NCBI RefSeq assembly: GCF_028737195.1
Contig: NZ_JAQZAJ010000004.1
Location: forward strand, 186,001 to 250,000
Direction of reading: 5' to 3'
DNA from: Pseudovibrio exalbescens
GTDB taxonomy: Bacteria; Pseudomonadota; Alphaproteobacteria; Rhizobiales; Stappiaceae
Length of the DNA stretch: 64,000 nt
Position 1 is the first letter of the stretch, and the number at the start of each line of letters is the position of its first letter. Shown piece after piece: positions 1 to 64,000 of the stretch. A program made the position numbers and the translations under genes. Under the pieces are notes generated by a model. It had not been told where the DNA came from. It did no database searches and saw nothing but the letters and a program-made list of their open reading frames with translations.

Positions 1-1000
1 GCGGCAGCGACAGCGCGCTTTCTTTCAGGGGCAAGGAAACGGTCACTTCCGCCGCGTCGGACAGGTCAATCTTCGCCTGCTCGCAAAGGCCTGCCAGCGC
101 ATGGCCCTGCCGATGTGTCACCACGTCTATTATCCGGTCGACCCGAAGGGGTTCGGCAGCTTCGCGGCGCACTTCACGCAGTTCTCTGAGGATCTTTGGG
201 TCGTACATGCGGTTGATGGAGTGCCAGGTGGCGAGTTCAAAGTAGTACTTTGACGGCAGGGGCCGCTTGCCGTCACGGCTCAAGCTCTTGTAGCCCATAT
301 GAGGCATGACTTGCGCCATGGAAAGCAGCTGGTCGAAGTCTGTGCCGCCGATGTGAACGCCGGTATTTGCAAGAATATCATCCAGTCGATCGGCTGCTTT
401 TGCGCGTTCTGGTGAGACGCGGACCACGGAGAAGTCGGCAGTGCCGCCGCCGATATCAATCACAAGAACCACTTCTTCGCGGGTGGCTTGCTGCTCATAG
501 GCAAGCGCGGCGGCAATGGGCTCATATTGGAAGGCTACCGAGCTGAAACCCTGTGCCCGTGTCATTTCTTCCAGCGTGTTCTGAGCGGCCCGGTCGGCCT
601 CTGCATCATCATCGACGAAATGCACGGGACGGCCCATGACCACCTGTGAGACGTCACCGCCCGCAAAATGCGTGAGTTTTTCCTTCAAGTGTCCGAGAAA
701 AATGCCGATGATTTCCTTGAAGGGGACGGACTTTGCGAGAATGGGGGTCTTTTCTTCAATGAGGGCAGAGCCGAGCACGCTTTTCAACGAGCGCATGAGG
801 CGGCCTTCAAAGCCGTCCATATAGTCTGCTCGCGCCTGACGGCCAAACACGGTCTCTTGCTCTTCAAAATTGAAGAAGATCGCGGTGGGAATGTCGGTTG
901 CTTCGCCTTCCACGGGGACGAGCTTCGGTCCGTTGCCGGTGAAAACCCCGAGGGTGGAATTGGACGTGCCAAAATCAATGCCTGCGCAAGTAGGGGTCAT
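1..1000 (-). CDS. Hsp70 family protein, YegD-like (3' end outside window)
   Basis: About 333 N-terminal residues of an actin-fold Hsp70-type ATPase are visible; the C-terminus lies beyond the left edge. The start is ATG at 1000. The first phosphate-binding loop reads GIDFGTSNS close to the N-terminus, and a second nucleotide-binding loop (IDIGGGTADFS) follows the phosphate 1 region, as in DnaK and YegD. YegD-like proteins are chaperone-like cytosolic ATPases without a well-defined client. No DnaJ or GrpE gene is adjacent, so a role beside the main DnaK system is more likely than dnaK itself. The family is clear from the motifs; assignment to the YegD subgroup is inferred from the divergent sequence. 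Confidence 0.85.
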   Translation of the reverse strand, partial: MTPTCAGIDFGTSNSTLGVFTGNGPKLVPVEGEATDIPTAIFFNFEEQETVFGRQARADYMDGFEGRLMRSLKSVLGSALIEEKTPILAKSVPFKEIIGIFLGHLKEKLTHFAGGDVSQVVMGRPVHFVDDDAEADRAAQNTLEEMTRAQGFSSVAFQYEPIAAALAYEQQATREEVVLVIDIGGGTADFSVVRVSPERAKAADRLDDILANTGVHIGGTDFDQLLSMAQVMPHMGYKSLSRDGKRPLPSKYYFELATWHSINRMYDPKILRELREVRREAAEPLRVDRIIDVVTHRQGHALAGLCEQAKIDLSDAAEVTVSLPLKESALSLP

Positions 1001-1128
1001 GCTCGCCTCGCCTGAATGGTCTCTCGGTAAGAAGGGGGAGAGCGTGCCTACACGATGGGAGGAGAAACGTCCAGTGCTCACGTGACTTTTCGCAGCAGGG
1101 AAGAGCTGCTTTCCCTAACTGCGGGGAC

Positions 1129-1158
1129 AAGTGAGGCGAACACGCCTCACTTAGTTTT
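1129..1158 (+). terminator. Perfect 10-bp hairpin with T-run
   Basis: The arms AAGTGAGGCG and CGCCTCACTT flank a 4-base loop and are followed on the plus strand by TTAGTTTTT. Both neighbouring genes run on the minus strand, where no T-run follows, so the hairpin may instead be a processing or stalling element between the muramidase and Hsp70 genes. Confidence 0.5.
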
Positions 1159-1165
1159 TGGGGCC

Positions 1166-1207
1166 AAAGCACAAAGCACAAGGCACAAGGCGCAGGGGCG
1201 CAGGGGG
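1166..1207. repeat. Degenerate short tandem repeat
   Basis: Imperfect copies of an 8-10 base unit (AAAGCACA, AAGGCACA, AGGCGCAG, GGGCGCAG) lie head to tail just past the stop codon of the muramidase gene. This looks like replication slippage with no evident function. Confidence 0.45.
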
Positions 1208-1219
1208 GCAGAGCGCAGG

Positions 1220-2437
1220 TCAGTCAATCACCATGCCAAGGGAGGCGCTGCGAACAGCCTCTGTCCGGTTTGTCCAGCCGCGGCCAAAGCTGCTGAAATG
1301 CGACAACCCGCGGTAGTAGGCAAGCCGGGCGTCCGCATAGGCGTTGATCAAGCGACGGGTCGCTAACTCGGTAGTTGCGGCAAGGGTGCGGGGGCCAATC
1401 ACACCGTCTTCCGCGGCCCCCACCAAGCGTTGCAGCAGTCTGGCCGCCCGGCCCGGTCCGGCATTGACGCCAAAATCAAACAGCATCAGATCAAGGCCAG
1501 CAGGAAGCTGATCACATGAAAGGGCCTGCCAGTAGCGCGCCCGGTAAATCTGCTTGGCTTCCGTGCGAGACAGAGCCTTCACATCCTCGGCGGACAAGGC
1601 GAGATCGCCGCGCCAGTCGCGCAGAGTGGCAAGCGTGATGCCGAAGTTGGTCGCGCCGCCCGGATCTTGCGGGTGGTCCACGTACCCACCCTCATGAGAT
1701 AGGACAATCTCGACGCACGCGTCAAAACGCTCTTGTGTTGCGGGGGGTGTGAAAGAGGCGGGCTGGGGCGAAAGCTGCTGGGGCGAAAGCTGCTGGGGTG
1801 AATGCTGCAGGGGTGTGAGCTGCTGTGAGGGGGAAGAAAACGGTTGGCGCACCGGGGTGGCAAGGGCAGCGTCTTTTGCGCGGGACCCCTGCGAGGAGCC
1901 CAGCCAAAAACTGATGACGGTGGCAAAGCCCGCTGTCAGAGCGCCAATGGCAATGTTGAGCAACTGAAACGCTTCTCGGTTGCTGGCCTCAACCGGCGCT
2001 TGCCACAACACCAGCAAGCCAGCCAAAATGCCGAAGAAGCCGAGAGTGACAACCATGGAGACCGCCACAGGCCCCCAAGCAAACGGATTTGCACTGCTTG
2101 CCAGTGTCGAAAACGCGGAACGCGCTTCGCGCTGGTCTGCCAAATGCCGGTCGAGCCGCGCCATCGCATCCTGACGCGCATTTTCCGCCTGCTTGACTGA
2201 GGCATTGAGGCGTTTGGCCTGAAGATCGGCATTCAATTTGGCAAGGGCGAGGGTGAGTTGCACCTCCAGTTCCCTGTCGTGCTCCAGGGCCGCGCGGATC
2301 TTTTCCGGATCCGTTGCTCCCGTAACGCTTTTGATCACGCGGCTGATGCGGCGGGTGGAAACGCTCTCCTCATCCGGCTCAAGGGCGGATACCAGATCGG
2401 GCAGAAGGGAAAGGGCGATGGATAAGAACGGGTTCAT
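1220..2437 (-). CDS. Holin-like membrane domain fused to GH108-type N-acetylmuramidase
   Basis: A 405-residue protein if translation starts at the ATG at 2437, which has an AGGA upstream; an in-frame ATG at 2455 lacks one. The N-terminal half carries a charged helical stretch and two hydrophobic segments (about residues 120-145 and 160-180), as in the three-TM holins linked to gene-transfer-agent release. A Pro/Gln/Ser-rich linker with repeated PQQLS units follows. The C-terminal domain has the EGGY motif (near residue 250) that holds the catalytic Glu of glycoside hydrolase 108 muramidases, then DPGGATNFGIT and a peptidoglycan-binding-like tail (DGVIGPRT). Expected role: peptidoglycan cleavage at the inner membrane. 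No phage or GTA structural genes are adjacent, so it is either an orphan lysis module or a domesticated cell-wall enzyme. Confidence 0.85.
   Translation of the reverse strand: MNPFLSIALSLLPDLVSALEPDEESVSTRRISRVIKSVTGATDPEKIRAALEHDRELEVQLTLALAKLNADLQAKRLNASVKQAENARQDAMARLDRHLADQREARSAFSTLASSANPFAWGPVAVSMVVTLGFFGILAGLLVLWQAPVEASNREAFQLLNIAIGALTAGFATVISFWLGSSQGSRAKDAALATPVRQPFSSPSQQLTPLQHSPQQLSPQQLSPQPASFTPPATQERFDACVEIVLSHEGGYVDHPQDPGGATNFGITLATLRDWRGDLALSAEDVKALSRTEAKQIYRARYWQALSCDQLPAGLDLMLFDFGVNAGPGRAARLLQRLVGAAEDGVIGPRTLAATTELATRRLINAYADARLAYYRGLSHFSSFGRGWTNRTEAVRSASLGMVID
1765..1795. repeat. 15-bp tandem repeat within muramidase linker
   Basis: The unit GGGCGAAAGCTGCTG occurs twice head to tail, followed by a diverged third copy. 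In frame it encodes the PQQLS repeats of the linker between membrane and muramidase domains, so copy-number change would lengthen or shorten the linker without a frameshift. Confidence 0.7.
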
Positions 2438-2513
2438 GGCGCGGTCATTCCTCATGAAAGCAAGAGGACTTCAGTCTAAGTGCCGCTGCCAAGGCGGGGG
2501 ATAAGTGCCGCGC

Positions 2514-3164
2514 CTAGCGACGAACCCAGCACAAGATCGTGTCTTGCATCACCCGCAGGCGCTCATCCAGCTCTTCATTGCTCATCAGGTCGCGTTGGTA
2601 CACGGTCGAGAGTGTGTGCTGGTTGATGAGGTAAAAAAAACCGAGGGCGGCAATGGAGATGTTGAGCTGTATGGGGTCAATATCATCGCGCAGTGAGCCA
2701 TCTTCTCGCCCGCGCTGCAGGATTTCTTTCATGCGCACCAGATGGGTCTGGTTGATTTGCCTAGTGTCGGCAGAGGCTTTGACATGGCGGCCCTGCAACT
2801 GGTTTTCCGCGTTGAGCAGCCGTATGAACTCCGGATTCTTGAGGTAGTAGGTCCATGAAAAGGTAACGAGAGCCTTGATCGCCTCCAGAGGGGACAAGTG
2901 GTCTAGTTCCAAGGCAGCTTCCTGCTGGCGAATGTCGCGATAAGCCTCGTCGAGAACCACTGAGAACAAAGCATCCTTGTTGCCGAAATAGTGGTAGAGC
3001 ATGTTCTTGTTCACGCCCGCACTCTCTGCAATCCGGTCCACGCGCGCGCCTTCAAATCCGGCGGAGGCAAATTCATCCCGCGCGGCCTCCAAAATCTTGC
3101 GGCGTGTCTCCTTTGCGTTGCGACGCTGCTTCATGGGGTTAGGCCTGTCGGTTTCTGTCATCAT
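2514..3164 (-). CDS. TetR family transcriptional regulator
   Basis: About 216 residues. The N-terminal helix-turn-helix (AGVNKNMLYHYFGNKDALF) is typical of TetR/AcrR repressors; the all-helical C-terminal ligand domain fills the rest. The start is uncertain: ATGs lie at 3188, 3164, 3161 and 3134, none with a strong ribosome binding site. The gene is divergent from the SDR/isomerase/hydratase/CoA-transferase operon at 3425-7440, and a short inverted repeat sits just in front of that operon, so it probably represses the operon and responds to a substrate or CoA intermediate. The ligand is unknown. Confidence 0.92.
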   Translation of the reverse strand: MMTETDRPNPMKQRRNAKETRRKILEAARDEFASAGFEGARVDRIAESAGVNKNMLYHYFGNKDALFSVVLDEAYRDIRQQEAALELDHLSPLEAIKALVTFSWTYYLKNPEFIRLLNAENQLQGRHVKASADTRQINQTHLVRMKEILQRGREDGSLRDDIDPIQLNISIAALGFFYLINQHTLSTVYQRDLMSNEELDERLRVMQDTILCWVRR

Positions 3165-3376
3165 GTCTTTCTGAAGGGATGGACACACGCCCTGTGTTGC
3201 TGCCCATCATCCCTGTTGCTGCCACGGCTTCCGCTGTTTTTCTCGGGGCAACTTGAACAATGCAACAATAATTCATTCCGTTCACGTTACCTTGAGCCTA
3301 TTGATTCCAGTGATCTTTCCCAGTCACACAACGGTGCTGCGAGTGCGTTGTTGGTAAAATCACTGCTTGTACTAAC

Positions 3377-3390
3377 TAACTGGATAGTTA
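3377..3390. promoter_or_regulatory. Candidate TetR operator (inverted repeat)
   Basis: TAACT-GGAT-AGTTA forms a perfect 5-bp inverted repeat with a 4-base spacer in the intergenic region between the TetR gene and the divergent catabolic operon. It lies just upstream of a possible ATG at 3395. That ATG has no ribosome binding site, whereas the ATG at 3425 has GGAG upstream, which supports 3425 as the true start and leaves the repeat in the promoter/leader. Confidence 0.5.
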
Positions 3391-3424
3391 ATTAATGGCA
3401 ACAGACAACCGTGGAGTATCACAG

Positions 3425-4213
3425 ATGACTGTTTCCGAACGCCCCGTCGCCCTTATTACCGGTGCTGCCAGAGGCATTGGCAGAGGCTGTGCCGTGGCGC
3501 TGGCAAAGGCGGGCTTCAATGTTCTGCTTAACGACCGCGACGGCGCAGAGGATATCGCTTTGCTGCAAAGCGCGGCGCGGGACATCCAGGCTTTGGGGGG
3601 AGATGCCGAAATTTTTGCCTGTGATGTTGCGGATCTGGACCTTCATTGCGTGCTGTTTGCCGCCGCGCTCGACAAGTGGGGCCGTCTTGACGTTGTGATG
3701 AACAACGCTGGTGTCTCGGTGAAAAACCGAGGCGACATTCTGGATGTTGAGGTGGACAGCTACGACTACAACCTCTCCGTCAACACCCGTGCTGTGTTCT
3801 TTCTCACCCAGCGGGCGGCAAAGTACATGCTGGCACAGGGCCAGATTGGCGACCAGCACCGCGCCATCATCAACGTAACCTCCTGCAACGTAGTGGCTTT
3901 GGCATTGAACCGCGGTGAGTATTGTGTCTCCAAGGCGGCGTCCAGCATGACCACCAAGCTGTTCTCCCTGCGTTTGGCGGAAGAAGGAATTGGGGTCTAC
4001 GAAATCCAGCCGGGCATTATCGAGACGGAAATGACGCGCCCCTCCAAGGCGAAATACGACAAGCTGATAGCGGAAGGCCTTGTGCCCATGAAGCGCTGGG
4101 GCCAGCCAGAAGACATTGCCAAATACGTGGTGAGCATGGCCGAAGGCCAGATGCCCTACTCCATTGGACAGGCTGTCTTGGTTGATGGTGGCCTCACCAT
4201 CCCGAATTTCTGA
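3425..4213 (+). CDS. SDR family oxidoreductase (3-ketoacyl-ACP reductase-like)
   Basis: A 262-residue short-chain dehydrogenase/reductase. Visible family signatures are the nucleotide-binding glycine motif TGAARGIG near the N-terminus, the NNAG motif, and the catalytic Ser with the YCVSK (YxxxK) motif. It probably uses NAD(P)(H) to oxidise a hydroxyl or reduce a keto group. The start at 3425 is preferred over 3395 because it has GGAG at suitable spacing. It is the first gene of a four-gene operon with a TIM-barrel isomerase, an enoyl-CoA hydratase and a CoA-transferase; in that setting it may oxidise a sugar acid, polyol or hydroxyacyl intermediate. The substrate cannot be read from the sequence. 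Confidence 0.9.
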   Translation: MTVSERPVALITGAARGIGRGCAVALAKAGFNVLLNDRDGAEDIALLQSAARDIQALGGDAEIFACDVADLDLHCVLFAAALDKWGRLDVVMNNAGVSVKNRGDILDVEVDSYDYNLSVNTRAVFFLTQRAAKYMLAQGQIGDQHRAIINVTSCNVVALALNRGEYCVSKAASSMTTKLFSLRLAEEGIGVYEIQPGIIETEMTRPSKAKYDKLIAEGLVPMKRWGQPEDIAKYVVSMAEGQMPYSIGQAVLVDGGLTIPNF

Positions 4214-4237
4214 CGGCGGGGAGATTGTTGAGTTCCC

Positions 4238-5089
4238 ATGCGTGTTTTGGAAAAGAACAGCCCGCTCTTAAGCCTCAATACCGCTAGCTTGGGGCATCGC
4301 AGTCCGATTTCTGAAGTGATTGAGCGCGCCGCCCGTCATGGCTTCGGCAGCATCGTGCCGTGGCGCCGCGATCTTGAAGGCTGCGAGGTTCATGCGGTTG
4401 CCCGCCAGATCAATGACGCAGGGCTAAAGGTCAATGGGCTGTGCCGCTCCACCTACTTTCCGCAGGAAACAGAGCAAGCGCGCCGGGCGGCCCTTGAGGA
4501 CAACAAGCGGGCACTTGAGACCGCAGCGCTGCTGGGCGCGGACTGCTACATCCTTGTGGTGGGAAGCTTGCCTGCAGGCTCCAAGGATCTTGCGGGCGCG
4601 CGCCGTCAAGTAAAGGACGGTGTCGCCGAGCTGATGGAAACCGCCCGAGAGCTTCGTGTGCCTCTGGCGCTGGAGCCGCTGCACCCCATGACAGCCGGGG
4701 ACCGGTCTTGCCTCAACACGTTAGGGCAAGCGCTGGACTGGTGTGAGGCGCTCGACCCACACAACAGCGGGGGTCTCGGCGTTGCGGTGGACGTCTACCA
4801 CCTGTGGTGGGACGAGTATCTGGAGCGCGACATTGCCCGTGCCGGCAAGCAGAACCGCATTTTGGGCTTCCATGTGTCTGACTGGCTGGTGCCCACCACC
4901 GATCTGGTTCAGGACAGGGGCATGATGGGCGATGGCGTTGTGGACCTGCGCCAAATTCGGCGTTGGGTGGAGGCGGCAGGGTACGCAGGGCCTGTCGAGG
5001 TGGAAATATTCTCAAAAAACAATTGGTGGCTGCAGAATGAAGATGATGTGCTTTCAACCTGCATCGACCGCATGACCACCGTTTGCTGA
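4238..5089 (+). CDS. Sugar phosphate isomerase/epimerase-like TIM-barrel protein
   Basis: A 283-residue protein resembling the xylose-isomerase-like TIM-barrel superfamily (AP endonuclease 2 fold). Metal-ligand regions typical of that fold are visible: EPLHPM in the middle, VDVYHLWWDE, GFHVSDW, and a late VEVEIF. Members include sugar epimerases, inosose and dehydroshikimate dehydratases and hydroxypyruvate isomerases, so the specific reaction is open. It starts 24 bases after the SDR stop and sits 15 bases before the hydratase gene, so the genes are probably cotranscribed. Confidence 0.85.
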   Translation: MRVLEKNSPLLSLNTASLGHRSPISEVIERAARHGFGSIVPWRRDLEGCEVHAVARQINDAGLKVNGLCRSTYFPQETEQARRAALEDNKRALETAALLGADCYILVVGSLPAGSKDLAGARRQVKDGVAELMETARELRVPLALEPLHPMTAGDRSCLNTLGQALDWCEALDPHNSGGLGVAVDVYHLWWDEYLERDIARAGKQNRILGFHVSDWLVPTTDLVQDRGMMGDGVVDLRQIRRWVEAAGYAGPVEVEIFSKNNWWLQNEDDVLSTCIDRMTTVC

Positions 5090-5104
5090 GCCAGTGGGGA
5101 TGAC

Positions 5105-5884
5105 ATGAAGTTAAGTGAGCAGACAAGATGGGTGCGCCATGAAGCCCATGGCGAGATCATCCTCAACCGCCCGGAAAAGGGCAACGCCCTGACCTATGCC
5201 ATGCTGGAAGACCTTGGCAAGATCTGCGAGGAAGCGCGGGGGGACCGAGACCTTCGGGCCATTGTCCTGCGCGGGGAAGGCGACCGGTTCTTTTGCACCG
5301 GCGGAGACATCGAGGCATGGGGCAGCCTGACGCCGCACGATATGGGGCGTGACTGGATACTGTTTGGCATTGAGGCGTTTGAGCGCTTGCGCAAGTTGCC
5401 TCAGCCGATCATTGCGGCCATCAACGGCCATTGCCTTGGCGGCGGGCTGGAGCTGGCCATGGCTGCAGACCTGCGCCTGTGTACGGCACGCGCCAAGTTC
5501 GGCACGCCGGAAGTCACGCTTGGCATGATCCCCGGCTGGATGGGCGTGCGCCGTCTGGCGGAGATCGCCGGGGTTTCACGCGCGCGTCATCTCACCCTCT
5601 TGGGGGCGCCGATTTCTGCCCAAACAGCTGAGAGCTGGGGGCTGGTCACGGCTGTCTGTGAAGATCAGGAGGCCTTGCAAACCAAAACTGCGGAGTGGTT
5701 GGCGCAGCTTTCCGGCAACGGCCCTTCGGCCATGGCTCTGGTGAAGGGGCTTCTCGACACCATGCACGAGGATATGGCGCAGCACCACGCCAGCGCGGTG
5801 GCGCAGGCCGCCGGAACGGAAGATTGCAGGGAAGGCGTTCAAGCTTTCCTTGAAAAGCGCAGACCCACCTATACCAACCGCTAG
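5105..5884 (+). CDS. Enoyl-CoA hydratase/isomerase family protein
   Basis: A 259-residue crotonase-fold protein. The oxyanion-hole segments typical of the family are visible (FCTGGDIEAWG early and HCLGGGLELAMAADLR in the middle), with the GTPEVTLGMIPG segment after them. It should act on a CoA thioester by hydration, isomerisation or related enolate chemistry. Third gene of the TetR-linked operon; the next gene is a CoA-transferase that could activate the acid substrate. Which crotonase reaction it performs is not decidable from sequence alone. Confidence 0.92.
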   Translation: MKLSEQTRWVRHEAHGEIILNRPEKGNALTYAMLEDLGKICEEARGDRDLRAIVLRGEGDRFFCTGGDIEAWGSLTPHDMGRDWILFGIEAFERLRKLPQPIIAAINGHCLGGGLELAMAADLRLCTARAKFGTPEVTLGMIPGWMGVRRLAEIAGVSRARHLTLLGAPISAQTAESWGLVTAVCEDQEALQTKTAEWLAQLSGNGPSAMALVKGLLDTMHEDMAQHHASAVAQAAGTEDCREGVQAFLEKRRPTYTNR

Positions 5885-5910
5885 AGCGAACCACCAACTG
5901 GACTGAACCC

Positions 5911-7440
5911 ATGGCAAAAGCAGAGTTTTTGAGCGCCCAAGACGCGGCCGCCCTGATCAAGGATGGCGATACCATTGCCATATCCGGCAATGGCGCAGGG
6001 ATGATCTCCGCTGAGGAGATTCTGGAGGCCATCGAAACGCGGTTTTTGGAGACCGGACATCCGAGGGATCTGACGCTTGTTCATTCTCTCGGGCTGGGTG
6101 ATCGCGATCGAATGGGCACCAACCGCTTTGCCCATGAGGGCATGGTGAAGCGGGTCATTGCCGCTCATTTCACCTGGTCGCCCAAGATGCAGCAGCTTGT
6201 GCGCGACGAAAAAGTGGAGGCCTATTGCTTCCCCGGCGGTGTAGTGCAGCATCTCCTGCGGGAAATCGGCGCGGGCCGTCCGGGCCTGTTCACCCATTCG
6301 GGCCTCGGCACTTTTGTTGACCCTCGTCAGCAGGGGGGCAAGTGCAATGCCCGTACCACCGAAGATCTGGTGGAGCTGATGGAGGTGGATGGCAAGGAGA
6401 TCCTCCGCTACAAGCCGTTCAAGGTGGATGTGGCCATTGTGCGCGGCACCTATGCCGACACCAAGGGCAACATCAGCCCGGAGGAAGAGAGCATCGACAT
6501 GGACATTCACTCCATGGCTCTTGCCGCCCACAACTCTGGTGGGCTTGTGCTGGCACAGGTGCGTCAGGTGGTGGCGCAAGGTGCCTTGCACGCCCGGCAC
6601 GTGCGCATTCCGGGCATCATGGTCAATGGTGTGGTTGCCGCACCCGAGCAACCTCAGTTTTATGGGCGCTCCTACGACCTTACCGTTTCTGGTGCCAAAC
6701 GGGCCTATCTTGGGGAGGCAACGGCAGATATTCCCGCCAAGCTGGAGCGCCGCATCATCGCCCGCCGCGCCGCACTTGAACTGAAGGAGAATGCTTCGCT
6801 CAACTTCGGGTTCGGTATTCCCGGTGGCATTTTTGGCGTTGTTGCAGAACAAGGTATTGGCGATAGGCTCTGGATGAGCCTTGAGCAGGGCATTCATAAT
6901 GGCCGCATGCTGGACGATGCCTTGTTCGGGGCTGCGAGCAACACCGACGCCATCATCCCTTCCATCGAGCAGTTCGACTACTACTCAGGCGGCGGAATTG
7001 ACGTGACCTTTTTGGGCATGGGCGAAGCGGACCGGCACGGCAACGTGAATGTGTCCCATCTGGGCGGCAATTTGATTGGTCCGGGTGGCTTTATCGAAAT
7101 TGCCCAAAACGCCAAGAAGGTGGTGTTCTGCGGCACGTTTGATGCGGCAGGGGCCAAGGTCGCTTTTGTAGGCGGCAAGCTCGCGGTGATCCAACCGGGA
7201 AAGGTGCGCAAGTTCACCCAAAAGGTGGCGGCGATTACCTTTTCTGGCGCCTTTGCCCGGCAGTCTGGGCAGGAAGTGCTTTACATAACCGAGCGCGCAG
7301 TGTTCCGCTTAAGCGATGAAGGGCTAGAGATCATCGAGCTGGCACCGGGCATCGAGCCCGAGCGGGACATTTTTCCATTCATGGACTTCCGGCCCGGGCT
7401 TAATTTGCAGCGGACCATGCCCGAAGGGTGTTTTCTCTAA
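5911..7440 (+). CDS. Family I acyl-CoA:carboxylate CoA-transferase (YdiF/propionate CoA-transferase type)
   Basis: A 509-residue protein with two fused CoA-transferase domains (alpha- and beta-like), the length usual for YdiF and Pct. The catalytic Glu is expected in the SLEQG motif at about residue 325, after the glycine-rich NFGFGIPGG stretch. It moves CoA between a short acyl-CoA and a carboxylate, probably activating the pathway's organic acid. It starts 26 bases after the hydratase stop and is the last gene of the operon, closed by a strong hairpin at 7445-7469. Confidence 0.93.
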   Translation: MAKAEFLSAQDAAALIKDGDTIAISGNGAGMISAEEILEAIETRFLETGHPRDLTLVHSLGLGDRDRMGTNRFAHEGMVKRVIAAHFTWSPKMQQLVRDEKVEAYCFPGGVVQHLLREIGAGRPGLFTHSGLGTFVDPRQQGGKCNARTTEDLVELMEVDGKEILRYKPFKVDVAIVRGTYADTKGNISPEEESIDMDIHSMALAAHNSGGLVLAQVRQVVAQGALHARHVRIPGIMVNGVVAAPEQPQFYGRSYDLTVSGAKRAYLGEATADIPAKLERRIIARRAALELKENASLNFGFGIPGGIFGVVAEQGIGDRLWMSLEQGIHNGRMLDDALFGAASNTDAIIPSIEQFDYYSGGGIDVTFLGMGEADRHGNVNVSHLGGNLIGPGGFIEIAQNAKKVVFCGTFDAAGAKVAFVGGKLAVIQPGKVRKFTQKVAAITFSGAFARQSGQEVLYITERAVFRLSDEGLEIIELAPGIEPERDIFPFMDFRPGLNLQRTMPEGCFL

Positions 7441-7444
7441 AGAA

Positions 7445-7469
7445 AAAGGCGGGAGCTGGTCCCGCCTTT
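7445..7469. terminator. Convergent terminator between CoA-transferase and RidA genes
   Basis: A perfect 10-bp stem AAAGGCGGGA / TCCCGCCTTT with a 5-base loop lies between two converging genes. A-rich sequence precedes the stem and TTTGTT follows it, so it could stop transcription from either side. Confidence 0.8.
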
Positions 7470-7488
7470 GTTCAATCTCCGCAGTGCC

Positions 7489-7836
7489 TTAGCAGGCAGC
7501 TGTGATGATGATTTCCACTTTCAGCTCTGGGGAAGCGAGCTTGGCTTCGCCGCAAGCGCGGGCAGGGGCGTGGCCTTCTGGTACCCAAGCATCCCAAACG
7601 TTGTTCATGGCAGCGAAGTCGGCCATGTCGGAAAGCCAGACAATTGCCTGGAGAATACGTGTGCGATCGGAACCGGCTTGCTCCAAAAGCGCGTCAATGC
7701 GGCGCAAGCACTCCTTGGTCTGCTCTTCAACGCTGTCGCCGCGGTTTCCCACCTGTCCGCAGAGATAAACCGTGCCACTGTGCTTCACGATCTTGCTCAT
7801 GCGCTGTTTGATTTCCATGCGCTCGATTTCGGCCAT
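7489..7836 (-). CDS. RidA/YjgF/YER057c family protein
   Basis: A 115-residue protein of the Rid superfamily. The Arg-containing [11 protein letters not shown] segment near the C-terminus corresponds to the region that binds imine/enamine substrates in RidA. The sequence resembles YoaB-type Rid proteins more than the canonical RidA consensus. Likely role: hydrolysis of reactive enamines or imines such as 2-aminoacrylate. It is a single gene, converging with the CoA-transferase operon. Confidence 0.9.
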
Positions 7837-7984
7837 TTTTCGCTCCGGTGTTTAGAGGTCTTTTCTGAGACGCGACCCTATAGGCGCTGCGATGCCATGC
7901 CAAAGGGCATTCCGCCACAGCTCATGATCCCCACACAGATAAATCGCCGCAGGTTAGCGATCGATCCGATTGTGGGTGAAGGGA

Positions 7985-8743
7985 TCAAACATCGGCGCCC
8001 AGACGGCGGCGCAACCTGTTTACTCGCTTCATAACCGAGCGTTTCATACGTTGCGGAAAGGTTTTCGCCCTGATGGGTTGAGCTGGATCATCTACATGCT
8101 GTCCATCACCAATATGATGGCATGCACCTGGGTCCAGAAAAGCAACCATGAGGCCATCACGTTTCATTGCGATGCTAATTCTTTCTTCCGTTACGTGTTT
8201 GGCATAGGGCCCGTACCTCTTCCAGAGGCTCAAGCGGGTCAGGCCAGGATTGAACGAAAAACTCAGCCATTCCGGGTGGATATCCAAAGGCATCAACGCA
8301 TAGCGAACCCCGTCTACTTCCTTGCGAATGCAGTTTTTCTGAAAACGCTCCTGCAGATCTGATAGCTTTCGAACACTTACGACACTTACGTTCGGCTCTG
8401 CTTCTAGCACTTTCATACAGGAAGGGATCGTGTTTTCGCCGTCGAACAACCAATCATCTTCACCGTGATAGATGAAGTCGGTCTCCACCATATCATATAG
8501 CTTGTCGATGGATTTCATTTGGCCCAACTGGGGGTGATTCAGGATCACTTCTACATCTGGATGAGTTTCTTCGAGCCAGTTTTTTACTTGGGTGCTATTG
8601 GCATCATCAATCACCAACATTCGTTTGAAGCTATCCCTATGGGAAGGCAGAAAGCTATTCAGTGTTCTTTGCAAAAGCTCCGTCCGCCCGCAACTTGTAA
8701 TGCAAAGAGTTACGTCAGCGTCATTGCTGTTGATTTCCGTCAT
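7985..8743 (-). CDS. GT2-like glycosyltransferase
   Basis: About 252 residues from the ATG at 8743, which has AAAAGG at good spacing; an ATG at 8761 is also in frame. The opening VTLCITSCGRTELLQRTLNS, MLVIDD and the acidic HGEDDW segment fit the nucleotide-sugar binding GT-A fold of family 2 transferases. The C-terminus is very basic (RMKRSVMKRVNRLRRR), suggesting peripheral membrane attachment. It is divergent from the next glycosyltransferase and belongs to an AT-richer island of surface-glycan genes. Donor and acceptor are unknown. Confidence 0.8.
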   Translation of the reverse strand: MTEINSNDADVTLCITSCGRTELLQRTLNSFLPSHRDSFKRMLVIDDANSTQVKNWLEETHPDVEVILNHPQLGQMKSIDKLYDMVETDFIYHGEDDWLFDGENTIPSCMKVLEAEPNVSVVSVRKLSDLQERFQKNCIRKEVDGVRYALMPLDIHPEWLSFSFNPGLTRLSLWKRYGPYAKHVTEERISIAMKRDGLMVAFLDPGACHHIGDGQHVDDPAQPIRAKTFPQRMKRSVMKRVNRLRRRLGADV

Positions 8744-8855
8744 AATCCGTGCCTTTTCCATAAAAAAGCTTCTCAGTCCTGGGAGGCTCTTGATCTGGTC
8801 AAATTTTGCCGCGATATGTACCCGCTAATGATCTCTAGAAAAAGAGCTTAGTGCC

Positions 8856-9626
8856 ATGTCAGGGAAACCTGCACCATTATCTGTGCTAATAAGAAGTCTC
8901 AATGAAGGCGATCGCATAGCGAGAACGCTGAAAAGCGTGCAGGGGCTGGGGCAAGAAATCATCGTCGTGGATTCTGGCTCGACCGACGATACGGTAGAGA
9001 TCGCTGAGTCGTTTGGGGCTAAGGTAATACATAACCCTTGGGGCGGTTTCGGTCCGCAAAGAAGTTTTGGCGAAAAACAATGCGCATTTGACTGGGTGTT
9101 TTACATCGACGCAGATGAAGTCGTGACGCCAGAGCTGAAGGACGAGATACTGCAGCTCTTCAACAACGATGAGCCTACAGAAGTCTGTTTCCTCATTCGA
9201 AATACCATGGTGCTTCCTGGAGACGAAAAACCCCGCCTGTTTGCTGACTACCGCAAGGTCCCGCGTCTTTACAATCTAAAGCACGCGCGCATCAAGCTAG
9301 ATCCTTCCTATGATCGTATGCAGGTCGATGATGGCTATCGCGTGGGTATATTGAGCGCTCGGCAGTACCACTACTCCTTTCGCAACTGGGGACATACGAT
9401 TGCAAAATTGAATTACACCTCAGATCTCGCAGCACAGACGCAGGAAAAGAAACCCTTGTGGCAGCTGAGATTGAGGTTGATCACTGAATTTCCAGTTGAG
9501 ATGTTCAAGTATCTTTTTGTGCGGCGTTTCATATTTGCAGGTTGGAAGGGCTTTGCCTTTGCCGCAACGCAATCGTTTTCCCGGTTCATGCGCATTCTTA
9601 AAATGCTTGAAAGCCGCATGCATTAG
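8856..9626 (+). CDS. Family 2 glycosyltransferase, WaaE/KdtX-like
   Basis: A 256-residue GT-A protein with SLNEGDRI, VVDSGSTDDT and the metal-binding YIDADE motif, the pattern of lipopolysaccharide core beta-glucosyltransferases of the WaaE (LgtF) type. These add a sugar from a nucleotide donor to the inner core at the cytoplasmic face of the inner membrane. First plus-strand gene of the glycan island. The family call is strong; the exact linkage is an inference from family resemblance. Confidence 0.88.
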   Translation: MSGKPAPLSVLIRSLNEGDRIARTLKSVQGLGQEIIVVDSGSTDDTVEIAESFGAKVIHNPWGGFGPQRSFGEKQCAFDWVFYIDADEVVTPELKDEILQLFNNDEPTEVCFLIRNTMVLPGDEKPRLFADYRKVPRLYNLKHARIKLDPSYDRMQVDDGYRVGILSARQYHYSFRNWGHTIAKLNYTSDLAAQTQEKKPLWQLRLRLITEFPVEMFKYLFVRRFIFAGWKGFAFAATQSFSRFMRILKMLESRMH

Positions 9627-9649
9627 TTTCCTGAGGGGCGGAATTGTAA

Positions 9650-10606
9650 TTGGTGACTAAGCAAAATTTAGTTTTGTGCGTGTGTACACGCGGCAGGTCG
9701 GAAATGCTGTTGGCCTGTATGATAGCAATTGGGCGCCTAAAAAGCGCGCCAAGTTTGAAACTGTCTGTTCTCGTCTGCAACAACAATGCTGAGCCTCTGG
9801 AAAAAGGGTACGTTTCGGCGCTTGAAGAAGCCGTCGGAGTTCAGTTTTTTTTGGTCAATGAACCTGAGCCGGGCATTCCATTCGCCCGCAATACCGCCAT
9901 TGAGGCTGCCGTTGCATTAAAACCCGAGTGGATTGGCTTCATTGATGATGATGAGCAAGTTGATGAGAACTGGCTCTTAGAGATCGAGCGGGCAATGAAG
10001 ACTTGGCCTGCTGATGTTTTCCACGGCTGGACTCAATCAACTCCGGAGCCCGGGGCAAATCTGGATTGGTACTTCAACAAACCGAGAAACAAACGTGTAG
10101 GCGGGACCGAGATGTCGTCCGCTGGCACTGACAATGTTGTTATAAAAGCTCAACTGGTTGATGGCACTAAAGAAAAGTATCGTTTTAATCAAACCATGAG
10201 GTTCAGCGGTGGCACTGATTTAGAGCTGTTTTACCGTGTAACCGATGCTGGTTATCGCATTGTTTGGGTGCCTGATGCTATAACCAAAGAAACAATACCT
10301 GCCGAGCGCCTTACGTTAAGATATCAGATCAAACGCGCAAAGGCGGTAGCCGCTGTGCATGGGTATATCTCGAGATCTCGAAAAGGCATGGCTGTCGCTG
10401 TCATCCAGATACTGCCAAAAGCGGCTGGGCGTTTGGTTCAGGCTTTTGGCCTGTTATTTGTTGCTTTGGGCGCTTGGGCGGTTCAAAACAAAGGCTGGCG
10501 CAAGGTCCTTCTGAAAGCATCCAAAAAGTTGGCTTATGTGGTAGGTACGATTGCTGGATTGGCACAATCCCTGCCCTCAGTCTATCAAAAAATCCATGGT
10601 CGCTGA
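9650..10606 (+). CDS. Family 2 glycosyltransferase
   Basis: A 318-residue transferase. N-terminal VCTRGR and VCNNNAEP mark the nucleotide-sugar site, GFIDDDEQVDENWL is the DxD-like metal site, and a hydrophobic segment near residue 270 may anchor it in the membrane. No ATG fits: translation probably starts at TTG 9650 or GTG 9653 behind GAGGGGCGG. It is followed almost directly by a polysaccharide pyruvyltransferase gene. Probably acts on a lipid-linked or core glycan. Confidence 0.85.
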   Translation: MVTKQNLVLCVCTRGRSEMLLACMIAIGRLKSAPSLKLSVLVCNNNAEPLEKGYVSALEEAVGVQFFLVNEPEPGIPFARNTAIEAAVALKPEWIGFIDDDEQVDENWLLEIERAMKTWPADVFHGWTQSTPEPGANLDWYFNKPRNKRVGGTEMSSAGTDNVVIKAQLVDGTKEKYRFNQTMRFSGGTDLELFYRVTDAGYRIVWVPDAITKETIPAERLTLRYQIKRAKAVAAVHGYISRSRKGMAVAVIQILPKAAGRLVQAFGLLFVALGAWAVQNKGWRKVLLKASKKLAYVVGTIAGLAQSLPSVYQKIHGR

Positions 10607-10607
10607 A

Positions 10608-11564
10608 ATGAGTATTAAGAAAAAACTCGATGCCGCTCGAATAAAGCTTGGGTTAAGAAAAGATAAAGAGCGGGATTGGGAGTATACTAACCCGCCTCTA
10701 GTCAAGTATTCTGGTACTGGTAAGCCGAAGTTGCGTATATTGGGTAGTCATGACGGCTACCATTGCGGTTGTACTGCTGTCATCGAAAGTTTACGCAAGG
10801 CTGCAATTCAGAATGGTTGGCAAGTTGCAGTCTATGGTGAGCCTTTCCATGCGTTAGCGGTAAATGGTGAAGGAGCAATGCATGATAATGGCCCAAATTT
10901 CCATAAAAAAATGAGAGCCCTGAAAGCAGCTGTGGAGTTCGGTGCGCCCGCATTTCTCGTAAACACTGTTTGGGCAAATAATACCAGCAACTATGACGGT
11001 ATATTGCGAAAACTAGATCGTATCATTACACGCGATGTACTCAGCCAACATGAGTTGCGAGCTAGCCATGATGTACTAGCAGACTTTGTTATTGATGCGT
11101 CATTTTTCTTTGGAGACACTGTACATCCGAAGCGAAACCAAAACAGGCATGGAGTAGCAGTAACAGACTATTACAGCAAGGAAATGGGCAAGTTCGTTAA
11201 ATTTGTGAACTCTTTTGAGAACTACGAATACCTAGATTTGGCAGCGGGGACATGGCAGGAAACTATTGACTTCTTGTCTTCTAAGAGAGTTCTCATAACC
11301 GGGCGACATCACGCGGTTTATGCAGCTTGCAAAGCAAGAACTCCGTTCGTAGCACTTGAAGGAAATACACATAAAATTAGAGGCTTAATTGAAAGTTCGG
11401 GCCTCGAAATACCTGTGGCTAGCTCGCTGTCCGAGGCCGAAGAGCTGTTCCCAGTTATAGATAAGTATGAGCGCGCATTTTCTGACCTGTTTGATTGGAT
11501 GGCGGAGCAAGATGGTAGACGAGTCATACCGAGCGTTCGGAGCGCCGCTGATAGATGGACTTAA
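10608..11564 (+). CDS. Polysaccharide pyruvyltransferase family protein (copy 1)
   Basis: About 318 residues starting at ATG 10608, one base after the preceding stop codon. Signatures of the polysaccharide pyruvyltransferase family are the ILGSHDGYHCG glycine-rich start, VNGEGAMHD, and TGRHHAVYAACKA followed by ALEGNTHK. Family members place pyruvate ketals on exopolysaccharide sugars, though many homologues are untested. It overlaps the sialyltransferase-like gene by 10 bases, suggesting translational coupling. A second copy lies at 12172-13149. Confidence 0.85.
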   Translation: MSIKKKLDAARIKLGLRKDKERDWEYTNPPLVKYSGTGKPKLRILGSHDGYHCGCTAVIESLRKAAIQNGWQVAVYGEPFHALAVNGEGAMHDNGPNFHKKMRALKAAVEFGAPAFLVNTVWANNTSNYDGILRKLDRIITRDVLSQHELRASHDVLADFVIDASFFFGDTVHPKRNQNRHGVAVTDYYSKEMGKFVKFVNSFENYEYLDLAAGTWQETIDFLSSKRVLITGRHHAVYAACKARTPFVALEGNTHKIRGLIESSGLEIPVASSLSEAEELFPVIDKYERAFSDLFDWMAEQDGRRVIPSVRSAADRWT

Positions 11565-12175
11565 TAAAGATCGAGCAAGAAGTGCGAGGAAATCGTGTCG
11601 CAATAGTTGGTAATGCGCAGTCCTTGCTTAGAACTTCATTTGGGCGAGACATTGACGCTCATGACATTGTTGTAAGATTGAATCGGGGCGTCGTATCTCC
11701 TTCTGCTCGATCTCATGGCAAGAAAACCGACATTTGGTGTTTTAGTGTACTAGATCAAATGACACCGGTACTAAAGAGAGCCAACTACCGCTACCGTATT
11801 GGAATGTCCCCAAAGCAAGTAAATTTACCGGATAATGAAGAAATTGTTTATCCTAGTGAGTATTGGTCGAGACTATCTGCATTGATCGGCGCTAGGCCTT
11901 CAGTAGGATGCATGGCTTTGGATTTAATCAGTCGATTCCAACCGTACTCTGTCACCTTGTACGGTTTCGACTTTAAAGAAACCAAAAGCTATTACGAGAA
12001 GCACCATAACTTTGGCCAACATGACTTTGCCGCTGAAAGATTGTTCGCAAAAACTTTAGTTTCTAAAAATGGTTGGGAAATTATTGCGGCAGATGCGGGG
12101 CATAGGTCTCCATTAACGGTACTGGCTAGTCTCACTGGTGCATTGAAAGGCTTTGGAAAGGGAATAATGAAGTGA
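11555..12175 (+). CDS. Sialyltransferase-like protein, glycosyltransferase family 29 (copy 1)
   Basis: A 206-residue protein with the sialylmotif layout of GT29: a motif L-like region (VAIVGNAQSLL ... HDIVVRLNRG, residues about 14-46), a motif S-like region (SVGCMALDLI ... VTLYGFDF, about 113-137) and a late HHNFGQHD stretch resembling motifs III/VS. GT29 enzymes use CMP-sialic acid or related CMP-nonulosonates. No CMP-sugar synthetase gene is visible in the window, so the donor must come from elsewhere or differ. The protein is much shorter than animal GT29 enzymes and has no membrane anchor, as expected for a bacterial cytosolic form. Confidence 0.75.
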   Translation: MDLIKIEQEVRGNRVAIVGNAQSLLRTSFGRDIDAHDIVVRLNRGVVSPSARSHGKKTDIWCFSVLDQMTPVLKRANYRYRIGMSPKQVNLPDNEEIVYPSEYWSRLSALIGARPSVGCMALDLISRFQPYSVTLYGFDFKETKSYYEKHHNFGQHDFAAERLFAKTLVSKNGWEIIAADAGHRSPLTVLASLTGALKGFGKGIMK

Positions 12176-13149
12176 GAATTGCATTATTTAATGACACCTC
12201 GCCCACTTTGCATCACGGTTGCAACTTAGTTATGACAAATCTAACGAATTTACTGGCCAAGCACGCTTCAGAGCCCTGCCTTTTCTGGCCAGTGGCAAGC
12301 GACTGGTCACCCTTTGAAGCAAGGTTACGATCAATGTCGTTAGATGCGATAGTCGTCAACGGTGAGGGTTCGATTCATACAGTAGATTCGCGGCCCCGAG
12401 CTAGGCAACTACTGGGGTTGTCCAGATTTGCAAAGGAGTTAGGAGTTCCCTCGTTTCTGGTCAATAGTTCATTATTTAATCTCGATGACCAAGCCTTTGA
12501 GGCTTTAAATTCATTCTCAAAAATTTTGGTTAGAGAAAGTAGAAGTAAAGAATACTTGGAAAAAAACGGTATCAATTGTGAAATCGCGCCTGATCTATCG
12601 ATGGTTGATTTGAGTTTCCGGCCAGAAGCATGCGGTGAAAGAACCACGAAGTTGGCGACCGACAGTGTATTTCCGTCATATTCCCGTGAGATCAAGGCCT
12701 TCGCCGACAAACACTCATTCGTCTTTGAGAGTATGCAGAGGAAACCAACCTGGTTGGAAAAAAGAAGGAAAAAAATCAAAAAGTCGCTAGGTGTTTTTCC
12801 GGCTACGCGATTGTATAAGCCGACATCGGACTTTCACAGTTTCTTGAAACGCATAGGTGAGGCACAACTTGTTGTAACCGGGCGGTTTCATACAGTTACC
12901 TTGTGTCTTCTTACTTCTACACCTTTTATTGCTGTTGAATCCAATACTCCGAAGATTTCGGCATTGGTTGGTGATTGCTTGGGAGATGATGAGCGTGTTG
13001 TCTCGCTTGAGAGGTTGAAGAACCTGTCGGCTGGTGATCTAGAACGGCTAAGTCGATTTTCAGAGGCTGAACATGCTAGTATTAACGAGTTTCTTTACGC
13101 AGGGACAAACTCAGCAAATAGCTTTTTTTCCCGAATGTTCGGGTTTTAG
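12172..13149 (+). CDS. Polysaccharide pyruvyltransferase family protein (copy 2)
   Basis: A 325-residue protein. It begins with GTG at 12172, overlapping the TGA of the upstream gene, with AAGGGA upstream as ribosome binding site. The motifs VVNGEGSIHT and VTGRFHTVTLCL match the first copy and the polysaccharide pyruvyltransferase family. It differs widely from copy 1 outside the motifs, so the two probably modify different sugars or act in different steps. Base composition is visibly AT-richer than the flanking chromosome. Confidence 0.85.
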   Translation: MRIALFNDTSPTLHHGCNLVMTNLTNLLAKHASEPCLFWPVASDWSPFEARLRSMSLDAIVVNGEGSIHTVDSRPRARQLLGLSRFAKELGVPSFLVNSSLFNLDDQAFEALNSFSKILVRESRSKEYLEKNGINCEIAPDLSMVDLSFRPEACGERTTKLATDSVFPSYSREIKAFADKHSFVFESMQRKPTWLEKRRKKIKKSLGVFPATRLYKPTSDFHSFLKRIGEAQLVVTGRFHTVTLCLLTSTPFIAVESNTPKISALVGDCLGDDERVVSLERLKNLSAGDLERLSRFSEAEHASINEFLYAGTNSANSFFSRMFGF

Positions 13150-13168
13150 TTTGGGCGGTTAGACTATT

Positions 13169-13921
13169 TTGGGTAAGACTAGATTACTAAAGATGGCAGT
13201 AAATCGCTTTCGATTTATGGCATCCAATATTGGCGGTCGCCACGTTATGCAAGGGCGTGATTTCACTTCGAAGAGAATTGCTGTGGTAGGACCTGCAGCG
13301 CCTCTCGAGGGTACCCATGTTCAGTTAGATGCTAGCCAATTTGACTACTTGATAGTTATGAATCGCCTTCTTCATTCCAAGCCGGAAAACGTTTTTGGAG
13401 CTCCAGCGATTGGCAAAGTCTTGTTCCACAATTTGGAGGAAACGGGAGAGCGAAGTGCAGGAAATCTTTCCAAGAATGCTTTGTTCGAAGAACACGTGAA
13501 GTATGTCGTTTTTCCACACGCTACTTATTTAGGTGTTGGAGGGAAGTTTTATCGAGCTTCTAATACCTTGAGTAAGTTCGGTGTTGAACTAAAGGTACTG
13601 CCATTTTCTTTTTATAATGAACTAGTGGAAGATCTTGGAGGGTACGCTCCAACAACAGGTTTAGCTGCTATAGCCTATTTGTTACGCTGTCCTGTACATA
13701 GTGTGAGCATTTCCGGCTTTACTTTTTTCCAAACTGGCTATCAAAAAGAGTACAATAATAGCTTAGAGGCCAATACGCAGCCTTGGGTGTGGGCTAAACA
13801 TACTGGACTTCACGACCCTGATCGTGAAGTAGAGGTGGCTCGCCGTAGAGTCAATGAAGCTAGAAAGGCAGGAAAGCAGGTCTGTCTGGACGCGTCGCTA
13901 CAAACAATTTTAACCCGTTAG
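13169..13921 (+). CDS. GT29-like glycosyltransferase (copy 2)
   Basis: Up to 250 residues. The start is unclear: TTG at 13169 or ATG at 13193. The middle has the same order of motifs as the upstream GT29 gene: KRIAVVGPAAPLEG with LIVMNR (motif L-like), PTTGLAAIAYLL with VSISGFTFF (motif S-like) and a later HDPDREVE stretch. The match to sialyltransferases is weaker than in copy 1, so donor specificity could differ. The last four bases overlap the stop of the convergent serine hydrolase gene, marking the right end of the AT-rich island. Confidence 0.65.
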   Translation: MGKTRLLKMAVNRFRFMASNIGGRHVMQGRDFTSKRIAVVGPAAPLEGTHVQLDASQFDYLIVMNRLLHSKPENVFGAPAIGKVLFHNLEETGERSAGNLSKNALFEEHVKYVVFPHATYLGVGGKFYRASNTLSKFGVELKVLPFSFYNELVEDLGGYAPTTGLAAIAYLLRCPVHSVSISGFTFFQTGYQKEYNNSLEANTQPWVWAKHTGLHDPDREVEVARRRVNEARKAGKQVCLDASLQTILTR

Positions 13922-15132
13922 GCTTTTTTAAAACCCTCCAACAAACTCGCCATCAGGGCTAGGGCCTTGGGTTCGTTGATGGGGGCCGATGGGTCATTCC
14001 AGGTCGCGGAGAGGCGGTATTTTGTACCGCCTTTTGTTTCCAATTGATAGGTGAAGTTCAGCACGCCAATTTCGCTGCCGCCTTTATAGGCCACATGGTG
14101 CCAGTCGGCCTTTTCCGCCGCGCCAAGGAAGATTTTCATGGCGGGGTCATCGCCCACTTTCTCGATGATCTCGCAGAGTTCTTCTGCACTTGCATACCAC
14201 TGCAGGCCTTCTTTGTAGGGAAGGGCGGCAGCATCCGGTCCCGGCAGTGGGCGGTCCGCCAGCTCGGCCAAAATGGCAAGGCGCTCGTCAGTGCTGGCAG
14301 CGGCATAGCGGTCCGCAAGGGCTGGGTCGGCTTTGAGCTGAAAGAACTGGCGTGTGGTCAGAAAAGGCGTCCGTCCGTCTGCGCCGTCCAGAGTGCGTGC
14401 TCCCACCAGGTTGATGATGAGATCTGCCGCAGAATTGTCTGAATTGGCAATCATTTGCTGGGTGACCGCTTTCACGCTCTGCAGGCCGCCAATGTTCTTT
14501 CCACTGACAAGGCCGCCGGGCAGGGAGGCGAACTCCTCTGACAAGCGCAGCTTTTGTGTTGCCTTCAGGTTGCCAGCCTTCAACTTGGCGCGCAGTGCCT
14601 CCAGCACCCACATCTTGAAGGAGGAGCCAATGGCGAGGCGCACCTGCGCGTTGTACTGAGCTTCTACGTGGCCATCCTTGATCAGCAGGTGGCTATGGCG
14701 AGGTGCAAGCTCACGCATCGCCTGTAGAATATCCTGAATGTTGGTCAATCTGCTGCGCGGTGACTTGATGAAAAAGCCAGAGGCGTGGCCTGCGCGCGCG
14801 CGGTCCAAAAGCACAGGCAAAACAAAGTCCTGCGTGGTCACCAGATAGCCAGGCCCCTTGTGGTCGCGGGCGACCTCCACCGCAGGGCCATAGACGCTGC
14901 GCGCCTGCTGCAGCGACGCCTTAAGGGCATCGGGCGCGACAACCTGAAGAAAGCCAGAGGAAAACATGGATAAGTCCTCAGGCTCTGCCGCCCAGATGCG
15001 GAAGATCAAGTCTTCCGGCGTCATGGCGCGTAAGGCCATGGCCTCTGGCGTAAGGCGTTTTGCCGGAGACAGCTTCTGCAGGCCAGCCTGTATGTTCTTG
15101 AGGCCTTGGACCATTTCCTGAAGAAGACGCAT
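13918..15132 (-). CDS. Serine hydrolase, class A beta-lactamase fold
   Basis: A 404-residue protein. The C-terminal domain carries SxxK (Ser170-Lys173), SDN (231-233) and KGG (350-352) in place of the usual KTG triad, as in penicillin-recognising serine hydrolases. The N-terminal 150 residues form a domain without clear homology. There is no signal peptide or lipobox, so the protein appears cytosolic, which is unusual for a beta-lactamase and suggests an esterase or peptidase role. Single gene. Confidence 0.8.
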   Translation of the reverse strand: MRLLQEMVQGLKNIQAGLQKLSPAKRLTPEAMALRAMTPEDLIFRIWAAEPEDLSMFSSGFLQVVAPDALKASLQQARSVYGPAVEVARDHKGPGYLVTTQDFVLPVLLDRARAGHASGFFIKSPRSRLTNIQDILQAMRELAPRHSHLLIKDGHVEAQYNAQVRLAIGSSFKMWVLEALRAKLKAGNLKATQKLRLSEEFASLPGGLVSGKNIGGLQSVKAVTQQMIANSDNSAADLIINLVGARTLDGADGRTPFLTTRQFFQLKADPALADRYAAASTDERLAILAELADRPLPGPDAAALPYKEGLQWYASAEELCEIIEKVGDDPAMKIFLGAAEKADWHHVAYKGGSEIGVLNFTYQLETKGGTKYRLSATWNDPSAPINEPKALALMASLLEGFKKA

Positions 15133-15242
15133 ACTGAGGGAGCTCCTGTTCCGGCGCTTGGGTGAAACACGTTCACCCGTTTAGCGCGGTTTCAGGGGGC
15201 AATCCAGTTTGGAATTCAACTGAGAAACAGCTTGTTCACGGC

Positions 15243-15638
15243 TCAGCCTGCTTTGGGCAGGGATTGGGCTGCTTGAAACAATGTTGTACACCGGGCGCCA
15301 CTGCGACAGTAGGCAAGCACGGGGGCGGGCAGGCGGTCGATTGCCTCAGCCATTTCAAGCGCGGCGGTCATCAGGTCAGAGCTGTGGTCAACGGGAATAA
15401 ACACCAGTTCCATGCCGGCTTCTTCGGCGGCCTTGGTCACTTCGGCCACGGTGGGTTGGCCAAAATCCTCCCCGTCCGGGCGGTTGCAGATCAGCGCGTT
15501 GAACCCGTGCTCCTTAAGGGCAGGCACATCTTCCGGCGTAATCTGACCGGCAACAAAAAAGTCAGGGGTGAGCTGGCGTATGGACACGCGTTTTTCTCCA
15601 GTCAGCTGAGTGAGTAACTGGGAGAAATACTTAATCAT
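15243..15638 (-). CDS. DUF442/TIGR01244 sulfurtransferase-like protein
   Basis: A 131-residue protein with the phosphatase-like loop YCRSGARC (Cys111, Arg116) and the CNRPDGE motif, both shared with the N-terminal domain of the protein at 59638-61326. Family members occur beside persulfide dioxygenases and YeeE/YedE permeases and are thought to handle sulfane sulfur. It lies downstream of the two half-permeases on the same strand, separated by 86 bases that include an 8-bp inverted repeat (GGGCTCGC / GCGAGCCC, 15663-15696). Probably cytosolic. Confidence 0.85.
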   Translation of the reverse strand: MIKYFSQLLTQLTGEKRVSIRQLTPDFFVAGQITPEDVPALKEHGFNALICNRPDGEDFGQPTVAEVTKAAEEAGMELVFIPVDHSSDLMTAALEMAEAIDRLPAPVLAYCRSGARCTTLFQAAQSLPKAG

Positions 15639-15724
15639 CTGCGCAGGCTTTCACAAGGGCCGGGGCTCGCTCCTCCCACGAAGAAGACGCGAGCCCGGCA
15701 GGACATCCGGTGAAGTGGGGCGTT

Positions 15725-16129
15725 TTAAACGCGGCGGGCCACTGCCATGCCGATGATCATGGCGGCGACAAAAACAAGTGCGCTTGTCGTTGCAAGTCCG
15801 GCAGAGGACAGGGCAGGTCCTGGACAGAGGCCCCCCAAACCCCAGCCAATGCCGAAAATGCCAGCGCCAGCCAGAAGGCGCTTGTCCACTGCGGCTTTGA
15901 GCGGCAGGTGAAAGCTGTTGTCCAGCAATGGCTTTTCCAACTTGTTTAAGAAGAAGAACGCAGGCATGGCCACCGCGATTGCCCCGCCCATCACAAAAGC
16001 GAGGCTTGGGTCCCACGTGCCAGCAAGGTCGAGGAAGTTTTGCACCTTGGCCGGGTTGTCCATGCCCGAAAGCGCCAGACCGAAACCGAAGATCAGGCCT
16101 GCTGCAAGGCCGAGAAGAAGTCGTGCCAT
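15725..16129 (-). CDS. YeeE/YedE family sulfur permease half (PmpB-like)
   Basis: A 134-residue membrane protein starting at ATG 16129. It has several hydrophobic helices and the family's glycine-rich FGFGLALSGMDNPAKV and GWGLGGLCPGPAL motifs, the latter with the conserved Cys thought to relay thiosulfate or persulfide sulfur. It begins 4 bases after the stop of the partner half-permease and is probably cotranscribed with it. The two together should form one YeeE-like channel in the inner membrane. Confidence 0.85.
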   Translation of the reverse strand: MARLLLGLAAGLIFGFGLALSGMDNPAKVQNFLDLAGTWDPSLAFVMGGAIAVAMPAFFFLNKLEKPLLDNSFHLPLKAAVDKRLLAGAGIFGIGWGLGGLCPGPALSSAGLATTSALVFVAAMIIGMAVARRV

Positions 16130-16133
16130 GGGA

Positions 16134-16568
16134 TCAGCCTCCAACAAGATGGCGCAGAACGAACACGGTGATGAAACCGGTCGCCATGAAGGTGAGCGTT
16201 GCTGCAATGGAGCGCACAGACAAACGGGAAATGCCACAGACCCCATGGCCGCTGGTGCAGCCGTTGCCATAAACGGACCCAAAGCCCACCAGCACTCCGG
16301 CAATGGCGAGCAAGGGCAGGCCTGCGGTAAAGGTCTGCTGGATTGGGCCGCCACTCAGCAGTTGAAAGAGCACCGGTGCGGCTATGAGGCCGATGACAAA
16401 GGTCACCTCCCAGCCGCGTTCATTTGCACTGCCGGATGGCGGCAGAAGGCGGCTCACAATGCCACTGATGCCCGCAATCCGGCCAAGACCGGCATAAAGA
16501 AGCACGGCCGAAAGACCAATCAAGATGCCGCCCGCCAGCGAGGCGAGGGGGGTAAAGCTTGTTTCCAT
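16134..16568 (-). CDS. YeeE/YedE family sulfur permease half (PmpA-like)
   Basis: About 144 residues from ATG 16568; a GTG at 16580 is an alternative. It is strongly hydrophobic with four or five membrane helices and carries VYGNGCTSGHGVCGISRLS, the Cys-containing signature of YeeE/YedE transporters. First gene of an operon with the second half-permease and a DUF442 protein. An AT-rich dyad 50 bases upstream is the likely control site. Confidence 0.87.
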   Translation of the reverse strand: METSFTPLASLAGGILIGLSAVLLYAGLGRIAGISGIVSRLLPPSGSANERGWEVTFVIGLIAAPVLFQLLSGGPIQQTFTAGLPLLAIAGVLVGFGSVYGNGCTSGHGVCGISRLSVRSIAATLTFMATGFITVFVLRHLVGG

Positions 16569-16618
16569 GTCCCTGTCCACTTTGCACGGCGCGTTCGCGC
16601 TGTTGCGTGATGCTCTAA

Positions 16619-16638
16619 ATATTAGATAATTCTAATAT
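16619..16638. promoter_or_regulatory. AT-rich dyad upstream of the sulfur permease operon (BigR/SqrR-like operator candidate)
   Basis: A perfect 8-bp inverted repeat ATATTAGA / TCTAATAT with spacer TAAT sits about 50 bases before the first half-permease gene. CTCTA / TAGAG sequences extend the symmetry further out. BigR-type ArsR repressors, which sense sulfide or persulfide, are known to bind AT-rich dyads in front of operons of this content. No ArsR gene is in this window, so the regulator would act from elsewhere; the assignment is an inference. Confidence 0.55.
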
Positions 16639-16701
16639 AGAGATTTGCGCCAAGGGTCAACAGGGGGCGAAGCACACTTTCTGCGGGCATTCCGGCCCGG
16701 C

Positions 16702-17874
16702 TCAGGCGGGGTTCCGGTGTCGGACCCGGTTCAGTGCCACCATTGCACAGCCGAACAGAAGCGCCCAGAACGCGCTGCCAATGCCGAGCGCGGAAACGCC
16801 GGATGTGGCAATGAGGAATGTGACCATGGCGGCTTCCCGGTTTTCGGTGTCTTTAAGCGCGCCGCTCATGGAAGCGGTGAGCGCACCGATGAGAGCGAGA
16901 CCAGCCACCGCTTCGATCAGGATTGGCGGCGAGAGTGAGATGAACGCCACCGCGGCCGCTGCAAAAATGCCGAGAAAAATGTAAAGAACACCGCCGAAGA
17001 CGGCAGACCAGTAGCGCCTTGCAGGGTCTGGGTGAACCTCCTCGCCCGCGCACATGGCGGCGGTAATGGCTGCCATGTTGACGGACAGCGCCCCAAAAGG
17101 GCCGCCGATCATGGTTGCAATCCCCGTTGCGCCAATGGTTGGGCCGGAGCGGGGCTTGTAGCCAAAGCTGTTCAGGATGGCCATGCCGGGGATGTTCTGC
17201 GAGGCCATGGTAACGATGTAAAGCGGCACGGCGATGCCCACAAGTGCGGCCCAACTGAACTCTGGAAACACAAGAATTGGCGTTGCGACCAGTGTGGCCG
17301 TGGCCATGCCGGAAAGGTCGGTGGTCAAGGAAATGGCAATGGCGGTGGCAACAACAGCCGCCGGCACAGCGGCGATCCTGTTCATGCGGCCAACGATAAG
17401 CCATGTCAGCACGATGGGCAGAGCGACCAGCGGCAGGCTTGCCACGGCTTTGACGGGTGCCAGACACAACACCATCAACACGCCTGCCAGCATGGCCTGC
17501 GCAATGCTCGTCGGAATGGCAGAAATCAGCCGCTCCAAGGGGCGAAAATAGGCGGTCACAACCACCAGAAGCCCTGCCACCACAAAAGCGCCGGTCGCGA
17601 GCGCGAAGCCGCCTTCAAGAGGCACGGACGAGGCAAGCAGGGCGGCACCGGGCGTTGACCATGCGATGCTGATGGGCATCTTCGTTTTCAGGCTTAAAAG
17701 GATGGCGAGGCCGCCCATGAGGATGGACAGGACCATGAGACCGGAAGCCGCCTGTTCGGGTGTCGCGCCAACCTGGCGCAGCCCTTGGATGATCACCGCA
17801 AAGGAGCTGGCAAAGCCAACAAATGCGGCAAGGAAACCGGCGAAGACTGCCGTTGATGAAATGCTTTTGAACAT
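16702..17874 (-). CDS. BenE family benzoate/H+ symporter-like transporter
   Basis: About 390 residues from ATG 17874, with 11-12 hydrophobic helices. The sequence PISIAWSTPGAALL early and NIPGMAILNSFGYKP in the middle match BenE, an aromatic acid:proton symporter of the inner membrane. The catabolic genes expected beside benE (ben/cat) are absent, so the substrate could be another acid. Single gene; its upstream region is shared with the divergent small membrane protein at 18021. Confidence 0.88.
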   Translation of the reverse strand: MFKSISSTAVFAGFLAAFVGFASSFAVIIQGLRQVGATPEQAASGLMVLSILMGGLAILLSLKTKMPISIAWSTPGAALLASSVPLEGGFALATGAFVVAGLLVVVTAYFRPLERLISAIPTSIAQAMLAGVLMVLCLAPVKAVASLPLVALPIVLTWLIVGRMNRIAAVPAAVVATAIAISLTTDLSGMATATLVATPILVFPEFSWAALVGIAVPLYIVTMASQNIPGMAILNSFGYKPRSGPTIGATGIATMIGGPFGALSVNMAAITAAMCAGEEVHPDPARRYWSAVFGGVLYIFLGIFAAAAVAFISLSPPILIEAVAGLALIGALTASMSGALKDTENREAAMVTFLIATSGVSALGIGSAFWALLFGCAMVALNRVRHRNPA

Positions 17875-18020
17875 GGCGGGGCCCGACTCGATAGGTATAT
17901 GCGGCAAGACCGCGCAGGGTAACGGTCTCAAGTGTTAAGTAAATACCCGATGTGTAGGTGCTGGCTGAATGGCGCTAAACATTAAGGGGATAGGCAGCAT
18001 TGGTGGGGGGCACGACGCTG

Positions 18021-18347
18021 ATGAAAAAGGCAGGGCAGAACAAGGTCCGCGACAACTGGCAAATCTATGCCGTGTTCATCAATGTGGCTGTGCCGGGCCT
18101 TTACATGGTGGCCCAGCATTCGCTGTTCGAGCTGCCCAACTCGGTGTTTGCCGCGCAGCTGCCCGGCAGCACGGGGCTCGCGCTCTTCATGATCTTAACA
18201 CTCTGCAACATGTATCTGGCCTTGTTGCTTCAGGGTTGGCAGCGCTGGTTCATCGTTTTGTTGATGATCCTCAACACCGCCAGTCTCGTGCTCTTGAGCA
18301 TGCTTTCAGTGTTCAACGCGCTTACGTTGATACCGCTGTTGTTCTGA
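18021..18347 (+). CDS. Small membrane protein of unknown function
   Basis: 108 residues from ATG 18021, preceded by a G-run at 18005-18010 as a plausible ribosome binding site. After a short basic N-terminus there are about three hydrophobic helices (VFINVAVPGLYMVAQ, LALFMILTLCNMYLALLL, FIVLLMILNTASLVLL). No known domain was recognised. It converges with the 40-residue peptide gene and BCCT gene, with 8 bases between the stop codons. Confidence 0.55.
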   Translation: MKKAGQNKVRDNWQIYAVFINVAVPGLYMVAQHSLFELPNSVFAAQLPGSTGLALFMILTLCNMYLALLLQGWQRWFIVLLMILNTASLVLLSMLSVFNALTLIPLLF

Positions 18348-18355
18348 ATGGCTTT

Positions 18356-18478
18356 TCAGTCCGGTTTGTCCTTGCGGTCCTTGCTGTCTACTCCGATCGG
18401 GGCGAAGTACAGCCACACGAGAAGCGCGATGAACGCGAAGACCTCGATGTTCATGATCGTATCGAGCCACTCGCTCAT
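18356..18478 (-). CDS. 40-residue single-TM peptide coupled to the BCCT transporter
   Basis: The ATG at 18478 overlaps the TGA of the BCCT gene (ATGA), so translation is probably coupled. The peptide starts MSEWLDTIMN, has one hydrophobic helix (about residues 12-27, VFAFIALLVWLYFAPIG) and a charged tail ending DRKDKPD. The placement and size resemble small regulatory or stabilising subunits of membrane complexes such as KdpF or CydX; this is an analogy, not homology. It is below the length limits of routine gene finding and likely missed elsewhere. Confidence 0.6.
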   Translation of the reverse strand: MSEWLDTIMNIEVFAFIALLVWLYFAPIGVDSKDRKDKPD

Positions 18479-19965
18479 TTGACACTCTCCTCTGCCTTGA
18501 GGGTTTTCAAGAAGGCGACCACCAGCAGGCAAACGATAAAGACAAACGGCAGTGCGCCAAGGGCGATGATTGTTTTCACCGTGGCCACGTCTCCGGTCAG
18601 GATCATCACAAAGCCCAGCCCGCCCAAAATCACGCCCCAGACCAGTTTGACCCGCGACGGCGGATTAACATCCCCCTCGCAGGAAAACATGGAAAGAACG
18701 AAAGCGGCACTCACCACACTGGTTACAATGAAAAGGAAGGTGGCGATGATTACTGCGATGCTGGTCAGGGTCGGCAAGGGGAACATGTCGAGCACATAGT
18801 AAGTCACTGCATCCAGATTGGTGCGTGTCACTTCCAGAATGGGCACCGTGTCCACCAGCGCAGCATGAAAACCCACGCCGCCAAACACTCCGAACCAGAT
18901 GACAGAAAACGCCGTTGGCACCAAAATCACGCCGCACAAGAACTCGCGGATTGTGCGGCCCTTGGAAATGCGCGCAATGAACACGCCCACAAACGGAGCC
19001 CACGCCAGCCACCACACCATGTAGTTCAGCGTCCAGGCTTGGAACCAGTCATTGACCGTCTCGTCAAGGAAGGTGAACGTTCGGAAGCCATGGGGTACCA
19101 CGCTGGAGAGATATTCGCCGATGGATTGCACCAGCCCGCCCATGATGTAGTGGGTTGGACCTGCCAGCAGCAGGAACACAAGCAGCAAAATGGCTATGCC
19201 CATGGCAAGGTTTGCCAACAGCGACATGCCTTTGCCCAGATCCACCACGAGCGCGGGAAAGTAGCACAGGCACAAGGCTGCAAACACGAGGACGGTAAGG
19301 GTCATGCCGGAACCCTCCAGTCCAAACATGATGTTCAGCCCTTCCTGCACTTGAAACACACCCATGGCAACTGAGCCGCCAAGGCCGATTGCAATGGCAA
19401 AGATCGCCAGCAGGTCACTCAGCCAGGCCACGGCCCGTACGAGCACATGATCACCAAAGCCATGGCGAATGGGGGCCCCGATGACGCTTGGCTCGCCCTT
19501 GCGAAAGCCAAAATACGCAATCACCAGCCCTGTCATTGCGTAGATGGCCCAAGCGTGCAGACCCCAATGAAAGTTGGTCAGAAACAGCGCCTTGTCTGCG
19601 GCAAAGGATTCTTCTGTTTGCTCTGTCAGGGTCAGAAAATGGGTTACGGGCTCGGCGGTTGCCCAGTACAGCAGGCCCACCCCCATACCAGCGGAAAACA
19701 GCATGGTCAGCCAGGACACCACGTCAAACTCAGGTTCGTCGTCATCCGCGCCCAGCTTGATGTTGCCATAGCGGCTCACCGCAATGGTAAAGCTGATGAG
19801 GAGCAGGAAGCTCACCGTAAGCATGATGAACCATCCGCGAGAGGTGAACTGAACGGTTACCAACTCGGTGGCGATGGCGGCAAGGCTGGCAACATCATAA
19901 AGGCCCCATCCGGCGATGAAGGCAGTAAGCGCAAGGGCAATGAGGAGTTTCGGCTTGGCAAACAT
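18475..19965 (-). CDS. BCCT family betaine/choline/carnitine transporter
   Basis: A 496-residue carrier with about 12 membrane helices. Family hallmarks are MGVGLLYWATAEPV near residue 95 and the Trp-rich segment MVWWLAWAPFVGVFIARISKGRTIREF. It imports quaternary amines by sodium or proton symport. It lacks the long C-terminal extension of BetT and instead is followed by a 40-residue membrane peptide whose start codon overlaps its stop. A second, longer BCCT gene lies at 36886-38895. Confidence 0.92.
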   Translation of the reverse strand: MFAKPKLLIALALTAFIAGWGLYDVASLAAIATELVTVQFTSRGWFIMLTVSFLLLISFTIAVSRYGNIKLGADDDEPEFDVVSWLTMLFSAGMGVGLLYWATAEPVTHFLTLTEQTEESFAADKALFLTNFHWGLHAWAIYAMTGLVIAYFGFRKGEPSVIGAPIRHGFGDHVLVRAVAWLSDLLAIFAIAIGLGGSVAMGVFQVQEGLNIMFGLEGSGMTLTVLVFAALCLCYFPALVVDLGKGMSLLANLAMGIAILLLVFLLLAGPTHYIMGGLVQSIGEYLSSVVPHGFRTFTFLDETVNDWFQAWTLNYMVWWLAWAPFVGVFIARISKGRTIREFLCGVILVPTAFSVIWFGVFGGVGFHAALVDTVPILEVTRTNLDAVTYYVLDMFPLPTLTSIAVIIATFLFIVTSVVSAAFVLSMFSCEGDVNPPSRVKLVWGVILGGLGFVMILTGDVATVKTIIALGALPFVFIVCLLVVAFLKTLKAEESVK

Positions 19966-20108
19966 GCACGCTCCTTGGTCGGGGCCAAATCAGCCCAAGG
20001 TTGCGCGCAACACTACAACTAAAAACTGAAGCTGTCGTTAGGGTAAAGGGCGCGCGTGCGCCGGCTTCCTGAAAACCGGCGCAGCGAGTTTTGCAGCCAG
20101 ATGGTTGG

Positions 20109-20570
20109 TTATCCGCGTCCGCGATAGGGCTGAACACCCTGATCTGGCACCCACGTGCCAGCGGGGATTTCTCCATGCTGCCAGAACACATCAATGGGCA
20201 TTCCACCGCGCGGGTACCAGTAACCGCCAATGCGCAGCCAGCGCGGCTCAATCAGCTTTACGATGCGCTTGCCAATCGCCACTGTGCAGTCTTCGTGAAA
20301 CGCGCCATGGTTGCGGAAGGACAGGAGATAGAGCTTCAGGCTCTTGCTCTCCACCAGCCATTTGTCGGCCACAAAGTCCAGCACAAGGTGGGCAAAGTCC
20401 GGCTGGCTGGTTACCGGGCAAATGGAAGTGAACTCCGGCATGGTGAAGCGGGTCACATAGTTCGTGTCTTCGTGTGGGTTGGGCACGCGCTCCAGCACGG
20501 CTTCTTCCGGGCTCTGTGGCAATGGGGTGGAAACGCCAAGTTGGCCAAGGCCCTGTTCGGAATGGGTCAT
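20109..20570 (-). CDS. queF: NADPH-dependent preQ0 reductase QueF
   Basis: 153 residues from ATG 20570. It reduces 7-cyano-7-deazaguanine (preQ0) to preQ1 in queuosine synthesis. The catalytic Cys51 lies in FTSICPVT, with Asp58 seven residues later, and the [21 protein letters not shown] stretch gives substrate and NADPH contacts; this matches the short, single-domain QueF type. It follows the YhhQ-type transporter gene by 25 bases on the same strand, so the two form a queuosine precursor operon. Confidence 0.95.
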
Positions 20571-20595
20571 TGTCTCGCCTCTGTGTATTGGGGGG

Positions 20596-21165
20596 TCAAG
20601 CGGGTTGCAGGCCACGGCGGGCGTCATAGCGACGGATCAGCGCCACCAATGGGATGGTGGCAAACACGACCCATGCCTTGCCGACAATCTGTTCCAAAAG
20701 AAAATCCAGATTGCCGAACGCGAGCTGCAGAAAGATCACGCTGTCCAGCACCAGTCCCACCAGCGAGGACAGCACCACGGCGCGCACCAAACCGCGTCGT
20801 TGCAGCGGCGTGAAAATGGCAAGATCGGCAAATTCCGACAGCAGGAACGCCACAACGGAGGCAATTACAATGGCAGGTGGGGCCACCATCCACGACAGCA
20901 GCGCACCAACGGCAATGGCCACAATGGCCCAGTTGAGACCAAGGCGGCGCTGCACCAGGTCACGGAGCAAAAGCGCCGCACCGACAACAACAACGCCGCT
21001 TGGTGCCATCAAGCCAAAGCCGACAGGGATCAGGCACGGGCCGTTGGACGGGCACACGGTGCCAACGTTTGCAAGCATCCAGTTGGAAGTGGGAATACAC
21101 GCCGCAAACAGGGCGAGAAAGAACAAGCCCTCAAGGCGCTGCCTTGAGATCTGATTGGGTGTCAT
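20596..21165 (-). CDS. Queuosine precursor transporter, YhhQ/VUT family
   Basis: A 189-residue protein with about six membrane helices, starting at ATG 21165. The order of helices and the internal [11 protein letters not shown] motif match YhhQ/DUF165, shown in E. coli to import preQ0 and preQ1. Its partner queF directly downstream supports the same role, with salvage feeding synthesis. The preceding 160 bases contain two 14-bp direct repeats but no recognised preQ1 riboswitch. Confidence 0.9.
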
Positions 21166-21197
21166 AGGGAACTCCTGGCGCTTGCAGGCGGAATAGA

Positions 21198-21262
21198 CCT
21201 GGGCGCATTCGTTTCTTTTTCGGGTTCACGCGCTGACAGGCGAAGCAGCCTGGGCGCATTCG
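21198..21262. repeat. 14-bp direct repeat upstream of the queuosine operon
   Basis: CCTGGGCGCATTCG occurs at 21198-21211 and again at 21249-21262, in the leader/promoter region of the transporter gene. The spacing (51 bases) and location could suit a regulator or an RNA element, but nothing more specific can be said. Confidence 0.55.
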
Positions 21263-21330
21263 CAGCCTTCTAATGGTTCCTGCGTAAATCACCAGTGTTT
21301 TTGTGAAGGAAAACCGCTGGAGCTGTGGGT

Positions 21331-21771
21331 TTAGTGCTCTTTTTCGCTGCGCATGGTGGCGATCACCTTCAGCATCAGGTCGATGAACTGCTCCACCTCT
21401 TCATCGCTCAAGCCCGCAAGGGCGGCTTTATTTTGTGCTTTGGCCGCCTCATAGGCAGCCTCCCGAATTGCCTTGCCTTTCTCACTGAGGAAAATGACAC
21501 GCGCGCGGGAATCATCCGGGTGGGGTTTGCGATGAATGAGGTCATCGCGTTCCATGCGCTTCAAGGTGGCAGCCATGGTGGCTTGCTCCACGTCTGTGGC
21601 CCGAACGAGATCGGCTTGTGTGCAGCTGCCCCGCTCCCAGAGTTCAAGAAGGGCAGGGAACTGGCCGGGCGAAATGCCAAGCGGGCGAATGCGCTCGTAA
21701 AGGCCTTCGGCAAACAGACGCGCCATGAGGTTGGCCAAGTATCCGGCAGATCGGTTTTTAGAAAACTCCAT
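21331..21771 (-). CDS. MarR family transcriptional regulator
   Basis: A 146-residue winged-helix regulator: the central region (CTQADLVRATDVEQATMAATLKRMERDDLIHRKP) is the MarR DNA-binding domain, followed by DDSRARVIFLSEKG as the wing. It is divergent from a cytochrome b561 gene, and two perfect palindromes lie between them. It therefore probably represses both its own gene and the cytochrome, responding to an aromatic compound or oxidant. Confidence 0.93.
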   Translation of the reverse strand: MEFSKNRSAGYLANLMARLFAEGLYERIRPLGISPGQFPALLELWERGSCTQADLVRATDVEQATMAATLKRMERDDLIHRKPHPDDSRARVIFLSEKGKAIREAAYEAAKAQNKAALAGLSDEEVEQFIDLMLKVIATMRSEKEH

Positions 21772-21793
21772 GGCTCAGTCTAACACAGAGTTG

Positions 21794-21832
21794 CATAGCA
21801 TGCTATGTTTATGATATATAGCATGCTATATA
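21794..21832. promoter_or_regulatory. Two palindromic operators between marR and cytochrome b561 genes
   Basis: CATAGCATGCTATG (21794-21807) and TATATAGCATGCTATATA (21815-21832) are both perfect palindromes sharing the core ATAGCATGCTAT, with centres 23 bp apart. The spacing is about two helical turns, fitting two MarR dimers on one face of the DNA. The second one lies in the expected -10 region of the cytochrome gene. Confidence 0.8.
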
Positions 21833-21849
21833 AATAAATGAGGACGGAC

Positions 21850-22389
21850 ATGAAAAGCACCCCGAACCAGTACGGCACTGTTGCTGTTACTCTGCATTGG
21901 CTGAGCGCTGCGGTGATCGTTGCATTGCTCACCTCAGGCTTCTTGTCGGGCTATGCGTCCTCCGAAGTGGCGCGCAAGACCATTTTGGCCGCCCATGTGC
22001 CCATGGGGCTCGGCATTCTGGTGCTCACTGTGCTGCGTATTGGTTGGTGGCTGGTGGCAGACCGCAAGCCAGCGCCTGCGCAAGAGGGTAACGCCTTGCA
22101 AAACCGGTTGGCGCGGATTGTTCACACGCTGACCTATGTCCTGATCCTGTTCGTGTGTATCAGTGGCATTGGCATGATGGCACTTACCGGCGCCGCGGAT
22201 GTGCTGTTTGATGTCACAGCTGGGCCTCTGCCAGACTTTACTGAAGTTGGCCCCCGGGCGGGCCATGGCCTTGGCGTGCGTTTGCTGATGGGCCTTCTGG
22301 CGCTTCATGTTGTGGCGGCGCTTTATCACCACTTCTTGCGCAAGGATCAGTCGTTGGCCCGCATGTGGTACTTGGACGACAAAGCATAG
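21850..22389 (+). CDS. Cytochrome b561-type diheme membrane protein
   Basis: 179 residues from ATG 21850, chosen because AGGACGG stands before it while the in-frame ATG at 21838 has no ribosome binding site. Four membrane helices carry the expected His ligands (VTLHWLSAA, AAHVPMGLG, VHTLTYVL, LLALHVVAALYHHF). It should pass electrons from quinol, possibly as a superoxide:quinone oxidoreductase like CybB. Controlled by the divergent MarR gene. Confidence 0.9.
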   Translation: MKSTPNQYGTVAVTLHWLSAAVIVALLTSGFLSGYASSEVARKTILAAHVPMGLGILVLTVLRIGWWLVADRKPAPAQEGNALQNRLARIVHTLTYVLILFVCISGIGMMALTGAADVLFDVTAGPLPDFTEVGPRAGHGLGVRLLMGLLALHVVAALYHHFLRKDQSLARMWYLDDKA

Positions 22390-22401
22390 GTAAGGCGAGA
22401 A

Positions 22402-22421
22402 AGGCGCGGCATACCGCGCCT
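22402..22421. terminator. Short GC-rich hairpin after cytochrome b561 gene
   Basis: AGGCGCGG / CCGCGCCT forms an 8-bp stem with a 4-base loop between two converging genes, 13 bases after the cytochrome stop. The T-run is poor (TCGTGTC), so termination strength is doubtful. Confidence 0.45.
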
Positions 22422-22437
22422 CGTGTCTTGCCGGGCG

Positions 22438-23208
22438 CTAAGAGGAGTAGCTTACTCTCTTCAGGTCCGGCGCAATCCTGCAGGAGTTATAGAAGTCTGG
22501 GTTTTCGTTCAGATTGTCCGCAGTGTAGTAGCGTTGGAGTGCTGCTGCTTCGTTGGCATCCAATGAAAAAGATGTAGTGCTTTGAATGGTATGGCGCTCG
22601 CCATCCTCATCGTTCCAGATCGTTTCAAGCACAATGCTGTACGCGCCTTTTTGAGCCCACCTGATCAAGGGCTCATAAGCCTTGCTCAGATTCTCGGTGA
22701 TCTCCGGGTCGACATCGTAGGCAGGCTCTGCATCCAACGAGAGATCAGCGTACTCGATGGCACTCTCCAGCCGCTGAAACAAAATGCGGAAGGTTTCAAT
22801 GTTCTGGCTCGACCAGTCTGGCTGATAGACGGCACTGGCAACCCATTGTTCCGTCGGCGCTATCCCGCGGCTGACAAAGGGCTCAAACACGGGCCGAGCA
22901 AGCATATCCACTTTGGTTTTGGACTGAACGCCGGGGTCTTGAAAAGCGGCCACAACTTTGCCGCTGCTGTCGGCAATGGCCAATCGCATGGAAAGCACGG
23001 TCGCATAGCCATCTCCCACGTTCTGATAGGGGATTTTGGCCGTGGCAAACACACCCCACTTTCCGCAGCGAAGCGCAAAATCGGCAAGTTCGCTCTCTTC
23101 AATCTCACCCTGCTGGAAGTAGGTGTAGAGCGGTGGAAACTGGCTCGCAAACAACGCAACAAGTGCGATTACAGTCGCGCCAACAGAAGAAATGCGATCA
23201 ATATTCAT
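22438..23208 (-). CDS. Membrane-anchored protein of unknown function
   Basis: A 256-residue protein with one N-terminal hydrophobic helix (VGATVIALVALFASQFPPLY) and a largely polar remainder that should face the periplasm. No known domain was recognised. Two Cys residues (CGKWGV near residue 48 and NSCRIAP near the C-terminus) could form a disulfide. Single gene, converging with the cytochrome gene. Confidence 0.6.
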   Translation of the reverse strand: MNIDRISSVGATVIALVALFASQFPPLYTYFQQGEIEESELADFALRCGKWGVFATAKIPYQNVGDGYATVLSMRLAIADSSGKVVAAFQDPGVQSKTKVDMLARPVFEPFVSRGIAPTEQWVASAVYQPDWSSQNIETFRILFQRLESAIEYADLSLDAEPAYDVDPEITENLSKAYEPLIRWAQKGAYSIVLETIWNDEDGERHTIQSTTSFSLDANEAAALQRYYTADNLNENPDFYNSCRIAPDLKRVSYSS

Positions 23209-23314
23209 TTGGCTCCCAACTCAATCCAAGAATAAACCCGAAAATGGAATTTATTCTAATACTAGTTGAGTTGAGCGCCTTAACAACACCTAAGAATTAC
23301 AAAACTACGACACG

Positions 23315-24058
23315 TCAGGAAGCGCTTGGCAACACTTTGCGCAGGAATGCCTTGGTCCGATCATCCTCCGGTGCAGAGAAGATCTTTGAGGGTGGGCCTT
23401 GCTCGACGATCCGGCCGCCTTCCATGAAGATCACCCGATCAGCGATGTCTTTGGCAAAGCTCATCTCGTGGGTAACGATCAGCATGGTGCGGTGCTGGTC
23501 GGCAACCCGTTTCATGAGCTGCAGCACTTCCTCCACCCATTCCGGGTCGAGCGCGGAGGTCGGCTCGTCCACCAGCATCAGGTCCGTATCAACAGACATG
23601 GCGCGTCCAATGCCAACGCGTTGCTGCTGACCACCCGAAAGCGCGGCAGGATAGGCGTCCGCCTTGTCCGCAAGGCCAATGGTGGCAAGGATCTCATCCG
23701 CCCTGTTCAGCGCCTCCTCACGGCCCCACTTGCGCACGGTATAAAGACCTTCGGCAATGTTCTCGCGGGCGGTCTTGTTGGCAAACAGGGCGTAGTTCTG
23801 AAACACGAAGCTGGTGCGCAGGCGCAGGCGTTGAATGTCCTTCGGGCTGGCCTTGGTCACGTCGATGGTTTCATCATCGAAGATGATTTCTCCGCCATCC
23901 GGCGTGTCGAGAAAGTTCAGGCAGCGTAGCAGCGTCGACTTGCCTGTGCCAGAAGGGCCAATGATGACAATGCGTTCGCCCTTTTCGATGTCCAGATCGA
24001 TGCCGTTCAGCACAGGCGTGCCATTGTAAATCTTGGTGAGGCCGCGGATCTTGATCAT
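23315..24058 (-). CDS. Polar amino acid ABC transporter ATPase
   Basis: A 247-residue ABC ATPase with Walker A GPSGTGKST, signature LSGGQQQRVG and Walker B LMLVDEPTSALDPE, all characteristic of the GlnQ/HisP/TcyC subfamily. Its ATG overlaps the stop of the permease gene by four bases. It energises uptake by the permease and binding protein upstream. Confidence 0.95.
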   Translation of the reverse strand: MIKIRGLTKIYNGTPVLNGIDLDIEKGERIVIIGPSGTGKSTLLRCLNFLDTPDGGEIIFDDETIDVTKASPKDIQRLRLRTSFVFQNYALFANKTARENIAEGLYTVRKWGREEALNRADEILATIGLADKADAYPAALSGGQQQRVGIGRAMSVDTDLMLVDEPTSALDPEWVEEVLQLMKRVADQHRTMLIVTHEMSFAKDIADRVIFMEGGRIVEQGPPSKIFSAPEDDRTKAFLRKVLPSAS

Positions 24059-24729
24059 CGTACAAATGCCTTCGACAGTCTGCCTTCCAGACGCTGCTGG
24101 AAGAGGGAGAGCGCTTCAACGATCACCCAATAGAACACGGCGACCACGATGAAGGTTTCAAAGTAGAGGAAGCTGCCCGCCGCTTCCTTCTGGGCTGCCC
24201 CCATCAGCTCGGTCACCCCAAGGGTGAACGCCAGCGAGGTGCCCTTGATCAGGTCGATGAAGTAGTTGACCAGCGTTGGTGCGGCCACGCGGGAGGCCTG
24301 AGGCAGGATGATCCGGCGCATCATCTGCGCCATGGACATGCCTATGGCCTTGGAGGCTTCCCACTGGCTGCGGTCCACGCCAAGGATGGCGGCGCGAATG
24401 CTTTCTGCCATGTAAGCGGCAAAGTGCAGGGTCAGGCCGATGATCGCGGCGCTCACGCCGTCCAGCGCGGTCAGGATCGGCAGCAGCTGTGGCAAGCCGT
24501 AATAGAACAGGAACAGCTGAACCAGGAGCGGTGTGCCGCGAAAGAAAGAGATGAACACCCGCGTGATGCCATCCAGAACCGGAATGCCCGCCACGCGGAT
24601 AATCGCAAGCAGAGAGGCCAATGCGAGCGCCAGTGCCATCGAGACCGAGGCCATGCCAAGGGTCAGGGGCACGTATTTCAGGAGCACGGGCACCAGCCCG
24701 AGCATGTACTCAAAGTCGAGCGCTCGCAT
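24055..24729 (-). CDS. Polar amino acid ABC transporter permease
   Basis: A 224-residue inner-membrane permease with five hydrophobic segments and the EAA loop (QWEASKAIGMSMAQMMRRIILPQA) that docks to the ATPase. It belongs to the His/Glu/Gln/Cys permease family and probably works as a homodimer, since only one permease gene is present. It lies between the binding-protein gene and the ATPase gene on one transcript. Confidence 0.94.
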   Translation of the reverse strand: MRALDFEYMLGLVPVLLKYVPLTLGMASVSMALALALASLLAIIRVAGIPVLDGITRVFISFFRGTPLLVQLFLFYYGLPQLLPILTALDGVSAAIIGLTLHFAAYMAESIRAAILGVDRSQWEASKAIGMSMAQMMRRIILPQASRVAAPTLVNYFIDLIKGTSLAFTLGVTELMGAAQKEAAGSFLYFETFIVVAVFYWVIVEALSLFQQRLEGRLSKAFVR

Positions 24730-24783
24730 CAGGATACTCTCTACGCTTGGGGTCTCGCTGCTTGGGAGGAAGCAGAGGCCCTC

Positions 24784-25527
24784 TTAGTTCTTGGTGATGT
24801 CCGCTTCGAACCACTTCTGGGAGATTTCGGCGAGCTTGCCGTTTTCCTTCAGCGTGGTGAGGGCAGCGTCCACCTTTGCAGCCAGCGCCTTGCTCTCATC
24901 GTCAGAGCGGAATGGCAGCGCGTTGCGGATCTCGGAGAAGGGCTCGCCAGCAAGGGCCAGCGGCAGCGGTGTTTCCTTGATCAACTGTGCAGCGCTCACA
25001 CGGTCCATGACGAAGGCATCAACGCGGCCCAGAGCGGTTTCCTGTGCCAGATTGCTCTCGTAGGTCTTGATGTCGATCTCGTCTGCATAGGGCAGTTCGC
25101 GCAGAAGCTGCTCGAAGTTGGAGCCCAGGTTCACCGCAACGGAGCGCCCTTTCAGGGCCTCAACGCCGGTTACTTCGTCCTGATTGCCGTCCTTCACCAC
25201 GACCTGCGCACCGTCATAAACGTAGGGCTGGGTAAAGGTGAACTTGGCTTCGCGCTCTGGCGTGATGGTGATCTGGTTGGCAATGGTGTCGATGCGGCCT
25301 GCTTCCAGCGCCCCAACCAGACCGGAAAAGCTCATGGTCACAAACTCGATGTCGTCGCCGGTGACTTCGCCGACAGCGTTCATGACATCCACTTCAAAAC
25401 CCTGAAGTTTGTCCTGCTGAACAAAGGTGAATGGGAAATAGCCGCCGGACATTCCAACGCGGATGGTGTCAGCCTGAGCTGCCGGGATCGCGGTCAAAAG
25501 AGCCGCTGCTACAACAAGAGCACGCAT
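24784..25527 (-). CDS. Amino acid ABC transporter periplasmic binding protein
   Basis: 247 residues from ATG 25527 with a signal peptide (MRALVVAAALLTAIPAAQA). The mature protein is a family 3 solute-binding protein: GMSGGYFPFTFVQQDKLQGFEVDV near the start and NQITITPEREAKFTFTQPY later. The permease and ATPase genes follow. Single-permease systems of this kind often import cystine or other polar amino acids; the ligand here is not determinable. Confidence 0.93.
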   Translation of the reverse strand: MRALVVAAALLTAIPAAQADTIRVGMSGGYFPFTFVQQDKLQGFEVDVMNAVGEVTGDDIEFVTMSFSGLVGALEAGRIDTIANQITITPEREAKFTFTQPYVYDGAQVVVKDGNQDEVTGVEALKGRSVAVNLGSNFEQLLRELPYADEIDIKTYESNLAQETALGRVDAFVMDRVSAAQLIKETPLPLALAGEPFSEIRNALPFRSDDESKALAAKVDAALTTLKENGKLAEISQKWFEADITKN

Positions 25528-25877
25528 GATTAAACCTTGATTGCTTGAGTGATGAAGTGCGTTGGGCTCTATATAGCGGCTTTGGAATAAAATTCCCATA
25601 GGGGGCCGCAAGGGGCAAAAAGAAAAGCAGTAAAACCTAGTTCAGAGAAAAATGTTGGAAATGCATTCTATTGTTGCGCAATTTCTACAATCTCATTCCA
25701 TGCGGGGTATTGGAGAAGGGAAGTTGTTCTAGCGGGCTTGCGCTGTCGCGTTCAACTTTCTCGTGAAGACGCTAATATGAGAATGATTTTTGGTTAGTAC
25801 CCCGTTTTTGGTATATCAGAGCTGCCGGGTTTGGCAGCTCCGGGCTTGTTCAGGCGGGGCTGCCGTCTCTCCCCCTT
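25528..25877. other. 350-bp intergenic region with one hairpin
   Basis: Contains the upstream region of the ABC transporter operon. It is AT-rich near the operon. A perfect 8-bp inverted repeat, GAGCTGCC / GGCAGCTC, with a 6-base loop lies at 25819-25840 close to the end of the next minus-strand gene, but no T-run follows. No coding potential was seen. Confidence 0.6.
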
Positions 25878-26324
25878 TCAAAGGGGCATAACTGACAGGG
25901 CGTTCTCTGTGATCTGCACCTTGCACGGGCCGTCTTCCTCGTCTTGCAGGGCAAAACGGGTCGAGGCCCCTTCGAAGAAACCGCGCAGCTCCGTATAGCC
26001 GACCGCCTGACAGCCCCAGCCGGAAACGCTGCCGAAGAAAACCGTTTCATCAAAGCGCTGGCCCGCCCTCATCCGGGCGAACATCTGGAAACCTTTAAAG
26101 ATCTCAGGGGCTACGGTGCGATCAAAGACTTCCGCCACCAAGGCCCCTTCTGCCGCGTAGGTGATGACAAGGGGCAGGTGCGCCACGGCCATCCAGTACC
26201 CGCACCTGCAGGCAATGCCGAGGCTTGAAGCCATTGGCGTGGTTTGAATGAAGGTCTCCGAAAAGGCGATTTGACCCGGTGCCAGCGCTTCTGGGTTGGC
26301 CGCCATGGTGAGGGGATAGGGCAT
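25878..26324 (-). CDS. Conserved-looking protein of unknown function
   Basis: 148 residues from ATG 26324, preceded by GGAAGGAG at ideal spacing. It has no signal peptide or membrane helix. It is mixed alpha/beta in character, with repeated aromatic and Gly residues (CRCGYWMAV, FGSVSGWGCQAVGY). No family was recognised. Single gene on the minus strand. Confidence 0.6.
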   Translation of the reverse strand: MPYPLTMAANPEALAPGQIAFSETFIQTTPMASSLGIACRCGYWMAVAHLPLVITYAAEGALVAEVFDRTVAPEIFKGFQMFARMRAGQRFDETVFFGSVSGWGCQAVGYTELRGFFEGASTRFALQDEEDGPCKVQITENALSVMPL

Positions 26325-26562
26325 TTGTTGTTCTCCTTCCCAGCTATCCAAGAGGCGAAGACCCGCCGTTTTGCTTGGTGTGAAGGGGATAACCAGACCT
26401 GTTTCAAACGTGGTTTCCGAATGCTTTCCGGGCATTGAAAAAAGCTATCCCCGCCGCACTGAGGTGCGGGGCATAGGGCCTACGAACAAGCTGGGGCCGA
26501 AGACAGTAAGCCAAGGACTGCGGGCGGGCGCCCGCGCTTTGCAGGAACGGCAGACAGAGGGG

Positions 26563-28548
26563 TCAAGGACGCCGTGTCTGGCCAATGATGGGCGTGTGAA
26601 CAGGTGTTGCCACACCGTAGATAACGGCCAGCGTACCGCCACCGCGCCAAATCTTGCGCGGGCCCACCAGATTGGAGGTTTCCGGGGCCTGCGAGAAGTC
26701 ATCCCAGGTGTTGGCGATCCAAAGGTTCCCGGCGGTGTCCGTGGCCACGTCGGTCACGCCCTTTATGCTGCCGCTCTGGAAGCTGTGCAGCACGGTGCCA
26801 ACTTGAGTGTTGAGGGAGGTCTCGCCGCGGGTGACGCCTGCCATCAGCACAACGCTGCGGTTCCAGAGGCTGGCGATCCAGATATCGTCGTTGCCGTCAA
26901 CGCTCACACTCCATGGCATGTCCAGCGCGCCATCACCGGCAAACCCTTCTGCCGTGATCAGTTCACCATCGGGCCGAATGGCATAAATGCGTCCCTGCGG
27001 GGCATGGCTGTCTTTTTCCGCAAGGAACTGCTCAATGATCCGGTCAAACGTTGAAAGGGCAGGCTCGCCTTCCCGAGGCTCAGGCAGCGGCGTGTCAGGC
27101 GACAAAGCGCTGGCCACCCAGATGTTGCCAAGGGAGTCTATGGCAAGGCCGCGCGGCGCATTGGGCACCTTGATGCTCTTTGCCTTGGAAGGGTCGCCCG
27201 CATTGAAACGCAGCACCGTATCGCTGCCGCCGTTGCCAACCCAAACGCGGTCTTCGTCATCCACCACCACGCCAAAGGGGCGGTCCAGCCCATCGACAAC
27301 GATGATCTTGCCGTTCTCCGTGTTGCCATTTCGAAAGTAGATCAGCTGATTGCCTTGGGCGTCAGCGGCCCAGACGTCTTCACTTGCTGCGCCGGAAACG
27401 CCCGTAATCTGCTGTATCTCGCCATTCAGCTTGGAATCTTCAGAAGTGCCGATGAGGTCTCCGGCAAAATTGAATTTCGAAATCTCGCCGTTCAATGACC
27501 CCACCCAAATGGCGTCGTAGGCGTTGGCCACGCCCCAATCCACCCCGTTGAGATCGCCAGCGGTCCATCCTGTTGGCGCGGGGGATTTGGGCTCGCCGTT
27601 GGGGCCGAGCTTGGCAAGGCCGCCGCCAATGTTTTGCCCCGGAGAGGACAGGGAGCCCTGCATCCACACTTGGCCGCTCCACACATTGCCCCAGCGGTCT
27701 ACGGCCAGCCGCGCAGGCGCGTTGATGCCACCTCCGGCAAAAGCGAGGATCATGGCAAAGTCGCGTGGTCGGAAATCAAGGTAAGGCACGAACGGGGCCT
27801 CCCGGCGCTGGCCGCCTTCGGGCACCGGAAAGGCCCGGTCAAACAGGTCGTAGATGTCTGGTGCCCCAATCCATGGCTGCTGGGCAATGGCTGCAATCAC
27901 ATCAATGGTGGTGGGGGGCACAGAGCGGTCCTGCTGAACGGGCAGGGCCAGACGCTCAAAGGCATCGGCCCATACCTCATCCTCGGTGCGGTGATAGGCC
28001 GTGATCAGGCTGGCGAGGGTGTTGAGCTTGGCAAGACTGTTGTTTTCTCTAGCGTTCAGCGGGCTCAGCACGGCCTCACCCCACGTGCCGGTGAGTGGGT
28101 CCACCAGATTGGGCATGTTGGCAGCGGCAATGAGAAGGCCCCGCTGGTTGCCGCGAATGTCCACCCCGTTCATGAACTGGGCATGGGTGAAGATGGTGGC
28201 AATGGTGGTCAGCTCGTTGATGAAAACCTGCTCCTGCAAGCGCGGCCCAATGGCCGACATCAACATCACCTGATTGTTCTCAACGTGGGCGGCTGTCAGG
28301 TAGAACAGCCCATCCTCATTGGCCCCGTCGAGCCGGGAAAAGGTGAAGCTGCCGTTCTCATCGGTCACAGCGGCACCAAGCTGGTCGGCCCCTGACTCGC
28401 CATCGGTTTGCCAGAGGATCACCGGGGCCGCCACCAGAGGTTCGCCGCCAAGCGTGGCGACGCCTTGAAGCTGGGCGGCCCAACTCGGCAAGGGGACAAG
28501 GGCAAGAAGTGCTAGAGCGCCAATCAGTTGGCGCACAGCGGTTATCAT
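26563..28548 (-). CDS. Secreted beta-propeller (NHL/SMP-30-like) protein, copy 1
   Basis: 661 residues from ATG 28548, chosen because GGAG lies 7 bases upstream; an ATG at 28554 is too close to it. A signal peptide (LIGALALLALVPLPSWAA) leads to an Ig-like carboxypeptidase-regulatory type module (about residues 25-110). The C-terminal half repeats blades of the kind GxxVWxxxxxxNxVxRF with W and N/D at fixed places, as in NHL or gluconolactonase-like propellers. It is a diverged paralogue of the next gene and exactly the same length. Probably a periplasmic or exported binding protein or lactonase; the reaction is unknown. Confidence 0.8.
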   Translation of the reverse strand: MITAVRQLIGALALLALVPLPSWAAQLQGVATLGGEPLVAAPVILWQTDGESGADQLGAAVTDENGSFTFSRLDGANEDGLFYLTAAHVENNQVMLMSAIGPRLQEQVFINELTTIATIFTHAQFMNGVDIRGNQRGLLIAAANMPNLVDPLTGTWGEAVLSPLNARENNSLAKLNTLASLITAYHRTEDEVWADAFERLALPVQQDRSVPPTTIDVIAAIAQQPWIGAPDIYDLFDRAFPVPEGGQRREAPFVPYLDFRPRDFAMILAFAGGGINAPARLAVDRWGNVWSGQVWMQGSLSSPGQNIGGGLAKLGPNGEPKSPAPTGWTAGDLNGVDWGVANAYDAIWVGSLNGEISKFNFAGDLIGTSEDSKLNGEIQQITGVSGAASEDVWAADAQGNQLIYFRNGNTENGKIIVVDGLDRPFGVVVDDEDRVWVGNGGSDTVLRFNAGDPSKAKSIKVPNAPRGLAIDSLGNIWVASALSPDTPLPEPREGEPALSTFDRIIEQFLAEKDSHAPQGRIYAIRPDGELITAEGFAGDGALDMPWSVSVDGNDDIWIASLWNRSVVLMAGVTRGETSLNTQVGTVLHSFQSGSIKGVTDVATDTAGNLWIANTWDDFSQAPETSNLVGPRKIWRGGGTLAVIYGVATPVHTPIIGQTRRP

Positions 28549-28676
28549 CGGCATTCTCCGGCCTTTTTGCGAAAAACTATAGCGCTTAAACGGCAAAAAG
28601 CACCAAGCTGTTTGAACTAGGGTTTACGCGGCGCGTGCGTCCGCCGCGTAACGCTTAGAAGATGTATCCGGCTAAC

Positions 28677-30662
28677 TTATTGAACGGGAACGTTTACGGG
28701 CCCCATCACCGGGGTCTCGACGGGCTTGGCCGCGCCGTAAATCACGGCGATGCCGGTGCCGCCAGCCCAGGTGGAGGAAGGGCGGCTGGGGTCGTCACTC
28801 ACCACAACCTCGGCATCGTTCCAGTTGTTTGCAAGCCACACGTTGCCTGCCGGGTCGATGGCAACATCCGTTACCATCTGAATGCTTCCGCTTTGGAAAA
28901 TGTGAACCACATCGCCCGGATCAACATCCAGCATTTCATCGCTGCGTTTAACGCCCGCCAGAAGCGCGACGCCGCGTCCACCAAAATTGCCGAGCCAGAC
29001 ATCATCGTGGCCATCCACGGAAACGCCCCACGGGACGTTGATCTTGCCATCGCCGTTAAAGCCCTTTGGATGAACCTGTTCACCAGACGGGCTGATCAAA
29101 CTGACAACGCCGGAGCTTTCACCGCCAACAAGCTGTTTTTCCATGGACTTTGCCAGCAGCTCGAACTGTTTCATGATGGGTGTTCCAGCGGGAATGGCGG
29201 GTGGCTCCGCCCCCACATCCAGCAGACTGGCGACCCACAGGTTGCCGGAGGAATCCAGCGCCACCCCGCGCACACCGGTGCCCACGCTGTAGCTTTCAAC
29301 GGCGTTGGGATCATCGGCAGGAAAGCGCAGCACGGTGTTGGACTGAGAGTTGCTCACCCAGACCCGGTTTTCCGCGTCAACAGCGATGCCAAAGGGCGAC
29401 TTCAGGCCTTCAACTTGAACCAGCTTTCCCTGTTTGGTGTCTCCTCCCGGAAAATGGACCAGCTGGTCCTTGGAGCCATCGGCAATCCAAACATCGCCAT
29501 TGGGCGCGGTTGCGACCCCCATCAGCTCCCCTAGCTGGCCGGTGAGGTCTGCGTCCTTTTCCGTGCCAATCAGGTTGCCGTCAAAGTCGAACTTGCTGAT
29601 GGTGCTGTTCAGGGCTGCCACCCAGATGCCGGTCTGGTCAACACCCGTGCCCCAGCCCACGCCATCTACGCGCTGGCCAGTAAAGCCCGTGATGGGCGGT
29701 GAAAGGGCCGTTCCATCGGGGGCGAGTTTGGTCAAGCCGCCGCCAATATTGTGCACGACGCTGGACTGGGAACCGGGCATCCAGTTCTGACCGCTCCACA
29801 CATTGCCTTGCGCATCAATGGCCAGACGCCCCGGCGCGTAGGTTCCGCCCCCGGCAAAGCGCAGCACCAACGCAAAGTCATCGGGCGCATACTGGAGATA
29901 GGGCTGGAAGGGCGCAGGCCGCCGAAGCAGGCCCTCTTTCATGGGGTAGGCAGTCTCAAACAGCTTGAAAGTCTGCTCTGCATTTTGCCAAGGTGCCCGT
30001 GCCAGCGTTACCGCCACATCCAGTGTGGTGCGGGCGGCGGTTTTATCAGCCGGTGTGGCGTCTACTTGATCCTGATAGGTTCCTGTCCAGTCCAAATCCT
30101 TGGAAAGGGCATAGGCTGTCAGCAGGGACGCCATGGTGTTCAGCTTGGCAAGTGTGGTGCTCTGCGTGCTGTTGAGCGGATCGAGCAGCGCATCACCCCA
30201 CGTCCCGGTGGCGGGGTCTACAAGATTTGGGGTGTTTCGTGCTGCGATCGAAAGGCCAAGCGGTGTACCGACCAGCTTGTGGTCCTTGAGGAACTGGGCG
30301 TGGGTGAAAACGCTGGCAACGGTTGTCAGCTCATTCACCACCGCCTTCTCTGGAAACTCTGTGCCCAGAACCGACAGGAGAAGAAGGTTCTTGTTCTCTT
30401 GTGCTGTGACCAGAAGATAGAAACTGCCCTGTGCCGAGATTGCATCAAATTGCTTGAAGGAAAAGCTGCCATCCGCCTTGGTGGTGGTCACGTTGAGCTG
30501 TTCTGGCCCGTTCAAACCGTTTGTTTGCCAAAGGGTTACATTGGCATCCGGTAGCGGGGCGTGGCCAACCGAGACGCTGCCTTCCAAAGACTGCGCCTGC
30601 GCTGAAGTCTGGACAATAAACAGCGCAAGGAACGCCAATGTTCCTGCCAGTAGGGTTTTCAT
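28677..30662 (-). CDS. Secreted beta-propeller (NHL/SMP-30-like) protein, copy 2
   Basis: 661 residues from ATG 30662 with AGGAG upstream. It opens with a signal peptide (LLAGTLAFLALFIVQTSAQA), then the same regulatory-like module (SVSVGHAPLPDANVTLWQTNG) and a propeller half with repeats such as NVWSGQNWMPGS and GNVWLANNWNDAE. It aligns with copy 1 over its whole length, including the N-terminal NLVDPATGTWGDALL segment. The two lie in tandem 128 bases apart, so they arose by gene duplication and probably share one transcript. Function unknown. Confidence 0.8.
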   Translation of the reverse strand: MKTLLAGTLAFLALFIVQTSAQAQSLEGSVSVGHAPLPDANVTLWQTNGLNGPEQLNVTTTKADGSFSFKQFDAISAQGSFYLLVTAQENKNLLLLSVLGTEFPEKAVVNELTTVASVFTHAQFLKDHKLVGTPLGLSIAARNTPNLVDPATGTWGDALLDPLNSTQSTTLAKLNTMASLLTAYALSKDLDWTGTYQDQVDATPADKTAARTTLDVAVTLARAPWQNAEQTFKLFETAYPMKEGLLRRPAPFQPYLQYAPDDFALVLRFAGGGTYAPGRLAIDAQGNVWSGQNWMPGSQSSVVHNIGGGLTKLAPDGTALSPPITGFTGQRVDGVGWGTGVDQTGIWVAALNSTISKFDFDGNLIGTEKDADLTGQLGELMGVATAPNGDVWIADGSKDQLVHFPGGDTKQGKLVQVEGLKSPFGIAVDAENRVWVSNSQSNTVLRFPADDPNAVESYSVGTGVRGVALDSSGNLWVASLLDVGAEPPAIPAGTPIMKQFELLAKSMEKQLVGGESSGVVSLISPSGEQVHPKGFNGDGKINVPWGVSVDGHDDVWLGNFGGRGVALLAGVKRSDEMLDVDPGDVVHIFQSGSIQMVTDVAIDPAGNVWLANNWNDAEVVVSDDPSRPSSTWAGGTGIAVIYGAAKPVETPVMGPVNVPVQ

Positions 30663-30798
30663 CTCTGAACTCCTGTTCTTGTTGTTGCGCAAGATTAGGA
30701 GTTCAGAGGTGAATCCGCGATAAAACACCGGAACAAATTAGCCCTAGCGTTTTTAAAGACTTAAAGCCGTGTTGAGTTATGCCCCTATCCGGCGGGGA

Positions 30799-31356
30799 TT
30801 ACTCCGCCGCAACGGCCTGCGGGCATGGGGGAACAGACAGCGAGAAAAGGGCGTCGCGCGACGGGACAAACGTGCAATCCTCAACGCCTTGATCCTGTAC
30901 GTCGATAATGCGTTGGTTTGCGCTGCCGCGCCATTTCAAGCGTGGATCGTGCAACGCTTGAATGAATTTGCCGTCGATCAGTACGTCGATGTCGTGCAGC
31001 ACCTCGCGCTGTGCACTGGTCATGCTTTCCAGCGTGTAGCCGGTCCACATCCAGATGTCCTTGCCCGGCGCTTCCCGACGCACACGGGCCACCAGATTGG
31101 CGATGGCTTCCACGTTGCTCGGGAACAGCGGGTCGCCACCGGACAGGGACAGACCCCGCCGCTTGATGCGGGTGTCGGTCAGGTCCGCGATGATCTGGTC
31201 TTCAACCGCGCTGGTGAATGGTGCGCCGCTCTCCGGCTTCCAGGTGCGCGCGTTATAGCACCCCGGACACTTGTGTGCGCACCCAGAGACAAACAGGGTG
31301 CAGCGCGTGCCGGGACCATTGACCACATCAATTGGGTAATACTGATGGAAATTCAT
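30799..31356 (-). CDS. nrdG: Anaerobic ribonucleotide reductase activating protein NrdG
   Basis: A 185-residue radical SAM enzyme. The [4Fe-4S] cluster ligands are Cys26, Cys30 and Cys33 (CAHKCPGC). It uses S-adenosylmethionine to generate the glycyl radical on NrdD. Its gene starts 26 bases after the nrdD stop, so the pair is cotranscribed. Together they make deoxyribonucleotides without oxygen. Confidence 0.95.
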   Translation of the reverse strand: MNFHQYYPIDVVNGPGTRCTLFVSGCAHKCPGCYNARTWKPESGAPFTSAVEDQIIADLTDTRIKRRGLSLSGGDPLFPSNVEAIANLVARVRREAPGKDIWMWTGYTLESMTSAQREVLHDIDVLIDGKFIQALHDPRLKWRGSANQRIIDVQDQGVEDCTFVPSRDALFSLSVPPCPQAVAAE

Positions 31357-31382
31357 CGGAACCTCTAAGTGTCAAACGTCGT

Positions 31383-33503
31383 TCAGAGGTGCTTGACGCG
31401 CCGCTTCACTTCTTCCTGCTTGCCGAAGTTGAAAGGGCGCGCATCCGGGTTGCCCAGATAGCCGCAGACACGGCGGATCACGGAAACGCGGCCGGGGTTG
31501 CGGTTGCCGCAGCTTGGGCACTGGAAGCCCTTGCTGGTGCAGGTAAACTCGCCGGTGTAGCCGCAGTCGTAGCACTCGTCGATGGGCGTGTTGGTGCCGT
31601 AGTAGGGCACGCGGTCATAGGAGAAATCCCAGACATCTTCCAGTGCTTCGATGTTGCGCTGCATGTTTGGAAACTCGCCGTAGCAGATGAAACCACCGGA
31701 TGCGATTTCCGGGTAGGGTTGTTCAAACTCGATCTTGTGGTAGGGCGAAACTTTCTTCTCCACGTCCAGATGGAACGAGTTGGTGTAGTAGCCCTTGTCG
31801 GTGACGCCGTCGAGCATGCCGAACGCCTTAGTGTCCAGCGCACAGAAGCGGCTGCACAGGTTCTCTGATGGGGTGGAATAGAGGCTGAAGGCGTAGCCTG
31901 TCTCTTCCTTCCACCGATCAACGGCGGCCTTGAGGCGGCGGACGATTTCAAGACCCTTTTCCTGAAGCGCCTCGCTGTCGTAGATGTGCCCTTGCCCCCC
32001 ATAAAGCGCGTTGATGGTCTCGTGCAGGCCGATGTAGCCGAGAGAAATGGAGGCGCGCCCATTCTTGAAAATCTCGGAGATGTCGTCGTCAGCCTTGAGG
32101 CGAACGCCGCACGCGCCTTCCATGTAAAGGATTGGCGCAACACGAGCTTTCACACCCTTCAGGCGCTCGATGCGGGTGTCGAGGGCCCGGCGCGCCAGCT
32201 TCAGCCGCTCATCGAGGAGCTGGAAGAACCGCTCTTCTTTGCCGTAGGCTTCCAGCGCGATACGCGGCAGATTGAGGCTGACCACGCCCAGGTTGTTGCG
32301 GCCATCATGCATTTCCTTGCCCTCTTCCTCATAGGGATTGAGGAACGAGCGGCAGCCCATGGGTGCCTTGAAGGAGCCGGTAACCTCGACAACCTTGTCG
32401 TAGTTCAGGATGTCCGGGTACATGCGCTTGGACGCACATTCCAGCGCCATCTGCTTGATGTCGTAGTTCGGATCGTTCTTGCGCAGGTTCAGGCCATCCT
32501 TGATGGTGAACACCAGCTTCGGGAAGATCGCTGTCTTGGCGTTGATGCCAAGACCCGCCATGCGGTTGCGCAGGATGGATTTTTGGATGAGACGGGACTG
32601 CCAGGAGGTGCCAAGGCCAAAGCCCAAGGTGACGAACGGGGTCTGGCCGTTGGCCGTGTGCAGCGTGTTGACTTCGTACTCCAGCGACTGGAACGCGTCG
32701 TAGCATTCCTTCTCCGTGCGGTCTTCCGCATAGGCGCGCGGGTTCTTGACCTCCCACTTTTCAGCGACTTCCAAGTGCTTTTCAAAGCTAGCCGATACAT
32801 AGGGGGCCAGCACTTCATCAATGCGGTTGATGGTGGTGCCGCCATAGATGTGGCTGGCAACCTGCGCGATGATCTGGGCCGTGACAGCGGTGGCGGTGGA
32901 GATGGACTTGGGCGTACCGATTTCCGCATTGCCCATCTTGAAGCCGCCGGTCAGCATGCCTTCCAGATCAATCAACATGCAGTTGAACATGGGAAAGAAC
33001 GGGGCGTAGTCCATGTCGTGATAGTGGATCTCGCCGGTCTCGTGCGCCTTGGCAATGTCGCGGGGCAAGATGTAGCGCTTGGCATAATGCTTGGCGACAA
33101 TGCCCGCCAACAGGTCGCGCTGGGTCGGGATGACCTTGCCGTCCTTGTTGGCGTTTTCGTTGAGCACTTCCGCGTTGCTCTGGTCAATGAGCCCGCGAAT
33201 TTCCTCGTTCAGCTTGCTGTAGCGCTCGCGGGCGATATCCCGGTCATGGCGGTACTCGATGTACGCACGGGCAGCGGCCTTGTGCGGACCGGCCATCAGG
33301 ATGTCTTCAACCGCGTTCTGGATCGCGTCGATGTTCACCTCATCAGCAGCATTGAGCTGCTCGGTCACCGCCTGCGCTACATCTTGTGCATAAGCCTGGC
33401 CCATACCTTCAGATGCAGGTGCTGCGCTGAGCACGGCGTCTTTGATGCGGACAGGGTCAAACGGCACACGACAGCCGTCACGCTTGATGACTTGAGGTTT
33501 CAC
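31383..33503 (-). CDS. nrdD: Class III anaerobic ribonucleoside-triphosphate reductase NrdD
   Basis: 706 residues from GTG 33503, which has GGAG at good spacing; TTG 33515 is also in frame but lacks one. An N-terminal ATP-cone (VIKRDGCRVPFDPVRIKDAV) provides allosteric control. The catalytic domain follows. The C-terminus has the four-Cys zinc site (CYDCGYTGEF then CPSCGN) and the glycyl radical site in RRVCGYLG, with the radical Gly near residue 681. The enzyme reduces NTPs to dNTPs under anoxia, using formate as reductant in known cases; a formate channel gene is encoded at 52395. Confidence 0.96.
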   Translation of the reverse strand: MKPQVIKRDGCRVPFDPVRIKDAVLSAAPASEGMGQAYAQDVAQAVTEQLNAADEVNIDAIQNAVEDILMAGPHKAAARAYIEYRHDRDIARERYSKLNEEIRGLIDQSNAEVLNENANKDGKVIPTQRDLLAGIVAKHYAKRYILPRDIAKAHETGEIHYHDMDYAPFFPMFNCMLIDLEGMLTGGFKMGNAEIGTPKSISTATAVTAQIIAQVASHIYGGTTINRIDEVLAPYVSASFEKHLEVAEKWEVKNPRAYAEDRTEKECYDAFQSLEYEVNTLHTANGQTPFVTLGFGLGTSWQSRLIQKSILRNRMAGLGINAKTAIFPKLVFTIKDGLNLRKNDPNYDIKQMALECASKRMYPDILNYDKVVEVTGSFKAPMGCRSFLNPYEEEGKEMHDGRNNLGVVSLNLPRIALEAYGKEERFFQLLDERLKLARRALDTRIERLKGVKARVAPILYMEGACGVRLKADDDISEIFKNGRASISLGYIGLHETINALYGGQGHIYDSEALQEKGLEIVRRLKAAVDRWKEETGYAFSLYSTPSENLCSRFCALDTKAFGMLDGVTDKGYYTNSFHLDVEKKVSPYHKIEFEQPYPEIASGGFICYGEFPNMQRNIEALEDVWDFSYDRVPYYGTNTPIDECYDCGYTGEFTCTSKGFQCPSCGNRNPGRVSVIRRVCGYLGNPDARPFNFGKQEEVKRRVKHL

Positions 33504-33564
33504 GGGTGGCTCCAATGGGGTGAAATTCGAACGGCCTCTTCATCCCCCCAATAGCCTCTGGAAA

Positions 33565-33576
33565 ACAATATGTAGT
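33565..33576. promoter_or_regulatory. Candidate NrdR box upstream of nrdD
   Basis: ACAATATGTAGT matches 10 of 12 positions of the palindromic NrdR consensus ACTATATATAGT. NrdR boxes usually occur as pairs about three turns apart, and no second copy was found at that distance, so this is weak evidence. Confidence 0.3.
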
Positions 33577-33637
33577 AGATACTAACTCAGGAAAACCCAA
33601 CATCTCTGAGGGATTGCGGCGGAAATTTGTCGTGGAT

Positions 33638-33651
33638 TTGGATTTGGTCAA
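33638..33651. promoter_or_regulatory. Candidate FNR-type site upstream of nrdDG
   Basis: TTGGATTTGGTCAA has the TTG-N8-CAA spacing of Fnr/FnrL sites (consensus TTGAT-N4-ATCAA) and lies about 135 bases before nrdD. It matches 7 of 10 consensus positions. It fits anaerobic induction of a class III reductase but is not unique enough to be certain. Confidence 0.4.
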
Positions 33652-33998
33652 AAAAAGGGTTGACGCTAGGCCGCCTTTCGGCGGGTCATTTGAAACGCTT
33701 TATTAACCCTGTTTTAGCAGCTGTCTGTGACATACGCTTGGCGCTTATAGGTTGAAATAAAAAGCGAAACCACGATTCCTTTGTCCCGACTCCCCCTATG
33801 GGGTGATTTGCCTACGCTTTTTCCCATATCGCCAGTATGCAAATCAGCATATTGAACTATGCTGTCGCTGGGTTGTGCTTTACCATGATGCGGGCAGGGG
33901 CGGACCGGGGGCGCAGCTGAGCGTGGTCAGTTTCGGCACAGGATAAGCAGGCAATTTGATTAAATTGCAAGGCATTCACTTGGGGTAGCAACGCTGAA

Positions 33999-35162
33999 AT
34001 GACAGCTCTAGACACAGTGCTCATGCATCAGATCTATGATGCCATGCTGACTGGGCGTCCGTTGGCGGAAGCGCTGCGGCCGTTAACGTCCCAGCATGAT
34101 GAGGTCGTGTTTACCGGTCGGTTGCAAGACCACACGGTACCGCAAAACGCCAATATGAATGCCTTCATCGTCAACGGCACACAGGCCTATATGGACGACT
34201 TCATCCGTGTCGCGCATCAAAATCCGCTGGCACCGATCTTGATGAAGGCTCCGGTTGATGAACTGGTGGATTTCAACGCCTACAAGGATTTCCGCGAGCT
34301 GGAGGAGACACCCTACAATCGCGAGTTCCTGATCAAGCATAATGGGATTGCCAAAGCCGTTGGGGTGATCTTGCGCCGCGAGGGCACCAAGACCGCCCAA
34401 TTGGTCGCCAACATTCCGAAGGCCTATAACGGCAACTCCTATGATGAGCTGCGCAGCACCATGCAGCGCATTGTGCCCGTTTTGCGCTCTGCCTATTCCT
34501 ATGCCCATGAAATGCACTTGCGCCAGCAAGAGCAGGCGATTGACGTTTGCGGTCGGTTTTGGCTTGAGCAAATTCCCACGCCGGCCTTCATTCTTGGCAA
34601 AGGCGGCAAGGTGAAGGCGTTCAACGAGGCGGCAACACGCTTCTTGAAGGCTTCCCCGATGTTGTGGTTGGACAGGCACAACATGTTGAATGCCTCCCTC
34701 ACGGACCATGAGCAGAACTTGCAGGATATGGTCGCTACCTGCCTGACACAGCATGTGCCGGTTGGCCCGATGGTGCTGAACCATCCCAAGGGGCTGGGTG
34801 TGATGGCGCAGGCCCTGCCATTGCATGGGCTCTATGAGGCACCGGATTACCACCGCTTCTTCATGGCGGACAGCACACACATGCTGCTGACACTGTTTGA
34901 TCCTGCCGATGTTCAACAAGCACCGGAGGAGTTGGTTGGCGGCATTTTGGGCACCACCGACAAACAGACGAAACTGATCCTTGAACTGGCAAAGGGGCGG
35001 GGGCTGCGAGAGAGCGCAGACAGCCTTGGCATTTCTTACAATACAGCCCGCAATCACATTCAAAATGCGGCAGGACGGGCAGGATTGAGCTCTCAAACCG
35101 AGCTGGTTCGGGTTGTCAGTGCAATTTCAGCTCATGCCGGGCAATTTTCTTCCAAAAAGTAG
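33999..35162 (+). CDS. LuxR-type (GerE HTH) regulator with PAS-like domain, copy 1
   Basis: A 387-residue protein. The C-terminal 60 residues form a LuxR-type helix-turn-helix (TTDKQTKLILELAKG ... ADSLGISYNTARNHIQN). The central region (about 180-300) starts IPTPAFILGKGGKVKAFNEAA, resembling a PAS sensor. The N-terminal 170 residues are of unknown type. No phosphoacceptor receiver domain is present. It lies in tandem with a close paralogue, so the genes duplicated; signal and targets are unknown. Confidence 0.85.
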   Translation: MTALDTVLMHQIYDAMLTGRPLAEALRPLTSQHDEVVFTGRLQDHTVPQNANMNAFIVNGTQAYMDDFIRVAHQNPLAPILMKAPVDELVDFNAYKDFRELEETPYNREFLIKHNGIAKAVGVILRREGTKTAQLVANIPKAYNGNSYDELRSTMQRIVPVLRSAYSYAHEMHLRQQEQAIDVCGRFWLEQIPTPAFILGKGGKVKAFNEAATRFLKASPMLWLDRHNMLNASLTDHEQNLQDMVATCLTQHVPVGPMVLNHPKGLGVMAQALPLHGLYEAPDYHRFFMADSTHMLLTLFDPADVQQAPEELVGGILGTTDKQTKLILELAKGRGLRESADSLGISYNTARNHIQNAAGRAGLSSQTELVRVVSAISAHAGQFSSKK

Positions 35163-35285
35163 TTTTCTTCAAGCTGATGTGGACAACAGATGTAACTCCA
35201 TCGTTCCACTTGTGCCATTTATGAATTGTGACAAAACTGTGGGATTGCACACGGTTTGTAGCGCAATACGCTGGGGCAAATTGGA

Positions 35286-36458
35286 ATGGATGAACTCACC
35301 TCTCAAATCGTACAGGGCATGTACGGTGCCGTCATGACCGGCGGGCATCTCACAGATGCGTTGCGCCCGCTTGCCAAACGCTACGATGAGGTGATTTTTG
35401 TTTTTCGGCTTCAGCATCAAGGCGGTAATGGGCAAGAATACCCCTATGTTGAAACCTTGAATGCCGCGCCCACATTCCTTCAGGATTTCGCAAGGGTAGC
35501 CCATGGCAACCCCAACAGCGCAGCGCTGCTAAAAGCGCCACTCGGAGAGCTGATGCGGCTCAACCGATACGCGCAGTTCTCCCAGCTTGAGAACACCGAG
35601 TACAACCATGAATTTTTGCGCAGGCACAACAACATTGAGAACTCCAGCGCCATCATATTGAAGCGCGAGGGCGTGAACACCGCGCAGATCAATGTGAATT
35701 TCCCACGGGGATTTAATGGCAATGCTCTCTTGGACCTGGAGGGTACTTTAGAGCGCCTGATGCCTTTCGCGCAGTCTGCCTATCAGCTGTCCTTGGAAAT
35801 GAATGCGCGACGGGCCGAGGAGGCCCTGATGAAAGCCGAAACGTTCTGGCTCAATCAGTTGCCAACGCCCTCCTTCATTGTGGCAAAAGGCGGTGTGGTG
35901 AAGGTGATGAACAAGAGCGCAGAGCAGTACCTTCGAACCTCGCCCCTTCTTCAGCTTTCGCACGGCAAACAACTTGTTGCCATCCGCAGTGAGGATCATC
36001 TGCTGCTTGAAAGCCTTTTGGTGCAAACGTTGACCAAGCGCTTGCCCGCAGGGCCAATCATGCTGACCAATGCCTTCGCGCCCGGCATCATGCTCTCCGG
36101 CCTGCCGCTCCACTCGCTCTACGATGCGCCGGACTATCATCGGTTCTTCATGGTGGAGGGAGACCTTGCACTGATAACCCTGTTCGATCCGAGAGACCTG
36201 CCACAGGCCGATGAGGAGTTGATCCAGCGCCTGTTGGGCCTGACCCACAAACAAAGCCAGTTGGTGCTGGGCCTTGCCAATGGGGCGACCCTTCGGGAGA
36301 CAGCGGACAGCCTGGGTATGTCCTACAACACGGCGCGCAATCACATGCAGAATGCCACGGGCCGGGTTGGCGTCAACTCGCAAACGGAACTTGTGCGCCT
36401 TGTCGGAACCATCTCAGCGCATTCGGGCCGATTTTCTTGGGGCCAAGACAAAGCCTGA
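35286..36458 (+). CDS. LuxR-type (GerE HTH) regulator with PAS-like domain, copy 2
   Basis: A 390-residue paralogue of the preceding gene, 123 bases downstream. It shares the architecture: N-terminal unknown region, PAS-like LPTPSFIVAKGGVVKVMNKSA, and C-terminal HTH (ADSLGMSYNTARNHMQN). The DNA-binding helices of the two are almost identical while the N-terminal halves diverge, which suggests common target sites but different inputs. Confidence 0.85.
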   Translation: MDELTSQIVQGMYGAVMTGGHLTDALRPLAKRYDEVIFVFRLQHQGGNGQEYPYVETLNAAPTFLQDFARVAHGNPNSAALLKAPLGELMRLNRYAQFSQLENTEYNHEFLRRHNNIENSSAIILKREGVNTAQINVNFPRGFNGNALLDLEGTLERLMPFAQSAYQLSLEMNARRAEEALMKAETFWLNQLPTPSFIVAKGGVVKVMNKSAEQYLRTSPLLQLSHGKQLVAIRSEDHLLLESLLVQTLTKRLPAGPIMLTNAFAPGIMLSGLPLHSLYDAPDYHRFFMVEGDLALITLFDPRDLPQADEELIQRLLGLTHKQSQLVLGLANGATLRETADSLGMSYNTARNHMQNATGRVGVNSQTELVRLVGTISAHSGRFSWGQDKA

Positions 36459-36885
36459 CGATTGCTGCGGCCGGTTGGTGCTGCGCTATGCTCTCAAAAA
36501 GCGAACATCACTTACCCAGTGACCGTAGGAACGGGTGTTTTCCAGCGCGAACTAGACCAAAAGAATAATGGATAGAGTGCATTTTTTCGACCTGCATAGT
36601 GCAATTGCATCATGCGAAGCAGTGCGCCGCCCATTTATGTTGTCTCCATATTAAACGGGCATTCAATTTCAAGCCCAGCCCACGGACGGGCGCACATTTA
36701 TATTGACTAACCTTTGACACAGGTTCGATCAGAGCTTTCCGACTGACGAGCCCTGTACTTTGCATCCGTCTTCCGCCACAGAAGACGCATGCTTTTTGTG
36801 GGGAGCGCCACCCCCACAAAACAAAGCCCGGATCTGCCACGATCCGGGCTTTTTCTTTTTCAAAGACAAGGTGCCTTGGCGTTGG
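36459..36885. other. Intergenic region between LuxR-type copy 2 and betT-like gene
   Basis: A 427-bp stretch between two convergent genes. It is AT-rich in its first half and contains no supported coding region. The only recognised element is the strong terminator at 36823-36852. Confidence 0.6.
36823..36852. terminator. Strong bidirectional terminator
   Basis: A perfect 12-bp stem AAAGCCCGGATC / GATCCGGGCTTT with a 6-base loop. On the plus strand TTCTTTTTC follows; on the minus strand TGTTTTG follows. It can close both the LuxR-type gene and the BCCT gene at 36886. Confidence 0.9.
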
Positions 36886-38895
36886 TTACACCAGCTCGGC
36901 GTGAGACAAGTGCAGGTATTGCAGGTAGCGTTCGTACTGGGTCACCACATCAGCAATGATCTGCTCTTCGGTGTAGCCCATCACGTCGTACTCCTGACCG
37001 CCTTGCTCAAGGAACACTTCCACACGGTAGTAGAAGGTGCCGTCATCTTCTTCTGCGCGGCTGTCCTCGGCTTCTTCGGTGTCTTCATCCATCACCAGCT
37101 CACCCGGACCCATTGCGAGGGCCGTGGTGAAGTAGCGTTTGCGCAGGGCATAGACGAAGACGTTCTCGTCTGCCTGCTGGATTTCAAGACGCAGGTTCGT
37201 GATGCCGGTCAACTTGACCCGGAAGCCCTGCTCATCAAACTCGGACCGGACGTTTTCCAACGCAGGTCTTGCAACGGTGCGCAAGAAATGGTTGGCGTCG
37301 CGCCGGGTCGGACGAGAGTTCAGGCTGCGGATGCGGCTTTGCCAATCCACCGTCGTCTTGGTGTATTGCACCGTGGTGTGGTGGTTTTGCAGGTTGCGCA
37401 TGCGCAGCGCATCATCCTGAAGCGCCTTGTAAAGGCCAAAGCACATGGCCAGCATGACCAGAACGAATGGCAGCGCGCTGACGATGGTTGCCGTTTGCAA
37501 AGCAGCCAGACCGCCCGCCCACAACAACACAATGGCCACAACACCCTGAAGCAAAGCCCAGAAAATGCGCTGCCATACCGGAGCATCGGTAACGCCGCCA
37601 GAGGTGAGGCTGTCGATGACCAGCGAGCCGGAGTCCGAAGAGGTCACGAAGAACACGACAACCAGAATGATGGCAATGCCGGACAGGATTTCTGTCAAAG
37701 GCATGTATTCAAAGAACTTGAAGAGCGCCACGGACACGTCCGTGTTGACCGCTTCCGCCAGATCGGTGGCCCCGCCATTCATGATAAGGTCAATGCCGCT
37801 GTTGCCGAAGATGGTGAACCAGATCAGCGCAACACCGGTTGGCACAAACAAGATGCCGACGAGGAACTCGCGAATGGTACGGCCACGGGAAACGCGGGCG
37901 ATAAACGTGCCAACAAATGGTGACCAGGAAATCCACCAGCCCCAGTAGAGCAGGGTCCACCCCCCCAGCCAAGCGTCCTTGCGATCGTAGGCATAGAGGT
38001 TGAATGTCTTGTTCACCAAGTCACTGAGGTAAGAACCGGCGTTCTGCACCAAGGTCTGCAGCAGCGTCACCGTTGGGCCGACGATCAGGATCAGTACCAA
38101 CAGGCTAAAAGCCAGCATGAGGTTCAGCTCACTGAGCTTTTTCACGCCGCGGTCAAGGCCGGAGAACACAGAGGCTGTCGCCATCAGCGAGATCACAACG
38201 ATCAGAAGGATCTGAATGTTGGTGGAGACAGGCACGCCAAACAGATAGTTCAGGCCTGCGTTCACCTGCATGGAGCCATAGCCGAGGGAGGTCGCCACAC
38301 CAATCAGCGTGCCGATAACGGCGAAGGTGTCGACCGCGTGGCCGATCGGGCCATAGATGCGCTCGCCAATGAGCGGATAGAGCGCAGAGCGCGGCAGCAG
38401 CGGCAACTGGTGGCGATAGGTGAAGTAGGCCAGCGACAACGCCACAACAGCATAGATTGCCCAAGCGTGCAGACCCCAGTGGAACATGGTGATCTTGAGC
38501 GCTTCGCGGGCAGCTTCGATGGTTTCAGGCGACACATCGGGCGGGGCGAGAAAGTGCATGACCGGCTCGCCAACGCCAAAGAACACCAGACCAATGCCCA
38601 TGCCAGCAGAAAACAGCATGGAGAACCAGCTGCCATAGCTGTAGTCGGGTTCTGCGTGATCCGGGCCGAGCTTAATGTCGCCGTAGCGGCTGGCCATCAC
38701 GAACACAATGAAAATGAGAAAGATTGCAACGCCCAGAATATACAGCCAACCTACATGGGTTTCGATCCACGACTGGATGGCGGAGTAAAACTGTTGCGAT
38801 TCAGTGGGCCACGCGGCCCCGGTCAGCACAAGCAATGCAATCATAGCCACAGAACCGCCAAAGACGGGTGGACTAAATTTGTAGTGGAACTTCAT
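36886..38895 (-). CDS. High-affinity choline transporter, BetT-like BCCT carrier
   Basis: A 669-residue BCCT transporter. It has about 12 membrane helices in the first 500 residues, with MGIGLVFFGVGEPV and the Trp-rich WWISWSPFVGTFIARVSRGRTIREF segment. The C-terminal extension of about 170 residues is cytoplasmic and acidic, as in BetT, where it senses osmotic stress. Imports choline (or a related amine) with a proton. Single gene. No betA/betB genes for choline oxidation are in the window. Confidence 0.93.
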   Translation of the reverse strand: MKFHYKFSPPVFGGSVAMIALLVLTGAAWPTESQQFYSAIQSWIETHVGWLYILGVAIFLIFIVFVMASRYGDIKLGPDHAEPDYSYGSWFSMLFSAGMGIGLVFFGVGEPVMHFLAPPDVSPETIEAAREALKITMFHWGLHAWAIYAVVALSLAYFTYRHQLPLLPRSALYPLIGERIYGPIGHAVDTFAVIGTLIGVATSLGYGSMQVNAGLNYLFGVPVSTNIQILLIVVISLMATASVFSGLDRGVKKLSELNLMLAFSLLVLILIVGPTVTLLQTLVQNAGSYLSDLVNKTFNLYAYDRKDAWLGGWTLLYWGWWISWSPFVGTFIARVSRGRTIREFLVGILFVPTGVALIWFTIFGNSGIDLIMNGGATDLAEAVNTDVSVALFKFFEYMPLTEILSGIAIILVVVFFVTSSDSGSLVIDSLTSGGVTDAPVWQRIFWALLQGVVAIVLLWAGGLAALQTATIVSALPFVLVMLAMCFGLYKALQDDALRMRNLQNHHTTVQYTKTTVDWQSRIRSLNSRPTRRDANHFLRTVARPALENVRSEFDEQGFRVKLTGITNLRLEIQQADENVFVYALRKRYFTTALAMGPGELVMDEDTEEAEDSRAEEDDGTFYYRVEVFLEQGGQEYDVMGYTEEQIIADVVTQYERYLQYLHLSHAELV

Positions 38896-39175
38896 CGGAA
38901 TACACCAATAAATGCTGCATATTATTGCAGCTTGTTTGGAAGGGACATGTAATGCCTAAGTCTTCAGTCTTCATGCCCTGGAAGACTGGCGTAGATAATG
39001 TTTTTCTTAGGCTTGCGATATGTGTAGCTCTACTTAGTCTAGCTGACAGATTCGTACTTTGAGCCAGAGCCTGTCAGAATTTCCATGAATTTCAATAGTG
39101 TAGATTAGGCAGTACCGCGTAGATTCAGCGGTTTTTTTTATGCTTGTGGCTAAAACTCAGCGCTCAGCAATCGCA
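38896..39175. other. Promoter region of the BCCT gene
   Basis: About 280 bases before the terminator of the MFS gene. It is AT-rich with short A/T runs, as expected for a promoter, but no clear operator was identified. No coding potential was seen. Confidence 0.5.
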
Positions 39176-39208
39176 AAACGCCCCGCTTTGAGACAAGGCG
39201 GGGCGTTT
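39176..39208 (-). terminator. Terminator of the MFS gene cluster
   Basis: An 11-bp perfect stem AAACGCCCCGC / GCGGGGCGTTT with an 11-base loop, just past the stop of the MFS gene. On the minus strand it is followed by TTTTG. Confidence 0.8.
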
Positions 39209-39212
39209 CAGG

Positions 39213-40826
39213 TTAGAGATCAGCAGCGAGAAGGTGGCGGACCTTGGGCCCGCTGCGGCCCCGGTTCAGGGCGTTCACCGCGTCTTGAATGGCCCGGTCA
39301 TCATGCGTTACTCGGTCGTGCTGCAACAGGTGCGCCCGCCAACTTGGCACTATGAAGTACTCCACCCAGGTTTGCGTGTCTTCTGCATCCTGCAGGATGT
39401 TCCAATCCACCGCGCCGTCTCTGCGGCGGACTTTGGCGAGCTGCTGGATTGCGTCTAGAAATGCGGGCTGATCGCCCTCGGCCACGGTGTATTCCAGCGT
39501 GACCATCACCGGTCGGCGATCATGTTCCACGTCGCTCTCCACAACGGGCGCCGGCCAGTGCAGGGAGGGGGCGAGGTTTAGGTCGCCTGCTGCGGTCAGG
39601 TGCCACTTGCGCGTCAGGAATACACAGGACGCAAGGCCCAATGCCGCAACTGCGAGCGCAGCAGGAATGCTGAAACTTGAGGCGACCTGCCCCCAGACCA
39701 CACTGCCCAAGGCCATGGACCCGAAGAACACGGTGAGAAAAACGGAAAGGCCGCGGGCCCTTACCCACTCCGGCAAGGAAGATTGTGCCGATACGTTGAG
39801 GCTGGAAAGCACGGAGATCCAGAACAGGCCACCCAGCAGAGCGCCCGCATAAGCGGCCCACACCGATGGGATGAAGGCGAAGGCGATTAGCACGGCAGCG
39901 GTGCCGAGGGAACCGGCCATCACCGTTTGGTCTGCGTCCAGCCGCGCGCGTATGGAGGGCAGCAACAGCGCGCCCATCACCGCACCTGCGCCCACCAACC
40001 CCATGAGCACACCGTAAAGATCTGGGCCGCCTTGCAGAACGTCCTTGGCGATCAAAGGCAGCATGGCCCAGTAGGCACTGGCGAACAGGAAGAACGCCAC
40101 TGCCCGCACCAGCGTGGAGGTAAGGGCCACACTGTTGAAGGCATAGCGCAGGCCGGTCAGGATTGCCGGAATGAAAGGTTCCTTGATGACACGGGTTTTC
40201 TCGGCCTTGTTTTCGGGCCGCCAGTAGAGCAAAGCGCCGATGATGGCGATAAAGCTCAAGGCGTTCAACGCAAACGGGGCGGCAAGGCCCACCAGCGAGA
40301 TCAGGAGACCGGCGAGCGCCGGGCCAATCGCGCGGCTGATGTTGATGCCCATGGAGTTCAGCGCCACGGCGGAGGAAAGCTGCTCTTTGGGGATCAGCTG
40401 AGGCACGATGGCCTGCCACGCTGGGGCCATGAAGGCCGCGCCGGTGCCGAACAGAAAGGTGAAGATGAGCAACAGGCTCGTCGTCATCGCGCCCAGAGCC
40501 ACCAGCACCGCAAACAGGGCGGCGGTGCCGCCCATGAGCATGTTGACCAGAAGCAGGATCTTGCGCCGGTCCACCAGATCTGCAAGGGCCCCGGCAATCA
40601 ACGCAAACAGAAACACGGGCAATGTGGTTGCTGCTTGCACCAATGCGACCATTAGCGGGCTGGGGCTCAAGGTGGTCATGAGCCAGGCCGCGCCCACCTC
40701 ATGCATCCATGTGCCCACGTTGGAGATGACGGTTGCCCCCCACAGCACGGCAAACGCACTGTGGGAGAAAGGGGCCCAAGCCCCCGGTTTCGGCGCAGGG
40801 GTGACGGGGTCAGCCTTGGAAGACAT
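39213..40826 (-). CDS. MFS transporter with C-terminal dimeric alpha-beta barrel-like domain
   Basis: A 537-residue protein. The first 400 residues have 12 membrane helices of the major facilitator EntS-like (MFS_3) group, which export siderophores or drugs. The soluble tail (VMVTLEYTVAEGDQPAFLDAI ... WVEYFIVPSWRAHLLQHDRVT) resembles antibiotic-biosynthesis monooxygenase folds and is known in this MFS group. It overlaps the end of the GNAT gene by 17 bases and is the last gene of the cluster from 46101. Substrate unknown. Confidence 0.85.
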   Translation of the reverse strand: MSSKADPVTPAPKPGAWAPFSHSAFAVLWGATVISNVGTWMHEVGAAWLMTTLSPSPLMVALVQAATTLPVFLFALIAGALADLVDRRKILLLVNMLMGGTAALFAVLVALGAMTTSLLLIFTFLFGTGAAFMAPAWQAIVPQLIPKEQLSSAVALNSMGINISRAIGPALAGLLISLVGLAAPFALNALSFIAIIGALLYWRPENKAEKTRVIKEPFIPAILTGLRYAFNSVALTSTLVRAVAFFLFASAYWAMLPLIAKDVLQGGPDLYGVLMGLVGAGAVMGALLLPSIRARLDADQTVMAGSLGTAAVLIAFAFIPSVWAAYAGALLGGLFWISVLSSLNVSAQSSLPEWVRARGLSVFLTVFFGSMALGSVVWGQVASSFSIPAALAVAALGLASCVFLTRKWHLTAAGDLNLAPSLHWPAPVVESDVEHDRRPVMVTLEYTVAEGDQPAFLDAIQQLAKVRRRDGAVDWNILQDAEDTQTWVEYFIVPSWRAHLLQHDRVTHDDRAIQDAVNALNRGRSGPKVRHLLAADL

Positions 40827-41115
40827 CGGCCCACTCCGGGTGCTTTTTGCGCTGCGCGTTCACAAAGGGGCACAGTGGCAGGATCTTGTAGTTTCCTTCG
40901 CGAGCATCGGCCACGAGGCGCTCAACAAGCTGAAGGCCAACGCCCATGCCGCGCATGCTGTCAGGCACGTCGGTATGATCGGCGATGACCAGCTTTTCGC
41001 TGGCAATGGAGAACGTCAATTCGGCGGGGTCGGCAATCGCGTCAACCCGGGCGATGTACTGCCCTTTGGTCTCGGTGGTTTCGCGGGTGATATGAACGGG
41101 TGTTGTGGTGGACAT
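40810..41115 (-). CDS. YidJ/Acetyltransf_CG-type GNAT acetyltransferase
   Basis: 101 residues from ATG 41115, with AAGGAAA upstream. It matches the short GNAT variant: HTDVPDSMRGMGVGLQLVERLV is the acetyl-CoA loop, and LPLCPFVNAQRKKHPEWADV is the family's C-terminal hallmark. Substrate not known. It lies between XapX and MFS genes in one operon. Confidence 0.88.
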   Translation of the reverse strand: MSTTTPVHITRETTETKGQYIARVDAIADPAELTFSIASEKLVIADHTDVPDSMRGMGVGLQLVERLVADAREGNYKILPLCPFVNAQRKKHPEWADVFQG

Positions 41116-41177
41116 TGCGGTTTCCTTGTGGCGGGGGCGGACAAAGCCGCCATTGACTTCAAGACCATAGGGCCGGA

Positions 41178-41465
41178 TCAGCTTTCCTTCGAACCTTGAT
41201 CGGTCGCGGTGAGCTGCTGCGGTGATGCCGGTGCTGCGGGCTTGCAACCGGTGGCATAGCTCTTTGCGTGCAGGCATTCGGCCGCAGCTTGGTCGACAGT
41301 CAATTGGTCTCGCGCCCACGAGACCGCTGTTTCTCCAACCAACATGCCCAGAAGGCCCAGCAGCGCGATCACCGGCGGCGCCGGGGATCGTGTGCCAAGC
41401 AAGGCATAAAGCGCACCAACACCAAGCCCAATGCCGAGCGATACCAGATAGGGGGTCGCGTTCAT
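41178..41465 (-). CDS. XapX domain protein
   Basis: 95 residues from ATG 41465, with AAGGAG upstream. Two hydrophobic helices (VSLGIGLGVGALYALLG and VIALLGLLGMLVGETAV) form the XapX domain, known from proteins near purine-nucleoside uptake genes but without a defined role. It sits 15 bases upstream of the stop of the amidohydrolase gene and is probably cotranscribed. Confidence 0.8.
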   Translation of the reverse strand: MNATPYLVSLGIGLGVGALYALLGTRSPAPPVIALLGLLGMLVGETAVSWARDQLTVDQAAAECLHAKSYATGCKPAAPASPQQLTATDQGSKES

Positions 41466-41480
41466 TTCCGGCACTCCTTA

Positions 41481-43346
41481 TCAGACCGCAAAGCACGAAC
41501 AGCCAAGCGCGCCCCAGAAGCTCTTGAGGTCTTTGGTTGGAATAGGGGTGGCCCAAGCGATCTGGTGCTGGTGGCCATGGAGGCCGCAGCCATGCGAGCA
41601 GCCATCATGACACGCCCGTTCCATTGCTTGCGGCGGTGCATAGACACCCTCGCGCTGTGCCGGCGAAGACATATGTAGCACCGGAGACCATGAAGGGCTG
41701 GCTGGCGGAAGCGGCGGATCGTAGCTCGCAAACGCGCCGCTGGCATAAACAATGCGCCCGCCCACAACAGTCAATTCAGCGCTGATCTGCTTGATCTCCT
41801 CCGCAGGAACCGTGAGATAGTCCGCAGAAAGAACCGCAAGGTCGGCGTATTTGCCTGCGCTCAGAGTGCCCTTTTGCTCCGCCTCGCCAGAGAACCACGC
41901 CGAACCGTTGGTCCAGAGGCGCAAGGCGGTCTCTCGGTCCAGCGTGTTGGCTTCCGGGTAAAGGCGCATGCCGCCAAGGGTCTTGCCGGTGGTGAGCCAG
42001 TAGAGCGCCACCCAAGGGTCATAGGAGGCGACGCGGGTCGCATCCGTGCCCGCACCGACCGGCACGCCCATCTCCAGCATCTTGGTGACAGGCGGTGTTG
42101 CCTCTGCTGCGCGCTCGCCATAGCGGTGAACAAAGTACTCGCCTTGATACGCCATGCGGTGCTGAATGGCGATGCCGCCGCCCAGTGCCTTGATGCGTTC
42201 AATGTTGCGCTCGGACACCGTTTCTGCGTGGTCGATAATGAACCGCGTTTCAAATGGAGTACGGCCATTGACGCGTTCAAAGACGCTCAAGAACCGGTCA
42301 ATGGTTTCGTCATAGGTGGCATGGATGCGGAACGGCCATTTGTTGGTTGCCAGCAACTCAACAATGGGTTCAAGCTCTTTTTCCATGTGCGGGGCCACAT
42401 CCGGCCGTGGCTCAAGGAAGTTCTCGAAGTCGGCGGCAGACCAGGTGAGGTTCTCACCGGCACCATTCATGCGCAGATACGCATCACCAGCGCCCGGTTC
42501 TGTCATGGCCACCCAGCGTTCGTAATCGCTCAGCTCCTCGCCCGCCTTCTGCGCGAACAGATTGTAGGCAATTCGCAGGGTCAGCTGGTCGTCGTTGCGA
42601 AGGCGCTCAATAACCTCATAGTCATCAGGGTAGTTCTGGCCGCCGCCGCCCGCATCAATCACGGAGGTTACCCCGAGGCGGTTAAGTTCACGCATGAAGT
42701 GGCGTGTGGAGTTGATCTGGTCTTCAAGCGGGAGTTTTGGGCCCTGAGCCAACGTTGAATAGAGAATGAGTGCGGACGGTTTGGCAATCAGCATGCCTGT
42801 TGGGCGGCCATGGCTGTCTTTTTCGATCAGGCCACCAGGAGGGTTCTGGCTGTCAGAGGTGATGCCAAGCGCGTTCAGCGCCGCTTTGTTCAGCAGGGCG
42901 CGCCCATAGAGATGAAGAATGAAAACCGGCGTGTCTGGAGCCGCAGCGTTGATTTCATCCAGCGTTGGCATGCGCCGCTCGGCGAACTGAAACTCCGACC
43001 AGCCGCCCACAACACGGACCCATTGAGGGGCAGGTGTCCGGTCGGCTTGCTCTTTCAAGAGGCGCAGGGCATCGGCAACAGAGGGCACGTTTTCCCAGCG
43101 CAGCTCCATGTTGTAGTTAAGGCCGCCGCGAATGAGGTGGGTATGGCTGTCGTTGAGGCCCGGAATGACGCGCTGTCCCTGAAGGTCGATCACTTTGGTG
43201 GTCTCACGGGCAAGACGCATGATCTGTTCGTTTGTTCCGACAGCGTCAATCAGGCCGTCTTTGATTGCAAGTGCCTGCGCCGCAGGTTGCTGCGGATCCA
43301 GTGTGGTCACCTTGCCGTTCATGAGGATTAGGTCTACGTCGGCCAT
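41481..43346 (-). CDS. YtcJ-like amidohydrolase (cytosolic copy)
   Basis: 621 residues from ATG 43346, with AAGGAA upstream. It is a metal-dependent amidohydrolase 3: the DSHTHLIRGG region near residue 70 gives the first metal ligands, with HATYDE and DHAETVSERN giving later ones, and DATRVASYDPW near the end. Such enzymes hydrolyse formamides, N-acyl or carbamate compounds. It is paralogous to the next gene but lacks a signal sequence, and its C-terminus is longer and Cys-rich. Substrate unknown. Confidence 0.88.
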   Translation of the reverse strand: MADVDLILMNGKVTTLDPQQPAAQALAIKDGLIDAVGTNEQIMRLARETTKVIDLQGQRVIPGLNDSHTHLIRGGLNYNMELRWENVPSVADALRLLKEQADRTPAPQWVRVVGGWSEFQFAERRMPTLDEINAAAPDTPVFILHLYGRALLNKAALNALGITSDSQNPPGGLIEKDSHGRPTGMLIAKPSALILYSTLAQGPKLPLEDQINSTRHFMRELNRLGVTSVIDAGGGGQNYPDDYEVIERLRNDDQLTLRIAYNLFAQKAGEELSDYERWVAMTEPGAGDAYLRMNGAGENLTWSAADFENFLEPRPDVAPHMEKELEPIVELLATNKWPFRIHATYDETIDRFLSVFERVNGRTPFETRFIIDHAETVSERNIERIKALGGGIAIQHRMAYQGEYFVHRYGERAAEATPPVTKMLEMGVPVGAGTDATRVASYDPWVALYWLTTGKTLGGMRLYPEANTLDRETALRLWTNGSAWFSGEAEQKGTLSAGKYADLAVLSADYLTVPAEEIKQISAELTVVGGRIVYASGAFASYDPPLPPASPSWSPVLHMSSPAQREGVYAPPQAMERACHDGCSHGCGLHGHQHQIAWATPIPTKDLKSFWGALGCSCFAV

Positions 43347-43500
43347 GCTATTCCTTCCGTTGTTCTGTCGGCTCTCAGGAGCGCCGAGGAAAAGCGGTGG
43401 CCTGCATTCCCCAACACGGGCCACCGTCTATGTTCGTAGTCTACTGGCTCACGAAAGAGAGGGGCGGCGGCACCAGCTTTGAAAGGTGCCGTCATCCGGG

Positions 43501-45300
43501 TTACTTGGCGTCGCGACTGTCGCCAAAGGTGACCACCGGTGACCAGTTCGGGCTCACGGGTGGCACATGGCTGAGGTCATGCGTGGCAAACTCATCCTTG
43601 GCGTAGACCACACGGCCGCCAACTGCGGTCAGGGCAGAGGTGATGCGTGCGATTTCCGCGTCTGTGACCGCGAAATAGTCGCGATCCAGAATGGCAAAGT
43701 CTGCAAGCTGGCCTTCGGTGATGGCGCCCTTCTTGCCGGAATCTCCGGTGAACCAGGAAGAACCAACGGTCCAGACGCGCAGCGCCTCTTCACGGGTCAG
43801 CAGGTTGTCATCGTCGTACATGCGCATGCCGCCGCGCGACAGGCCTGTGGCCATCCACTGGATGGAGTACCATGGGTTATAGGAAGTCACGCGGGTTGCG
43901 TCCGTGCCGCCGCCCATCGGGATGCCAAGGTCCATGATAAAGCGGAAGTTTGGCGTCTTCTTCAGCTTCTCCATGCCATAGGTCTTGACGAAGTCCTCCG
44001 CCTGGAACTGCAAGCGGTTCTGCAACGCCACACCGCCGCCCAGCTCTGCAATGCGCTCAAGGTTGCGCTCAGAGAAGGTTTCCACGTGGTCAACGAACCA
44101 GCCGTCCACGAGGCCCGCGCCGCGTTTGACATCTTCATAGACCTTCAACAGGCGATCGCCGGTCTCGTCGTAGGTGATGTGCTGGCGGAACGCCCAGCCC
44201 TTTTCACCCAGCAAGGTCATGATCTTGTGCTGGATCTCTTCCGCGTTCCGGTCAATGTCCGGACGCTCTTCGCCGAAGATCTCAAAGTCGTAGGAAGCCC
44301 ATGACAGGTTCTCACCTGCACCGATGAGGCGCAGCATGTCATCGCCTTCACCCGGCGTGAAACGGTCGGTCCAGTCTTGGTAGTCTTCGAACTCGCGGCC
44401 TTTCACCTGCGGGAAGGTGTGGTAGCCGATGCGCGTGGTCAGCAGACCCTCGCGGTGCATGTGGTTGATGACCTGATATGGGTCCGCATCCGGGAATTCC
44501 ATGCCGCCGCCACCGGCGTCAGACACGGAGGTGATGCCCATGGAGTTCAGCTCGTCCATGTATTGCATGGAGGAGTTGATCTGGTCGCGGATCGATAGCT
44601 TCGGGGCCTGGCTCAGGGTCTTGTACATGAGCAGGCCGGACGGTGCGGAAATGAGACGGCCGGTCGGATCGCCGTTCGCATCCTTTTCGATCACGCCGCC
44701 CGGGTAGGTTGGGTGGCCTTCCTTGTCATAGCCGAAGTATGAGATCGCGCGGCTGTTCAGCAGCGTCATCTTGTAGAGGTAGTGGATCAAGACCGGATGG
44801 TTCGGCGCAACGCTGTCCAGCTCCGCCACGGTTGGCAACCGCTTTTCCTTGAACTGGAACTCGGAGAAGCCACCAGCAACGCGGATGAACTGACCTTCCG
44901 GCGTGCGCTCTGCCTGAATGCGCAACAGGTGCAGCGCTTCTTCCAGACTGTCTGCATGGTCCCAGCGAACTTCCAGATTATAGTTTACGCCACCCCGAAT
45001 GGAGTGGGTGTGGCTGTCGATCAGGCCGGGAATGATGCGCTTCTTGTTGGCGCGCACCACCTGCGTGAACGGGCCAATCAAGGGCGTGACATCCGCCTCG
45101 TCACCAATCTTGATGAACTTGCCATCACGGGCGGCAAGTGCCGTGGCTTCCGGGCGGTTGGGGTCCATTGTGGTGATGCGGCCATCAAGCACAACGAGGT
45201 CAGCATAGGCGTCGGTCGTTTGGCCAACGGCTGAATGAAGAGGGGCAGAGCCCAGAAGGGCAGCGGTGCCCGCAAGAAACTGGCGGCGTTGAATAGGCAT
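43501..45300 (-). CDS. YtcJ-like amidohydrolase with Tat signal
   Basis: 599 residues starting MPIQRRQFLAGTAALLGSAP, a twin-arginine signal, so it is folded before export to the periplasm. Metal ligands are in DSHTHSIRGG, HITYDETGD and DHVETFSERN, and the DATRVTSYNPW segment matches the cytosolic paralogue next to it. The pairing of an exported and a cytosolic copy suggests the same substrate class at two cell locations. Substrate unknown. Confidence 0.9.
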   Translation of the reverse strand: MPIQRRQFLAGTAALLGSAPLHSAVGQTTDAYADLVVLDGRITTMDPNRPEATALAARDGKFIKIGDEADVTPLIGPFTQVVRANKKRIIPGLIDSHTHSIRGGVNYNLEVRWDHADSLEEALHLLRIQAERTPEGQFIRVAGGFSEFQFKEKRLPTVAELDSVAPNHPVLIHYLYKMTLLNSRAISYFGYDKEGHPTYPGGVIEKDANGDPTGRLISAPSGLLMYKTLSQAPKLSIRDQINSSMQYMDELNSMGITSVSDAGGGGMEFPDADPYQVINHMHREGLLTTRIGYHTFPQVKGREFEDYQDWTDRFTPGEGDDMLRLIGAGENLSWASYDFEIFGEERPDIDRNAEEIQHKIMTLLGEKGWAFRQHITYDETGDRLLKVYEDVKRGAGLVDGWFVDHVETFSERNLERIAELGGGVALQNRLQFQAEDFVKTYGMEKLKKTPNFRFIMDLGIPMGGGTDATRVTSYNPWYSIQWMATGLSRGGMRMYDDDNLLTREEALRVWTVGSSWFTGDSGKKGAITEGQLADFAILDRDYFAVTDAEIARITSALTAVGGRVVYAKDEFATHDLSHVPPVSPNWSPVVTFGDSRDAK

Positions 45301-45369
45301 AGCAAAGGCTCCAGCCGCACGCGGTGCGGTCAGTTGTGATTGCTTCTATTGTCAGGAGTTCGGGGCGGG

Positions 45370-45404
45370 CAGACCGGCTGTTTTTGTTTTTGGGGGCCGG
45401 TCTG
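45370..45404. other. Intra-operon hairpin between hydrolase and amidohydrolase genes
   Basis: A 9-bp perfect inverted repeat (CAGACCGGC / GCCGGTCTG) with a 17-base loop lies between two same-strand genes. Without a T-run on the minus strand it may protect or tune mRNA rather than terminate it. Confidence 0.45.
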
Positions 45405-45420
45405 TCCTGTTTGTTCAGCC

Positions 45421-46101
45421 TTACTTGGCTGGAACTGGGTCGAGCTTGGGGCCGTGCTCAGCGCGTTCTGGGGCTTTGTGAACCATGGTGTAGGCGTAAT
45501 CTACGCCCATGCCGTAGGCGCCGGAGTGTTCCTGAACAAGGCCGATGACCTGATCATAGGTGTCCTTGCGGGCCCAGTCGCGCTGCAGCTCAAGCAGAAC
45601 CTGCTGCCATGTGACTGGAATGACACCCGCCTGCACCATGCGCTCCATGGCGTAGTCGTGTGCTTCCTTGGTGGTGCCACCGGAAGCGTCTGCGACCATG
45701 TAGATCTCGTAGCCGCCTTCGCGGATCGCATCGAGAGAGAACATCAGGTTGCAGACCTCGGTCCACAAACCGGAAACAATCACCTTCTTGCGGCCGTTCT
45801 TGGCCAGCGCGTCGCGCACCTTCTGGTCATCCCAAGAGTTCATGGAGGTCCGCTCCAGAAGCGGCGCATCAGGGAACACGGAGAGCAGCTCTGGATAGGT
45901 GTGGCCAGAGAAGCTTTCGGTCTCAACCGTGGTGATGGTCGCTGGCAGGTCGAAAATCTTCGCGGCCTTGGCGAGACCAACTGTGTTGTTCTTCAGGGTC
46001 TGGCGGTCGATGGACTGAACGCCGAATGCCATCTGTGGCTGGTGATCGATGAAAATGATCTGGGAATTTTCAGGGGTCAGCAGTTCCAGTTTATTGGACA
46101 T
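45421..46101 (-). CDS. Isochorismatase-fold cysteine hydrolase, YcaC-like
   Basis: A 226-residue protein of the isochorismatase-like superfamily. The catalytic triad is seen in Asp19 (IIFIDH), a Lys near 105 and Cys117 (GLWTEVCN). YcaC and relatives hydrolyse amides or related compounds. First gene of a same-strand cluster that includes two amidohydrolases, XapX, GNAT and an MFS exporter; amide or ester degradation is a reasonable guess for the shared pathway. Confidence 0.87.
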   Translation of the reverse strand: MSNKLELLTPENSQIIFIDHQPQMAFGVQSIDRQTLKNNTVGLAKAAKIFDLPATITTVETESFSGHTYPELLSVFPDAPLLERTSMNSWDDQKVRDALAKNGRKKVIVSGLWTEVCNLMFSLDAIREGGYEIYMVADASGGTTKEAHDYAMERMVQAGVIPVTWQQVLLELQRDWARKDTYDQVIGLVQEHSGAYGMGVDYAYTMVHKAPERAEHGPKLDPVPAK

Positions 46102-47003
46102 TTCCGGTCTCCTTGTGTGCCGCTTTCAGGCGGTGGATCTAAGCATGTGTGTCTGTGGCAGAGCCCTGTTTGGTTGACGATCCAGGCTGGATTGAAGCGC
46201 CCGGTGGTCAGTCGTTCCCTGCGTGATGACCCTAATATGCGCGGATTTGGCGCTAAGACAATCAGGCAAAGAATGGCCACACTGTTCACTTTTAATGAAC
46301 GATAAGGGGATGCAAATGGGAATGTACACAATGCAGAGATCGTAGCTTTGCGTAGCTGACGTCGGGTCTCTGGCGATTGCATAGTAGTTTTCATCTGTTG
46401 GCTCGCTGAGAGCCATGATAGCCAAGTCATTGTTGACGATGGGGCAAGTATTTGTAGGGTGTGCGTTCCTCACCTTCCGTGCTCGGGAGGCGGCTTACCT
46501 ATGCATATGCTGGAAGCGATCCTTCAGAAAAATAAAGGGAATTTCGTTGCTTCCATGCGCGGTTTGAATTTCTCATTCTGAATGCGCGCACCAGATGCAC
46601 CTCCTTCAGAAGGCTATCCTCAGGTGGCGGAACCTCATAAAAATGGGTAGAGAATCGCGCAAGTGACCCAGCGTTATCCGGTGCGGCAGGCACTTTTTTT
46701 GGAATTTTTTTTGCTTGACGTTTTCTTGCAGAAACAAGTGCTTGCGCCGTAAAACGTAAAGAAACATTCGAGAAAATCCAATGTAATACATGATCATGCG
46801 CATCATTCCGTGAGATGATAATAAAATCGATTAAATTTATAGTTATATACTTGAAAGATGCTTCGAACTATTTGAATTATGGGGCTGTTTTGAATAGGTT
46901 TTTATTTCTCTCAAATCCCATAATGTATCACTGCTGTTTTACAAAATTACTTGTTTCGAGTATAAGGCACTTGTTTTTCATTGGACACGAAAGAGGTTAT
47001 TAC
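46102..47003. other. AT-rich 900-bp intergenic region
   Basis: Holds the promoter of the hydrolase cluster (left) and of the binding-protein gene (right). Composition is clearly AT-rich, with T-runs near 46693-46715. Short open frames are present but have neither start signals nor coding character. A fading remnant of a transferred element is possible, with no direct evidence. Confidence 0.5.
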
Positions 47004-48038
47004 ATGAGATCCATTCAGTTAGCTGCCGCGGGTATTGCCCTGTCTGCTGCCTTCGCAGTTGCTCCCGCAGGCGCTGCCGAGGCTCAGTGTGAGATCGATC
47101 GTCCGGTTGTTTTTGCTGGCTTGGACTGGGACTCTAACGCGTTCCACAACTCCGTTGCGCAGTTCATCCTTGAAAACGGCTACGGCTGTCAGACGGACTC
47201 AATTCCAGGCTCCACCATTCCAATGCTGAACGGCATGGTGCGTGGTGACATTGACGTCACCATGGAAGTTTGGAAGAGCGTGCTTGGCGATGCCCTGCCA
47301 CCAGTTGAAGAAGCTGGCAAGGTTGTGAATCTGGGCGTGAACTTCCCGGATGCGCTTCAGGCATGGTTTATTCCGAAGTACCTTGTTGAGGGCGAAGATG
47401 CGCCAGCAAAGGGTCTGACGTCTGTTTACGATCTGCCTAAGTACAAGGAAGTGTTTGCCGATCCTGAAGAGCCAGGCATGGGCCGCTTTTACAACTGCGT
47501 ACCAGGCTGGGGCTGTGAGGTGGTCAACACCAAAAAGATGCACGCTTACGGTCTGACGGATGACTTCGTGAACTTCCGCCCAGGTACCGGTGCATCCATG
47601 GCAGCAGCCATCGAATCCAGCATCCTGCGCAAGAAGCCGATCGTATTCTACTACTGGGGCCCAACCTGGGTTCTGGGTAAGGTACAGGATCAGCTGGTAC
47701 AGCTCGAAGAGCCTGAGTTCGATCAGGAAATCTTTGACGCCATGAACGCAGAAAGCGATCCAACTCAGGTAAAGGCTGCGGTGGAAACGCCACTGACCGA
47801 GATCTACACCTACGCAAACACCGAGTTTGCTGAGAGTGCACCACAGATCGTTGAGTTCCTGAAGAACTACGAAACCACCAGCGCGGACATCTCCAAGGCT
47901 CTTGCTTACATGCAGGACACTGGTGCGTCCACGGATGAGGCGGCAGTCGAGTTCTTGAAGAACAACCGCGATGCATGGGCATCTTGGGTTCCAGCGGACG
48001 TTAAAGAGCGCGTAGAAGCTGCTCTGAACGCAAGCTAA
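47004..48038 (+). CDS. Quaternary amine ABC transporter binding protein, ProX/OpuAC-like
   Basis: 344 residues from ATG 47004, with AGAGG upstream. A signal peptide (LAAAGIALSAAFAVAPAGAAEA) is followed by an OpuAC-type domain, with FAGLDWDSNAFHNSV near the start and aromatic residues (WKSV, WFIPKY, PGWGCE, YYWGPTW) suited to forming a cage around a trimethylammonium group. No permease or ATPase gene is adjacent and a strong terminator follows, so it is an orphan that must work with a transporter encoded elsewhere. Confidence 0.9.
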   Translation: MRSIQLAAAGIALSAAFAVAPAGAAEAQCEIDRPVVFAGLDWDSNAFHNSVAQFILENGYGCQTDSIPGSTIPMLNGMVRGDIDVTMEVWKSVLGDALPPVEEAGKVVNLGVNFPDALQAWFIPKYLVEGEDAPAKGLTSVYDLPKYKEVFADPEEPGMGRFYNCVPGWGCEVVNTKKMHAYGLTDDFVNFRPGTGASMAAAIESSILRKKPIVFYYWGPTWVLGKVQDQLVQLEEPEFDQEIFDAMNAESDPTQVKAAVETPLTEIYTYANTEFAESAPQIVEFLKNYETTSADISKALAYMQDTGASTDEAAVEFLKNNRDAWASWVPADVKERVEAALNAS

Positions 48039-48115
48039 GCTCTGAGGCTCTCCTACGGGCGTGGTTCAAGCGTGTGCCGCTTGAGCACCCTGTGAGAGCT
48101 TTGAAGAGACAAACA

Positions 48116-48149
48116 GGCTCGCGCCTCCATGAGGGCGCGGGCCTTTTTT
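48116..48149 (+). terminator. Strong terminator after ProX-like gene
   Basis: A 10-bp stem (GGCTCGCGCC / GGCGCGGGCC, one G-T pair) with an 8-base loop and TTTTTT, 80 bases after the stop. Confidence 0.9.
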
Positions 48150-48671
48150 GTGTCTGTTCAAAGGGGGGGGCTGAGCCGCGATGTTGTGGGGTGAGTCTGT
48201 CGGCGGCGTGCCGGGAGCGTGGCCGGAGCGCTCAGCGCGTGCGCCCCACTTGGGCGTAGGTCATCGTTTTTGGCTGTTTTTCGGGCAACATCACGGGTTC
48301 AGCTCTGCGTTAGGTGGAGGGTAGAGCTGCGTTTCATGCAGGGCATGCTGGTTTTGCGCCTTTCCCGTCATTGCCCCTCGCGCCTCCTAGGGTTCCTGAT
48401 AATCGATTATGAAGTGCCCATGACAACGGGTTTATGGCCTATCCTACTGAAAATAAATGATAATATCCGTATTCCGCTAGCGTGAGCTATGCATCGACGT
48501 GCTCGAGATTGGTGGTATTTTAGGTTAACTATGCGTGAAACGCATGACGGAACTGCGTTTCGGTCTGTTTTTATCCGTAAGCCATTCGTCCATATTCAGG
48601 GTGTAGCGAAAAGGCGCTCCCAAGAAAAGCGCCAAGCTCCCCCACCCGAGAGGGAAACGAAAGGATACGAA
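48150..48671. other. Leader region of the DUF1127 gene
   Basis: About 520 bases without a supported gene. A 6-bp inverted repeat ATGCGT-GAA-ACGCAT lies at 48531-48545, about 130 bases before the DUF1127 start, and could be an operator or mRNA hairpin. A promoter probably lies near 48440-48480, where the sequence is AT-rich. Confidence 0.5.
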
Positions 48672-48884
48672 ATGTCTATTACTGCTGTATTTGATGGCGC
48701 TCTGAGCTCCGACGTTGAAAACAAGTCTGGTCTGTCCCGCTTTGTAGCTCGTGTAATCCGTGCTCGCGAAATGCAGGCTCAGCGTCAGGTCGCACAGACC
48801 CTGCTGAAGATGGACGATGTTACTCTGGCTGCTATGGGCCGCTCCCGTGCTGCTCTTAAGCGCGAACTCTCTGAACTGGGCTAA
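48672..48884 (+). CDS. DUF1127 small protein
   Basis: 70 residues from ATG 48672, with AAGGA upstream. The C-terminal half fits DUF1127 (LLKMDDVTLAAMGRSRAALKREL, a variant of the usual LDDRLLxDIGLTR motif). Small DUF1127 proteins in alphaproteobacteria affect phosphate metabolism or RNA turnover in a few studied cases. The codons are of a strongly biased, frequent type and a leader region precedes it, both consistent with high expression. Confidence 0.85.
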   Translation: MSITAVFDGALSSDVENKSGLSRFVARVIRAREMQAQRQVAQTLLKMDDVTLAAMGRSRAALKRELSELG

Positions 48885-48967
48885 TCGCCTTCGTCTCTCA
48901 GAGCTTATAAGAAGGAAAAGTGTCTGCCCGATCAGGGCCCTTTGAAACAGACCGCTTCCTTCCGACA

Positions 48968-49024
48968 AAAAACCTCAGCTTCCCTGTTTGGCCCATGTGA
49001 GCCTCCCCGGAAGCGGAGGTTTTT
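48968..49024. terminator. Bidirectional terminator after DUF1127 gene
   Basis: A 16-bp stem with one mismatch (AAAAACCTC-A-GCTTCC / GGAAGC-G-GAGGTTTTT) and a 25-base loop. T-runs follow on both strands, so it can also end the minus-strand frame at 49039. Confidence 0.85.
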
Positions 49025-49038
49025 CTAGTTTCAGGCCT

Positions 49039-49305
49039 TTAAAACGGCATCAGCGCGCAGGTGAAGGCCACGGCGCCGCCCATATTGGACGCATGCGCAG
49101 ACCCTTCCAGTTCCACAAAGTGTACATTCGCCGCCGAGGCACCCGCGCCCCGTGCGAACTCAAGCCGACCCGCCCCAAGGTCTGCCGCAGGTTCATCCTG
49201 CGCTGAACCCAGGAAGGGGGTGAGAGGATGGAGCGGGTCTTGCCGCGGCACATTTAAAACGAAAAGCGTGGGCTTGCCGGGCTTTCCGAAAAAGAGCAGA
49301 GACAA
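49039..49305 (-). CDS. Possible small protein or gene remnant
   Basis: 88 codons with fair third-position GC. No ATG is available near the 5' end; TTG at 49305 is the only start. It ends just before the bidirectional terminator, which mildly supports transcription. The sequence (FGKPGKPTLFVLNVPRQDP ... EFARGAGAS) matches no recognised family. It may be a fragment. Confidence 0.25.
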   Translation of the reverse strand: MSLLFFGKPGKPTLFVLNVPRQDPLHPLTPFLGSAQDEPAADLGAGRLEFARGAGASAANVHFVELEGSAHASNMGGAVAFTCALMPF

Positions 49306-49402
49306 TTGGGTGGGCTTCTGGCAAAACTACTGGAACATATCAGCGCGTCGGACGCAGACCCCTCCGACACCTAAGCGTTTCTTTAGTTTTTAAGTTTCAC
49401 CG

Positions 49403-49432
49403 CGGCACCCCGTTTGGCGGCACCCCGTTTGG
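49403..49432. repeat. Two 15-bp tandem copies
   Basis: CGGCACCCCGTTTGG occurs twice head to tail about 30 bases before the alpha/beta hydrolase start, in its promoter or leader. Confidence 0.6.
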
Positions 49433-49459
49433 CGGCGCGCAGTGAACTGGAGTGAACCC

Positions 49460-50464
49460 GTGCCCAAGTTTCTGAGCATTTTCCCGTTTCTGTTCTCTCT
49501 GATTGTCGCGCCTGAATTGGCGGGCGCGCAGGAGGGGAATTTCAACGCCGGCGTTACGCGCATCATGGTGCAGACCGACAACGAGCCGCTGACCGCGTTG
49601 GTGTGGTACCCAACCGAAGAGCAGGGGGAGCCGTGGTCTTTGGGGCCGTTCCAGATTGCTGCGGTACGCGACAGCGCGGTATCAACGCGCGAGGCCTTTC
49701 CGCTGGTGGTCATCTCCCATGGACGACAATCGGACCCGCTGGCCCACCGGCAGCTTGCAGCCAGTCTGGCCCGCAACGGGTTTGTAGTTGTGGCGCCAAC
49801 CCACAAGGGCGATGCTTTCGGCATGCCGCCTCAGCCGCTCGCGGAAGTGTTCCGTCAACGGCCTGAGGAGGCGAGAAGCGTCATCAGCAGTATGTTGGCG
49901 GATGAGCGCTTCGCGCCGTCCATTGATCCCGAGCGCGTCGGCATGATTGGCTACTCGGCGGGTGGGTACACTGCTCTGGTGCTTGCTGGGGCCAGCCCCA
50001 ACTTTGCCGCTGCGGCGGCCTACTGCGCGGGGGAAGGCGCGGCCGACGTGGGCTCGTGCGGACCTGATGGTTGGCTGATGAGCGCCGATGCGCAACGCGC
50101 CTTGGAAACATGGCAGCCCACCGCAGACCCGCGTCTGAAGGCCGTGGTGTTGTTCGATCCTCATGCCATGATGTTCGATGGCTCTGGTCTGGCAAGGGTT
50201 CAGGCTCCGGTACTGCTCTATCGCCCTGAGAACGACAGCCTGATGCCCGCGCAAGTCAACGCGGAGCTGGTGTCCTCCAGTCTTGGCGATCTGGCCACGG
50301 CGCATACCGTGCCCGGCAGGCACTTCGTTTTCATTGACCCATGCCCACCTGCCATTGCCGCAGAAGCAGCCCTGATCTGCCAGGACGCGCCAGAGGTGGA
50401 CCGGGCGGCGCTGCATCAGCAGATTGAGGCAGAGGTCGCGGCCTATCTCAAGCAGCACCTTTAA
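49460..50464 (+). CDS. Secreted alpha/beta hydrolase, dienelactone hydrolase-like
   Basis: 334 residues from GTG 49460, chosen for GGAG 7 bases upstream; GTG 49442 is also in frame. A signal peptide (FLSIFPFLFSLIVAPELAGAQ) precedes an alpha/beta hydrolase domain. VISHGRQSDPLAHRQLA is the oxyanion region, GYSAGG the nucleophile elbow (Ser in GxSxG), with a later Asp/His pair (PEND ... GRHFVF). Many Cys residues suggest disulfides in the periplasm. Substrate unknown; ester or platelet-activating-factor acetylhydrolase-like enzymes share this look. Confidence 0.85.
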   Translation: MPKFLSIFPFLFSLIVAPELAGAQEGNFNAGVTRIMVQTDNEPLTALVWYPTEEQGEPWSLGPFQIAAVRDSAVSTREAFPLVVISHGRQSDPLAHRQLAASLARNGFVVVAPTHKGDAFGMPPQPLAEVFRQRPEEARSVISSMLADERFAPSIDPERVGMIGYSAGGYTALVLAGASPNFAAAAAYCAGEGAADVGSCGPDGWLMSADAQRALETWQPTADPRLKAVVLFDPHAMMFDGSGLARVQAPVLLYRPENDSLMPAQVNAELVSSSLGDLATAHTVPGRHFVFIDPCPPAIAAEAALICQDAPEVDRAALHQQIEAEVAAYLKQHL

Positions 50465-50601
50465 GCGCTCTCAGGCGCAACTTCCCATAAAACCGTTTGT
50501 TTGGGCGAGATAATTCCCCCTTTTGGACGACCTCTCAACTTTCGTAGGGTAATCTAGCAGCACCCTTGAAGGTGACTTTCAAAAAACCTGATGAAATGCA
50601 G

Positions 50602-50632
50602 AACGCAGTGGCCCGAGCCGCTGCGTTTTTTT
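50602..50632 (+). terminator. Strong terminator, possibly of a small RNA
   Basis: An 11-bp stem (AACGCAGTGGC / GCCGCTGCGTT, one T-G pair) with a 4-base loop and seven T's. It lies 138 bases after the hydrolase stop, farther than usual, so it may end an untested short transcript beginning in the gap. Confidence 0.8.
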
Positions 50633-50702
50633 CTATAGGTTCCAAACAGGCGGGCATGGGTGTTTTGCGATCATGCCATGCGCCGAATCCTCTATATCTG
50701 TC

Positions 50703-50733
50703 AGATAGATAACGGATCTTTATGGATCTATCT
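50703..50733. promoter_or_regulatory. Inverted repeat AGATAGAT / ATCTATCT
   Basis: Perfect 8-bp arms with a 15-base spacer in the AT-rich region. This may be a regulator site; no neighbouring start codon explains it. Confidence 0.35.
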
Positions 50734-50988
50734 ATTTTCCTGATAGACGAGCCGCGCGGATTTCATGCGCTTTTCTTCGGTTTATACACGTCATGCGTGT
50801 TGCAGCGCCGGGCCAAAACTAGTCGATTTCCCGTAGAAAAAACGCGAGGATTCAACGGGTTAGTGTACTGTGAAATATCACTAAAGATGGAAGTTCAAAT
50901 CAGGAAAACTGATACAAAACTGGCAGCCAGGCCCAGTTAGGGGGGCGCTACGTCACCTGCTTAAGACCCAGAAAAATCACCATTATAG

Positions 50989-51190
50989 TCAAATAGATAG
51001 GTGGTTTTCTGATCTCTGATGCCTGCCGGTGGGGCGCAGGAAATACGATGCTTTTGCGGCTTTACTTCGCAAAATCCGCAAAACAAAGCCGCTGAAACAG
51101 TCCGGATTCAGCGGCAAATAGTTCATTTAAATCAAATAGATAATTAGGTTTTTCTGTCCTTCAGAGAACTTGTATTGATATATCAAATAG
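50989..51190. repeat. Dispersed TCAAATAGATA repeats
   Basis: TCAAATAGATA at 50989-50999 and 51132-51142, plus a shorter TCAAATAG at 51183-51190. Both longer copies are followed by a T-rich stretch (GGTGGTTTTCTG, ATTAGGTTTTTCTG). Their role is not apparent. Confidence 0.45.
51088..51115 (-). terminator. Terminator of the LysR gene
   Basis: A perfect 9-bp stem GCCGCTGAA / TTCAGCGGC with a 10-base loop, 120 bases past the LysR stop. On the minus strand TTTGTTTTG follows. Confidence 0.75.
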
Positions 51191-51234
51191 TTGCGCGTGA
51201 TCACTATCAGTTATCCTGATATAATCTGCCGCTG

Positions 51235-52140
51235 TTACATCTTGATCGGATTTTGCTTAATCATGCGCTTTGCCTCGCGCAAAATCACGTCTTTCAGCGG
51301 GTTTTCTTCGGCATTTGTCCGCCAGACGAAGGACAACATCCGCTCGATTTTGATCTCCGGCACATTGAGCATCACGAACTCGCCGCTTTCGATGTACTGG
51401 ATCACATCCATATAGGGCAGGCAGCTGATGTAAGGGCCGTTGGAGATCAACGCCCGCAGCACTGGCACGTGCTCATATTCACGCCAGACGTCCAGATCAT
51501 CCAGCACGCCAAACAGCGCTGCATCGAAGATGGCACGTGTACCAGAGCCGGGTTCGCGCAGCACCCATTTGGCCTGTTCCAGCTGGGTCAGGCTCACTCT
51601 TTCATTAGCCGCATAAGGATGGTGCTTTGAAGCCACAATCACCAGGTGGTCGTGACACCAGACCTCCTGCTGCAGGCGGCTGTCATCACAGCGCCCTTCG
51701 ATGATGCCCAGGTCATAGCGGAACTCGCGTACCCCTTGGGTCACACGTTCCGTATTTCGCACCTCCAGATTGATACGTAACTCAGGGAACTCCCTATCAA
51801 GATTACTGATAAGGTCCGGTACCAGGTGTTCAGCGCCGGTCTGACTGGCCCCAACGGAGATCTCACCGCTGATAAGGTGTTGATCGTAAAAGCCAAGTTC
51901 AATTTCCTTGGCATCGAACAGAAGCTGCTTTGCGCGGGGGCGCAGCCACAGGCCCCAGTGAGTGAGTACCAACCGACGCCCCTGCCGTTCGAACAGGGGG
52001 CGGCCCAGTGTTTTTTCCAATTGTGACAACGCCATGCTGGCCGCTGACTGTGTCAACGCCAGCTTATCAGCTGCCTGACTGACGCTGCCGCTGCTTGCAA
52101 CGGCGTCAAACACAGCCAGCTGCTTCAACGAATAGCGCAT
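51235..52140 (-). CDS. LysR family transcriptional regulator
   Basis: A 301-residue regulator. Its N-terminal winged helix (LAVFDAVASSGSVSQAADKLALTQSAASMALSQLEKTLG) is typical of LysR, followed by a periplasmic-binding-fold effector domain (residues about 90-295). It is divergent from the FocA-CBS gene and probably activates it in response to a small acid. Binding-site symmetry near the shared promoter was not clear enough to assign. Confidence 0.94.
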   Translation of the reverse strand: MRYSLKQLAVFDAVASSGSVSQAADKLALTQSAASMALSQLEKTLGRPLFERQGRRLVLTHWGLWLRPRAKQLLFDAKEIELGFYDQHLISGEISVGASQTGAEHLVPDLISNLDREFPELRINLEVRNTERVTQGVREFRYDLGIIEGRCDDSRLQQEVWCHDHLVIVASKHHPYAANERVSLTQLEQAKWVLREPGSGTRAIFDAALFGVLDDLDVWREYEHVPVLRALISNGPYISCLPYMDVIQYIESGEFVMLNVPEIKIERMLSFVWRTNAEENPLKDVILREAKRMIKQNPIKM

Positions 52141-52330
52141 TTCTTGATTTTCCTAGTTGCCCGAATGGCTTCCGCATAGGGCGGGACGCTCGGTGAGGGG
52201 ATTGAACAGCACATCAATTTTACTGAATCCACTCCGAAAAACAATCAATTTTACTCGGCAGGTCACATCCGGCTAACTGAGGTCATCCCAAACGCAAATG
52301 GGGCTCAAAACCGAAGGAGATCAAAGAGTT

Positions 52331-52405
52331 ATGTACGCAGCTTTTCAAAAGTCCAAGCGTCGCACAGGCTCTCTAAAAAACGAAGGAGACCTGTATGGCA
52401 TCTGA
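52331..52405 (+). CDS. Candidate 24-residue leader peptide overlapping focA start
   Basis: ATG at 52331 has GAAGGAG (52314-52320) at good spacing and an open frame of 24 codons (starts MYAAFQKSKRRT, ends GDLYGI) that runs 11 bases past the ATG of focA in another frame. The context of its ribosome binding site (ACCGAAGGAGATC) nearly repeats that of focA (AACGAAGGAGACC). Both features fit translational coupling or a regulatory upstream frame. Coding is not proven. Confidence 0.4.
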   Translation: MYAAFQKSKRRTGSLKNEGDLYGI

Positions 52406-53861
52406 CTTGAAAGTGGTTGAACTTTCCCAGTTCAGTCCATCGGAGATGATGCAGCAGGCAGAACACTACGCTTCCTCCAAAACCTCAAAACCGACCGCCA
52501 TGACCCTTGGATTGGCTGTCATGGCCGGAGTGTTCATTGGCCTCGCGTTCGTCTTCTACATCACCATCACCACGGGCAGTGAGGCCCTGGGGTGGGGACT
52601 GACCCGGGTGGCCGGAGGGCTTGCGTTCAGCATGGGCCTCATTCTGGTGGTCATCTGCGGAGGGGAACTGTTCACCAGTTCGGTTCTCTCTGCAATTGCC
52701 AGAGCCAACCGGCAGATCACCTCGTTTCAGATGCTGAAAGGGTGGGCCAAGGTATATGTCGGCAACTTCTTCGGGGCCATGTTGCTTCTTCTGCTGGTTG
52801 CCATGGCAGGCCTTTACCAACTGGACCACGGGCAGTGGGGCTTAAATGCACTCAACATTGCCCAGCACAAACTGCACCACACGCCGGCCCAGGCATTCGC
52901 CCTCGGCATCCTGTGTAACATGCTGGTTTGTCTGGCAATCTGGATGACATTCAGTTCCACGCAGATGCTGACAAAAGCCATGATGGTTGTTCTGCCAGTG
53001 GCCATGTTCGTCAGCACCGGCTTTGAGCACAGCGTCGCCAACATGTTCATGGTGCCGCTGGGTATCACGATCCAGAACTTCGCGGGACCAGAGTTCTGGC
53101 AGTCCGTAGGGGCCACGCCTGGCCAGTACAGTGATCTGACGCTTTACAACTTCATTGTCGCGAACCTGATCCCCGTGACACTGGGCAACATCGTTGGGGG
53201 CGCCGTGCTTGTCGGCCTCAGCAACTGGCGGATTTACCAGTTCGCCAAACCGAAACAACCTGAGGTCCAAATCACGCGCTTGTTCGACAAGAAGGCGGCC
53301 ACGATTGGAGAGATCAAAATGCTTAAAGACAACCTGCTCATCGAAAACATCATGCACGCTGAACCGATCACTCTGGCACCTGATCTCCCCGTGCGCACCG
53401 CCCTCGACACTCTGCTCGACAACGACATCAATGGTGCTCCTGTTGTCGACAAGGACAAGCAGCTTCTCGGTTTCTTCTCTGTTCAAGATGTCCTGGTTGA
53501 ACTGTGGGTGCAGGACTACATGCCCGACACCGACCGTCAGGTACAGCACTTGATGCGCCGGGAAGTGGAAACGGTTGAAGCAGGCGACAGCGTCCTTCAG
53601 CTGGCTGAGTACCTCAGCATCGACAAGGAAACCCTCTACCCAACCACCGGCATGGGGTATGCCACACGCCTTGCCACCCAGCCGCTGGCAGAACGGGCCA
53701 AGGAAGCCATCGTCAGCCGCCCACACCAGTACCCTGTGATGAAGGGCGATACGGTGATTGGTCTGGTAACCCGGATGGATGTGGTCAAGGCCCTGCGCCC
53801 GGTATACGGCGAAAAGATCAACGTGCTGGACGGCATCAAGAAGGAAGCCATTGCCAGCTAA
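52395..53861 (+). CDS. FocA-type formate/nitrite channel fused to two CBS domains
   Basis: 488 residues from ATG 52395, with AAGGAG upstream. Residues about 15-285 form the six-helix FNT channel (ICGGELFTSSVLS, NFFGAMLLLLLVAMAGL, HSVANMFMVPLGI, NLIPVTLGNIVGGAVLVGL). Residues about 315-475 hold two CBS domains (MHAEPITLAPDLPVRTALDTL ... and MRREVETVEAGDSVLQLAEYL ... PVMKGDTVIGLVTRMDVV), which usually bind adenine nucleotides. Formate efflux and uptake would be tuned by energy charge. E. coli FocA has no such domains. Start codon overlaps the putative leader peptide. Confidence 0.9.
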   Translation: MASDLKVVELSQFSPSEMMQQAEHYASSKTSKPTAMTLGLAVMAGVFIGLAFVFYITITTGSEALGWGLTRVAGGLAFSMGLILVVICGGELFTSSVLSAIARANRQITSFQMLKGWAKVYVGNFFGAMLLLLLVAMAGLYQLDHGQWGLNALNIAQHKLHHTPAQAFALGILCNMLVCLAIWMTFSSTQMLTKAMMVVLPVAMFVSTGFEHSVANMFMVPLGITIQNFAGPEFWQSVGATPGQYSDLTLYNFIVANLIPVTLGNIVGGAVLVGLSNWRIYQFAKPKQPEVQITRLFDKKAATIGEIKMLKDNLLIENIMHAEPITLAPDLPVRTALDTLLDNDINGAPVVDKDKQLLGFFSVQDVLVELWVQDYMPDTDRQVQHLMRREVETVEAGDSVLQLAEYLSIDKETLYPTTGMGYATRLATQPLAERAKEAIVSRPHQYPVMKGDTVIGLVTRMDVVKALRPVYGEKINVLDGIKKEAIAS

Positions 53862-53868
53862 AAGAGAT

Positions 53869-53981
53869 CCTCTGGTTCCTACTGCCCAAGTCTCCACTTA
53901 AGGAACCAGAGGTACCATGTCCACGGTTTTGGAAGGGCCGTGGATTGGTCTAACCCCCCGGCTGGAAGGTCCGGGGGGTTA
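53869..53981. terminator. Series of three hairpins after focA
   Basis: In order: CCTCTGGTTCC / GGAACCAGAGG (11-bp arms, 53869-53912); CCACGG / CCGTGG (53921-53943); and TAACCCCCCGG / CCGGGGGGTTA (11 bp, 53951-53981) followed by TTTG. The last one is probably the terminator; the first two give a structured 3' untranslated region. Confidence 0.65.
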
Positions 53982-54168
53982 TTTGCATTGGGGCGTGAGC
54001 ATTACGCACACGCAATGACGCCGCCACCTATCACAAGTTGAATTTTGGGCAATGCGGCTGGATGAAGCAGCTTTGCAGCCGCCGCCTCGCCGCTGGTCCG
54101 CTTCACAAGCCGTCTGTGCTGGCGTCAAGGGCTGTAACAGCCATTATGCCGAAGACGGGGTTCGTGCC

Positions 54169-54639
54169 ATGCCGTGGAATTTCGAAAGTGAAGAAAACAC
54201 CTTCAATGTCAGTCAGGATGGGGACTGGCTGGTTGGGGTTTTCAACGGCGATACCGACAACCAGTCCTCGGTGTCCTTTACCACCACAATCGACTTTGAT
54301 GATGCCAAGGCCCAACTGCCCGCCGACATGTGGGCCCAATTCGGTTACATGACCACCAACCCGACGGGGGAAGGGCTGGGCTATATGCTGTGCTTTGTCG
54401 CCGCGACCCGCGCGCTGGAGCAGGACCCAAAAGTCACAAGGATTTTCATCTCCTCCGGCAGTGTTGAAGGCGGCGGCCAAGCCCTCATCAAGAAGCTCGG
54501 CGGTGTTTTTGACATGGATCTGGAGTTTGAAACCACCACTGGCGGCACACTGAAGCTGCCGGGTTACATCATCGATGTTGAAACCATGCAAACCAACTCC
54601 GCACAAGGCTTCAAGAACAAGGGCTGGCGCTTGAGTTAG
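54169..54639 (+). CDS. Protein of unknown function
   Basis: 156 residues from ATG 54169, or longer if a start further upstream is used. It is acidic and rich in Gly and Thr, with no signal peptide or membrane helix. No family was recognised. A strong terminator follows at 54683. Ribosome binding site is weak (ACGGGG). Confidence 0.5.
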   Translation: MPWNFESEENTFNVSQDGDWLVGVFNGDTDNQSSVSFTTTIDFDDAKAQLPADMWAQFGYMTTNPTGEGLGYMLCFVAATRALEQDPKVTRIFISSGSVEGGGQALIKKLGGVFDMDLEFETTTGGTLKLPGYIIDVETMQTNSAQGFKNKGWRLS

Positions 54640-54682
54640 CCATTGGCCGCGCACCTCGCGCGCCTAATTCTCCTCAAACGGC

Positions 54683-54716
54683 AAGACAGGCCCCGGTTGG
54701 TGGCCTGTCTTTTGGG
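54683..54716 (+). terminator. Strong terminator
   Basis: A perfect 10-bp stem AAGACAGGCC / GGCCTGTCTT with a 9-base loop followed by TTGGGTTT. It ends the gene at 54169-54639. Confidence 0.85.
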
Positions 54717-54740
54717 TTTAATGCAGCAGGGTGCGGGCCC

Positions 54741-55301
54741 TCATTGAGCACATGGCAGAGGGCGGGCAGGGTTCCCCACAACCGTAGCGCCTTCAGCAAC
54801 GTCCTTTGTCACCACAGCGCCTGCGCCCACGATTGCCTCATCGCCAATCGACACGCCCGGCATAATCACGGCCGCGCCGCCGATCCAGACACGGGACCCG
54901 ATGGTTACAGGCTTGGCAATTTCCAGCCCTGCCACCCGCTTTTCCGGGTCCTTGTGGTGCTGCGCGCAGTAGATCTGCACGTTTGGCCCCAGCATGGTCT
55001 GGTCCCCGATGCGCACCGGCGCGCTGTCCAGAATTGTGCAGCCGGCATTCAGATAGACCTGCGCGCCCAAATGGATGTTGAAGCCATAGGAGCAGTGAAA
55101 CGGGCTTTCGATGAGGGTGCTGTCGGTGGACGAGCCCAAAAGCGCCCGCAGCTTTGGGCTGATAAAGCCCCGCTCTTGTGGCGGGAGGGTGCAGTGCTCA
55201 TGCACTGCTTCATGGGCCCTGCGGCGCAGCCCATCAAGCTCGTCATCAAGGCAGCAATACCACTCACCAGCCGCCATTTTCTGCCGTTCACTATGCATCA
55301 A
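54741..55301 (-). CDS. Sugar O-acetyltransferase, Maa/LacA-like
   Basis: A 186-residue left-handed beta-helix acetyltransferase. An N-terminal Mac domain (MAAGEWYCCLDDEL) precedes the hexapeptide repeats (VYLNAGCTILDSAPVRIGDQTMLGPNVQIY, IGSRVWIGGAAVIMPGVSIGDEAIVGAGAVV). The catalytic His lies in CAQHHKD. It moves acetyl from acetyl-CoA to maltose, glucose or galactosides. Single gene. Confidence 0.92.
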   Translation of the reverse strand: MMHSERQKMAAGEWYCCLDDELDGLRRRAHEAVHEHCTLPPQERGFISPKLRALLGSSTDSTLIESPFHCSYGFNIHLGAQVYLNAGCTILDSAPVRIGDQTMLGPNVQIYCAQHHKDPEKRVAGLEIAKPVTIGSRVWIGGAAVIMPGVSIGDEAIVGAGAVVTKDVAEGATVVGNPARPLPCAQ

Positions 55302-55537
55302 TTGCCCCCTTGCAGACGATCACCGCAAAGTGTCGAGGGCTCCCCATAAAAAGGCAAGAGGACAATGGCACGCATGTACCGTTCCATGGCGGCTCCCATC
55401 GTTTGGTCAAGCCACCTCTCGCCCGTTTGACCCATGTAAGCTTCAACCGGACTGTTGGCACCAAACCTTTAGGTTGCCTTGTCGTGTTTACTCGTTGTCT
55501 CGTTGAGTTATGCTGGGCGCAGTTTTTAGGGGGCATC

Positions 55538-55837
55538 ATGTCAGAGAAAGAAGATCCGGAAGGCGACAACATGCATGCCATTTGGGCACTGCTGTTTTGG
55601 TGCCCGCCAGCCGTCGCCGGCTTTCTCGGGGTCTATTTTGGATGGACCCGGACCCAGTTCATTATCGCTTTCAGCATCGCGACGCTCCCTCTTACGGTGT
55701 CGCTGGCGTGCTATTGTTTTGTCTTGGTCATGGATTTTTGGCGCAAAGCCTCCTGGCTCTGGCGAATTGCGGCAATGTTCGGCTTTGCCATTTTCGCCTA
55801 TGGGGTCAGCCCCTTCATTCTGGCCATTTGGGGCTGA
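55538..55837 (+). CDS. Small membrane protein of unknown function
   Basis: 99 residues from ATG 55538, with AGGGGG upstream. Three hydrophobic helices (about residues 14-33, 40-63 and 73-96). No family was recognised. It is polar at the N-terminus (MSEKEDPEGD) and has no adjacent partner. Confidence 0.55.
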   Translation: MSEKEDPEGDNMHAIWALLFWCPPAVAGFLGVYFGWTRTQFIIAFSIATLPLTVSLACYCFVLVMDFWRKASWLWRIAAMFGFAIFAYGVSPFILAIWG

Positions 55838-55942
55838 ACCGGCGGCCCTTGTGTTCCCTTGCCCCCTTGGCCCCCATGCCCCTCATGGCACAACCTTTGA
55901 CAACGGCACGCCTGCACCAGTCCCGGAAGGGGTGCGCGCGCC

Positions 55943-56410
55943 CTAGGCCAGCACTGCCGCGCCAACGGCGGCCTTCAGCTTGGCAGGGCACACGGAGAAA
56001 ACAGCGTTGGGTGCGCCTGCTGCCGCCCAAACAATCTCGTGGTTCAGCAGGGCAGGGTCCATGTAAACGGCGACCGGGCACATGTGGCCAATCGGGGCAA
56101 CACCGCCAATGGCAAAGCCGGTTTCCTTGCGCACGCGCTTGGCATCTGCCCGCGTCAGCGGTCCGCCAACAACGGTCGCTGCGGCCTCCAGGTCCGCCTG
56201 TCGGTCACCCGCAACAAGAAGCAGCACGAACTCTTCCGTGTCTTCCCGCTGGAAAATCAAGGATTTGACGATCTGCCCCACTTCGCACTTGCACGCATTC
56301 GCAGCTTCTTCTGCGGTGCGGGTGCTGTCCGGCATGGTCAAGATCGTGATCTCAAGCCCAGTTGCTTCCGCCGCCTCTGCTACCCGTTCCATGCTGCTTT
56401 TCTTCGCCAT
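55943..56410 (-). CDS. YbaK/EbsC family aminoacyl-tRNA deacylase-like protein
   Basis: 155 residues from ATG 56410. The conserved Lys region GQIVKSLIF (about 50-58) and the late GGVAPIGH segment match YbaK/ProX-type deacylases, which clear mischarged tRNA such as Cys-tRNA(Pro). Probably cytosolic editing. Divergent neighbours are not related. Confidence 0.88.
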   Translation of the reverse strand: MAKKSSMERVAEAAEATGLEITILTMPDSTRTAEEAANACKCEVGQIVKSLIFQREDTEEFVLLLVAGDRQADLEAAATVVGGPLTRADAKRVRKETGFAIGGVAPIGHMCPVAVYMDPALLNHEIVWAAAGAPNAVFSVCPAKLKAAVGAAVLA

Positions 56411-56524
56411 GCCGACCTCAAGAAATGGATTCAACAGTGGTTTGGAATAGCTACATGAGGCCGCGTTCGCAAGCCCGCACACGCTTGAGTTTAACTCCAG
56501 TTTGAGGCGGGCTTGGGAACGAGC

Positions 56525-57358
56525 CTACAGCATTTCCAGCGAAACGGGCCGTGTCGGGGCCGGATAGAGGGCATCCAGTTGCGCCAGAACATCGTTGCCA
56601 AGCTGCGTGTCCAGAGCAGCCCTGTTTTCGCGCAGGCGCAGCACATGACTGGCCTTTGGAATGGCGAGCATGTTGGCGCGGCGCAGTACCCAGGCAAGGC
56701 CCAGTTGCGCGGGCGTCATGCCAGCTTCCCTGGCAACGGCGTTAAAGCTGTGATCACGCAGCAATCGGCCCTGCTCAATGGGCGAATACGCCATGACCGG
56801 GGTGTTGTTTTCCTCCATGAGCGGCAGCAGGTCGAATTCCGGGCCGCGCCGGGTCAGGTTATAAAGGATCTGGTTGGTCGCACAGTCCTGCCCGCCATCA
56901 CAGGCCCAGACCTCCTCCATGTCCATGGGGTCGAAGTTGCTGACGCCCCAATCGCGAATGAAGCCGCGTTCTTGCAGCCACTTGAAGGCATCAATCGTCT
57001 CCTGCAGTGGCACACTTCCCGGCCAGTGCAGCAGGTACATGTCAAGGTATTCGGTCTTCAGCCGGCGCAGCGTGCGTTCACAAGCCGCCAGCACGCCATC
57101 AAACGTGGCGTTGTAGGGGTAAACCTTTGAGACGAGGAATGCCTTGTCGCGCTGGCCTTCAATCGCTTCGCCAATCAGCTCTTCAGAGCGGCCATCGCCA
57201 TACATTTCGGCGGTGTCGATCACTTCCAGCCCGCGCTCAAGGCCCTCGCGCAGAACGGCGATCTCATCCCGGCGGTCTGAACGGCCTTCGCCAATCATCC
57301 AGGTCCCCATGCCAAGCACAGGCACTTCCCGCTCGCTGCCAAACTTGATCTTGCGCAT
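56525..57358 (-). CDS. Aldo/keto reductase
   Basis: 277 residues from ATG 57358, with AAGGAG upstream. The catalytic tetrad Asp48, Tyr53, Lys78 and His111 is intact (VIDTAEMYGDG, VSKVYP, LLHWPG). NADPH-dependent reduction of an aldehyde or ketone is expected; YafB/YeaE-like enzymes of this group reduce 2,5-diketogluconate or methylglyoxal. Divergent from the Crp/Fnr gene. Confidence 0.93.
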   Translation of the reverse strand: MRKIKFGSEREVPVLGMGTWMIGEGRSDRRDEIAVLREGLERGLEVIDTAEMYGDGRSEELIGEAIEGQRDKAFLVSKVYPYNATFDGVLAACERTLRRLKTEYLDMYLLHWPGSVPLQETIDAFKWLQERGFIRDWGVSNFDPMDMEEVWACDGGQDCATNQILYNLTRRGPEFDLLPLMEENNTPVMAYSPIEQGRLLRDHSFNAVAREAGMTPAQLGLAWVLRRANMLAIPKASHVLRLRENRAALDTQLGNDVLAQLDALYPAPTRPVSLEML

Positions 57359-57453
57359 CCTGCTCTCCTTCCCCGTGCATATGAGCTGATCTTCTGCGTA
57401 ACCCGCCCAAATCCCGCGGGCCAATTGGGAAAAACCCGCAAAATGCGAATTTT

Positions 57454-57467
57454 TCGAACAGGTTCGA
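57454..57467. promoter_or_regulatory. Palindrome TCGAAC-AG-GTTCGA between aldo/keto reductase and Crp/Fnr genes
   Basis: Perfect 6-bp arms with a 2-base spacer in the divergent promoter region. No regulator could be assigned; a LexA reading was not supported. Confidence 0.35.
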
Positions 57468-57578
57468 CATTTATCTCATAAACGCGACCGAAGGCGGGCA
57501 CTCAGGCCCCTTGCATTTATGCATTCCAAGCCGAAAGAGCATGGGCTAGGTTGTCTGCCATCAGGAGGATGTCAGCAC

Positions 57579-58253
57579 ATGACAACGGAAACCATGAATT
57601 GGATTGATCGGTTTCAAGGTCTTTCTCAACTTGAGAAGCCCATTCGGGATCTTTTGGTGGGGCGCAGCACAATTGTCTCAGTTCCAAAGGACACCGTCAT
57701 CTTCGGGCCGGGCAAAGCGCCAGACAATCTTCTCCTCCTTTTGAGTGGTGTGGTTCGGGTTCAGCAGCTTTCCGAGGGCGGGCGTGAGATCATCCTCTAC
57801 CGGGTTCATGCCGGAGAGAGCTGTGTGCTGACAACCGCGTGCTTGCTGGCCTATGAGGACTATTCGGCAGAGGGCATTGCCGAGACCGAGGTTGAGGCCG
57901 TCGCCATCCCGCGTTCGGTTTTCGATGATCTGATCGCCCAGTCGGAAACATTCCGCAGATTTGTGTTTTCTGCATACTCACGGCGGATCACCGACCTGTT
58001 CATGGTGATTGAGGAACTCGCGTTCCAGCGCATTGATATTCGCCTTGCACATAAGCTGGTGGAACTGGCGGGCGCGGGAGATGCCATCAGCGCCACCCAT
58101 CAGCAGATGGCAGCCGAGCTGGGCACAGCCCGCGAGGTGATCTCCCGGCAGCTTCGGGAGTTCCAGCGGCGGGAGTGGATCACCCAGTCCCGTGGATCGA
58201 TCCAGATCACCGACCGGGCAGCGCTTGAAAAATTGGCGGCCACCGAAGTCTGA
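57579..58253 (+). CDS. Crp/Fnr family regulator with a Cys pair
   Basis: 224 residues from ATG 57579, with AGGAGG at 57563. It has an N-terminal cyclic-nucleotide-binding fold and C-terminal helix-turn-helix (ATHQQMAAELGTAREVISRQLREFQRR). It lacks the N-terminal Cys set of Fnr; Cys82 and Cys88 (GESCVLTTACLL) lie next to the position where Crp binds cAMP. Two such thiols could sense reactive sulfur species, in keeping with the sulfide genes just downstream. This role is an inference. Confidence 0.9.
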   Translation: MTTETMNWIDRFQGLSQLEKPIRDLLVGRSTIVSVPKDTVIFGPGKAPDNLLLLLSGVVRVQQLSEGGREIILYRVHAGESCVLTTACLLAYEDYSAEGIAETEVEAVAIPRSVFDDLIAQSETFRRFVFSAYSRRITDLFMVIEELAFQRIDIRLAHKLVELAGAGDAISATHQQMAAELGTAREVISRQLREFQRREWITQSRGSIQITDRAALEKLAATEV

Positions 58254-58396
58254 GGGCTGTACGCATAAAATACGGGTTTCATTCAAACCAACGCATTTTC
58301 AACGCACGGCTCCGCTCGGGCCTTCGCGGCCTCGCGTTCGTCCACTCCTTTTCAATCAGCCGGTTCATCTCCTACCCCGACTAATGGATATTGGAG

Positions 58397-58417
58397 TTTG
58401 GTGATCAAGTCACTGAA
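58397..58417. promoter_or_regulatory. Candidate Crp/Fnr operator upstream of the sulfide operon
   Basis: TTTGGTGA-TCAAG-TCACTGAA is an imperfect palindrome: 6 of 8 bases pair in each arm, including GTGA / TCAC. It has the TTNNGTGA form of Crp/Fnr sites. It lies about 55 bases before the DUF2892 start, a normal activator position. Confidence 0.45.
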
Positions 58418-58470
58418 GCCTGCCTTCCGACGCGATATCGGTGAGAAACCGTAGTCGGAGGATACTTCAG

Positions 58471-58683
58471 ATGACACTCAATGTTGGTAAAACCGATCGC
58501 TTTATCCGCTTCGCCCTTGGTGTTGCGCTGATCCTGGCACCTTTCCTTTCCAATCTGGCCTTGTTTGCCTCGCCGCTGTTCTTCTACGGCGCGTTGGTGG
58601 TTGGCTGCGTGATGCTTGTGGTCTCGGCAACGGGCTTCTGCCCACTCTACTCGCTGTTCGGCTTTAAGACCTGCAGGGCTTAA
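58471..58683 (+). CDS. DUF2892 (YgaP-type transmembrane) protein
   Basis: 70 residues from ATG 58471, with GGAGGA upstream. Two hydrophobic helices and the closing CPLYSLFGFKTC, with two Cys, define the DUF2892 membrane domain. The same domain is fused to rhodanese in YgaP. Its place ahead of persulfide dioxygenase and SQR genes supports a role in sulfur traffic at the inner membrane. Confidence 0.9.
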   Translation: MTLNVGKTDRFIRFALGVALILAPFLSNLALFASPLFFYGALVVGCVMLVVSATGFCPLYSLFGFKTCRA

Positions 58684-58721
58684 CGCGCTGAAAATAATAG
58701 ATTTTCTGGGAGGGAAGCAGG

Positions 58722-59603
58722 ATGGAATACGCAGTGAACATGCAAGAAACACCCACGGTCAAAGCATTCTTTGATCCGGCAACCAACACCATCAGCTATG
58801 TGGTGAAGGACCCGGCCTCGAATGCTTGTGCGGTGGTGGATGCGGTGATGGACATCGACTATGCCGCAGGACGGATTTCCTATGAGAATGCCGATGCGCT
58901 GATTGCCTACATTCAAGAGAATGACTTGAAACTTGAATGGCTTATCGAAACCCATGTGCATGCAGATCACCTATCTGGCGCGCCGTACATCCAGCAAAAA
59001 CTGGGCGGAAAGATCGGAATTGGTGAGAACATCACGGTGGTTCAGGACACTTTCGGCAAGGTGTTCAACGAAGGCACCGAGTTCCAGCGGGACGGTAGCC
59101 AGTTCGACAAGCTTTTCAAGGACGGCGATACCTACAAGATTGGCGAGATGACAGCCTTTGCCCTGCACACACCGGGGCATACGCCCGCCTGCATGGTGCA
59201 TGTGATGGGGAATGCGGCCTTCGTCGGCGACACCCTGTTCATGCCGGACGGTGGTTCGGCGCGGGCAGATTTTCCCGGCGGCGATGCTGGTGAACTCTAT
59301 GATTCCATTATGAAAGTTCTGTCTCTACCCGATGAGATGCGGCTTTTCATGTGCCACGATTATGGCCCCAACGGACGCGACATTCAGTGGGAGACGACTG
59401 TTGCCGAAGAGAAGGCCAATAACATTCACGTCGGCGGTGGACGCTCCCGCGAGGAGTTCATCAAGTTCCGCCGCGAGCGCGATGCGCAGCTCGACATGCC
59501 CAAGCTCATCATTCCATCCCTGCAGGTGAACATGCGCGCCGGAGAAGTGCCCACCGATCGGGATGGAAAACCAATGCTGAAGGTGCCGGTCAACGCGATC
59601 TGA
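58722..59603 (+). CDS. Persulfide dioxygenase-like metallo-beta-lactamase fold protein
   Basis: A 293-residue protein of the ETHE1/Blh group. Metal ligands are visible: His78-x-His80-x-Asp82-His83 (THVHADHLSG), His153 (PGHT), Asp170 and His212 (CHDYGP). The reaction is oxidation of glutathione persulfide to sulfite. In Agrobacterium Blh a DUF442 domain is fused to this enzyme; here it stands alone and the DUF442 part is fused to the following SQR. Confidence 0.9.
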   Translation: MEYAVNMQETPTVKAFFDPATNTISYVVKDPASNACAVVDAVMDIDYAAGRISYENADALIAYIQENDLKLEWLIETHVHADHLSGAPYIQQKLGGKIGIGENITVVQDTFGKVFNEGTEFQRDGSQFDKLFKDGDTYKIGEMTAFALHTPGHTPACMVHVMGNAAFVGDTLFMPDGGSARADFPGGDAGELYDSIMKVLSLPDEMRLFMCHDYGPNGRDIQWETTVAEEKANNIHVGGGRSREEFIKFRRERDAQLDMPKLIIPSLQVNMRAGEVPTDRDGKPMLKVPVNAI

Positions 59604-59637
59604 CATCAGAAGGCTGAACAAATGGGGAGGAAACCAC

Positions 59638-61326
59638 ATGGACGTGAAAACCATCTCGGCCAAGCTGTCGGTAAGCCCGCAGATCACGGCAAGTGATGTG
59701 CAAAAAATCGCCGATCTCGGCTTTCGCAGCATCATCTGCAACCGTCCGGACGGGGAGGGTGCCGACCAGCCTGTGTTCGATGAAATTGCCAATGTTGCCA
59801 GAGCGTTAGGGCTTGAAGTGCGCTATCAGCCCGTGGTCTCGGGCAAGGTGATGGACGAGGACGCAGTAGCGTTCGGCAAGATCATGCGCGAGGTGCCCAA
59901 GCCCGCCTTTGCTTATTGCCGAACAGGCACCCGCTGCGCCACGCTCTGGTCGCTCAGTCAAGCTGAGAACATGAGTGTTGCAGACATACTGGCCGCAACG
60001 AAGTCCGCTGGCTACGATATGGCCGGGGTGGTGCGTCGCATCGCCAATGGCGGCAAAACGCCGACGGACCGGCCAGATGCCTCCTATGATGTGCTGATTG
60101 TGGGCGGTGGTGCTGCGGGCATTGCCGTGGCCGCCTCCTTGAAGAGCCGTGCGCCCGATCTGGAGATTGCGGTGATCGACCCGGCGGACATCCACTACTA
60201 CCAACCGGGATGGACCATGGTGGGTGGGGGCATCTTCAACGCCGCCAGCACCGCCAAGACCATGGGTTCTCTCATTCCAAAGGGCGTTCATTGGCTGAAA
60301 TCCGCCGTTGCGGCCTTTGAACCCAAGGACAATGCCGTGGTTCTGGATGGCTGCCGGGTGGTCAAATATGACCGGTTGGTGGTGTGTCCGGGCCTCAAAC
60401 TGGATTGGCACAAGGTCGATGGACTGGTGGAAACGCTTGGCAAGTACGGCGTCACCTCCAACTACCGCTATGACCTTGCGCCCTACACATGGCAGTTGGT
60501 GCAAGGCCTGAAGAAGGGAAGGGCCATCTTCACCCAGCCGCCGATGCCGATCAAATGCGCCGGTGCGCCTCAAAAGGCCATGTATCTTTCGGCGGACCAT
60601 TGGCTCAAGCAAGGCGTGCTGAAGGACATCGAGATCGACTTCTGCAATGCGGGCGGTGTGCTCTTTGGCGTCAAGGATTATGTGCCGGCGCTTGAAGAAT
60701 ACATCGAGCTTTACGGCTCAAATCTCAAGTTTTTCCATAACCTTGTGGCCATTGACGGCCCGGCCAAGAAGGCCTGGTTTGAGGTGAAGAAGCCAGACCA
60801 GCCCGTTGAAAAAGTGGAGCTGTCCTTTGACATGATCCATGTATGCCCCCCGCAAACGGCACCAGACTTCATTCGCGTCTCTCCACTGGCCGATGAAGCC
60901 GGATGGGTGGATGTGGATCAGGCCACTTTGCGCCACAAGACCTTTGAAAACATTTGGTCCCTTGGTGATGTGATGAACGCGCCCAACGCAAAGACCGCTG
61001 CGGCGGCGCGCAAGCAAGCCCCTGTGGTGGCAGAAAACATCATCGCCGACATCAAGGGCCGGTCCCCTGTTGCCCAATACGATGGCTACGGTTCCTGCCC
61101 GCTCACGGTAGAGCGCGGCAAGATTGTGCTGGCCGAGTTTGGCTATGGCGGCACGCTGCTCCCCAGCTTCCCCGTATGGCTGGTGAACGGCAAGAAACCC
61201 TCCCGACTTGCATGGCTTTTGAAAGAGCAGATCCTGCCGCCGATCTACTGGAAGGCCATGCTGCGCGGGAAAGAATGGCTGGCAAAGCCTGAGAAGGTGA
61301 AAGTGGCAACCAACTCCGGTCACTAA
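59638..61326 (+). CDS. DUF442 domain fused to sulfide:quinone oxidoreductase-like flavoprotein
   Basis: 562 residues. Residues 1-110 are a DUF442/TIGR01244 domain with the YCRTGTRC loop (Cys94, Arg99). A linker leads to the flavoprotein part with the FAD-binding VGGGAAG at about 155-161. Cys residues near MPIKCAGAPQ and IDFCNAGG are placed to relay sulfur as in type II SQR. It should oxidise sulfide and pass electrons to quinone while the DUF442 domain accepts the sulfane sulfur. It follows the persulfide dioxygenase by 34 bases. Confidence 0.9.
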   Translation: MDVKTISAKLSVSPQITASDVQKIADLGFRSIICNRPDGEGADQPVFDEIANVARALGLEVRYQPVVSGKVMDEDAVAFGKIMREVPKPAFAYCRTGTRCATLWSLSQAENMSVADILAATKSAGYDMAGVVRRIANGGKTPTDRPDASYDVLIVGGGAAGIAVAASLKSRAPDLEIAVIDPADIHYYQPGWTMVGGGIFNAASTAKTMGSLIPKGVHWLKSAVAAFEPKDNAVVLDGCRVVKYDRLVVCPGLKLDWHKVDGLVETLGKYGVTSNYRYDLAPYTWQLVQGLKKGRAIFTQPPMPIKCAGAPQKAMYLSADHWLKQGVLKDIEIDFCNAGGVLFGVKDYVPALEEYIELYGSNLKFFHNLVAIDGPAKKAWFEVKKPDQPVEKVELSFDMIHVCPPQTAPDFIRVSPLADEAGWVDVDQATLRHKTFENIWSLGDVMNAPNAKTAAAARKQAPVVAENIIADIKGRSPVAQYDGYGSCPLTVERGKIVLAEFGYGGTLLPSFPVWLVNGKKPSRLAWLLKEQILPPIYWKAMLRGKEWLAKPEKVKVATNSGH

Positions 61327-61360
61327 CACCCTCCCCAGATTTGGATCTCGCTAGCACCTT

Positions 61361-61393
61361 GTCTGGCAAGTTGTTGTACTTGCCAGACTTTTT
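61361..61393 (+). terminator. Strong terminator after DUF442-SQR
   Basis: A perfect 10-bp stem GTCTGGCAAG / CTTGCCAGAC with an 8-base loop followed by TTTTT. It separates the sulfide operon from the SulP gene, which may rely on partial read-through. Confidence 0.9.
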
Positions 61394-61419
61394 CCCAAAG
61401 TTCTTTAGGTAAAGGCAGT

Positions 61420-63177
61420 TTGATGTTTTGGAATGCGCTGCGCCGGAAAATCCCCGTGTTCGAGTGGGGGCGCACCTACAACAAACACCAGTTCTCCAAT
61501 GACATGATTGCAGCAATCATTGTGACGATCATGCTCATTCCGCAGTCGCTTGCATACGCGCTGCTCGCTGGCCTGCCGCCTGAAATGGGGCTCTACGCCT
61601 CCATCCTTCCCATCGTGCTCTATGCGATCTTTGGCACCAGTCGCGCCCTTGCGGTCGGTCCGGTGGCCGTGGTGTCGCTGATGACGGCGGCGGCCATTGG
61701 CAATGTGGCAGAAGCAGGCAGCATGGGCTACGCCGTTGCCGCGCTCACACTGGCCATGCTTTCCGGGGCCATCTTGCTGCTTATGGGCGTGTTCAAGCTG
61801 GGCTTTCTGGCAAACTTCCTCTCGCATCCGGTTATTGCCGGGTTCATCACGGCGTCTGGAGTGTTGATTGCGGCAAGCCAGCTCAAGCATATTCTGGGCG
61901 TGAACGCCCATGGGCACACGCTGTTGGAAATGCTCTGGTCACTGGCGGTGCACGTGCCGGAAACAAACCTGATCACCCTTGCCATAGGGGGGGCTGCAAC
62001 CGCGTTTTTGTTTTGGGTTCGCAAGGGGTTGAAGCCCCTATTGCACCGTTTTGGGGTCAAGCCCCGGCTTGCCGATGTCATCACCAAAGCCGGACCCGTC
62101 GCTGCCGTGGTTGCGACCACCCTGACCGTCTGGGCATTTGGTCTGGCGCAAAAGGGTGTTGCCATTGTGGGCGAGGTGCCGCAAAGCCTGCCGCCGCTCA
62201 CGGTGCCCTCGTTTTCGCCAGACCTGCTGTTGACCCTCGCAGTGCCAGCCCTGCTCATCTCCATAATCGGGTTTGTGGAGTCCGTTTCCGTGGCACAAAC
62301 GTTGGCGGCCAAAAAGCGTCAGCGCATCGACCCGGATCAGGAACTGATCGGCTTGGGGGCTGCCAATCTGGGCGCCGCATTCACCGGGGGCTATCCGGTG
62401 ACAGGCGGTTTTGCCCGCTCCGTGGTGAACTTTGATGCCGGGGCGGAGACGCCCGCTGCCGGTGCCTACACCGCAATTGGCCTTGCGATTGCGGCCGTTG
62501 CCCTGACGCCGCTGATTTTCTTCCTTCCCAAGGCCACTCTTGCGGCAACCATCATCGTGGCAGTGTTGTCTCTGGTGGACTTCAGCATTTTGACCCGCAC
62601 CTGGGGCTACTCCAAGAAAGACTTTTCTGCCGTTGCCGCCACAATCTTGCTCACCCTCGGGTTTGGTGTGGAACTGGGCGTTTCTGCGGGCGTTGCCATC
62701 TCCATTCTGCTGTTTCTTTACAAGACCTCTCGGCCGCACGTCGCGGAGGTGGGGTTGGTGCCGGGCACGGAGCACTTTCGCAACATCAATCGGCACAGCG
62801 TGTTGACCTCGCCGGAGCTGGTGACGATCCGGATTGATGAGAGCCTTTACTTTGCAAATGCTCGGTTCCTTGAGGACTACATCTACGAGCGCGTTGTGGG
62901 CGAAGACCGGCTAAAGCATGTGGTGCTGATGTGCTCTGCGGTCAATGAGGTGGATATGAGCGCGTTAGAGAGCCTTGAGGCGATCAACCACCGCCTGCAG
63001 GACATGGGCATTCAATTGCATCTTTCAGAGGTGAAAGGCCCGGTGATGGACCGGCTGAAACGCTCTCATTTTCTTGAGGAGCTGACGGGCAAGGTCTTCC
63101 TTTCCCAGTTCAATGCGCAGGAAACACTGGCCCCGGTTTCAAATGGTCAGGATGCCATTCGTTCTCTTGCGGTCTAG
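61420..63177 (+). CDS. SulP family anion transporter with STAS domain
   Basis: 585 residues. Ten or more membrane helices (residues about 20-430) start with the SulP hallmark DMIAAIIVTIMLIPQSLAYA, followed by a C-terminal STAS domain (about 450-570). SulP proteins carry sulfate, sulfite or bicarbonate. Behind the sulfide oxidation genes, export of sulfite or sulfate made by them is likely. Confidence 0.9.
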   Translation: MMFWNALRRKIPVFEWGRTYNKHQFSNDMIAAIIVTIMLIPQSLAYALLAGLPPEMGLYASILPIVLYAIFGTSRALAVGPVAVVSLMTAAAIGNVAEAGSMGYAVAALTLAMLSGAILLLMGVFKLGFLANFLSHPVIAGFITASGVLIAASQLKHILGVNAHGHTLLEMLWSLAVHVPETNLITLAIGGAATAFLFWVRKGLKPLLHRFGVKPRLADVITKAGPVAAVVATTLTVWAFGLAQKGVAIVGEVPQSLPPLTVPSFSPDLLLTLAVPALLISIIGFVESVSVAQTLAAKKRQRIDPDQELIGLGAANLGAAFTGGYPVTGGFARSVVNFDAGAETPAAGAYTAIGLAIAAVALTPLIFFLPKATLAATIIVAVLSLVDFSILTRTWGYSKKDFSAVAATILLTLGFGVELGVSAGVAISILLFLYKTSRPHVAEVGLVPGTEHFRNINRHSVLTSPELVTIRIDESLYFANARFLEDYIYERVVGEDRLKHVVLMCSAVNEVDMSALESLEAINHRLQDMGIQLHLSEVKGPVMDRLKRSHFLEELTGKVFLSQFNAQETLAPVSNGQDAIRSLAV

Positions 63178-63342
63178 GGCCTGCGTATTCTTCGGTGCAT
63201 GAGGCCGCGCCCCATGGTGCACTCTCCTTCCAGATCGCCTAGGCTGGTTGCATTGCTTTCCAAACAGAGTGCGGCCCAACCGGTGCTGGCGCAGCCCAAG
63301 CCCGGACCTGCCGCGCTTTCTTCCAGAGACGAGACAAAGAGA

Positions 63343-64000
63343 ATGCGAATTTTCATTTCCGTAGATATCGAAGGCGTGGCGGGTGTGACCGAAGCCCTTC
63401 AAGGCACACGAGGCAACGCGGAATACGAAACTGCCCGCCGTTTGATGACAGAGGAAGCCAATGCGGCCATTCGCGGCGCGTTTGCCGGAGGCGCAACCGA
63501 GGTGATCGTGGCAGATTCCCACGGGCCTCTTCGCAATATGATGGTGGAGGATCTGGACCCTCGGGCCCGCGTTGTGTCCGGTCGTCCGCGCCCGCACTCC
63601 ATGGGGCAGGGGCTGGATGCCTCTTGCGACGGGGCGATCTTCATTGGTTACCATGCTTCTGCTGACCATCAGGGCGTTTTGGCGCACACCATCAATGGCC
63701 TCGCCTTTGCCCGCATTGAGATCAATGGCGTGCAAGCCGGAGAACCAACGATTTTCGGCGGGTTTGCTGCAGAGCTTGGCGTGCCGTTGCTGGCGGTAAG
63801 CGGGGATGATCAGCTGGCCAAGGAGATCGCAGGTCAGTTTCCATCCAGTCGGCGCATTGTTGTGAAGGAAGCGCTGGGGGGCAGCGTGGCCAGCAGCCTG
63901 TCGCCAAAAGCCGCCCGCGAACTCATTGAAGCAGAGGTAACCGCCGCTCTGAAAAATGCCGGTTCGGCAAAGCCAGAGGGCCCATGTATCACGCCGCTGA
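63343..64000 (+). CDS. M55 D-aminopeptidase, DppA-like (3' end outside window)
   Basis: The first 219 residues are visible from ATG 63343; the gene runs off the right edge. Zinc ligands expected in the family appear in SVDIEGVAG (Asp, Glu), VADSHG (Asp/His) and GYHA. DppA-like enzymes release D-amino acids from short peptides, perhaps recycling cell-wall fragments. No dpp transport genes are seen in this window. Confidence 0.88.
   Translation, partial: MRIFISVDIEGVAGVTEALQGTRGNAEYETARRLMTEEANAAIRGAFAGGATEVIVADSHGPLRNMMVEDLDPRARVVSGRPRPHSMGQGLDASCDGAIFIGYHASADHQGVLAHTINGLAFARIEINGVQAGEPTIFGGFAAELGVPLLAVSGDDQLAKEIAGQFPSSRRIVVKEALGGSVASSLSPKAARELIEAEVTAALKNAGSAKPEGPCITPL

Follow-up and report, generated by a model that had tools for sequence, protein, structure and literature searches.

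Why do genes for polysaccharide pyruvyl transferases (PPTs) alternate with genes of glycosyltransferase family 29 (GT29), the sialyltransferase family, in a bacterial genome, and which sugar would such enzymes transfer? We addressed these questions at a locus of the marine bacterium Pseudovibrio exalbescens contained in a 64,000-nucleotide stretch of contig NZ_JAQZAJ010000004.1 (hereafter, the window).

Island structure and composition

A preliminary description of the window had placed four genes, in the order PPT, GT29-like, PPT, GT29-like, at positions 10608-13921 of an AT-rich island of foreign appearance. We recovered the four ORFs (PPT1, ST1, PPT2 and ST2) in this order and with these family assignments, as part of a seven-gene island:

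GT2a, 7985-8761, minus strand, family-2 glycosyltransferase at the left island end (PF00535, E=5.6e-6; GC 48%)
GT2b, 8856-9626, plus strand, family-2 glycosyltransferase (PF00535, E=7.7e-23)
GT2c, 9650-10606, plus strand, family-2 glycosyltransferase (PF00535, E=7.9e-7)
PPT1, 10608-11564, plus strand, start ATG, polysaccharide pyruvyl transferase (PF04230, E=2.9e-7)
ST1, 11555-12175, plus strand, start ATG, GT29 glycosyltransferase of 206 aa (PF00777, E=1.1e-14)
PPT2, 12172-13149, plus strand, start GTG, polysaccharide pyruvyl transferase (PF04230, E=2e-19)
ST2, 13169-13921, plus strand, start TTG, or ATG at 13193, divergent GT29

The foreign appearance was likewise confirmed, the island genes having 43-49% GC and GC3 values of 0.38-0.55, well below the 57-61% GC and GC3 of 0.67-0.71 of the flanking genes. 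PPT1 and ST1 overlap by 10 bases and ST1 and PPT2 by 4 bases, with a gap of 19 bases between PPT2 and ST2. No tRNA or tandem repeat was found at the island boundaries, and the island itself contains no LPS or capsule assembly genes. An empty-site test on congeners identified homologues (~44% identity) of the gene flanking the island on the right; none of these had any of the further tested flank genes beside it. We lean towards regarding the island as a set of horizontally acquired genes for finishing an outer glycan, a judgment that applies jointly to the whole Kdo/pyruvate model developed below.

Two GT29 proteins and two PPTs

ST1 matches the GT29 profile PF00777 at 54.9 bits (cut-off 23 bits). 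Its structural model (pLDDT 86.5) has a fold like that of human sialyltransferases: the first 29 PDB matches in Foldseek were all GT29, the best being human and mammalian enzymes (6apj, 2wml, 5bo9; E down to 9.7e-9). Sialylmotifs L, S and VS are present (VGN, ID.HD.V.R.N, PS.G, GFDF and H156-x4-E161). ST2 had no Pfam match and hence did not reach the GT29 profile cut-off, but hhalign linked it to the ST1 family (probability 99.2%, E=2.8e-19), and an HMM of that family found it at 3.6e-14. Among PDB folds, its model (pLDDT 76) comes closest to mammalian GT29 enzymes, headed by 2wnf (Foldseek, E=2e-4), and the VS motif is kept as H215-x4-E220. Judged by profile-profile comparison and predicted fold, ST2 is a divergent GT29, so that profiles and structures bear out the GT29 kinship suggested at the outset for both proteins. 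Searches for ST1-like and ST2-like genes returned one gene each in this genome.

ST2 departs from other GT29s in motif L, where it has GPA in place of GN[A/S] and thus lacks the Asn; its donor may therefore differ, or the enzyme may be impaired. Since GPA is found together with the VS His throughout the ST2 subfamily, in Hylemonella, Paracoccus and locus L103, it is a subfamily trait.

PPT1 and PPT2 match PF04230 at 31.1 and 71 bits (cut-off 25.3 bits) and are the only PPTs of the entire 4.39-Mb genome. PPT2 has the full set of PEP-site residues, R121, R238, H240 and K261, which are invariant in the alignment with PPT1. They are equivalent to R148, R306, H308 and K328 of CsaB, for which mutants provide the reference (PMC10435577; mapping based on this study and on an alignment with Pvg1p). 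Based on these residues, we propose that both are PEP-dependent ketal pyruvyltransferases of sugars. They share their family and PEP site (Arg, Arg-x-His, Lys) with CsaB, Pvg1p and WbbZ, but GT29-linked PPTs add a subfamily signature, NGEGxxH and GRxH...N..K, which occurs in nearly all of them and in few unlinked ones.

The missing Asn of ST2, and a simple consensus scan that revealed no convincing promoter within the island, might point to decay or lack of expression of the island, with some of its proteins, ST2 above all, inactive. We consider this quite improbable, given that all seven ORFs are intact and tightly overlapping, that both PPTs keep the PEP residues and that the altered motif belongs to the whole ST2 subfamily.

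Association of PPT and GT29 genes across bacteria

Among 80 named GT29 loci, a PPT was directly adjacent or fused in 12 and within 4 kb in 3 more, a total of 15 associations. Twelve adjacent cases among the 15 loci with a PPT within 8 kb correspond to P ~1e-8, if a PPT may occupy any gene slot; we therefore rejected chance adjacency. Islands of this sort do gather unrelated glycosyltransferases, and the composition of this one is sharply unlike its flanks, as would be expected if common glycan genes had merely come to rest together in a mobile AT-rich segment. Yet in the class background GT29 (PF00777) is rare, occurring in 2 of 385 genomes against 79 of 385 for PPT, which makes such chance placement very improbable in view of the 12 loci above. 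Adjacency and fusion recur in unrelated bacteria and the paired order was found in relatives, indicating that the PPT-GT29 link noticed in the window is functional.

The two fusion proteins, from Rhizobium setariae and a Verrucomicrobiaceae MAG, have the GT29 domain first and the PPT domain second (L114, 734 aa, and L100, 723 aa). A single gene separates PPT from GT29 in both Pseudovibrio sp. Ad37 and P. japonicus. The Ad37 cluster contains a homologue of GT2b (36%), and the Ensifer PPT-GT29 locus L116 carries one of GT2c (L116:14200-15198; phmmer 6.9e-28). The pair has O-antigen-ligase-type genes nearby in Hydrogenovibrio, Azoarcus and Hylemonella. In a reciprocal test, no GT29 lay within 7 kb of four relatives of PPT2 carried by plasmids of Sinorhizobium and Ensifer, indicating that the PPT2 subfamily also works without GT29. 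A scan of viral contigs with PPT2 and a first contig scan with ST1 alone as query gave no result. A limited literature search, which is no proof of novelty, found nothing joining GT29 with pyruvyl terms; PPT and GT29 are known families in an undescribed module.

The two pairs had been read as a two-step modification done twice. Phylogenetic trees do not support this symmetry. PPT2 groups (98/100) with Hydrogenovibrio, Azoarcus and Parazoarcus PPTs encoded directly downstream of GT29, PPT1 groups (100/99) with the fusion proteins' PPT domain (38-40% identity), and ST1 and ST2 fall in different GT29 subfamilies. These placements make ST1-PPT2 the inherited, conserved unit, with PPT1 and ST2 deriving from other lineages. 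A recent duplication of a single pair was rejected, as PPT1 and PPT2, like ST1 and ST2, sit in separate clades.

Overlapping genes, and fusions in phyla far apart, speak for the two enzymes acting one after the other on a single acceptor. Alternatively, the PPT could cap a hexose, as WbbZ does with galactose, while the sugar added by the GT29 sits at a different position; the two would then be linked only by a shared glycan. For characterized PPTs, the modified sugar is in most cases Gal, ManNAc or Glc (PMC6801904; PMC10629545), and the gene intervening in the Ad37 and P. japonicus loci would suit such a separation. We see this as a possible arrangement, but one that the overlaps and fusions render less probable than not.

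The sugar donor

The preliminary description had noted that the window lacks nonulosonate synthesis genes and had left the donor open. The first observation extends to the whole genome, in which we found no NeuB; the single strong CTP_transf_3 match is KdsB, above cut-off (NF003952, 203 bits). Genome-wide, then, host synthesis or activation of a sialic or nonulosonic acid found no support, and we rejected a nonulosonate made by this genome as the donor. CMP-Kdo is the only CMP-sugar route found, which narrows the choice: Kdo is likely the donor of ST1, judging from gene content.

Other genomes add to this picture. Azoarcus, Parazoarcus and R. setariae, which have the pair or the fusion, also combine a single CTP_transf_3 match, KdsB, with the absence of NeuB. 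In a planctomycete locus (L115), GT29, KdsB and KpsF form an overlapping run, with KdsB and KpsF both above cut-off, and the GT29 belongs to a clade with those of the PPT-paired loci L116 and L117 (100/99). A KpsF/GutQ gene lies ~3 kb away from two of the plasmid PPT2 relatives. Mutant cell walls led to the proposal that the plant GT29 RCKT1 is the RG-II CMP-beta-Kdo transferase (PMC11288761), and Cobetia marina provides a known case of alpha-Kdo carrying a 7,8-pyruvate (PMC6801904).

Nevertheless, the GT29s might use another donor, such as an unrecognized CMP-nonulosonate or a CDP- or UDP-sugar, yielding a pyruvylated glycan without terminal Kdo. Strong NeuB matches occur in 6 of the 15 genomes with a PPT-GT29 association, and weak ones in 2 more, suggesting that Kdo need not be the universal donor; among GT29 carriers, NeuB is present for instance in P. 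japonicus, Hydrogenovibrio and Cohaesibacter. Moreover, one spirochaete GT29 pair adjoins a PseF-like CMP-nonulosonate synthetase (the GT29 and PseF-like pairing of L090), and motif L of ST2 is altered. The plant enzyme GALT29A has been reported as a galactosyltransferase, which suggests that GT29 donors can vary. For the genome studied here, the lack of NeuB, the single strong KdsB match and the GT29-KdsB-KpsF operon of L115 make another donor unlikely.

A proposed model for pyruvylated Kdo caps

We propose ST1 as a candidate alpha-Kdo transferase using CMP-Kdo. The neighboring GT2 enzymes would make a lipid-linked surface glycan, to which ST1, as a small soluble inverting GT29, would move alpha-Kdo. 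PPT2 would then close a pyruvate ketal from phosphoenolpyruvate, on Kdo itself or on a neighboring sugar, so that the cap would be doubly acidic. PPT1 and ST2, from other lineages of both families, may perform an equivalent modification on another residue or glycan. A doubly acidic terminus formed by alpha-Kdo transfer and pyruvate ketal formation is, in our estimation, slightly favored; within this model, we infer that Kdo is the sugar transferred, which enzyme acts first, which residue receives the pyruvate and that the glycan belongs to LPS or capsule.

More tentatively, GT29 and PPT might form a widespread two-enzyme module, present as a fusion in certain lineages, by which bacteria cap their surface glycans with pyruvylated alpha-Kdo, and bacterial GT29s would then mainly be Kdo transferases; in this generality we regard the proposal as doubtful. 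If it were true, it would become plausible that the ancestral GT29 used Kdo and not sialic acid, with RCKT1 of plants preserving that form. Bacterial GT29s have so far been listed without donor or product, and the PPT partner, the fusions and the GT29-KdsB-KpsF operon offer candidates for both. The answer is testable, with CMP-Kdo as donor and a pyruvate ketal as product, and connects to the plant RG-II enzyme RCKT1. Should it be right, it would bear on the origin of the sialyltransferase family and supply small soluble enzymes with which pyruvylated Kdo glycans could be made.

Comparison with known systems

ST1 and ST2 share the fold, motifs L, S and VS and the catalytic His/Glu with the animal sialyltransferases and plant RCKT1/MGP2 of CAZy family GT29. 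They differ in their size of 206-250 aa with no evident transmembrane or stem region, in a host genome without a sialic acid pathway and, for ST2, in the GPA of motif L. Petit et al. (2018) analyzed 23 bacterial GT29 sequences, mostly alphaproteobacterial; the accessible portion of that work gives no PPT partner or donor (PMC5811610), whereas ST1 has a PPT partner and, likely, Kdo as donor. WbbY-WbbZ of Klebsiella O1 likewise combines a glycosyltransferase gene with a PPT capping the O-antigen in a mobile locus, but WbbY is not a GT29 and the pyruvate is on galactose (PMC10629545). The beta-Kdo transferases KpsC/KpsS (PF05159) and WbbB (GT99) have the same proposed donor, CMP-Kdo, but are unrelated in sequence and retaining, whereas inversion, with alpha-Kdo as product, would be expected of a GT29. 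In other Pseudovibrio, PF05159 domains occur fused to a GT29 domain (L034).

Organization of the Island

The AT-rich character attributed to this region was borne out, with 43–49% GC in the seven genes listed below against 57–59% in the flanking genes. A CoA-transferase/RidA pair lies on one side and a beta-lactamase-fold hydrolase on the other.

7985–8761, minus strand: GT2a, family-2 glycosyltransferase
8856–9626: GT2b, family-2 glycosyltransferase
9650–10606: GT2c, family-2 glycosyltransferase
10608–11564: PPT1, polysaccharide pyruvyl transferase
11555–12175: ST1, GT29-type glycosyltransferase
12172–13149: PPT2, polysaccharide pyruvyl transferase
13169–13921: ST2, GT29-type glycosyltransferase

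As previously reported, PPT1 and ST1 overlap by 10 bases and ST1 and PPT2 by 4; a 19-base gap separates PPT2 from ST2. A second sharp GC dip (45%) occurs outside the island, at 46001-47000 of the window.

PPT1 and PPT2, the only two PF04230 members in the genome, both pass the family cut-off, share about 28% identity and keep the residues equivalent to the PEP site of CsaB (R148, R306, H308, K328; PMC10435577). ST1 passes PF00777 (GT29), and the first 29 PDB matches to its model (pLDDT 86.5) are human or other mammalian GT29 sialyltransferases, followed by GT42 CstII. The GT29 assignment made in the preliminary description stands for ST1 by profile and fold. For ST2 no Pfam or NCBIfam match was found, but profile–profile comparison links it to the ST1 family (99.2% probability, E=2.8e-19), and GT29 structures rank first for its lower-confidence model (pLDDT 76). 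Both proteins keep the motif VS H-x4-E; in motif L, GPA replaces GN[A/S] in ST2 and its relatives from Hylemonella, Paracoccus and a MAG locus (L103). The latter, from MAG RSA8 (L103:6358-8672), carries three tandem GT29 genes of this GPA type.

Recurrence and Inheritance of the Pairing

Scanning with a profile recovered 80 named GT29 loci, spread over Alpha-, Beta- and Gammaproteobacteria, Planctomycetota, Verrucomicrobiota, Spirochaetota, Actinomycetota, Bacillota and others. In 15 of them there is a PPT no more than about 8 kb away, and in 12 it is adjacent or fused to the GT29; the paired order does recur in other genomes. The genes are adjacent in Hydrogenovibrio, Azoarcus, Parazoarcus, Cohaesibacter, Ensifer, Rhodovulum, MAG RGIG4789, a Heliobacteriaceae MAG, a Planctomycetota MAG and, with a 194-base gap, a Spirochaetaceae MAG; GT29–PPT fusions occur in Rhizobium setariae and a Verrucomicrobiaceae MAG. 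If a PPT may occupy any gene slot of a locus, adjacency in 12 of 15 has P of about 1e-8, under a simple slot model in which the loci are treated as unrelated. As background, 79 of 385 genomes drawn evenly from the class have a PPT and 2 of 385 have PF00777. The pairing is a real association.

One planctomycete locus (L117) has the order PPT–GT29–PPT, matching PPT1-ST1-PPT2, and in an Ensifer locus (L116) a single GT29 has two PPTs next to it. A longer row (Elm1-like gene, PPT, gene of unknown family, GT29) is present in the congeners Pseudovibrio sp. Ad37 and P. japonicus, and a Hylemonella locus combines a PPT, homologues of ST2 and ST1 and the Ad37-type unknown family beside an O-antigen-ligase-type gene. 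This family, which has no Pfam match and whose genes adjoin PPT and GT29 in both Pseudovibrio and Hylemonella (represented together by L027:4167-4859, L026:4947-5585 and L048:7295-8173), may supply another enzyme of the module.

The four genes had been taken to suggest a two-step modification done twice, or on two different units; the trees disagree with the first of these readings. In the PPT tree, whose bootstrap is not fully settled, PPT2 groups with the Hydrogenovibrio, Azoarcus and Parazoarcus PPTs directly downstream of GT29 (98/100), and PPT1 with the PPT domains from both fusion proteins (100/99). In the GT29 tree, ST1 joins the enzymes of Ad37 and P. japonicus (99/95), within a group that includes Jannaschia. 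ST2 falls apart from these, in a clade (100/95) that it shares with proteins from Paracoccus and Hylemonella. Judged from these placements, the inherited unit is ST1–PPT2.

Bacterial GT29s already appear in a list in Petit et al. 2018 (PMC5811610). Pairing of a PPT with a glycosyltransferase other than GT29 is known from WbbY–WbbZ (PMC10629545). In the literature that we searched, no paper connects GT29 with pyruvyl transfer. The enzyme families are known, and the module that they form, which recurs and is sometimes fused, is apparently undescribed.

Sugar Donor and Glycan

The genome-wide search for neuA/neuB-type genes agreed with what the window had indicated: NeuB, the nonulosonate synthase marker, is absent, and the one strong match to the CMP-sugar synthetase profile CTP_transf_3 is the CMP-Kdo synthetase KdsB (over the NF003952 cut-off), two others being marginal. 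Azoarcus, Parazoarcus and R. setariae, which carry the pair or fusion, likewise have no NeuB and a single CTP_transf_3 match, KdsB. In a planctomycete (L115), a GT29 is followed by KdsB and the arabinose-5-phosphate isomerase KpsF, with overlapping genes and both over cut-off; this GT29 shares a clade (100/99) with GT29s from Ensifer and Planctomycetota that are paired with a PPT. KdsB is also near GT29 in Halomonas urumqiensis and in an Akkermansia MAG, the latter locus having a second cytidylyltransferase. A Kdo donor as a universal rule is argued against by the presence of NeuB in several PPT–GT29 genomes and by a PseF-like gene adjoining one spirochaete GT29 pair.

The literature offers precedents: the plant GT29 RCKT1 was proposed as the CMP-beta-Kdo transferase on the basis of mutant RG-II without Kdo (PMC11288761), and alpha-Kdo with a 7,8-pyruvate ketal is known from Cobetia marina (PMC6801904).

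In the mechanism that we propose, the GT2 enzymes would build a glycan, ST1 would add alpha-Kdo to it, and PPT2 would close a pyruvate ketal, either on this residue or beside it. GT29 enzymes are inverting, and therefore CMP-beta-Kdo would yield alpha-Kdo. O-antigen-ligase-type genes near three loci with the PPT-GT29 association favour the outer regions of LPS as the place of the product. Since the window genome has KpsC/KpsS-type genes, plus ligase-type genes elsewhere, LPS and capsule are both possible. Two tandem pairs of Capsule_synth domains (KpsC-like; C1:803116-806916, C23:235749-237985), found there with further members, suggest two Kdo-primed capsules.

Other Arrangements

In other Pseudovibrio, a GT29 domain lies C-terminal to Capsule_synth (PF05159, KpsC/KpsS-type) in proteins of about 900 aa (L034:7382-10126; also L084 and L089); a Rhizobium protein (L083) has the same length, and its GT29 domain falls in their clade. 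Methyltransferase-GT29 fusions of about 410 aa occur in several Pseudovibrio, and a member of the same family has a 540-aa GT2-GT29 fusion (L029:9594-10838, L031:9682-10917, L039:9137-10759). The uncultured 462-kb phage record LR756500 has a GT29 close to a Capsule_synth-like gene (L178:4977-5597 and 8080-9078). On a Roseivivax plasmid (L177:7968-8642), the PPT gene overlaps that of a 224-aa protein, which has no Pfam match, carries GPSL and VYGTDL motifs and, judged by eye, may be a GT42/MptE-like analogue of the GT29 partner. On Sinorhizobium meliloti pSymB and an Ensifer canadensis plasmid (L175:3167-8062, L176:2815-8059), genes for a KpsF/GutQ isomerase and an acyltransferase lie upstream of a PPT2 relative, which in E. 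canadensis is followed by an ABC transporter gene.
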